From a virus, in IMG/VR virus record IMGVR_UViG_3300025310_000019, positions 1 through 30,253 of that record: a DNA stretch of 30,253 nt, one strand, 5' to 3'. The notes beneath the pieces were generated by a model. The model saw nothing but the letters and a program-made list of their open reading frames with translations. It did no database searches and had not been told where the DNA came from. Shown piece after piece: positions 1 through 30,253 of this stretch. The translations under genes were made by a program, and so were the position numbers. Every line of letters starts with the position of its first letter. The first letter of the stretch is position 1.

Positions 1-1
1 G

Positions 2-61
2 CGTCTCGGCCGTGCATTCCTGGCCTACGGGCTATATCCGCTCGGGAAATACTACTCGTGA
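2..61 (+). CDS. C-terminal end of an upstream gene, probably terminase large subunit (partial)
   Basis: Only the last 19 codons are present, read in frame 2 and ending at TGA 59-61 with the residues YPLGKYYS. The stop overlaps the GTG start of the portal gene (GTGA at 58-61), the coupling used throughout this operon. The large terminase subunit normally precedes portal in siphophage head operons, so identity is inferred from position; the fragment has no diagnostic motif. Confidence 0.5.
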   Translation, partial: RLGRAFLAYGLYPLGKYYS

Positions 62-1473
62 TCGTCAGCGTCGAGCAACTCACAGCGCGCCACCACGACT
101 GGACCGAGCACTCCGAGTATTGGCGCGATATCGCGCTGCTGTATCGCGGCGGCCCGGCGATCCGCCGCGAGGCGGCACGGTTCCTGATCGCCAGGCCCGT
201 GGAACCGCGTGAGGTCTACGCGCAGCGGTGCGCTCGGATGACCTACCAGAACATCCTCGCGACGGCGATCGGCTGGTACCTGTCGGCGCTGTTCGAGCCC
301 GGTCCGCAGGTGCAGCTGGCGGGCGCCAGCCCAGGTACGCAGGCCTATCTGGAGCGATTCATCTCTGATGCCGATGCCGGCGGCACGCCGCTCACCGACC
401 TGGCCCGTCGCTGGTTCGAGCGCGTTGTCCTCGACGGCGCCGTCTACGTGCTGCTCGATCTGCCGCCCGCCGGCGGCCGCGCGTACGAGTCCCGTCTGGC
501 CCAGCAGCGCTCGGGCGCCCTCGACGCGTTCGCGGTGACCTACACCGCGCAGCAGGTGACGAACTGGGGCACAGACCGCCGCGGCAACCTCGACTGGATC
601 CTGATCTCGACCGAGGAGCACAGCGGCACGCTCGATACTGACGAGCGGCGGGATCGCTGGTATTATTTCGACCGTCAGAACTTCACGATCTACGAGGGCG
701 CGCGCGACGACGACAAGCGCCACGTGCTCGTCGTGGCGCAGGGACGCCACGCGCTGGCGGACCAGGGGCGCGTGCCCGTACGGCGGATCGCCGTGCCGGA
801 TTCGCTGTGGCTCGCCTACCGCGTCTACCCGCAGATCCTGGACCACCTGAACGAGGAGAACGGGCTCGGCTGGAAGCTTTTGATGAGCAACCTGGCCGTG
901 CCCGTGATCACGGGCGAGTACGAGCAGCCACCGAAGCTCTCCGAGACGGCCTACATCCACCTCGGCAAGGGCGGCACGTTCTCGTGGTCGGAACCGTCCG
1001 GCGGCACCATTTCGACGAGCGCCGAGCGCCTGGCGTCGATCCGGCAGGAGATCTACCGGGCCATGTACCTCCAGGCACAGGGGCGCGACGCCTCGGCGAC
1101 TGCTTCGGCGAGCTCCGGCTACAGCAAAGAGCTGGACATGATGCCCGCGGCCGACGTGCTGAACCAGTTCGGCGGCATCTTCCGGCGCGAGCTGGCCGCG
1201 ATCTTGGCGGACGTCGCCCTGATTCGCGGCGAACCCAACGTCGCCATCCACGTCGAAGGCATGACGTACGAGGACCCCGACGACCTGGGGGAGATCCGCG
1301 ACGGCCTCGATATGGGCATCCCGAGCGAGACGCTGCGCCGGCTCTTGCACAGGCGTGCTGCGCGCTGCCTCGCGCGAGGAGCGCCGAAGGACGAACTGGA
1401 GCGGATTGAGGCGGAGATTGACGCCGCCCCCGGGCCCGAAGAACGGGCCCGGAGACTGTTTGAACAGGAGTAG
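58..1473 (+). CDS. Phage portal protein (DUF4055-like)
   Basis: This 471-residue protein should form the dodecameric portal ring at one capsid vertex, through which DNA is packaged and ejected. The N-terminus (residues about 20-70: YWRDIALLYRGG, then EVYAQRCARMTYQNILATAIGWYLSALF) resembles the DUF4055 portal family, with an Arg-rich segment followed by a hydrophobic helix. The central LNEENGLGWKLLMSNLAVPVITG and the charged helical C-terminus also fit. Length is normal for the family. The GTG start at 58 overlaps the previous stop, and the scaffold starts 2 bases after its own stop. The portal role is well supported by order; the DUF4055 assignment is from memory of the family pattern. Confidence 0.8.
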   Translation: MIVSVEQLTARHHDWTEHSEYWRDIALLYRGGPAIRREAARFLIARPVEPREVYAQRCARMTYQNILATAIGWYLSALFEPGPQVQLAGASPGTQAYLERFISDADAGGTPLTDLARRWFERVVLDGAVYVLLDLPPAGGRAYESRLAQQRSGALDAFAVTYTAQQVTNWGTDRRGNLDWILISTEEHSGTLDTDERRDRWYYFDRQNFTIYEGARDDDKRHVLVVAQGRHALADQGRVPVRRIAVPDSLWLAYRVYPQILDHLNEENGLGWKLLMSNLAVPVITGEYEQPPKLSETAYIHLGKGGTFSWSEPSGGTISTSAERLASIRQEIYRAMYLQAQGRDASATASASSGYSKELDMMPAADVLNQFGGIFRRELAAILADVALIRGEPNVAIHVEGMTYEDPDDLGEIRDGLDMGIPSETLRRLLHRRAARCLARGAPKDELERIEAEIDAAPGPEERARRLFEQE

Positions 1474-1475
1474 CT

Positions 1476-2144
1476 ATGCGAATGTTCCCGTGGATGAGCG
1501 GCCCGCTGCGCGATCCAGACCCGGCGCCCGCCGGCGGCGGCACACCCGCCTTCGATGCCGCCAAGTTCAAGGCTGAGCTGCTCGGCGAAGTGAAAGTGCT
1601 CTTCTCGGAGTTGGCCAAGTCGCTCAAGCCCGAGCCGAAACCGGAACCGAAGCCGGAGCCAAAACCGGAACCGAAACCGGAGCCGAAACCCGGCGATCAC
1701 GACCAGGCCGCGCTGCTGGCTCGCATCGCGGAACTCGAAAAGCAGCGCGAGAAGGATGCGGCCGACGCCAAGGCTGCCCGCGAGGCCGCGCGCGATCGCG
1801 ACCGGCTGGCGCAGATCCGCACCATCCTCAGCGCGCACCAGTTTGCGTCCGATGCGGCCGCGGAGGATGCGCTTGCTCACTTCAGCGGGAAGCTGAAGTT
1901 CAACGATCAGGATCAACTCGTGACGCCGGACGGAACCCCGGCCAAAGACTGGGTGGCCAAGACGCTCGCCAACGAGCGCGCCTACCTGCTCAAGCCGCGC
2001 GACGTCGGCGGCGCCGGCGCCGGCAATGGCGGGACGGCTGCGCGCACGTTCAATCTCGAAGACCTGAAGCCCGGCATGAAGCCGGAAGACCTCGCCGCCT
2101 ACGAGCAACACGTAATCGGCCTCGCCAAACAGGCGTTCAGCTAA
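1476..2144 (+). CDS. Capsid scaffolding protein with a Lys-Pro/Glu-Pro hinge
   Basis: The protein has 222 residues and sits between portal and coat, the usual place for a scaffold that guides procapsid assembly and is then lost. Residues 51-72 are five KPEP units plus KP, a stiff extended linker coded at 1626-1691. This is followed by a strongly charged coiled-coil-like helix (about residues 75-115, LLARIAELEKQREKDAADAKAAREAARDRD), typical of scaffolds. The C-terminus (about 190-222, DLKPGMKPEDLAAYEQHVIGLAKQAF) is amphipathic and could bind coat. No protease motif is visible. The function is inferred from position and composition. Confidence 0.75.
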   Translation: MRMFPWMSGPLRDPDPAPAGGGTPAFDAAKFKAELLGEVKVLFSELAKSLKPEPKPEPKPEPKPEPKPEPKPGDHDQAALLARIAELEKQREKDAADAKAAREAARDRDRLAQIRTILSAHQFASDAAAEDALAHFSGKLKFNDQDQLVTPDGTPAKDWVAKTLANERAYLLKPRDVGGAGAGNGGTAARTFNLEDLKPGMKPEDLAAYEQHVIGLAKQAFS

Positions 2145-2172
2145 CACCAACCTCAAAGGAGAACTCTCATTT

Positions 2173-3072
2173 ATGGCTGCCATCACTTCTGCGAATGTGG
2201 CGCAGGCGATCGTGAAGCTCGTCGCCGCCAAGTTCATGCCGGCGCTCGTCGGCAACCTTGTCATGGGCAACCTCGTCAACCGCGACTACGAACCCGTCCT
2301 CGGCAACGCTGGTGACACGGTCAACGTTCCCCTGCCCCCCACCCTCTCGGTGAACAACCTGGCCGAGGGTGGAACGGTCAGTACCCAGAGCCCCAGCCTC
2401 GGCAACGCCGCCGTCGTGCTCAACACCCACGCCGAAGCGACGTTCCAAATCCCGGACGTGACCAAGGCCCTGGCCTCGCCGGACCTGATGCAGCTCTATA
2501 TGAGTCCGGCGATCAATGCCCTGGCCGAGCGGATCGAGACTGACCTGCTCGCCACCTACGCGCAGTTCACGGCGAACACGGCCGTCGGCACCGGCGGCTC
2601 GGCCACCACCGAAGCTTTCATCGACGCCGCCGAAACGGCGCTCTTTGCCGCGAAAGTGCCTGCGAACGACCCCCTGCACCTGGTCGTCGCCGCGACGCCG
2701 TACTCGACGCTGCGCGGCCTGTCCCGCTTCAGCGAAATGCAGACGATCGGCAACGCGCAGGCCATCCAGAAGGGCGCGCTCGGCATGATCAAGAACTTCA
2801 ACGTCTACCGCTCGCAGTTTGTTTCGTATGTGAGCGGCACCAGCTACAACCTGGCGTTCCACCGGAACGCTTTGGCGCTGGTGATGCGCCGCTTGCCGAA
2901 TGTCCTTCCCGGAACGGGCGCCATCACCGAATTCGTGGAGCTCGGCGGCTACGGATTCCGCATTGTCATGTCCTATCAGCCGAACACGCTGGCCCAGCAG
3001 TTCACCGTGGACTGCCTCTACGGCGTCGGTGTCCTGCGGAACAATCACGCCGTTGTTGTGCTGGCCAACTGA
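2173..3072 (+). CDS. Major capsid protein, P22 coat-like
   Basis: The 299-residue product starts MAAITSANVAQAIVKLVAAKFMPAL and continues VNRDYEPVLGNAGDTVNVPLPP, the pattern of the P22 gp5-type coat family (HK97 fold). The phrase DVTKALASPDLMQLYMSPAINALAERIETDLLATY matches the spine-helix region of that family. An AAAGGAG ribosome site lies 5' of the ATG. The gene directly follows the scaffold, as expected for a coat with a separate scaffold and no prohead protease. It is a little shorter than P22 coat and may lack most of the inserted domain. Confidence 0.85.
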   Translation: MAAITSANVAQAIVKLVAAKFMPALVGNLVMGNLVNRDYEPVLGNAGDTVNVPLPPTLSVNNLAEGGTVSTQSPSLGNAAVVLNTHAEATFQIPDVTKALASPDLMQLYMSPAINALAERIETDLLATYAQFTANTAVGTGGSATTEAFIDAAETALFAAKVPANDPLHLVVAATPYSTLRGLSRFSEMQTIGNAQAIQKGALGMIKNFNVYRSQFVSYVSGTSYNLAFHRNALALVMRRLPNVLPGTGAITEFVELGGYGFRIVMSYQPNTLAQQFTVDCLYGVGVLRNNHAVVVLAN

Positions 3073-3074
3073 CC

Positions 3075-3401
3075 ATGAACCCGCAAGAGTACTGGGCGCA
3101 GGTCCGGGCAATCGAAAAGACGATTCCGGACCCCTTCGTCCTGGTGATCAGCCTCGACAAGCCCAAACTGAACATCACCGGCGGTGCGATCTTCTGGGTG
3201 TCGCGGTATAACGCCGCACGCCTCATCGCGAACGAGACCCATCGGCTCTGCAGCAGCGAAGAGGCCGCCGCCTACCAGGCGGCCCAGGAGGCGGCGCGGG
3301 CCGAAGCCGCCGCCCGAGACGCGGCCCGCGACCTGTTCGTCGCGACGCTGCCCGACCTGGCGCATCGCGTCGCGCGGCAGGGCGAGAAGAAAACCAAGTA
3401 A
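3075..3401 (+). CDS. Small head-region protein of unknown function
   Basis: This protein has 108 residues and starts 2 bases after the coat stop, so it is translated with coat. The first half is mixed alpha/beta (DPFVLVISLDKPKLNITGGAIFWVSRYNAARLIANETHRL). Residues about 60-98 form an Ala/Glu/Arg-rich helix likely to be a coiled coil. It could be a head accessory or decoration protein; no family was recognised. Confidence 0.65.
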   Translation: MNPQEYWAQVRAIEKTIPDPFVLVISLDKPKLNITGGAIFWVSRYNAARLIANETHRLCSSEEAAAYQAAQEAARAEAAARDAARDLFVATLPDLAHRVARQGEKKTK

Positions 3402-3413
3402 AGGAGACTCCCA

Positions 3414-3767
3414 ATGACCCAGACCATGATCCAGGACAAGGTATCGAAGACGTCCGCGTTTAACGGTTCGTCGGTCGATATCTCGGGCATCACTTCGGAT
3501 TGGACGATCGAGCTGACCGTGCATGCGCTGAGCGCGGGTGCGACCGCCCGGTTCAGCCTCAACGATTCGGTCGACGCGTTCACGAACCAGCTGCCCGGCC
3601 CCGTTGTGCATGTCGCCGGCGAGATCAATCAGCCGAAGACGTTCGCGTTCACGAAAAAGGACTTCCCGGCGCTCCGCTTCGGCACGTCATCTGCCGTCCT
3701 GCGGCTGCGACTTGAGAGCATCACGGGCTCCGGCACCGTCGTGTATCAGGCTGTCCTGAAGTACTGA
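3414..3767 (+). CDS. Putative capsid decoration-like beta protein
   Basis: The product has 117 residues and is rich in beta-strand patterns (DWTIELTVHALSAGATARFSLND, TSSAVLRLRLESITGSGTVVYQAVLKY). A strong AAAGGAG site precedes the ATG by about 9 bases. Position two genes after coat and the small all-beta composition suggest a head decoration or stopper protein, but no family was recognised. Confidence 0.65.
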   Translation: MTQTMIQDKVSKTSAFNGSSVDISGITSDWTIELTVHALSAGATARFSLNDSVDAFTNQLPGPVVHVAGEINQPKTFAFTKKDFPALRFGTSSAVLRLRLESITGSGTVVYQAVLKY

Positions 3768-3769
3768 CC

Positions 3770-4720
3770 ATGAACCGCCACCTTGCCTGCGTGATCGCCG
3801 GACTGCTGGCCGGGCCTGCGAGCGCGCAGATCGACGTCGGCCCAGTCCTGCCGGCGGACTGCGTCCAGGGCCGCATCTTTGTCCTGACGACGGGAACGCG
3901 TGGGGAGAACATCTACGTTTGCCTGGGTCGCGAGTGGGTCAAGCAGGCCGCCACCGGCGGCGGCACGGGCGACGTGACCGGCCCCAGTTCGTCCGTCGAC
4001 AGCGAACTCGCTCTGTTTTCCGGCACCACGGGCAAGACGATCAAGCGAGCGACCACCACGGGTATCCCCAAACTGACGACCGGGGTTATCGGTGCGGCCG
4101 TGGCCGGCACGGATTACCTTGCTCCACCGTCCGGCACGGCCCTCCTCAAGGCCAACTCGGGCGGCGCGCTGGCGAATGCCATCGCCGGCACGGACTATTC
4201 ACCCCCTTTATCGACGACCGTGCCGTCGCTCAGCGTGAACGCCACCACGGGAGCGATCAGTCCGGCGGCCGGGTACGTCCACGACATCCGCACGGTAACG
4301 GTCAACGTGTCGAGCGCCGAGATCTTGGCCATCAGCACCACGCCGAAGGAGATCATCGCGGCGCCTGGCGCCAACAAGCAGATCGTGCCGTTGCACATCC
4401 TGATCGAGTACGACTACGGCACGGCCACCTACAGTGCGGCCTCGTTCCTCGCGCTGTTCTTCGGCTCCTCGGCGAGCGGCCATACCGCCGTGGCGACTAA
4501 CTGTGTGGGCGCGGGCCAAAGCCTGATCACCCGCACCTCGGACGCCGCCTGCCAATGGGGCGGGATCTTCGGCGCCGGCAACGGCGCCTATAGCGACCTG
4601 AAAAGCACCATCAACTTAACCAACAAGGCTCTGACGCTGTCCTCGAGCAGCAACCCCACTTCGGGCGACGGCACCCTGAGGATCACCGTGACGTACCGCG
4701 TGATCGATACGGCCCTCTGA
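3770..4720 (+). CDS. Exported fibre-like structural protein with Sec signal peptide
   Basis: The 316-residue protein begins with a clear Sec signal: MNRHLACVIAGLLAGPASA, with cleavage expected after AxA before Gln20. Next come a short domain with paired cysteines (DCVQGRIFVLTTGTRGENIYVCLGREWVKQ) and a Gly-rich linker. Then follow fibre-like repeats (DVTGPSSSVDSELALFSGTTGKTIKRA, IGAAVAGTDYLAPPSG, ALANAIAGTDYSPP), seen in phage tail fibres and needles. The C-terminal 150 residues are beta-rich and could be a head domain. The gene ends just before an intrinsic terminator. A signal peptide on a virion gene is unusual. The fibre role is inferred. Confidence 0.7.
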   Translation: MNRHLACVIAGLLAGPASAQIDVGPVLPADCVQGRIFVLTTGTRGENIYVCLGREWVKQAATGGGTGDVTGPSSSVDSELALFSGTTGKTIKRATTTGIPKLTTGVIGAAVAGTDYLAPPSGTALLKANSGGALANAIAGTDYSPPLSTTVPSLSVNATTGAISPAAGYVHDIRTVTVNVSSAEILAISTTPKEIIAAPGANKQIVPLHILIEYDYGTATYSAASFLALFFGSSASGHTAVATNCVGAGQSLITRTSDAACQWGGIFGAGNGAYSDLKSTINLTNKALTLSSSSNPTSGDGTLRITVTYRVIDTAL

Positions 4721-4751
4721 CGCGCGCATCCTGGCTTTTCCTCCCTCCATT

Positions 4752-4783
4752 GGGGGCGGGCCCGTTCCCGCCCCCCGTTTTTT
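4752..4783 (+). terminator. Intrinsic transcription terminator inside the head operon
   Basis: A perfect 9-bp stem, GGGGGCGGG (4752-4760) with CCCGCCCCC (4767-4775), encloses a 6-base loop and is followed, after CG, by six T residues (4778-4783). This is a textbook rho-independent terminator. It ends only 3 bases before the next ATG, so it occupies the place of a Shine-Dalgarno site. Confidence 0.8.
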
Positions 4784-4786
4784 CGC

Positions 4787-5677
4787 ATGTTGTACACGGA
4801 CTGCGACCTGCTGACGGCCACTGACTTGGCCAACCTCGATCCGGAGGTGGCCGAGGTCGCGGCTGCCGAAGGAATCGACATCGAGGTGATCCTCAAGGAA
4901 AACTGGCAATCCTGCGCAGACGAGCTGCTCGCGCGGATGGACGCCTTCGGGGGCAGCGTGACCCACTGGCAGGGGCGAATCGAAGCTCCCCTGGCAACCG
5001 CGCGGCCGCGCGTGATGCTCTCACAGATCGTCGCGAGCGACGACTACCTCGACAAGCTTTCGCCTCTCCAGCGATGGATGCAGGCGAGAGCCCTCATGCT
5101 CCTGTACGAAGCCGCCGGCAGTCGCACCCAGGCCGACCGGTACACCGCGAAGGCCGACCGCTACGGCGCCAAAGCCAGGCTCGCCTGGTTGGTGCTCGCC
5201 CGCCGCGGGCTCCCGGTGGTCGCCCAACCCTTCCCTGCCCCAGGGTCCCGGCACGAACGCGGATCCGCCGGATCGCTTGTCGCCTCCGCGGTATCGGGTG
5301 GATCCGCGCCGTCGCCGGCGAGCTACGATGTGGCCGTCACCTGGGTATCCGCCGACGGTGTCGAGTCCGGGCCCTCTCAGCTGGCCTCGGTCACCGTCGG
5401 CGCCGGCGAGCTCCTGCGGGCCGACATCTCGTCGCTGCTGTGGCCGACCCATACCTACCTGGGCGATACCGCCCTGGCCCTGCACGTGCCTTCCGGCTGG
5501 CATGTTTACGCCGGCGGGGCCGGCGGAACGCTCTGGCGGCAGACGAGCGACCCGGTCCCAATCGAGACCAAGACCTACACGCTCGCTGAGGCGCCCGTGG
5601 CGACCGGCACGATGCTCGGCCCGGGCCAGCGCGCCGAGCAGCACATGGCGTTCATTCCGGTCTTGCAGCGGTCCTGA
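4787..5677 (+). CDS. Head-tail connector-like protein with C-terminal Ig/Fn3-like domain
   Basis: The product has 296 residues. The N-terminal 130 residues are helical (LLTATDLANLDPEVAEVAAAEGIDIEVILKENWQSCADELLARM, then LDKLSPLQRWMQARALMLLYEAAGSRTQADRYTAKADRYGAKARLAWLVL), the style of head-completion/adaptor proteins. Residues about 175-285 form a beta domain (ASYDVAVTWVSADGVESGPSQLASVTV) like Fn3 or Ig decorations of phage proteins. The ATG at 4787 has no Shine-Dalgarno because the terminator stem lies directly upstream; no better in-frame start was found. The stop overlaps the next ATG (TGATG). Confidence 0.7.
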   Translation: MLYTDCDLLTATDLANLDPEVAEVAAAEGIDIEVILKENWQSCADELLARMDAFGGSVTHWQGRIEAPLATARPRVMLSQIVASDDYLDKLSPLQRWMQARALMLLYEAAGSRTQADRYTAKADRYGAKARLAWLVLARRGLPVVAQPFPAPGSRHERGSAGSLVASAVSGGSAPSPASYDVAVTWVSADGVESGPSQLASVTVGAGELLRADISSLLWPTHTYLGDTALALHVPSGWHVYAGGAGGTLWRQTSDPVPIETKTYTLAEAPVATGTMLGPGQRAEQHMAFIPVLQRS

Positions 5678-5874
5678 TGCCCGTCGTGCTCTACGACGCC
5701 CGTGGACGGCCGCGTCGGCGGTCCATCGGCTTTCACACCGCGTGGAGTCCGCCGGTCGAGCCAGGGCCTGACCTGGTCGCCTGGACCAACGAGCTGCCGA
5801 GCGAAACCGAAGAGGATGCCGAACAAGCAGGAGAAACTCGCCGCGATCCTCCGCGAGCAGAACCGGCTCATTGA
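5677..5874 (+). CDS. Small basic/acidic protein of unknown function
   Basis: The 65-residue protein overlaps the upstream stop by TGATG, which indicates coupled translation. It reads MPVVLYDARGRPRRRSIGFHTAWSP and then an acidic segment. The last 59 bases overlap the start of the MuF gene in another frame. Its first 45 codons have codon use like the neighbours, which supports a real gene. No family was recognised. Confidence 0.55.
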   Translation: MPVVLYDARGRPRRRSIGFHTAWSPPVEPGPDLVAWTNELPSETEEDAEQAGETRRDPPRAEPAH

Positions 5875-7315
5875 TGATGCGGTCGCCGAACTCCGCGCCG
5901 ACCTCGACCGCATGCTCGCCCACGCGATCCCGCGGGTCCAGACCTGGCTCGCCGCGCGGCTCAAGGCGCCCGACGGCCAGGTCGAGCCCTCGAAGCGCAC
6001 GCGTGAAACGCTCCGACGGCTCGCCCTCCAGATCAAGGGCGAACTGAAGCGGGCCGGCCTCGACCAGCGGCTCGAACAGTGGTCGGCCACTTTCGCCCGT
6101 CAGATGCCGCTCTTCAATGAGGTGCTAGATCTCATGGGCTTGCCGGCGATGGACTGGACCAGGCAGGACATCGCATTTTTGGCCAACTCGAAGCTCTCGG
6201 CCGAGGAGCAGGTGCGGGGTGTCATGGAGGCCGCGGCGAACGCGGTCCGGGACCAGGCGCTGTTCAGCCTCGGCGGACTGCCTTTGTCCCGCCTCTACGA
6301 AACCATCCAGAAGCGGATGGCGCAAGCGCCCGCGGTCGCGGCGAACATCGCGGATACCGCGGCCACCATCTTCCTGCGCTCTGTCCACGAGCGCGGCTAC
6401 GCGCGGATCGAGGAGACGCAGTCCGAGCCGTTGCGTTTCCGCTTCGTCGGGCCACACGACAAGCTGGAACGTCCGTTCTGCGACGCCGTGCACCAGGGCA
6501 AGGCCATCGACCGGCACCAGGGCAAGCGGCGCCTGTTTGCGCCGGCGTCCACCGCGGATGACGGCTCGTACACGCGCGCCGAGATCGGCCGCATGGACAA
6601 TGGCCAGCTCCCGAACGTGATGCTGTCGGGCGGCGGCTACCGCTGCCGGCACCAATGGGTAGTAGCTGCGCTTGTGCCAGCGGCGCACGTGGACCGCGCA
6701 CCCGAGCGCCGCGACGCGCCGCTGCTGATCGACGGCACGCCCGAGCGGCTGGCGACCCTCTATCGCGAGGCGTGGCGCAATACGCCGGAATCGCTGCGAG
6801 GCGTGTTCGGGCGGCTGCCCGCGGTGGGACTCGCGCAGAGCAGCATCGAGAACGGCTACCGCCGAAGCACGAATACGATATTGGTGGCCAAGGAGCCAAC
6901 GCGCGATTTCTGGGCGCACGAGACCTTCCACCACGTGGACTACTCGCTTGCGGCTGAGCCGTTTCTAACGGTCTCTGCGGACCGGCGCACGGCGATCGGC
7001 CAGGCGCTCGCCGATGAGTCCAGACGGCTCAGCTCGGATCTCGCCGCGCAAAAGGCACTCGCCGCAATGATCCGTCACGAACTGCCGAAGGACTTGTACG
7101 CCGCGGACTTCTTTAGCGCGCTGACCATGGGCCGGATCGTAGGCGGGCACAAGCCGCTCTACTACATGGCCGACCCGGATCGCCGCTTCCGCGAGGCGTT
7201 CGCCAACCTCGGCGCTCTGTACTCCCGTTCGGATCGCACCGCGTGGGGCGTGCTGATGCGCGAATCTGGAGAGGTCGCGAAGGCGTTCGAGCGGTGGCTC
7301 AGGAGCGTAGAATAG
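5816..7315 (+). CDS. MuF-type minor head protein fused to an HExxH metallopeptidase-like domain
   Basis: I chose ATG 5816 (MPNKQEKLAAILREQN), preceded by AGAGG, giving 499 residues; the open frame extends upstream but there overlaps another gene. Residues about 130-290 are a Mu gpF-like domain: helical region, LFSLGGLPLSRLYETI, GPHDKLERPFCDAVHQGKAID with Cys222, then GGYRCRHQW with Cys277 and His279, the usual Cys/His pattern. Residues about 330-495 are a second domain with H368-E369-T370-F371-H372 (HExxH zinc motif) and, downstream, FREAFANLGALYS, where Glu460 could be the third zinc ligand. This arrangement fits anthrax lethal factor-like gluzincins. MuF proteins enter the cell with phage DNA and may carry toxin domains. 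Protease activity is inferred. Confidence 0.8.
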   Translation: MPNKQEKLAAILREQNRLIDDAVAELRADLDRMLAHAIPRVQTWLAARLKAPDGQVEPSKRTRETLRRLALQIKGELKRAGLDQRLEQWSATFARQMPLFNEVLDLMGLPAMDWTRQDIAFLANSKLSAEEQVRGVMEAAANAVRDQALFSLGGLPLSRLYETIQKRMAQAPAVAANIADTAATIFLRSVHERGYARIEETQSEPLRFRFVGPHDKLERPFCDAVHQGKAIDRHQGKRRLFAPASTADDGSYTRAEIGRMDNGQLPNVMLSGGGYRCRHQWVVAALVPAAHVDRAPERRDAPLLIDGTPERLATLYREAWRNTPESLRGVFGRLPAVGLAQSSIENGYRRSTNTILVAKEPTRDFWAHETFHHVDYSLAAEPFLTVSADRRTAIGQALADESRRLSSDLAAQKALAAMIRHELPKDLYAADFFSALTMGRIVGGHKPLYYMADPDRRFREAFANLGALYSRSDRTAWGVLMRESGEVAKAFERWLRSVE

Positions 7316-7323
7316 GAATTGCC

Positions 7324-7518
7324 ATGGTTGCCACCACGCCCCGCACCGACGAGCAAATCGCTGAGTTGCGGCGCGCCTACTATGATCGCTTTGGCGAGGG
7401 CATCCCCTACATGCACTATCAGTCACGGCTGAGCGAGTGCTGGGAGCTCGCCGAGGAAGCGCTCCGCACCGGCGTGCCGATGGTCGCGCCCGAGATCCCG
7501 CTGGACATGGACAGCTAG
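7324..7518 (+). CDS. Small conserved-looking protein of unknown function
   Basis: The product has 64 residues starting MVATTPRTDEQIAELRRAYYDRFGEGIPYMHYQSRLSECWELAEEAL and is mostly helical. ATG 7324 is preceded by a TAGGAA-like site. It lies between the MuF gene and the tail completion gene. No family was recognised. Confidence 0.6.
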   Translation: MVATTPRTDEQIAELRRAYYDRFGEGIPYMHYQSRLSECWELAEEALRTGVPMVAPEIPLDMDS

Positions 7519-7564
7519 TCCGCAGTCGACCCGGACGCCCGCCCCACTTCCGAGTACAGAACCC

Positions 7565-8173
7565 ATGCCCAGCGAAGCTACGCTCCGCCTCACCGGCGGC
7601 GGCGACCCCGTGCGCGTCGTCGCTGCACACGTCGACGCCCTGCTGCCTACCGAAGCCGACGTGCTCGCCATCTGCGAATGGAAGCGGGCGCGCGTCGTCA
7701 GCCTCACCGGGCAAGGCCGGGACTACCTCGGGCGGCCGTTCGCCCCCTACAGCACGCGCGCACCGTACACCTGGTACCCGCACGGGCACGGCACGAAGTC
7801 GCCCAAGCAGCGCGCCGCCGCGGCCAAGCGGTTCGCCAAAAAGCTCGGCGCGGGCAGCGTGACCGCCAGCGGCGGTGTCCGCTTCGAGTCTTACGCCGCG
7901 TTCAAACGCGCGCTCGGGCGCTCGGGCGTCGATCTCACCGGGCCCAGCGCGCCGCACATGTTACAGGCGCTGGTGTCGCGCGTCGTCGGCCCGCTCGAAG
8001 GGCGCATCGGCATCTACAGCGCCGACAAGGCCGAGATCGCCGAGTATCACACGACCGGCACCGCGCGGATGCCGCAGCGCCGCTTCCTCGGAACCGCGCC
8101 CGAGGACGTCCGGATCATGATCGGCATGCTGGTCTGGCGCGCGGAGCATCGCGCCCGGGCCAACCAGCCCTAA
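7565..8173 (+). CDS. Phage virion morphogenesis / tail completion protein (Mu gpG- or HK97 gp10-like)
   Basis: The 202-residue basic protein has a GRDYLGRPFAPYSTRAPY segment and a C-terminal IGIYSADKAEIAEYHTTGTARMPQRRFLG. The latter is the signature of the virion morphogenesis family, where a loop of the form H-x2-G-T ... M-P-x-R-x-F-L is conserved. Such proteins help join tail to head. It precedes the tail terminator and tail tube genes as expected. Confidence 0.75.
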   Translation: MPSEATLRLTGGGDPVRVVAAHVDALLPTEADVLAICEWKRARVVSLTGQGRDYLGRPFAPYSTRAPYTWYPHGHGTKSPKQRAAAAKRFAKKLGAGSVTASGGVRFESYAAFKRALGRSGVDLTGPSAPHMLQALVSRVVGPLEGRIGIYSADKAEIAEYHTTGTARMPQRRFLGTAPEDVRIMIGMLVWRAEHRARANQP

Positions 8174-8181
8174 CAGACCCC

Positions 8182-8709
8182 ATGAGCGCATACCCGGTAT
8201 CCCGCGCCGTCCGCGACGCGATCCGCGAGCGGCTCGCCGACCCGGCTGAGGGTTTCGCCGCCGTCCACGCGGCGCTGGCGGGCGATTACGGCGTCGCCCC
8301 CATCACGATCGACTTCGGCCCCGCCTCCCGGCAGTTCTACGAGGGCGCCATCGACATAGACGACGTCCTCGGCTCGGCCGCGGCCCGGCGGCCGGTGATG
8401 GTGCTCTATACCCAGTCGAGCGCCAACACTGTCGCCCAGGTGGGCCCCCTGTTTTCGGGGCAGGTCGTGGCCATTATCGCAATGCATCTCCAGCAGCGCG
8501 GCGGCAACGCCGTGCGGAACTACGAGGCCGCCGCCGACGCTGTTGAGGAGACGCTGTACCGCTTGTTTCTCTCGCGCCAATGGACGCGCGATCCCGCGCT
8601 CACTTTTGGGGGCGACATGAGCGTCGCCCGCGGCCCCGTCATCCCCGCCGACAGCGACTGGCGGCAAACCATCACCGCGCGCCTCGTTTTTGGCGTGCAC
8701 ACCGACTGA
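8182..8709 (+). CDS. Tail terminator-like protein
   Basis: ATG 8182 gives 175 residues (MSAYPVSRAVRDAIRERLADPAEGFAAVHAALAGDYG); a longer open frame upstream overlaps the tail completion gene in another frame and is not used. Alternating strands and helices (RPVMVLYTQSSANT, GPLFSGQVVAIIAMHLQQRG, DWRQTITARLVFGVHTD) fit tail terminators, which cap the end of the growing tail tube. Position just before the tube gene supports this; sequence similarity alone is weak. Confidence 0.65.
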   Translation: MSAYPVSRAVRDAIRERLADPAEGFAAVHAALAGDYGVAPITIDFGPASRQFYEGAIDIDDVLGSAAARRPVMVLYTQSSANTVAQVGPLFSGQVVAIIAMHLQQRGGNAVRNYEAAADAVEETLYRLFLSRQWTRDPALTFGGDMSVARGPVIPADSDWRQTITARLVFGVHTD

Positions 8710-8739
8710 CCCCGACTGCCACACAACCAGGAGCACCCC

Positions 8740-9978
8740 ATGCCCAACTTCCGCGAAGGCCGGCTCGACCGTCTCTACCTCCAGGCCCAGACGTCGCTGC
8801 TGACCGTCCCCAACTCGGGCGGCGCGAGCACGCTGGCCGTGACCAACTATGCGCGCTACAAGTCGTTCTCGATGAGGTCTGTCGTGGACACACTCGTCCG
8901 CGAGGACCTTACTGGGTCGCGCACCGGGACGCCCGGCACGCGGTCCGTCGAAACCGCCGAGTGGTCGATTGACGCCTCGCTCGCCTGCGGCGCGACGGGC
9001 GGAGCCACGCCTCCGCACGATCCGATTCTGCGCTCCCTGTTCGGCCAGGCGCCGACGAGCGTAACCGGCACCGGCAGCGTGAGCGGGGCGACAAACGCTT
9101 CGCCGATCGTCATCACGCAGACGGCGCACGGCTACGCAAACGGTGACGCCGTGTTCATTTCCGGTGTGGGCGGCAACACGGCCGCCAACGGCGCGTGGGT
9201 CATCGCCAACACCACGACCAACACCTATGAGCTGATCGGGTCCACCGGGAACGGCTCTTATACGAGCGGTGGTTCTGTGACGAGGGTCGCGAAGAAGTTC
9301 ACCTTCGCGTCGACCTTCCTGCCCTTCGTCGCCGCCGTGTTCAATCCGGTCACGACCCTCAAGCAGTGGCTCGGCTACGGACTGTTCCCGCGACAGGCGA
9401 AGTTCGAGTTCGGCGGCATCCGCCATGCGCAGTTCAGCGCGTCCGGCCGGGGCATCCGCGTGCTGGACAATGACACCTTCTCGACGCTCACGCTCTCCGA
9501 AGCCGGCCAGCTCACCGCGTTCCCCAGCGAGCCGAGCGGCACGCTCCCCACGGACGGGGGCGCGATCACCGCCTTCTTCGGCGCGGCCATATTCGGCGGC
9601 AAGAGCGTACCGTGCATCGCGAGCGCAGCGCTGGACATCTCCACCGGGCTCGACCTCGGCGATCCACCCTGTCTCGACGAAACGGGATTCAACCGTACGA
9701 CCGGCGATGAGCGCACTGTTATTCTCGACGTGCAGCTGATCGACAACGACACCGACGGCGCCAAGGATCTATACTCGTACGCGAAGTCGAAGGCGCAGAT
9801 GGACGTCGTCCTCCGGATCGGCAACACCAATCCCGGTACCGTGCTGATCTACGCCCGCAACGTACAGTGGGAGCACGAGGGCTCGGACGGCGACAAGCGG
9901 GAGACGAAGCGCTCGTTCAAGGGCCGCGCCTACGGCCCGACCAACAACAACGACGAACTCACGATGTGGTTCTTCTGA
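8740..9978 (+). CDS. Major tail tube protein with inserted FCCH-like domain
   Basis: The product has 412 residues. The outer parts (NFREGRLDRLYLQAQTSL, SFSMRSVVDTLVREDLTGSRTGTPGTRSVETAEWSIDASL, and C-terminal VLIYARNVQWEHEGSDGDKRETKRSFKGRAYG) look like a siphophage tail tube. Residues about 116-183 are a separate module beginning GATNASPIVITQTAHGYANGD and ending GNGSYTSGG. This pattern is known as the E1 FCCH-like domain in phage proteins, and a second copy occurs in the tail-tip protein near 20.9 kb. It may project from the tail surface. A GGAG ribosome site precedes ATG 8740. Confidence 0.75.
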   Translation: MPNFREGRLDRLYLQAQTSLLTVPNSGGASTLAVTNYARYKSFSMRSVVDTLVREDLTGSRTGTPGTRSVETAEWSIDASLACGATGGATPPHDPILRSLFGQAPTSVTGTGSVSGATNASPIVITQTAHGYANGDAVFISGVGGNTAANGAWVIANTTTNTYELIGSTGNGSYTSGGSVTRVAKKFTFASTFLPFVAAVFNPVTTLKQWLGYGLFPRQAKFEFGGIRHAQFSASGRGIRVLDNDTFSTLTLSEAGQLTAFPSEPSGTLPTDGGAITAFFGAAIFGGKSVPCIASAALDISTGLDLGDPPCLDETGFNRTTGDERTVILDVQLIDNDTDGAKDLYSYAKSKAQMDVVLRIGNTNPGTVLIYARNVQWEHEGSDGDKRETKRSFKGRAYGPTNNNDELTMWFF

Positions 9979-10550
9979 TGAACTTCACCAGTCTGATCCG
10001 CCACGAATCCCGGCAGGTGCCCGGCGTCAGCTTCGGCGTGCGCCGCATGACCGAGGGCACCCGTCTCAAGCTCCGCCTTGACCTCGCCGCCGCTTTCGGC
10101 CGCCTGCGCGCGCTCGAATCCGAACGGGCGGACCTGCTCGACCGGGCGGCCGAGCGGCTCCGCAAGCCCGCGGATCAGGTGTTGGTCGGCGAGTTGCTCG
10201 CGTCGGAGCGCCGCGAGCTCGCCGAGCTGGTCGAGCGCGAAGCGCTCATCCAGCAGACGGAGATCAACCCCGCGTACCTCGCGGCCGGGATCGCCTGGAT
10301 CGAAGGCCTCACGCTCGACGGTGAAGCCATCACCGACGCCGCCGGCCTGGCGCGTGTCCCGTGCCCGCGCCTCTACCGCGAGATACTGGACGCCGTCCTG
10401 GCCGCCTCCGGACTGGCGGACGCCGACCGCCCAAACTCCGGGTCGCCTTCCACTTCTGGCGCAGTGGAGGGTGGGGAGACCGCCGTTACAACTGCGCCAG
10501 GTGCAAGCGCGTCGAGCAATACCGCCTCGATCACCGCGCCTGCCGCCTGA
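9978..10550 (+). CDS. Tail assembly chaperone, short form (gpG-like)
   Basis: ATG 9978 overlaps the tube stop (TGATG) and yields 190 residues. The protein is largely helical and charged (TRLKLRLDLAAAFGRLRALESERADLLDRAAERL) and ends in a low-complexity Ser/Thr/Ala tail. Its place between tail tube and tape measure is that of lambda G. A -1 frameshift site at 10430-10436 would divert some ribosomes into the next frame to make a 294-residue G-T fusion. The chaperone binds the tape measure and recruits tube subunits. Confidence 0.75.
   Translation: MNFTSLIRHESRQVPGVSFGVRRMTEGTRLKLRLDLAAAFGRLRALESERADLLDRAAERLRKPADQVLVGELLASERRELAELVEREALIQQTEINPAYLAAGIAWIEGLTLDGEAITDAAGLARVPCPRLYREILDAVLAASGLADADRPNSGSPSTSGAVEGGETAVTTAPGASASSNTASITAPAA
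10430..10473 (+). promoter_or_regulatory. Programmed -1 ribosomal frameshift signal (slippery site and hairpin)
   Basis: CCCAAAC at 10430-10436 is a perfect X-XXY-YYZ heptamer in the chaperone frame (C CCA AAC). Seven bases later, 10444-10454 can pair with 10463-10473: an 11-bp stem with two G-U pairs and an 8-base loop. Both spacing and direction fit a -1 shift into the open frame that ends at 10861. Confidence 0.8.
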
Positions 10551-10861
10551 TCGGCATCACGCCGGCGCGGCCGTCGCCCTGGCGGCCGGACTACCGGACG
10601 CCCGAGCCGGACGAGAAGTACTTCAGCGTCGAAGGCGTCGAGTCGCAGGAATGCCCGGTCTCGCTGCTCTCAGACAAGCCGCACCTCACCGCCTACGTCG
10701 AGGAGTTCTTTCGCGCCCGGCGGCTGCGGGAGGCGTCGGGCGCGGCGGCGATCGCAGCGGCGCTCAGCGACTGGCCGGCGGAGATGGCGGACGCCTGGGA
10801 AGTGATGGCCCAGGAAGACGTCAGGTACGAGAACGCCCTTCACCGGGCGATGCACTCGTAA
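10436..10861 (+). CDS. T-domain of the tail assembly chaperone, made by -1 frameshift
   Basis: This frame has no convincing start of its own; a GTG at 10361 exists but lies inside the G gene. It begins to look like protein exactly at the slippery site (KLRVAFHFWRSGGWGDRRYNCARCKRVEQYRLDHRACRLIG). Joined to G at the shift it adds 141 residues, giving a 294-residue fusion. The T part has a CxxC (YNCARC) and two more cysteines (HRAC, ECP), which could bind zinc, then a helical C-terminus (HLTAYVEEFFRARRLREASGAAAIAAAL). In lambda, the gpGT T-domain contacts tail tube protein. Independent translation from 10361 remains possible. Confidence 0.7.
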   Translation, partial: LRVAFHFWRSGGWGDRRYNCARCKRVEQYRLDHRACRLIGITPARPSPWRPDYRTPEPDEKYFSVEGVESQECPVSLLSDKPHLTAYVEEFFRARRLREASGAAAIAAALSDWPAEMADAWEVMAQEDVRYENALHRAMHS

Positions 10862-10926
10862 GTCAAAAGAAAGCGTGAGAGGATCGCCGCGCTCCCCGCA
10901 CCACTACGGGCAGGAGGTGCACTCAA

Positions 10927-11118
10927 ATGCAACTGTCTCACGACCTGCCCGCCGGCGACGTGCTCACGTCCGACCCGGCACTGATTCGGGCGCTCATGGG
11001 CCTCGGCAATGAGGACTGGGCCACTCTGCTTGACGAAATGCCGGCGCCGGCGAAACGCGGCTTGCGCGAAACGCTGGCGAATCTGATCCGCGCCCGTGAT
11101 GAGGGAGTTGGCGCGTGA
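10927..11118 (+). CDS. Small helical protein of unknown function
   Basis: The product has 63 residues (MQLSHDLPAGDVLTSDPALIRALMGLGNEDWATLLDEMPAPAKRGLRETLANLIRARDE), preceded by a strong AGGAGGTGC site 6 bases upstream. The TGA stop overlaps the next ATG (TGATG). It is amphipathic and helical. No family was recognised. Confidence 0.65.
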   Translation: MQLSHDLPAGDVLTSDPALIRALMGLGNEDWATLLDEMPAPAKRGLRETLANLIRARDEGVGA

Positions 11119-11459
11119 TGCGTTGGCTGCTCGGTGGAGTCTGCCTGTTCATACTTGCGCCGCTATTGCTCATGATGGTGGTGGTTTCGGCGACTTCATC
11201 TTCGGAACTGCCTCAGCTTGAGGGCAAGACGTTGTCATTCGTTGGCCACGTAACCGAGTCCGGGCGGAGTACCTTCGCCGACGTTCCGTTCGTAGTGGTG
11301 TACGTCGATGAACTGAGGATCGAGGTAAAGTGCTACGGTTCGGGGCGCGTCCTGGGTCTCAGCGCCGGGCAGCAGGTCGCGATCAAGGGAGTGGCCACCG
11401 GGTTCTTCAAGGGGGTCGGCGGTTCGCTGCAACCCTGTGAGGTTCTCGCCGCCAGGTAA
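11118..11459 (+). CDS. Membrane-anchored OB-fold protein (tRNA_anti-like)
   Basis: I chose ATG 11118, coupled to the previous stop; GTG 11115 is one codon earlier. The 113-residue protein has one N-terminal membrane helix (WLLGGVCLFILAPLLLMMVVV). An about 85-residue beta domain follows: LEGKTLSFVGHVTESG, ELRIEVKCYGSG, LSAGQQVAIKGVATGF and GGSLQPCEVLA. This order fits the tRNA_anti-like OB-fold family. It would sit in the inner membrane with the OB domain outside or inside depending on topology. It has no obvious tail function and may be a cargo gene acting on the host envelope; this is inference. Confidence 0.65.
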   Translation: MRWLLGGVCLFILAPLLLMMVVVSATSSSELPQLEGKTLSFVGHVTESGRSTFADVPFVVVYVDELRIEVKCYGSGRVLGLSAGQQVAIKGVATGFFKGVGGSLQPCEVLAAR

Positions 11460-11464
11460 ACAAG

Positions 11465-14098
11465 ATGTCCGCGGAGCTTGTCTATCGCCTGCGGCCCGAA
11501 GGGGCCGAGCAGCTCCGGAAGATAGTGGAATCCGTCAAGGCGAGCGACGACGCGGTCCGCCGCGCCGCCGGTGGTCTCCGGGACTACGACTCCGCGGCCG
11601 GCAAGGCTGTCGCTTCAAGCGCGGCGATGTCGGCTTCGCTCGGCTTCAGCGTCGGTGTCTGGACCAAGGTCATCGACGTCACCTTGAGCGCCGCCGGCGC
11701 ATTGTTGCGCGCCGGGCCGGCGATGGCCAAACTGGCGGAGCAGCAGGCCCACACGGCGGCCCAAACGGGGTTGACCGTACGGGAGGTGGGACTGTTTGAG
11801 GCCGCCGCCGAGGATGCTGGACTTTCCGCCAACGCCTATACCTCTGCGATGCGTTCGCTCAGCCACACGCTGACCGAAGGCGGATCCGAAAGCAGCAAAG
11901 CGCGGCGAGCCCTGCGTGACCTCAACGTCGTGGTCGAGGATGGCTTCGGCGCGATCCGCCCGATGGGCCAGATCTGGCTGGACTTCACCAAAGCGATTGG
12001 CTCTGTCCAGGACCCGGCTCGGCGCGCGCAGCTCGCCGTCGACGTTCTCGGGCGGAGCGGACTCGATCTGCTCCCGCAGCTCAACTCCGAGTTCGGGCGT
12101 ACGCTCGAAGCCTACCGGGCGATGGGTGTAGGTTTTGACGACGTCGGTCTTAAGACGGCCCGCAACCTGGGCAACGCGGTGCACCGCATGCGCCGGTCGC
12201 TGCAAGCCCTCCGGCAGGAGACTGAGACCGCGATAGCAAACTTCCTCGGCTTTGGGGTCGATCCGAAAAACGTCAAGCCGTTGTCGCAGGCGATCGCCGA
12301 GGCCAACCGCGACCGGGATATTCTGCTGTCCGGCGGTATCCTGCCGCTGGATGCCCCCGCCCCGAAGGGGGCGAAACCCGCCACCCTAGAGCAGGTCCTG
12401 GCAAGCCGGCGGACCAGCGACCTCCAGAAGATCAACGCCGAGCTACAGCGCACCCTCGGTCTGGAAGACCGTCTCCGCGACGCCCACCGCGAGCGCGACG
12501 AAGCCCAGCGGGTTGTCGACGTAGACCGGTTCCGCCGCGCCCAGGCGGAAATCGCCTACCTCGAGCGTGCCGTCGAGGCGGAACGAAAGCGCAAACAGGA
12601 AACCGCCGAGCACGCCCGCCTGGTCGAGCGGCTCGGCAAGTTCGAGCACCGCGAGTCGGACAATCCGCTTCCGCCCCGGCGAGTCGCGGCGGACGGCCGC
12701 AGGCTCGCGCCGTCGTTGTTCCGCCCCGGCGAGTCGCGGCGCACAGTCGTCCAGCTGGGCGACGGCTCGTTTGTGGATGTGGGCTCGGTGTTCCGCGCCG
12801 GCGATCTCGGTGCGGCGCCTGGCGCCGAGCAGGACAAGGCCTATGCTGCCGGACTCGCGGCGAGGCTGAAGGCCGAGGGCGACCAGCGCGAGCAGATGCG
12901 GACGCGGGAGCGCGACCACCGCCTCCGCATGATCGAGCTGACCGCCGGTCCCGGCGGCGAGCTGGCGGCCGCCCGGGCCGTCTACGAACTGCGCCTGCGC
13001 TCCGCGGCCACCGAACTCGAGCGCCAGGATGCCCGCATCGCGCTTGAGGAACGGCTCGCCCAGCTCCAGCAAGACAACATCCGTCGCTACGAGGAGACCG
13101 CTGGCCGCGTCTACGACGCCATCCGCCAGCGCGGCGGCGGGGGCCTCCGCGACTTAGTGCGCGGCCAGGTGGACATCCTCGGGCGCCAACTCTTCGTGAA
13201 CGCTTCTTCGGAGTTCTTTCAAGCCGCCGGCGGCACGCTCGGCCGGATCGGCGAGGCCTCCGGACTCGGACGCCTTCTGCGCGGCACGATCTTCGACCCC
13301 GCAAACGCCCAGAAGCCGCTCGATCGCAACTCGGCCGCCCTCGGGCGGCTGACCAGGAGCGTGGACCGCCTGACCGGCCAGCTCGCCGGCGGGCCTATCG
13401 CGATCGGCTCCGATGGCGCGATCAGTGTCCCCGGCGGAGTACTCCAGGGCGCGCCCGGCGGCCTGGGTGTCATCTTCTCGCTGTTGGGCCGGGGCGGATC
13501 GGGCGATCTGCCTCTCTCGGCTGGGCTGGCCGGTCGGAACGCGAACTTGGCGCTCAACCTGCTCGGCGTCCCCTCGACGCCGGCGGCCGGCAAAGGCATC
13601 GGCGCCCTCCAGAGAGGCCTGGGCTACGGCGCCGCCGCGGCCGCGGGCGCCTTTGGCGTCTACAGCGGCATCCGCGAGGGTGGGCTCGGCGGAGGGCTCA
13701 CTGCGGCCAGTTCGGCGCTGGGCGCGGCGTCCCTGATCCCGGGCCCGCAGCAGCCGTTCCTCCAGGCCGCTGCGTTGCTCACCGGGCTGGTCCGCTCATT
13801 CCTGCCCGACCGCAAGGCGCAGGCCGAGCGGGAACAGATCGAGCGGCTGAACGCCGCGCGCTACACGGCGCCCGCTGGCGTCGATGTCGTCAGCGACCGC
13901 TACGGCAATGCGGTCGACTACGACTTTCGCGGCAATGTCCGTGTGATTGAGAGGCCGGTGTACGTGCGGATCGACGCCCTCGACGCCCGCTCAATCGCGG
14001 ATCGCCGGCAGGACATCGCCACCGCGGTCCGCGACGCCATCCTCGAGGGCACGGACCTCCGCGACACGGTCCGCGGCCTGTCCATACTCCCGAACTAG
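11465..14098 (+). CDS. Tail tape measure protein
   Basis: This 877-residue protein sets tail length and is ejected ahead of DNA. Residues 1-270 match the TP901-type tape measure region (AKLAEQQAHTAAQTGLTVREVGLFEAAAEDAG, AMRSLSHTLTEGG, ARRAQLAVDVLGRSGLDLLPQLN). Residues about 300-550 are charged coiled coil. Residues about 690-780 contain small hydrophobic and Gly/Ala-rich segments (GYGAAAAAGAFGVYSGIREGGLGGG, FLQAAALLTGLVRSFLPD) suited to membrane insertion. An odd 23-bp direct repeat at 12669-12691 and 12719-12741 is read in two frames. The gene follows the chaperones, as expected. Confidence 0.88.
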   Translation: MSAELVYRLRPEGAEQLRKIVESVKASDDAVRRAAGGLRDYDSAAGKAVASSAAMSASLGFSVGVWTKVIDVTLSAAGALLRAGPAMAKLAEQQAHTAAQTGLTVREVGLFEAAAEDAGLSANAYTSAMRSLSHTLTEGGSESSKARRALRDLNVVVEDGFGAIRPMGQIWLDFTKAIGSVQDPARRAQLAVDVLGRSGLDLLPQLNSEFGRTLEAYRAMGVGFDDVGLKTARNLGNAVHRMRRSLQALRQETETAIANFLGFGVDPKNVKPLSQAIAEANRDRDILLSGGILPLDAPAPKGAKPATLEQVLASRRTSDLQKINAELQRTLGLEDRLRDAHRERDEAQRVVDVDRFRRAQAEIAYLERAVEAERKRKQETAEHARLVERLGKFEHRESDNPLPPRRVAADGRRLAPSLFRPGESRRTVVQLGDGSFVDVGSVFRAGDLGAAPGAEQDKAYAAGLAARLKAEGDQREQMRTRERDHRLRMIELTAGPGGELAAARAVYELRLRSAATELERQDARIALEERLAQLQQDNIRRYEETAGRVYDAIRQRGGGGLRDLVRGQVDILGRQLFVNASSEFFQAAGGTLGRIGEASGLGRLLRGTIFDPANAQKPLDRNSAALGRLTRSVDRLTGQLAGGPIAIGSDGAISVPGGVLQGAPGGLGVIFSLLGRGGSGDLPLSAGLAGRNANLALNLLGVPSTPAAGKGIGALQRGLGYGAAAAAGAFGVYSGIREGGLGGGLTAASSALGAASLIPGPQQPFLQAAALLTGLVRSFLPDRKAQAEREQIERLNAARYTAPAGVDVVSDRYGNAVDYDFRGNVRVIERPVYVRIDALDARSIADRRQDIATAVRDAILEGTDLRDTVRGLSILPN
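12669..12741 (+). repeat. 23-bp direct repeat in the tape measure gene
   Basis: The same 23 bases, starting TTCCGCCCCGGCGAG, occur at 12669-12691 and 12719-12741. The copies are 50 bases apart, which is not a multiple of three, so they are translated in different frames (LPPRRVAADG and LFRPGESRRT). Confidence 0.85.
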
Positions 14099-14108
14099 GA
14101 GCATCAAA

Positions 14109-14588
14109 ATGACCAAACAGGAAGTCCTTCAGTTGCCCGAATACTGGGGACTCTACTTCGACCCCACCACCGGCATGACCTACCGCGAGGACGGCACGCC
14201 CACGGGCTGGACCTTCGAACGCGCGACCTGGAGCGGCCCTTTTGGGCTGCACTTTGCGTGGCCCTTCCTCAACCCGCTTGGATTCGCGACGGCGGAGACC
14301 GCCGCGCGCGTCCTGGCGATCTGTCAGTCGGCGGTCCAGACGGCTGGCTACAGCCAGGTCCGGCTTACGCTGGATGACAAGCGGCGCGACCTCGGTCCGT
14401 TCACCCGAACGGTCGAGCGGCAGATCTTCGCGACCAACGGCAGGACCGTGACGGACGCCGACGGCCAACCGAAACCCTTCGGCGAGTCCTTCTCAGCCGG
14501 CTTGCTGGCCAACTCGATCATCCGCAACGGCGAAGCCGCGGCGATGCGCTCCTGGCTCGCCGAATTGAAGACGGCGAGGCTCGTCTGA
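14109..14588 (+). CDS. Distal tail-region protein of unknown function
   Basis: ATG 14109 follows the tape measure stop by 10 bases with a weak AGGAG-like site and gives 159 residues. It starts MTKQEVLQLPEYWGLYFDPTTGMTYREDGTPTGW and is rich in aromatic residues. The C-terminal part (LLANSIIRNGEAAAMRSWLAEL) is helical. Position fits a distal tail or tape-measure-associated protein. No family was recognised. Confidence 0.65.
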   Translation: MTKQEVLQLPEYWGLYFDPTTGMTYREDGTPTGWTFERATWSGPFGLHFAWPFLNPLGFATAETAARVLAICQSAVQTAGYSQVRLTLDDKRRDLGPFTRTVERQIFATNGRTVTDADGQPKPFGESFSAGLLANSIIRNGEAAAMRSWLAELKTARLV

Positions 14589-14589
14589 C

Positions 14590-14772
14590 ATGCCTTGGGG
14601 CATCGTTGAGCAGGCATTGCGGCTGGTCAATCTCCTCCTCGAGGGGCAGCCCCCCGAGGTCCGGAGGGCGCAGGCCCTCGCCTGGTTCCACATGTGGTGG
14701 CCACTGGGTAAGCTGTTCCTGCGCCAGGAGCAGCGCGAACAGATCGAGGGCATCCTCGCCGGCTTGAAGTAA
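14590..14772 (+). CDS. Small amphipathic protein of unknown function
   Basis: The 60-residue product (MPWGIVEQALRLVNLLLEGQPPEVRRAQALAWFHMWWPLGKLFLRQEQREQIEGILAGL) starts just after the previous stop and ends 2 bases before the next start. It is helical and rich in Trp and Leu. It might associate with membranes but has no clear transmembrane segment. Tight packing is the main evidence that it is real. Confidence 0.6.
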   Translation: MPWGIVEQALRLVNLLLEGQPPEVRRAQALAWFHMWWPLGKLFLRQEQREQIEGILAGLK

Positions 14773-14774
14773 GG

Positions 14775-15131
14775 ATGGCCAGCTTCCCCACCCTCGCGAC
14801 CGGCCAGGTCGCGATGTACGGCACCCAGCGCGGGCGCCGGTACGCGACCGAGGTCGCGCAGTTCTGCGACGACTCCGAGCAACGCTGGCCCGTCGCGCAG
14901 GGCACGGCGACGTTTACGCTCAACCTCGTCGATCTCGACGGCTACGAGGTGTCGAACGTGGAAGAATTTTTCCGCTCAATGAAGGGCCGGTACGATACCA
15001 CCTGGGACGTCACTGTGGGCGGAACGTTGTACTCGAACATGATGTTCGACCAGGACGAGATCGCCTGGACGTTCACGAAGCCGATGCTCGCGTCCGCGCA
15101 AATTCGCTGCCGCCAGTGGCGGCCAAACTAG
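14775..15131 (+). CDS. Distal tail protein, DUF2460-like, compact paralogue
   Basis: The 118-residue protein has ATFTLNLVDLDGYEVSNVEEFFRSMKGRYDTTWDV and ends FDQDEIAWTFTKPMLASAQIRCRQWRPN. The pattern 'T-x-T-L ... F-F-x3-K-G-R-Y' recurs in the next gene, so the two are paralogues. DUF2460-like tail proteins lie between tape measure and tail tip in GTA-like and siphophage tails, probably forming distal tail rings. Confidence 0.65.
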   Translation: MASFPTLATGQVAMYGTQRGRRYATEVAQFCDDSEQRWPVAQGTATFTLNLVDLDGYEVSNVEEFFRSMKGRYDTTWDVTVGGTLYSNMMFDQDEIAWTFTKPMLASAQIRCRQWRPN

Positions 15132-15135
15132 GCTC

Positions 15136-15165
15136 TTGACGAGCCCCCGCCGCGCCTGCTAATCT
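15136..15165 (+). promoter_or_regulatory. Possible internal sigma70-type promoter
   Basis: TTGACG (15136-15141) is followed after 18 bases by TAATCT (15160-15165), with TGC directly before it as an extended -10. It lies in the longest non-coding gap of the late operon (15132-15265). The -35 is good but the -10 is only half matching. Confidence 0.4.
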
Positions 15166-15202
15166 CCTGTTTCGCGCTGGCTCCCACGGCCCGCGCGGAA
15201 TA

Positions 15203-15220
15203 CCCCCAGTCCACTGGGGG
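15203..15220 (+). repeat. Perfect short inverted repeat in the 15.2-kb gap
   Basis: CCCCCAGT (15203-15210) and ACTGGGGG (15213-15220) are exact reverse complements with a 2-base centre. No T-run follows, so it is not a standard terminator. It could be a protein site or an RNA hairpin in the leader of the next gene. Confidence 0.6.
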
Positions 15221-15265
15221 AATCGGAAACGGCGGGCGTCCATCCTCCGAGGCGCTTCGCCGTCC

Positions 15266-16060
15266 GTGGCACTCTTTCCACAACTCAACGCGCGCGGTCT
15301 CATCGTCCAGCGTCGGTACACCCGCGCCTTCGCGGCGCGCACGACGAGTGAGGAACAGCCAAGCGGGCGGCGCTACGCGCGCTATTGGCGCGCGAACGCG
15401 CTCGCGACGTATACGCTCACGTATCAGTCACTCACCGACGACGAGCTCAACTCAATCCGCGCCTTCTTCGATGCCCGCAAAGGTCGATACGAGTCGTTCG
15501 AGTGGCTTGACCCCGCCGGCAACCTGGTCGAGTACAGCGAGGACTTCTCGCAGGCGGCCTGGACGAAGTCGAGCGTGACCGTGGGCTCGAGCGTGACCGA
15601 CCCATGGGGCGGCTCGCGCGCGACGAGCGTGACCGGCTCGACCGGCGCGGCGTACATGCAGATCGACCTCGAGCCCACCGGCCTCAACGGTCGTGTGCTG
15701 TGCGCCTCGGCATGGCTACGCCACGCGACGGGCGGCGTCACGTGCTCCGTCGGGTTCCTCGACGGCAGCAACGTCTACACGGAACGCGTGCTGCCGGCGG
15801 GCGAGTGGGTGCGGGTCGAATATACGCGCACGATCGTGGACACCGGAACGATCTCGATGCTCATTGGCATCGGGAGCGCCACGGTGCAAGTGTTCGGCGC
15901 CCAGGTTGCGGCCACGCCTGGCGCCGGCGCGTATGCCCGCTCGCCGATGCTCTACGGCTACCGGCCCAACTGCCGCTTCGGCAGTGACGAACTGAGCGCT
16001 GTCCACAATGGCCCGGATAACTGGGCCGTCAACTTCACGATTGAGGAGTTCCACGCTTGA
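15266..16060 (+). CDS. Distal tail protein, DUF2460-like, with inserted carbohydrate-binding-like module
   Basis: The GTG start at 15266 gives 264 residues. Residues 1-85 (TYTLTYQSLTDDELNSIRAFFDARKGRYESFEWLDP) and the last 40 (PNCRFGSDELSAVHNGPDNWAVNFTIEEF) match the compact paralogue upstream. Between them, residues about 86-215 form a module starting NLVEYSEDFSQAAWTKSSVTV and containing CASAWLRHATGGVTCSVGFLDGSN. This 'YSEDFSxAAWTK' module is common in phage tail proteins and looks like a CBM_4_9/LamG-type beta sandwich. It may bind host surface sugars; that is inferred. Confidence 0.7.
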   Translation: MALFPQLNARGLIVQRRYTRAFAARTTSEEQPSGRRYARYWRANALATYTLTYQSLTDDELNSIRAFFDARKGRYESFEWLDPAGNLVEYSEDFSQAAWTKSSVTVGSSVTDPWGGSRATSVTGSTGAAYMQIDLEPTGLNGRVLCASAWLRHATGGVTCSVGFLDGSNVYTERVLPAGEWVRVEYTRTIVDTGTISMLIGIGSATVQVFGAQVAATPGAGAYARSPMLYGYRPNCRFGSDELSAVHNGPDNWAVNFTIEEFHA

Positions 16061-16820
16061 GACCCTACTACCGGCGCGGCGGCATCGCTTCGCGATCTAT
16101 CACGCCGATTCGCGCGACGTGCTGCCATCGCTTCGCGCAGGCAGCGTGGGGATGATCTTCACGGATCCGCCGTATGGGCACAACAACAACAACGGGGATC
16201 TGATCCACCGGCGGGAGGCTGCTCTCGGCCGTCCCGCGAAAGTACAGGCGATTGCGCGACCCATCGCCAACGACGGTCCAGAAGCGAACGACATCTTCCG
16301 CGGCTCGCTGCCGCTGTGGGCGCGAGTGCTTACGCGCGGCTGCTGCTGCTGCTGCTGCGGCGGCGGCGGCGGCCCCGATCCGCAGTTTGCCCGCTGGTCG
16401 TTGTGGCTCGACGAGGTGTTCGACTTCAAGCAGCAGGTGATCTGGGACAAGGGACCCATGGGAATGGGTTGGCACTACCGGCGCAGCTACGAGACGGTGC
16501 TCGTCGCACAGCAACCCGGCGCCGCGTGCCGATGGTACGACACCAGCCATAAGGTCGAGAACGTGATCCGCCACATTCGCAAGATCATCCCCAAAGCGAC
16601 CGACCATCCGACGCCGAAGCCCGTCGCACTCTCCGCGCACTTCATCGCGCTGCACTCGCAGCCCGGCGACCTCGTCCTCGATCCGTTCCTCGGTGGGGGA
16701 TCGACGCTCGTCGCCGCGACATGGGACGCCGCGCCATCGGCATCGACGTTGACGAGCGCTGGTGCGAGATGGCGGCGCGACGCCTGGACGGCGAAGTTCA
16801 AAGGAGCAATGGCAGCATGA
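16008..16820 (+). CDS. Beta-class DNA methyltransferase (N4/N6 type), frame probably disrupted
   Basis: The frame holds the catalytic motif TDPPYG, then WDKGPMGMGWHYRRSYETVLVAQ, HPTPKPVAL and the SAM-site motif DPFLGGGSTLVAA. This order marks the beta class that methylates cytosine-N4 or adenine-N6. A Cys6-Gly5 run is coded at 16341-16373. After LVAA the usual next part (GRRAIGIDVDERWCEMAARRL) is found in the -1 frame from about 16717, so this ORF ends in unrelated residues. At the other end, TTG 16057 overlaps the previous stop and reads RPYYRRGGI, a typical N-terminus for this family, also in a different frame. The gene may be decaying, phase-shifted or mis-sequenced. ATG 16008 is only the first available start. 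Confidence 0.65.
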   Translation: MARITGPSTSRLRSSTLETLLPARRHRFAIYHADSRDVLPSLRAGSVGMIFTDPPYGHNNNNGDLIHRREAALGRPAKVQAIARPIANDGPEANDIFRGSLPLWARVLTRGCCCCCCGGGGGPDPQFARWSLWLDEVFDFKQQVIWDKGPMGMGWHYRRSYETVLVAQQPGAACRWYDTSHKVENVIRHIRKIIPKATDHPTPKPVALSAHFIALHSQPGDLVLDPFLGGGSTLVAATWDAAPSASTLTSAGARWRRDAWTAKFKGAMAA

Positions 16821-17011
16821 ACGAACAGGAACTGCTTCGCCTCGCCGAGGCGGGATATGAGAGCTACCGCCGCGACGCCGGCGGCGTGAGCCTGGCGACT
16901 GGCGCAAAGATCCCCGAATGGCGGCACCTTGCTCCACGCATTCAGCGCGCTTGGTGTGCCGCCGCCAGGGGCATCGTGAGCGCACTCCGCCCGGTGGAGG
17001 AATCCCTATGA
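16817..17011 (+). CDS. Small phage protein of unknown function (W-x2-L ... AW-x-AA type)
   Basis: ATG 16817 has an AAAGGAG site 11 bases upstream and gives 64 residues: ELLRLAEAGYESYRRDAGG, then IPEWRHLAPRIQRAWCAAARGI. Short phage proteins with this helical pattern are common, but their role is unknown. The same frame extends upstream without a stop into the displaced methyltransferase C-terminus, so a fusion cannot be excluded. The stop overlaps the next ATG (ATGA). Confidence 0.65.
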   Translation: MNEQELLRLAEAGYESYRRDAGGVSLATGAKIPEWRHLAPRIQRAWCAAARGIVSALRPVEESL

Positions 17012-17772
17012 CGCGATGGTTCTGCCTCCTGCTTGCCGTCCCGTGCGCCGCCCAGACGCTCATCAATGGCGCCAGGGACTTCGCCGAGCTGCCCAGTCCG
17101 CCCTCATCGCCTCCGGCCGGGTCCATTCGGATCGCCAACGTCGGCAACAAACTTCACTGCCGGGACTCCGCCGGCGGCAACTGTCTGCCCACATCGTCCG
17201 GCCTCACGAGTAATCCGGGAGACGCCTGGTTTGTGCCACATGGCATCCCGTACTATGCCGGCACCCTCACTGCCACAGCTGGAACGCTCTATCTTCAGGC
17301 CTTCCAGACTCAGGCGTCGATGGAGTTCCGCGCCATGGCCGTGCAGATCACCTCCGGCGCCGCGCCGGGGACCGGGGCATGCGGCTGCATCTACACCCGG
17401 GCCGCCAATGGCGAGCTGACGCGCATTGCACAAACCAGCGGAGTCGTGGTCTCGACCGCGAGGGTCACCAGGTTCCCGTGGGCCTCCGGGTCCGCCGTGG
17501 CATCCGGGAAGCTCACATTGCCAGCCGGCCAGAACTACTTTCTCGGGTGGGGCGCGGAGGCCACCCCCGGGATCCGCAGTTCGGCCGAGTCCATCGGCGC
17601 CATCGTTCTGAACGAATTCGATGGCGGATCCACGTTCCTGACCAAACAGATCGCGAACGTGACCGGCGCCATCACCGGCACTGGAACCGGCGTCACCTGC
17701 CCGGCCACGATCGCCGACGCCTCAGTCACGCCCGTGAACCGCGTTATCGCGATGCTCTCTCTCGCCCCGTAA
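17008..17772 (+). CDS. Exported tail-associated protein with Sec signal peptide
   Basis: ATG 17008 overlaps the previous stop (ATGA) and gives 254 residues; the open frame extends upstream but overlaps that gene. The N-terminus MTRWFCLLLAVPCAAQ is a short Sec signal with cleavage expected after CAA or AxA. A short Cys-containing domain (GSIRIANVGNKLHCRDSAGGNCLP) resembles the early part of the 3770 gene product. A beta-rich body follows (YYAGTLTATAGTLYLQAF, KLTLPAGQNYFLGWGAEA). It sits between tail genes, so it is probably virion-associated or secreted. No family was recognised. Confidence 0.65.
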   Translation: MTRWFCLLLAVPCAAQTLINGARDFAELPSPPSSPPAGSIRIANVGNKLHCRDSAGGNCLPTSSGLTSNPGDAWFVPHGIPYYAGTLTATAGTLYLQAFQTQASMEFRAMAVQITSGAAPGTGACGCIYTRAANGELTRIAQTSGVVVSTARVTRFPWASGSAVASGKLTLPAGQNYFLGWGAEATPGIRSSAESIGAIVLNEFDGGSTFLTKQIANVTGAITGTGTGVTCPATIADASVTPVNRVIAMLSLAP

Positions 17773-20700
17773 TGCCCATCGGAACGATCAACACCGCCAA
17801 GGAGCAGGCGCAAGCGCCGCGCCCGCTGCTCCTGGCGACGGTGACGTTCCTCGACGGCACGATCCTGCGCCTCTCCACCGACGGCCTGCGCACCGCCGAC
17901 GCGGGCTTCAGCTATGCCGGCAACGACTACCTGCCGCGCATCCTCAACCAGGACATCGCCGCGATTCAGGCGCTCTCGGACGGCGGGATCGACATCGCGC
18001 CGAGCGTGACGCTCGAACTAAACAACGCCGACGGCGCGATGTGGCAACACGAGATCGACCGCGGATGGCGCGGCGCACGGCTCGTGCTCACGTTCATTTT
18101 CTGGACGCCGGGCCAGAACGATTTCAGTAGCGACTCGATCACCAAGTTCCGCGGCATCTGCGGAGCGCCGGAGGTCGATGAGACGCGCCTCCGCGTCACC
18201 GCGACCTCGCTCCTCGCCCTCGCCAACGCGCAGCTGCCCACCGCGCGCATCCAGCCGCGCTGCCTGCACCACTTCCCCCGCACGGCGGCCGAGCGGCAGC
18301 ACGGCGCGGACAACGAGGACTCACTCTTCTACGGTTGCGGTTACTCGCCGGATGCGACCGGGGCGAACGCGCGCGGCAACTATTCGTCGGGCACGACCGC
18401 GTTCACCTCGTGCAACCGGACCAAGGAGCACTGCGTCGCGCGGGGCATGTACACGCAGGACTCCTCCTCCCGAACCACCGGGCGCTTCAGCGGCGTGCAA
18501 TGGGACCCGCCGAAGTCCTGGCGCTCGCGTGCATATAAGCCCCAGGCAACGTGGGAGGAGGGTTCCAACACGTCGAACGAGGCCAAGTACGGCGACGTGA
18601 TCCCCCTCGTATGGGGCACAGCCTGGGTAGAGCCCAAGATCGCCAATGTGATTGGCGACGCCAACTCGACACGTTTCGAGTGCCTGGTCTGCTGGGGCGA
18701 AGTCGACCAGATCCTCCGCGTCGTGGTCAACGACGTCGAACTGCCCGCCGCGACGGACATGTCCCACGGCGCGCTGCCCGTCGCAGACGCGTTGTTCCGT
18801 TGGAACCTCGTCAACCGCGGCGACCGCGACGGCGCCCCCAATGCCGACGCAGGCTATGACTCGGCCGGCGATCCCTACGGCAGCATCTGCGTCCTCGAGT
18901 GCGTCGTACCTCGGCGGCTCGCCGAATCGTCAGCCGTCCCGCGCGTCCGAGTCCTCCTGCGCGGACCAAAACTGCGAAAGTACACCGACGTCTCGACGTA
19001 CACGAAGGCGGGCTATCCCGACAACGAGAACCTCGCCTGGATCATCATGGACCAGCTGATCTGGTCCGGGCTGTCTTATTCGGACCTCGACATCCAGAGC
19101 TTCATCGATGCCGCGGCCATCTGCGCGGCGTCGGTCACCTTCAAGGACCACGACGGACTCAACAACACGCACGGCCGATTCACCGGCTCCGTCGTGTTGG
19201 ACCAACGCCAACCCGCCTCCGAGATCCTGCGGGGCGCCCGCAACGCCTGCCGCGCGTTGCTGGTCGCCAACTCAGACGCCGACGCGAAGCTCAAGCTCGT
19301 CATCGAGCAGACGCTCGCCGCGCAGCAGGCCGCTCCCGTTGCCGGGAGCAACTACAGCACGGCGATCGCCTCCAAACTCGCCGACGGCACGGCCGCGAAC
19401 GGGTACGTAGCGTATGACTTCTCGGAATCGAACATCCTGCGCCGCGGCGGCCAGAGCACGTTCCGCCTTTTCGCGCCCTCCGCTCTCCCGAACCGCGTCG
19501 GCCACCAGTTCCAGGACCGGCACAACAACTATTCGCTCGACAGCGAGACAATCATCGATGTCGACGGCCTGATCCGCGATGGCGGTGTCGAAAAGCCCGG
19601 CTCGTTTCCGCTCGTCGGCGTGGCCTCGCACGACCACGCACGACGCGTGATCTCGACATGGATGGCCCGGCAGCTGCTAGGCAACCCCCGCAACGCGGGT
19701 TTCGGCGACGCCGGCGGCACTTGGATGTGCGAATTCGAGACCACGTTCCGCGCCGTCCGCCTCCAGATCGGCCAGATCGTACGGCTCAGCTACGCGCAGC
19801 ACGGCATCTCGAACCAGCTGATGCGCATTGAGCGCGTGCAACCCACCACGAACTACGAGTACTGTAAGCTGACGCTCCGCTGGCACTCCGACGAGTGGTA
19901 TCTCGACACGTTTGGCCAGGAGGACTCGCCGCGCTTCAGCGGCTCGCGGCGGAACCGCTTGGCGAGGCCGCCATACCCCATCTTCGGCAACACCGCCACT
20001 GGCGGGCTGACCAATCCGGATCCGATGTATGGTCGCGAGCGTTTCTTCGGGCTGACCGCAACCCGAGACGACGCTGATCTCTACCAGCTGCGCGCCTCGA
20101 GCAAGCTCCCCGTGAACACCTTTCCGGCGGGCTTCCGCGCCCCGTGGATTCCCCACCAAGGGAACACTGCCTCCACTGGCGGTGCGCTGCCCGGCAACAC
20201 TCGCTATTACGTCGAGCTCGTCGCGATCGGCCCGGGCGGCCTCTCGGCCCCATCGATCCAGTGCCAGATCGATGTGCCGGCCGGTACGTCGACGAACACG
20301 ATCACCGTCCCGGATGTCGACTGGGATGCGTCGGCCACCGGCTACGGCCTGTTTGTCGGCACCGATCCGCAGCGGACTATCTACCAGGGCGCCTACGTCG
20401 GAACTCCGGCCAGCGTCACGTTCACCGGCCCGATCGACTGGAGCGCCGCTTCCCGCGTCAAACCAGACCCCGAGTTCGACTTCGCGCGATGGCGGATCAA
20501 GCGCGTGCGGAACGCCGGCGTCGCCGCATTCGAGCCGACGGGGGCGACGTCCTCCACGATCACCCTCGCCAACGCCTACTGGACCACCAATCAATGGGCC
20601 GGCTACGACGTCTCCGCGATCGGCGCGGATCTGGGCTACGACGCCGGTCCGCTGTGGAACTGGCGAATCGTCAGTAACACGAGCGATACCCTCACGGTCG

Positions 20701-21794
20701 ACACGAGCTACGGCCCGGCGCCCAATGCCGTGCTGGACTGGACCGAGGGCACCGAGCGATACCTCCTCGTCATCCGCACGAAGCCCACGACGATCACAGC
20801 GGACACCATCACCGAACCGAACTGGGATAATTCCCTCGCCCTCGATCCGGGGGCCCAACCCATCACCGCCGCCACCAACGCCAGCCCCATAGTCTGCACG
20901 GTCGCCGGGCACGGTTTCGTCAATGGCGACAAGATCCGGGTTGACTTCGCCGAGGGCAACACCGCGGCCAACGGCCTATGGACCGTCGCCGGCGCGACGA
21001 CCGATACGTTCGAGCTCTCCGGATCGGTGGGCAACGGCGCCTACACCGGCGGCGGCATCGTGCGCCGCCGCACCGGCGGGCTCGGAGCCGACGAAGCGAA
21101 GGGCAAGCTGCTGCGCATCCTCGCCGGCAAGGGGCGCGGCCACGTGTATAAGATCGCCTCGAACACTGCCACGGCGATAACGATCGAAGGACAGTGGATC
21201 GAAACCCCAGACTCGAGCACACGGTTCATCACTGAAGAGCCGGATTGGCTTCGCATCGTCGACACGAGCCCGGCCAATATTGACAGCTGGGACCCGCCCC
21301 AGATCCCGGAGTTCGTCCTCGACCTCGCGGGGCACGGCCAACGCACGCTCCTGGTCCAGCTGGTCCCCGTGGACGGCGGCGGTAACGAGGCGATGGAGTC
21401 GGCATGCCAGCTCCGCGACACGTACTGTTTCCACGACCTAGGCCAAGCCCTCGAGCAGTACCAGTCCGCGGTCAACCTCACCGTCGACGGCACGCTCTCA
21501 ATCGGATCCGATCAGGCCTCGCGTATCTCGCTGCGCCGCGCGGCGTCGGCCGTCGCCGTCAAGGCGGTCGTGAAGACCGCGCCGTCCGGGGCGGACCTGA
21601 CGGTGCAGTTGCTCGTCGGCACCACGGAGTGGATGGCCCTCACGATCCCCTCTGGCTCCACCGCCATCGAGGCGACAGCCTCGCAGCTCGCCTCCGCTTC
21701 TCAGATCCCCGCAGACACCAACATCCGGCTGGACCTGGTCACTGTCGGCACCACCTTCCCCGGCGCCGACCTCTCCGTCGCCATCTACCTATGA
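17772..21794 (+). CDS. Large tail-tip (tail hub/host specificity) protein
   Basis: ATG 17772 overlaps the previous stop (TAATG) and yields 1340 residues. The N-terminal 150 residues (LLLATVTFLDGTILRLSTDGL, GIDIAPSVTLELNN) resemble hub proteins of GTA/siphophage tails. Residues about 180-260 hold several cysteines (CLHHFPR, FYGCGYSPDA, TSCNRTKEHC). This is the tip-protein pattern in which a Cys-rich loop (CNRT, HC) is conserved. Residues about 280-720 form the J-like body. Later come an Fn3-like domain (ALPGNTRYYVELVAIGPGGLSAPS, about 805) and an FCCH-like domain (residues 1033-1100). It probably forms the tail tip that contacts the receptor. Confidence 0.8.
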   Translation: MPIGTINTAKEQAQAPRPLLLATVTFLDGTILRLSTDGLRTADAGFSYAGNDYLPRILNQDIAAIQALSDGGIDIAPSVTLELNNADGAMWQHEIDRGWRGARLVLTFIFWTPGQNDFSSDSITKFRGICGAPEVDETRLRVTATSLLALANAQLPTARIQPRCLHHFPRTAAERQHGADNEDSLFYGCGYSPDATGANARGNYSSGTTAFTSCNRTKEHCVARGMYTQDSSSRTTGRFSGVQWDPPKSWRSRAYKPQATWEEGSNTSNEAKYGDVIPLVWGTAWVEPKIANVIGDANSTRFECLVCWGEVDQILRVVVNDVELPAATDMSHGALPVADALFRWNLVNRGDRDGAPNADAGYDSAGDPYGSICVLECVVPRRLAESSAVPRVRVLLRGPKLRKYTDVSTYTKAGYPDNENLAWIIMDQLIWSGLSYSDLDIQSFIDAAAICAASVTFKDHDGLNNTHGRFTGSVVLDQRQPASEILRGARNACRALLVANSDADAKLKLVIEQTLAAQQAAPVAGSNYSTAIASKLADGTAANGYVAYDFSESNILRRGGQSTFRLFAPSALPNRVGHQFQDRHNNYSLDSETIIDVDGLIRDGGVEKPGSFPLVGVASHDHARRVISTWMARQLLGNPRNAGFGDAGGTWMCEFETTFRAVRLQIGQIVRLSYAQHGISNQLMRIERVQPTTNYEYCKLTLRWHSDEWYLDTFGQEDSPRFSGSRRNRLARPPYPIFGNTATGGLTNPDPMYGRERFFGLTATRDDADLYQLRASSKLPVNTFPAGFRAPWIPHQGNTASTGGALPGNTRYYVELVAIGPGGLSAPSIQCQIDVPAGTSTNTITVPDVDWDASATGYGLFVGTDPQRTIYQGAYVGTPASVTFTGPIDWSAASRVKPDPEFDFARWRIKRVRNAGVAAFEPTGATSSTITLANAYWTTNQWAGYDVSAIGADLGYDAGPLWNWRIVSNTSDTLTVDTSYGPAPNAVLDWTEGTERYLLVIRTKPTTITADTITEPNWDNSLALDPGAQPITAATNASPIVCTVAGHGFVNGDKIRVDFAEGNTAANGLWTVAGATTDTFELSGSVGNGAYTGGGIVRRRTGGLGADEAKGKLLRILAGKGRGHVYKIASNTATAITIEGQWIETPDSSTRFITEEPDWLRIVDTSPANIDSWDPPQIPEFVLDLAGHGQRTLLVQLVPVDGGGNEAMESACQLRDTYCFHDLGQALEQYQSAVNLTVDGTLSIGSDQASRISLRRAASAVAVKAVVKTAPSGADLTVQLLVGTTEWMALTIPSGSTAIEATASQLASASQIPADTNIRLDLVTVGTTFPGADLSVAIYL

Positions 21795-21841
21795 CCCGCC
21801 GCCTCCTTTGCCTGGCGCCGGCTCAACCGTGAGGATGGCCT

Positions 21842-22552
21842 ATGACGTACCCCCTGCATCTGGCGCCGGCACACCCGGACAACTGGCGCCCAGGGCGCGG
21901 CGGACTGCATCCCTGCGCGATCGTGATCCACCGGATGGATGCAACAATTAGCAGCGCCAAGGCGTGGTTCGCCGCGGGCCAAGCTGCGCGCCAGGGCCGC
22001 GGGCCGAGTGCCGCCCACTACGGCATCGGCCTCGACGGCCGGCGCGAGCGCTATGTTGAGGAGGCCGACACGGCCTTCCATTGCGGCGCCACCGGATCCG
22101 CCATCCTCGGCGCACATTATCCGTGGGCTTGGCCTGGCCTGAACCTGAACACGGTGACCATCGGCATCGAGCACGAGGGCTCGGGACGCCAACCGTGGAC
22201 CGATGAGATGATCCACTCGAGCGCAGAGCTGATCGCCGACATCGCGCGCCGGTACGCCTTCGAGATCTCCCGAACGACCGTGGTTCCGCACAATGCGCTG
22301 AAGCCGACAGCCTGTCCGGGGCCGGTGTGTCCGCTCGATCAGATCATCGGCTTGGCCCGCGCGGCCCGCGAGCGGCTTGACCAGCCCCCCGAGTCCACCG
22401 CACGAGCGACCACGGCGCCGGTCGACACCGTGGCCGTCGCGGCGCTCCGGACGGCCGTGGACGCCTACGCGGCCGCGCTCCTGGAGGGACGAGCCGACCC
22501 TGCGCGCTGGCGCAGCGTCGAGACCGCCTGGGAGGCTCTCCGTGGCGGCTGA
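21842..22552 (+). CDS. N-acetylmuramoyl-L-alanine amidase endolysin (Amidase_2)
   Basis: The 236-residue protein cleaves the amide bond between N-acetylmuramic acid and L-alanine in peptidoglycan. Zinc ligands are visible as His30 (AIVIHRMD), His150 (VVPHNAL) and Cys158 (TACPGP), the exact Amidase_2/T7-lysozyme-type set, with GIEHEG in between. No signal peptide is present, so export needs a holin, and no holin gene is obvious in the window. Residues about 185-236 are a helical tail. A GAGGAT-type site precedes ATG 21842. Confidence 0.9.
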   Translation: MTYPLHLAPAHPDNWRPGRGGLHPCAIVIHRMDATISSAKAWFAAGQAARQGRGPSAAHYGIGLDGRRERYVEEADTAFHCGATGSAILGAHYPWAWPGLNLNTVTIGIEHEGSGRQPWTDEMIHSSAELIADIARRYAFEISRTTVVPHNALKPTACPGPVCPLDQIIGLARAARERLDQPPESTARATTAPVDTVAVAALRTAVDAYAAALLEGRADPARWRSVETAWEALRGG

Positions 22553-25340
22553 GGCCATTCAAAAGCTCCAGCCGAACCGCACGATGCACCTGCGCGGCTT
22601 CGACGACCGCGGCGCGGCGGCGAGTTTGCACTCGACCAGCGCGTCGGGCTTCACGGTGTCGGGCGTCTTCCGCGACGCGGCCGACTTCGCGGTTCTCGTT
22701 TTGTGGGACCGTGACAATTTCTTCGAGCACCCGCGGCTGAAGTATCTCCCTGACGACGACTTCACTGGCGTCGTGCTCAGCTTCGACGCGCAATACACCG
22801 GGTGCGCGACGCTCGACTCACTCAAGTTCGAGACGATCCCGTACCGCAGCTTGAGCTACATCAAGAGCGACGGCACCTCGGGCACGGTCTCGCTGTGGAG
22901 CAATCTCAGCTCACCCACCCCGGCAGCCGGCACATGGACGAAAGCCGCGACCACGGTCACCATCGCCACGACGCTCCCGCTCGCGGTGATCTACGACCGC
23001 GTGACCATCTGGTTTCGCAATTACGCGTTCGACTACATTGCCGCGGGCACCGAGACCGCAGCCGACGTCGCCGCCGCGCTCGAATCGCAGATCAACGGCG
23101 CGGGAATGGACGCAACCGGCATCGAATGCACGCGCTCGGGCGCGGTGCTCACGATACGCGCGAAGACCGCCGGCGCCGACGGCAACCTGCTGCGCATCTA
23201 TACGCAGTCCAAGACCGCCACGCTCACCGCCACGGCATCGAGCGAGGCTCTCACGGGCGGCAGCTCGGCCGCCACCTGGTCGATCTCGCTCGACTTCTCG
23301 GCGCTCGGTCTGACGAGCCTGCGGCAACTGTGGCTCACCTTCGCCCCGGCGCTCGCGGACGGGGCCGAGTACTCGGCCACCGAGTTCGAGTGCGTGTTCA
23401 GCAATTGGACCGTCACCGGCGCCAACAAGGCGCTGAAGGTGGCCGGGCCCGGCAGCGTCCGCATCGGCTCGGCCGACGCCTGGTGCAGCTACGCCGGCGC
23501 GAGCTGGGCGCGCGAGGCCGGCTTCTACTTCCGGGGCTTCGCTCAGCGCGCCTCGACCGTGGGCGACTCGGTCACGATCGAGTACCACTGCCAACACACG
23601 CACGACCTCTACATCGGCGTCTCGCTCTACACCGATCGCGGCAAGTGGGGCGTGGTGCTCGACGGCGACTCGGAGACGCTGTACTCCTCGTACCTCGCGA
23701 CCAGTTCGCCCGTCGTGACGCGGCAACTCGTCCGATCCGGCGTCGCCGCCGGCGCGCACCGCGTGACGCTCACGCTCCGGACGAAGGAGGCGGCCAGCTC
23801 GGCCAACTTCGGCTACTTCGATTTCGTCGAGGCTGCGGTCCCGTCTGATGTGCCGGATCCGGACGTCACGTACAGCGAAGTCTGCCCGGCAAACGACTAC
23901 GGCACTGACCACGGATACAAACTCTCGCCTCAGAGGCTGCACTGGAACCTCGAGCGCCTCGGCTTCCAAGGCCCGCGCAACGTCTACGTGTCGGTGTTCT
24001 GGTGGAACCAGCGGGTTCGCCAAGGGCATACGTTCCCGTCTGCCTCAATCGACCTCGCAGAGTTGACGCTCGCCTCTGGCGACGCCGTGTTCGTCGACAT
24101 CGGCGGCCAGGTGTTCGGCTGCTCGATATTCCCCGCACACACAGCCGCGCAGGTGGCCAAGCACCTCAAGTACTTCATCAATGGCGCGAGCACTGGTGTA
24201 TGGGCCGACGTCTCCGGTACGGTGCTCACGATCACGTGCCGCGCGATCGCTGCGGCGTACACTTTCACCCTCGACGCCTGGCGCGAGCAGCCGGGCCCGG
24301 TCAACACAGACTACACCATCACCGGTTCGCTCAACTCCGGAGGCGTGCCCGGCCTGTGGGTGATCGATCCGACGCAGACGCCCACGATCAACCGCGGCGC
24401 GCGCGATTGGCTCGCGGATCTGTGCGCCGAGACGGCGGCCGACGGGCGGGAGTTGACGCTCGCCTATTCGATGGAGCTGCTCAACCCCCCAGACGATCCG
24501 GGCGGCGGCCACGTGTGGGCGGCGCGGCACTGGAACGGTGATGCCGTGCAGACCGCGACGGGGTTCGGCTCCAATGTCACGACGCACTGCTCCTTCGTCT
24601 CCAAGGTGCTCGCCTATCACAGAGACGTTTTCCTCGACACCGCGGACCTGATGGACGCGGCCGGCATCGACGTGCACCTGCAGCTCGGCGAGTTCGTCTG
24701 GTGGTATTTTCCCGGCTCGAATCCCTCCGACACCAAGGGCATGGCGTTCTACGACGACGAGACCGCCGCGGCCGCGGTGACCGCGCTCGGCCGCGCGCTC
24801 GCGCAGTTCATGTCCGCGGACGACGACCCGGGCGTGAACAGCTACGAAGACGCCGATTTTCTGCGCGACCGCCTGTTCGACTACATGAACGCTCTCGCCT
24901 CCCACGTGCGAACGACGTATCCGAGCGCGGTCATCGAACTGCTCCTGCCGCTCGACGTGAACTATCCCGAACCCTACGGTGTGAACCAGCTCGGCGGCCA
25001 GCTCAACCATTACCTGCACACCGACCCACGCATCTTGGATCCGTCCACGGCGCCGTTCGACCGGCTCAAGATTGAGGGGCTCGACTTCGGCGCCGGCGCG
25101 CGCGATCACGACAAGGCGCGTTGGGCGATGAGCTACCCCGTCACCACCGGCACGTGGCCGCGGGCGGACGTGCGCTACCTCGTGCCGCTTTTCAATGGCG
25201 GCTGCCCGTGGACGAGCGAATACCTGCGCGCCCGCAATGAGGGCGTGCCCGTCATCAATTTCTGGGCATTCGATCACGTCTGCATCTTCGGCTGGCCTCT
25301 GCCGCTGCCCGAACCCGCGCGCGCTGCGCGCTTCATCTGA
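22542..25340 (+). CDS. Large tail protein with glycosidase-like C-terminal domain
   Basis: The GTG start at 22542 overlaps the amidase end by 11 bases and gives 932 residues. The first 450 residues are beta-rich (VTIWFRNYAFDYIAAGTETAADVAAALESQINGAG, AGSVRIGSADAW). A similar 'AAQVAKHLKYFINGA ... GTVLTITCRA' unit returns near residue 530, so an internal repeat is likely. From about residue 600 the pattern of alternating strands and helices suggests a TIM barrel: TLAYSMELLNPP, VHLQLGEFVWWYF with Glu717 at a strand end, LPLDVNYPEP, INFWAFDHVCIFGW. It may be a tail protein with sugar-degrading or sugar-binding ability. No close family is claimed. Confidence 0.65.
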   Translation: MAAEAIQKLQPNRTMHLRGFDDRGAAASLHSTSASGFTVSGVFRDAADFAVLVLWDRDNFFEHPRLKYLPDDDFTGVVLSFDAQYTGCATLDSLKFETIPYRSLSYIKSDGTSGTVSLWSNLSSPTPAAGTWTKAATTVTIATTLPLAVIYDRVTIWFRNYAFDYIAAGTETAADVAAALESQINGAGMDATGIECTRSGAVLTIRAKTAGADGNLLRIYTQSKTATLTATASSEALTGGSSAATWSISLDFSALGLTSLRQLWLTFAPALADGAEYSATEFECVFSNWTVTGANKALKVAGPGSVRIGSADAWCSYAGASWAREAGFYFRGFAQRASTVGDSVTIEYHCQHTHDLYIGVSLYTDRGKWGVVLDGDSETLYSSYLATSSPVVTRQLVRSGVAAGAHRVTLTLRTKEAASSANFGYFDFVEAAVPSDVPDPDVTYSEVCPANDYGTDHGYKLSPQRLHWNLERLGFQGPRNVYVSVFWWNQRVRQGHTFPSASIDLAELTLASGDAVFVDIGGQVFGCSIFPAHTAAQVAKHLKYFINGASTGVWADVSGTVLTITCRAIAAAYTFTLDAWREQPGPVNTDYTITGSLNSGGVPGLWVIDPTQTPTINRGARDWLADLCAETAADGRELTLAYSMELLNPPDDPGGGHVWAARHWNGDAVQTATGFGSNVTTHCSFVSKVLAYHRDVFLDTADLMDAAGIDVHLQLGEFVWWYFPGSNPSDTKGMAFYDDETAAAAVTALGRALAQFMSADDDPGVNSYEDADFLRDRLFDYMNALASHVRTTYPSAVIELLLPLDVNYPEPYGVNQLGGQLNHYLHTDPRILDPSTAPFDRLKIEGLDFGAGARDHDKARWAMSYPVTTGTWPRADVRYLVPLFNGGCPWTSEYLRARNEGVPVINFWAFDHVCIFGWPLPLPEPARAARFI

Positions 25341-25354
25341 AAGGACAAAAAACA

Positions 25355-25996
25355 GTGAAAACCACGCTGAACCTGTTCGCCGCTCTTGCTCTCATCGCTT
25401 CGGCCACCGCGATGACGAAGCACACCCAATCCGTCACGGCCCAGACCTCGGTGACGATCCCGAACGCCACGCACGGCATTGGCTCCCGCTGGATCGGCGT
25501 CGCCGTCTACGACCAGAACGGCGCCGTGCAGCCCAAGTCCAGCTACAACGCGACAGTGAACACCTCGACTTACTCGGTCACCGTCTCGTGGGACTCCGCC
25601 TTCACCGGATCGGTCCAGCTCAGCGGGCCCTGGCCGTCGTCTGACACGGAACTCAAGTTCAACTACGAGTCCGCCAGCAGCTCGACCTTCACGGTGTGCC
25701 CGGACGCCGAGAACAACGCCCAACGCCTGACGTACGGCGGCAAGAGGTACGGTTGCGCAAACCGGGTGATCTTCGACCGCTACTCGTCGGCGGCGCGCGA
25801 CGTCTACGTCTACGCTGATGGGGATTCGAAGCTGGTGTTCTGCGAGACCGGCTCCAACGGTCTCGGCACCGTAAGCGGCGGTCACGGCGTCGTAACGGGC
25901 GGCTGCGCCAGTGGCTTCCCGTCCGGCGTGCTGCCACTCTTCAAGTTCTCGACCTGGCCGAACATCGGCAACATCACCGACTACCGGCCCTGGTAG
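25355..25996 (+). CDS. Exported beta-rich protein, putative fibre/receptor protein
   Basis: GTG 25355 has an AAAGGA site 8 bases upstream and gives 213 residues. MKTTLNLFAALALIASATA is a clear Sec signal. The mature part is beta-rich (SVTAQTSVTIPNATHGIGSRWIGVAVYDQNGA, STYSVTVSWDSAFTGSVQLSGPWPS). It has four cysteines (VCPDA, GCANR, FCETG, GGCASG) that could form disulfides, in line with export. It lies downstream of tail genes and next to another exported protein. The fibre role is inferred. Confidence 0.65.
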   Translation: MKTTLNLFAALALIASATAMTKHTQSVTAQTSVTIPNATHGIGSRWIGVAVYDQNGAVQPKSSYNATVNTSTYSVTVSWDSAFTGSVQLSGPWPSSDTELKFNYESASSSTFTVCPDAENNAQRLTYGGKRYGCANRVIFDRYSSAARDVYVYADGDSKLVFCETGSNGLGTVSGGHGVVTGGCASGFPSGVLPLFKFSTWPNIGNITDYRPW

Positions 25997-26013
25997 CGGC
26001 CCGGCGGGCCGCT
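25995..26013 (+). repeat. GC-rich hairpin at the end of the 25355 gene
   Basis: AGCGGCCC (25995-26002) pairs perfectly with GGGCCGCT (26006-26013) over a 3-base loop, starting at the stop codon. There is no T-run, so it more likely protects or separates messages than terminates. Confidence 0.5.
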
Positions 26014-26032
26014 GCTGCCGAGAGAAAGCTCC

Positions 26033-26662
26033 ATGCGACACCGTCTTGTTTTCCTCGCGACCGCGGCCACGGTCGCGGTCGCGGTCGCCTCGCCCACGCG
26101 CGTTGTCGACACGATGAGGGCCGCAAACAACCAGCCCGCAAATGGGACGTGCGTGCTGACCTGGCCCAGTTTTCGCACAGCTGACGGAGTCAGCGTCAGC
26201 TCCGGCACCCGCCGCTATCTGGTCCGCGGGGGCGTGGTCGACATCGCGCTCCAGCCCACCGTCGGGGGGATCCCCACGAGCTCGCCCTGGCTCGCCCCTG
26301 CGTACGTCGTCACCTGCTACTTAGGGGCGGCGGCACCCGTCACCGAGTACTGGCAGGTGCCCACGACCTCGCCGGCCACGCTCGCGCAAGTGCGCCAAGG
26401 GCCGCCGGGCGTCGCAGGCGGGGGTGGATCTGGCATGGTGCGCTTCTCGGATCACGAGCTGCCGGTCGGCGTCATCGACGGACTCAACCACATCTTCACG
26501 ACGGCGCTCACCCCGAATCCGCCGGTCTCTCTGCATGTCTGGCGCAACGGGATCCTGTTGCGCAGCTCGGTGGATTATACGGCATCGGGAAACGTGATCA
26601 CGTTCCTCTCTTGCTGTGTCCCTCAGGCAGGCGATCTGCTCGAGGTCAGCTACCGCTACTGA
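26033..26662 (+). CDS. Exported fibre-tip-like protein
   Basis: The 209-residue product starts MRHRLVFLATAATVAVAVAS, a Sec signal coded by a GGTCGC-type repeat. The body has a short GPPGVAGGGG linker at about residues 123-132. The C-terminal domain reads FTTALTPNPPVSLHVWRNGILLRSSVDYTASGNVITFL and ends LLEVSYRY. This 'N-G ... L ... DYT-x-G-N-x-I-x-F ... L-x-V-x-Y' pattern is common at the ends of phage fibres and receptor-binding proteins. An AGAGAAAG site precedes the ATG. It overlaps the convergent minus-strand gene by 17 bases. Confidence 0.7.
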   Translation: MRHRLVFLATAATVAVAVASPTRVVDTMRAANNQPANGTCVLTWPSFRTADGVSVSSGTRRYLVRGGVVDIALQPTVGGIPTSSPWLAPAYVVTCYLGAAAPVTEYWQVPTTSPATLAQVRQGPPGVAGGGGSGMVRFSDHELPVGVIDGLNHIFTTALTPNPPVSLHVWRNGILLRSSVDYTASGNVITFLSCCVPQAGDLLEVSYRY

Positions 26663-26918
26663 TCCGCCGCCACAACGCCAGCAGCCGCCGCCACCAGCCC
26701 GCCGGCCCTTTGTCCGGCCCCTCCAACATCACAGCCCGCAGCGCGCGGACAAAGTCGTCTGCGTCCCGGAGTGCCTCGGCGCACTCCGGGCAGAGGGCGA
26801 CGTGCGCCTCGATCGTCATCGCCGTGGCCGTGTCGGCGCGGCCAAGCGCGTAGATCTCCAGCGTTTCCCAGTCGATGTGCTCATCGGGATCGGGCATCTG
26901 ACGTCTCCGGCCGGCCAC
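26646..26918 (-). CDS. ZAS-type zinc-finger protein, anti-sigma-like
   Basis: The product has 90 residues (or 83 from the second ATG at 26897). IEAHVALCPECAEAL has His39, Cys43 and Cys46, the H-x3-C-x2-C zinc motif of the ZAS/zf-HC2 anti-sigma family, after DWETLEIYALGRAD as usual. Unlike most such proteins it has no transmembrane segment; the C-terminus is basic and Trp-rich (GWWRRLLALWRRI). It overlaps the end of the upstream minus-strand gene, so the two are co-translated. It could bind a host sigma factor, but that is inference. Confidence 0.7.
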   Translation of the reverse strand: MAGRRRQMPDPDEHIDWETLEIYALGRADTATAMTIEAHVALCPECAEALRDADDFVRALRAVMLEGPDKGPAGWWRRLLALWRRISSGS

Positions 26919-27252
26919 TCCGCCTCAGCAGATGGTGGACCGTCGTGTGATGGCACTCGAAGTACGCGGCCAGCTTCAGCAGCGACCAGCCTTCGTCCCG
27001 CAGCTCGCGCATGGCCTCGGCGCGGGCGGCGACCGCCTGGCGGCGGCGCGAGACTTCGGCCTCGGCTACCGACACATGATACTTCACCGCTGCCTTCTCG
27101 ATCGCCAGCCGCATCCGGCGCTTCGGGTGCATTGGGTCGCACCGCGGATGGATGCGCGCCAGGCGCGCATTGAGGTCGCGCAGGCAGTCGTCGGCTCTGA
27201 TGTGCGGATTGGGCAGGTTGGTAAGGTCGCAGCGCGGGCAGGTGAACGTCAT
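26881..27252 (-). CDS. Zinc-knuckle protein with DnaA domain IV-like helix-turn-helix
   Basis: I chose ATG 27252 because GGAGGG lies 4 bases upstream and the previous stop overlaps it (ATGA); the frame is open further up. The 123-residue protein has Cys5, Cys8, His17 and Cys23 (TCPRCDL ... PHIRADDC), a likely zinc knuckle. Residues about 48-111 follow DnaA domain IV: AIEKAAVKYHVSVAEAEVSRRR, AMRELRDEGWSLLKLAAYF, then CHHTTVHHLLRR. Here HHTTV (101-105) stands where DnaA has the DHTTV box-binding signature. It may bind origin-like or promoter DNA. No ATPase domain is present. Confidence 0.7.
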   Translation of the reverse strand: MTFTCPRCDLTNLPNPHIRADDCLRDLNARLARIHPRCDPMHPKRRMRLAIEKAAVKYHVSVAEAEVSRRRQAVAARAEAMRELRDEGWSLLKLAAYFECHHTTVHHLLRRSGRPETSDARSR

Positions 27253-27419
27253 GGCTCCCTCCGGTTCCGAATGGACACGACCTGCGCCGGCGGGCCTGGC
27301 CGCGCCTGGTCGAGATAGCCCTCGACCGTCAGAGTCAGACGGGCGTGCCCGACCTGGACGACCACTTCGCGGCATGCGGCCACGGGCCGCTCTCGTTGGG
27401 GGATGCGGATGACCTTCAC
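27249..27419 (-). CDS. Small protein of unknown function heading the minus-strand operon
   Basis: Read from GTG 27419 this gives 56 residues: VKVIRIPQRERPVAACREVVVQVGHARLTLTVEGYLDQARPG, ending RNRREP. The stop overlaps the ATG of the DnaA-like gene (ATGA), strong evidence of coupling. The start is uncertain, since its ribosome site (GAAGG) is very close and the frame is open further upstream without ATG. It is mostly beta strands. No family was recognised. Confidence 0.5.
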   Translation of the reverse strand: MKVIRIPQRERPVAACREVVVQVGHARLTLTVEGYLDQARPGPPAQVVSIRNRREP

Positions 27420-27496
27420 GCCTTCATCATGCGTCCGGGACCGCCGGCAGCCAATGCCGTCTTTGTGTCATCCCGCCGGCGGCGGGAGCGTTCGTT

Positions 27497-27733
27497 TCAT
27501 TTCGAACCCCACCGCGCCGCCGCCGCCTTCCGGGCGATTGCGGAGCGTTGCTCGGGTGTGAGCGCAGCCGCGCGGGCGGCGCCGCCCTCTGCCGCTATCT
27601 CCCCCGCCTTCTTCTGGCCGATCTTCTTGGCGCGAGCTTTCCCGCCTAGCCTGGCGACCTCCGCCATATCCCCCTTCTTCGCGCGCAGCTTGCCGAGCGC
27701 GACGGCCGCCCGGTTCTTCTTCGGCCTTTCCAT
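27497..27733 (-). CDS. Small basic Ala/Gly/Lys-rich protein, copy A
   Basis: ATG 27733 gives 78 residues (MERPKKNRAAVALGKLRAKKG, then ARLGGKARAKKIG, ending ALTPEQRSAIARKAAAARWGSK). GTG 27760 is an alternative start. The repeated 'GG-x-ARA ... TPEQR-x2-IA-x-KAA' pattern resembles KGG-type stress repeats and a very common family of small basic proteins in phages and bacteria. The protein is highly positively charged, so nucleic acid binding is possible. Copy B lies at 28156-28368. Confidence 0.6.
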   Translation of the reverse strand: MERPKKNRAAVALGKLRAKKGDMAEVARLGGKARAKKIGQKKAGEIAAEGGAARAAALTPEQRSAIARKAAAARWGSK

Positions 27734-27743
27734 TCCCGTATTG

Positions 27744-27819
27744 TATGCCAGCGGTAGCACAATAATTTTCTCGCCCTCGTGGCATTTTATGCTTGCTTGC
27801 TACCGCTTGCTATGGCATA
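27744..27819. promoter_or_regulatory. Inverted repeat between divergent small genes, possible operator
   Basis: TATGCCAGCGGTAGCA (27744-27759) returns in reverse complement at 27798-27819, where a 6-base insert TTGCTA splits the arm. The core 10-bp arms AGCGGTAGCA and TGCTACCGCT are exact. It lies between the minus copy A gene and the + gene at 27828. A minus-strand -10-like TAAAAT (27784-27789) lies between the arms. Confidence 0.5.
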
Positions 27820-27827
27820 TTTGAGCC

Positions 27828-28091
27828 ATGAGCAGCTACTACGTGAAAGTCAGCCGGAGCAACGACGATCTCCGACTGACGATCTCTGGGCCGGATGGCC
27901 AGAAGGCTACGCTCGCCGGCGACTGGTGGGACGTTGAGATCCTTTCTCCTCTCGACAAGACGCCATCGCGCACGACGGTGTATGGGCTCAAGGAAGCACT
28001 GGCCGACGCAGTGGCCTGCCGCGCCAATTGGCGGCATCGCGGATTCGATGTGGCCCTCGTCCTGCCGGAGGAGGCTACGGTATGCCCGTGA
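27828..28091 (+). CDS. Small protein of unknown function
   Basis: The 87-residue product starts MSSYYVKVSRSNDDLRLTISGPDGQKATLAGDWWDVEIL and ends in a helix with RANWRHRGFDVALVLPEE. It is alpha/beta. No clear ribosome site is seen. It sits alone between the two copies of the small basic gene, in the opposite direction to both. No family was recognised. Confidence 0.6.
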   Translation: MSSYYVKVSRSNDDLRLTISGPDGQKATLAGDWWDVEILSPLDKTPSRTTVYGLKEALADAVACRANWRHRGFDVALVLPEEATVCP

Positions 28092-28096
28092 TGTTT

Positions 28097-28117
28097 CTGC
28101 CCGGGACCGCCGGGCAG
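28097..28117. repeat. Hairpin between convergent genes
   Basis: CTGCCCGG (28097-28104) pairs with CCGGGCAG (28110-28117) around a 5-base loop, 5 bases after the stop at 28091. It could separate the convergent transcripts. No run of T follows on either strand, so it is not called an intrinsic terminator. A weaker version is found in the duplicated block near 27435. Confidence 0.5.
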
Positions 28118-28155
28118 CCAATGCCGTCGTTGTTTCATCCCGCCAGGCGGAGCGG

Positions 28156-28368
28156 TCACTTCCCCCACCGCGCCGCCGCCGCCTTCCGGGCGATCTCTCG
28201 GCGCTGCGCCGGTGTGAGCGCCGCGGCCCGGGCGGCGCCGCCCGCTTTTCCAGCCTTCGCACTGATCGCCGATATCTGCTCCGGCGAAAGGGTGCTGGCG
28301 CGCGCCTTACCCCCCTTCCGGCCGAGAGCCACAGCGTGCGGATTCTTTCTCGCCATAGTGCTTAGCAT
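28156..28368 (-). CDS. Small basic Ala/Gly/Lys-rich protein, copy B
   Basis: ATG 28368 has a GGTGA site 6 bases upstream and gives 70 residues; ATG 28356 (MARKNPHAVALG) fits better with copy A. The protein holds GRKGGKARASTLSPEQISAISAKAGKAGGAARAAALTPAQRREIARKAAAARW, of which the last third nearly equals copy A. It is read from a strong minus-strand promoter (28408-28436). As the first gene opposite the early operon it could be a regulator or nucleoid-type protein, but this rests on position only. Confidence 0.65.
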   Translation of the reverse strand: MLSTMARKNPHAVALGRKGGKARASTLSPEQISAISAKAGKAGGAARAAALTPAQRREIARKAAAARWGK

Positions 28369-28407
28369 AGCGGTTCACCGCCACACAATGATTTCCCCGT
28401 TTGTGTC

Positions 28408-28436
28408 ATTTTATGCTTGACATAGCAGTATGTCAC
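28408..28436 (-). promoter_or_regulatory. Sigma70-type promoter for the minus-strand copy B gene
   Basis: On the minus strand, GTGACA (28436-28431) and TAAAAT (28413-28408) are separated by exactly 17 bases, each matching consensus at five of six positions. Start of transcription would be about 33 bases before the ATG at 28368. Confidence 0.65.
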
Positions 28437-28445
28437 GCTTATGCT
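28417..28445 (+). promoter_or_regulatory. Sigma70-type promoter for the early operon
   Basis: TTGACA (28417-28422, perfect) and TATGCT (28440-28445, four of six) are separated by 17 bases. The leader of about 35 bases ends in GGAGGTGA, a near-perfect ribosome site, before ATG 28486. The repeat TTATGCTTG occurs at 28411, 28439 and also at 27787. Confidence 0.7.
28418..28435. promoter_or_regulatory. Palindromic operator overlapping both divergent -35 boxes
   Basis: TGACATAGCAGTATGTCA is a perfect 7-bp inverted repeat with a 4-base centre. It covers the -35 box of the + promoter and that of the minus promoter, so one bound dimer could block both. No repressor gene was identified in the window. 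Confidence 0.65.
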
Positions 28446-28485
28446 TGTCGTAACGGCACGGTTCTGAATACCCGGAGGTGATTGA

Positions 28486-28812
28486 ATGTCTCTACAGGTG
28501 CTCGCTACGATCGAACCCGCGTCGCCGGGCTTGATCGACACCGCCCTGGCGCGGTTCCACCAGGTGGCCGACGCGCCCTACCTGGCCCACGCCTGTCTGG
28601 CGTGCGGCTCTCAGCAGGTTGAATGCATCGACGACGCCGGCCCCAGTGGCGTCGCCGGCGAAGTCCTCTCGGACTTCCGCTGGCACTGCCGCAGTTGCGG
28701 CCACTGGGACTCCCAGACGGACGAAATGGTGACGATGCCGGCCGCGACCTTCGCGCGCCTGCTCGACATCCTGGACGCACACATCGAGGCGGGCGTGAGG
28801 GGAACGAAATGA
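28486..28812 (+). CDS. Zinc-ribbon protein, first gene of the early operon
   Basis: The 108-residue protein has two CxxC pairs, HACLACGSQ (about residues 36-40) and WHCRSCGHW (about 68-72), which together form a likely zinc ribbon. Helices flank it. The GGAGGTGATT site is one of the strongest in the window. The stop overlaps the next ATG (ATGA). The role is unknown; small zinc ribbons in phage early operons can bind nucleic acid or host polymerase. Confidence 0.7.
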   Translation: MSLQVLATIEPASPGLIDTALARFHQVADAPYLAHACLACGSQQVECIDDAGPSGVAGEVLSDFRWHCRSCGHWDSQTDEMVTMPAATFARLLDILDAHIEAGVRGTK

Positions 28813-29012
28813 TGTTCGACCACCAGCATGACAAGCTCAACGAACTCGCCCGGCGGCTCGGCTACGCCGACCACTGGGCGCTGCTGTCGGCCGCCTTCCG
28901 CTGTTCGCGCCTGGTCGCGCAGCGTAAGCACAACAACCCCATTGACGCGGACCGTGCGATCCAGTGGGCCTACGAGCGCATCGAGATTGAATCCGGAGGT
29001 TACAAGCAGTGA
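28809..29012 (+). CDS. Small helical protein of unknown function
   Basis: ATG 28809 overlaps the upstream stop and gives 67 residues: MMFDHQHDKLNELARRLGYADHWALLSAAFRCSRLVAQRKHNNPIDADRAIQWAYERIE. It is helical. The stop overlaps the next start (GTGA). No family was recognised. Confidence 0.65.
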   Translation: MMFDHQHDKLNELARRLGYADHWALLSAAFRCSRLVAQRKHNNPIDADRAIQWAYERIEIESGGYKQ

Positions 29013-29578
29013 GCCAAGTGATCAAATTCGAGCCCAACGTGCCGGTCGTGGTCGCGTTGCGCTACACCGACGGCCGCGAGGTGGACGGCCAGTTCGGCCC
29101 GCAAGTGATGTTCTCGACGTCCGACGATCGCCGCATCTTCGCGACGCCGACGCTGGCGGAGATGATCCGCGCGACGGGGGTGCAGCCCGGTGAGCCGATC
29201 CGGATCATGAAACGTGTGGAAGGCAAGACGTCACGGTTCGAAGTGACCCGAGTGACGGCGGCTGTGCCGGCCGTGCGCCCGGCTGCGGCAACCGCCGTCG
29301 TGCCGCCGCACCAGGCGCAACCCCAGCAGCCGCCGCCGCGCCTGTCCCCGGCCGCGCTGGCCGTGGCCGCCGCGATGGGCGCCGCCATCGACGGCCTCGA
29401 GGAGGCGCGCGCCTACGCCGCCTCGAGCCACGGTATGACGATCACCTGGTCGGCGGAGGACTACCGCGCCGTCGCGCTCACCGTGCTGATCCAGACCTGG
29501 CGCTCGGGCGCCGCTCCCACTCCCGCGCTCACCTGCGCCGAGGCAACGGCGCCCCGCGCGAACGGAGGTGTCCACTGA
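29009..29578 (+). CDS. Putative early accessory protein with OB-like N-terminal domain
   Basis: The GTG start at 29009 follows GGAGGT by 8 bases and gives 189 residues. Residues 1-85 (PNVPVVVALRYTDGREVDGQFGPQVMFSTSDDRRIFATPTLAEMIRATGVQPGEPIRIMKRVEGKTSRFEVTRV) have the strand pattern of a small OB-like barrel. A Pro/Ala/Gln-rich linker (about 90-112) leads to a helical C-terminus. Such proteins lie next to Gp157 in many siphophages; binding to single-stranded DNA is possible but unproven. Confidence 0.65.
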   Translation: MSQVIKFEPNVPVVVALRYTDGREVDGQFGPQVMFSTSDDRRIFATPTLAEMIRATGVQPGEPIRIMKRVEGKTSRFEVTRVTAAVPAVRPAAATAVVPPHQAQPQQPPPRLSPAALAVAAAMGAAIDGLEEARAYAASSHGMTITWSAEDYRAVALTVLIQTWRSGAAPTPALTCAEATAPRANGGVH

Positions 29579-30253
29579 TGGCCGCCCCCGGTCTGGACAT
29601 TCGCTCCGACGCCGCGGCGATCGCCGCGGCCGTCGGCGAACGGCCCGGTACCGCCGCCGCTCAGCGCGCCGTCGCGCACGCCAAGCTCGCCGAGCTGCTC
29701 GCCTCCATCGATCTAGACCAGGAGAACGCCGAGCGCTCGGACGTGAACGGCATCATCGACGACGTGCTCGGCCGGTGCCGTGAGGCCGCGCTGGCGCTCG
29801 AGGGCCGCCAGTCGCTCTGGCAGCTCGATGAGCACCTGGGGATCCTCCTCGACGCCGCCGAGGTCGTCGAGGATCCGCGGGCCCGGGAGGCGATCGAGGC
29901 GCTGATCGCCGAGTACCTCGACGCTCACGCCGACAAGGTCGACGCCTGGTCGGACTACCTGGGATGGTGCGAGGAGCGCGCCGAGGGAGCACAGCGGGAA
30001 AAAGCGCGTCAGGCCGCGCGCCAGGCGCAGTACGAACGGCGCATCGAGTCCCTGAAGGCGCGCCTCAACACCTACATGACCGGCCGCGGCCTAACAAGGC
30101 TCGAAGGCCACACCGTCACCTTCGTGCTCCGGCGCTGCCCGGCCTCGGTCGAGATCGTGGATCCAGACGCCGTGCCGCGCGCCTTCTGCAAGGTGACCGT
30201 GGAACCCAGCAAGACGTTGCTCAAGCCGGCGCTCCAGCATGGGAACGTGCCCA
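29578..30253 (+). CDS. Siphovirus Gp157-family protein (partial, runs off the end)
   Basis: ATG 29578 overlaps the previous stop (TGATG). The 225 visible residues end without a stop at the window edge. Residues about 85-155 are acidic and helical (LIAEYLDAHADKVDAWSDYLGWCEERAEGAQREKARQAARQAQYERRIESLKARLNTYM), followed by LEGHTVTFVLRRCPASVEIVDPDAVPRAF and KTLLKPALQHG. This combination, a coiled coil leading to a 'V-x-I-x-D-x2-x-V-P' segment, is the Gp157 signature (PF05565). In lactic phages the family has been linked to host resistance or replication, but the role is not settled. Confidence 0.85.
   Translation, partial: MAAPGLDIRSDAAAIAAAVGERPGTAAAQRAVAHAKLAELLASIDLDQENAERSDVNGIIDDVLGRCREAALALEGRQSLWQLDEHLGILLDAAEVVEDPRAREAIEALIAEYLDAHADKVDAWSDYLGWCEERAEGAQREKARQAARQAQYERRIESLKARLNTYMTGRGLTRLEGHTVTFVLRRCPASVEIVDPDAVPRAFCKVTVEPSKTLLKPALQHGNVP

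Follow-up and report, generated by a model that had tools for sequence, protein, structure and literature searches.

Does the overlapping pair of reading frames ahead of a tail tape measure gene in this viral DNA encode a tail assembly chaperone that is extended by a programmed -1 frameshift, and what kind of domain would such a shift add? The frameshifted chaperone is among the most conserved recoding events of tailed phages, and its T domain is poorly understood. The analysed stretch, referred to as the window, is an IMG/VR record of 30,253 bases. The coordinates are those of its plus strand unless stated otherwise.

Probable chaperone locus and its relatives

The G gene, coding for the zero-frame product, extends from the ATG at 9978 to 10550 (190 aa). 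Directly upstream lies a major-tail-protein-like gene (8740-9978), which matched the major tail protein family phrog_584 (5.2e-07) via a short module, and a tail tape measure protein gene is situated downstream (11465-14098; PF10145, 4.3e-08; several PHROG tape measure families, to 2e-10). Corresponding matches were detected in the relatives, with the tape measure downstream in L002, L007, L026, L027 and L043 and the major tail protein upstream in L007, L009 and L043. The position between the major tail and tape measure genes is a criterion for the lambda-type G/GT pair and was found here. The AlphaFold2 model of G was helical (pLDDT 83). Its best match in BFVD was an unnamed protein (4.9e-08), and the named matches were weak: a putative tail assembly protein (0.011) and, weaker still, several tail assembly chaperones.

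In the majority of relatives, T runs up to or into the next large ORF, and most have nothing interposed before the tape measure gene. The window has two small ORFs there, at 10927-11118 (63 aa, strong Shine-Dalgarno) and at 11115-11459 (114 aa, hydrophobic N-terminus), neither of which had a Pfam match. In HK97, a moron (gp15) occupies the same place. Elsewhere in the window, the large tail protein gene at 17745-21794 also matched phrog_584 via an approximately 60-residue module similar to the E1_FCCH-like one of 8740-9978, i.e. a domain repeated in two tail genes. Within the tail module lies an N6_N4 DNA methylase gene (16008-16820; PF01555), and the module is followed by an Amidase_2 endolysin gene (21842-22552; PF01510). 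A small ORF on the minus strand (26649-26918) gave a weak match to the anti-sigma-like zinc finger zf-HC2 (PF13490, 5.7e-04, under the curated cut-off).

The protein-based automatic search for relatives alone resulted in 9 loci. The family was extended by using degenerate DNA patterns for the HFW(R/K)xGGW block and a looser form of it in scans of 84,980 species genomes of GTDB and of IMG/VR. In total, 20 distinct members were obtained: 19 viral contigs, the window included, and one bacterial contig (L079). The 19 relatives share 30-50% protein identity with the window, and G was homologous across the 19 aligned members. L079 belongs to an Acidobacteriia metagenome-assembled genome. Due to the prephenate dehydratase and OPT transporter genes upstream on the same contig, this copy is most likely an integrated prophage, and it was the only occurrence of the family in 396 genomes of the same phylum. 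The tblastn searches of 50,697 records of isolated phages, with the queries tried, resulted in no convincing relative with either half. In the viral contig L023, the T region (1895-2131, minus strand) ends early, about 35 conserved residues in, near CGAAAAAAGG, which looks like an indel, due to either an assembly error or a broken gene.

Probable slip site and the two reading frames

The heptamer CCCAAAC at 10430-10436 is placed near the end of the G ORF and in frame with the ATG at 9978 (offset 452, mod 3 = 2), which bears out the reading C CCA AAC given in the initial annotation. A -1 slip at this site would lead into the T extension (10436-10861; LRVAFHFWRSGGW... to the stop) and produce a 294-residue fusion from the ATG at 9978 to 10861.

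T was in the -1 frame of G in 20/20 members. A junction heptamer was likewise detected in all of them, the 19 relatives carrying equivalents of the one in the window, as expected if the signal is conserved in homologues. Seven types were determined: CCCAAAC (2 members), AAAAAAC (7), GGGAAAC (2), AAATTTA (3), AAATTTC (4), AAAAAAA (1) and GGGGGAA (1). An in-frame X XXY YYZ was located no more than 3 codon positions from the junction in 19 members, and GGGGGAA was found in the twentieth, L079. Further upstream in the G genes, in-frame XXXYYYZ occurred at only 4 of 2755 codon positions (0.15%), and the junction heptamers therefore exceed chance. The distance from the start of the heptamer to the HFW codon was 21 nt in 12 members, 18 nt in seven and 24 nt in one. 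On a tree built from G and T without the junction, the type of the heptamer changed at least 9 times and its offset, by one-codon moves, at least 4 times. Since the site was retained through these changes, it has been kept repeatedly, which is more than simple inheritance. The heptamers ended in AAC, TTA, TTC, AAA or GAA, mostly in the first three; AAG, though the most efficient ending in E. coli, was found in 0/20.

Averaged over pairs of members, identity in the T frame rose from 0.21 before the junction to 0.66 after it. Several members had stop codons in the T frame ahead of the junction, and zero were found within the aligned codons after it. In nearly all members, the G frame continues 58-118 nt beyond the start of the HFW codon. 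The tail of G within the overlap (10443-10550 and its equivalents) is conserved with the consensus NSxSPTTSGAxxDGxxxxTTAP, indicating that the overlap is dual-coding and has little synonymous freedom.

A single gene split into two frames by a sequencing or assembly error has a negligible probability: metagenome contigs do carry indel errors and T of L023 looks broken, but the same -1 relation in 20 distinct members of the above divergence and the conservation of both frames through the overlap contradict it. Transcriptional slippage on homopolymer runs, instead of ribosomal slippage, could be considered for the members having runs of 6-8 A (eight in L025). However, the longest run does not exceed 4 in the CCCAAAC, GGGAAAC and AAATTTC members and the conserved feature is the in-frame X XXY YYZ pattern, which makes this explanation very unlikely. 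A T gene standing alone, with its own initiation codon and no frameshift, is similarly improbable. A GTG at 10361 would be available in the window, where it is the sole start-like codon upstream in the T frame and the first ATG does not appear before T residue 118, and some start-like codon is present upstream in 6/20 members. In contrast, the other 14 have no ATG, GTG or TTG in the T frame ahead of the conserved block, the T frame of L009 opens only 3 codons ahead of the heptamer, and the T-frame sequence before the junction is not conserved.

The G-T fusion by -1 frameshifting, proposed in the initial annotation, was thus supported by a heptamer and a -1 relation which every relative keeps, mostly with no start in the second frame. 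The locus is very likely a lambda-type G/GT tail assembly chaperone made by -1 programmed frameshifting at CCCAAAC, judging from the frames, heptamers, cysteines, gene order and absence of alternative starts, each of which was observed directly in the compared sequences. Most ribosomes would finish at the stop codon of G (9978-10550). A presumed minority would move back by one base on C CCA AAC, with tRNA-Pro and tRNA-Asn presumably re-pairing on CCC and AAA, and would read on in the -1 frame to complete the 294-aa GT. The lambda system (PMC5009743) suggests by analogy that G would coat the tape measure protein, and recruitment of the major tail protein would fall to the T extension of GT. T itself probably forms a separate domain with the invariant HFW-x2-GGW block just past the junction and four cysteines as a possible zinc site.

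RNA structure downstream of the heptamer

Sharma et al. 2014 (PMC4066793) give rules for E. coli under which slippage is reduced by an A-site AAC and also by X and Z bases that differ. The AAC of the window and its CCC beside AAA are both unfavourable, and C_CCA_AAC would by the published rules be a weak site of the low-efficiency class in E. coli. The description of the signal as near-ideal was therefore not sustained.

The hairpin reported 7 bases past the heptamer is present in the window: the 5' arm (10444-10454) and 3' arm (10463-10473) form 11 bp, including two G.U pairs, with an 8-nt loop and -16.6 kcal/mol, and the spacer between the heptamer and the stem is 7 nt. The conservation of the stem in homologues failed, as both arms are window-specific and 4 of the 11 pairs (columns 23-48, 26-45, 29-42 and 30-41) were each broken in 11-15 of 20 members. 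The loop sequence CUGGCGC (10456-10462) is complementary to GCGCCAG at 10494-10500, which was not mentioned in the initial annotation. By base complementarity, this pairing makes possible either an H-type pseudoknot, with the loop in its putative stem 2, or a competing long stem (10455-10465/10491-10501), of which the loop would be a part; the minimum-energy fold of the window chose the long stem.

Across the 20 members, the reported stem together with the loop pairing had 71% of cells paired, which was no better than column shuffles, and RNAalifold predicted zero covarying pairs for the family. The competing long stem was also tested across the family and rejected, with no conserved structure. 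Upstream of the heptamer, no Shine-Dalgarno-like stimulator was detected in the family (mean z -0.10). A conserved stimulatory element, downstream or upstream, was not proven. Some phage chaperone frameshifts have been reported without stimulators (PMC5009743), and the missing element is therefore not evidence against slippage.

The 75-nt downstream fold of the window had an energy of -38.7 kcal/mol, and 0.25% of synonymous recodings were as low. Along the gene, the 45-nt segment at heptamer+9 was the most over-stable of 54 compared to synonymous recoding, with a mean z of -1.09 that was negative in 18/19. The frameshift may be real while the hairpin or pseudoknot has no role, the stability of the fold being a by-product of dual coding. 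This explanation is a serious one, somewhat short of probable. The relatives do not share the helix, and the excess at heptamer+9 decreased to -0.47 +/- 0.22 when the residues of both frames were constrained, so dual coding can explain most of that stability. In contrast, the 75-nt fold of the window stayed among the lowest 0.9% of recodings (z -2.6) with both frames constrained. Local downstream stability placed the CCCAAAC and GGGAAAC members, four in all, at ranks 2, 3, 4 and 6 of 19 (post hoc rank-sum P 0.005). Compared to their nearest relatives, they had the stronger downstream fold in 4/4 independent contrasts, a sample (n = 4) that cannot reach significance. These values are suggestive of a trade-off between a weak heptamer and a stronger downstream fold, which is offered as a hypothesis only. 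Under the preferred frameshift reading, the strong stem or pseudoknot of the window probably stimulates slippage at its weak heptamer; the exact structure is absent in the other members.

T domain and known systems

The residues of T were numbered from the AAA codon at 10433. The CxxC and further cysteines of the initial annotation were recovered, the CxxC codons (Cys21 and Cys24) lying at 10493-10504 and two more cysteine codons at 10541-10543 (Cys37) and 10652-10654 (Cys74, in the ECPV motif). All four cysteines and His7 were invariant in the 19/19 complete T domains, as the proposed comparison with homologues would require. The complete set of invariant residues was A5, H7, F8, W9, G12, G13, W14, C21, C24, R35, C37, W50, E73, C74, P75, V76, G103 and P115.

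From this pattern, zinc binding by the four invariant cysteines is plausible. The comparison of T with zinc families and folds gave no known match, and the literature on T domains, searched for zinc or cysteine, yielded nothing of relevance at the level of titles, abstracts and counts. The AlphaFold model of T had pLDDT 85 and pTM 0.79, with its lowest confidence, 60-69, at residues 21-50, around the first three cysteines. Searches of Pfam, PHROGs and the PDB sequences gave T no significant match, and its model had none in BFVD or PDB folds. A PDB profile match to the eL24 family (E 0.028) was too weak and was rejected. By these comparisons, T is a new domain relative to Pfam, PHROGs, PDB, BFVD and the 50,697 phage records. 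T domains are very diverse among phages, and the missing homology therefore marks a new type of T and does not exclude the mechanism. T of lambda, HK97 and N15 has 0 cysteines and the TP901-1 counterpart has 1, compared to the four invariant ones here; calling a cysteine-rich T unusual rests on these four phages, which is a small sample.

What is new is the cysteine-rich T domain and its lineage, whereas the mechanism is already known. A broader proposal, tentative and on balance doubtful, is that the family represents a chaperone lineage of uncultivated phages, one of them the Acidobacteriia prophage, in which T is a zinc-stabilised new fold and the heptamers repeatedly change in type and position, the weak ones (CCCAAAC and GGGAAAC) being balanced by stronger stems downstream to hold the G:GT ratio constant. 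The sharply conserved T, with its four cysteines and the junction motif, makes the function testable residue by residue. With seven heptamers among its 20 natural variants, the recoding site allows the trade-off between the strength of the heptamer and RNA structure to be compared, and the family motif enables annotators to recognise genes of this kind in uncultivated phages.

The order of major tail, G/T and tape measure genes is the same as in lambda (gpG/gpGT), HK97 (gp13/gp14) and N15 (gp14/15), where a -1 frameshift late in G likewise results in G alone and a G-T fusion (PMC5009743). In contrast to those lambda-type phages, T here had no detectable sequence or fold similarity to known families. 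The actinobacteriophage chaperones of the PRFect / SEA-PHAGES set also use -1 slippage in an overlapping pair, and GGGGGAA, the heptamer of L079, is reported to be common in actinophages (PMC10885494); however, no convincing protein match was found among the 50,697 phage records. The heptamers G_GGA_AAC and A_AAA_AAC are used in the g-t genes of the haloarchaeal siphoviruses HCTV-1, HCTV-2 and HCTV-5 as well (PMC5009743), which infect different hosts and resemble the present family in their heptamers.
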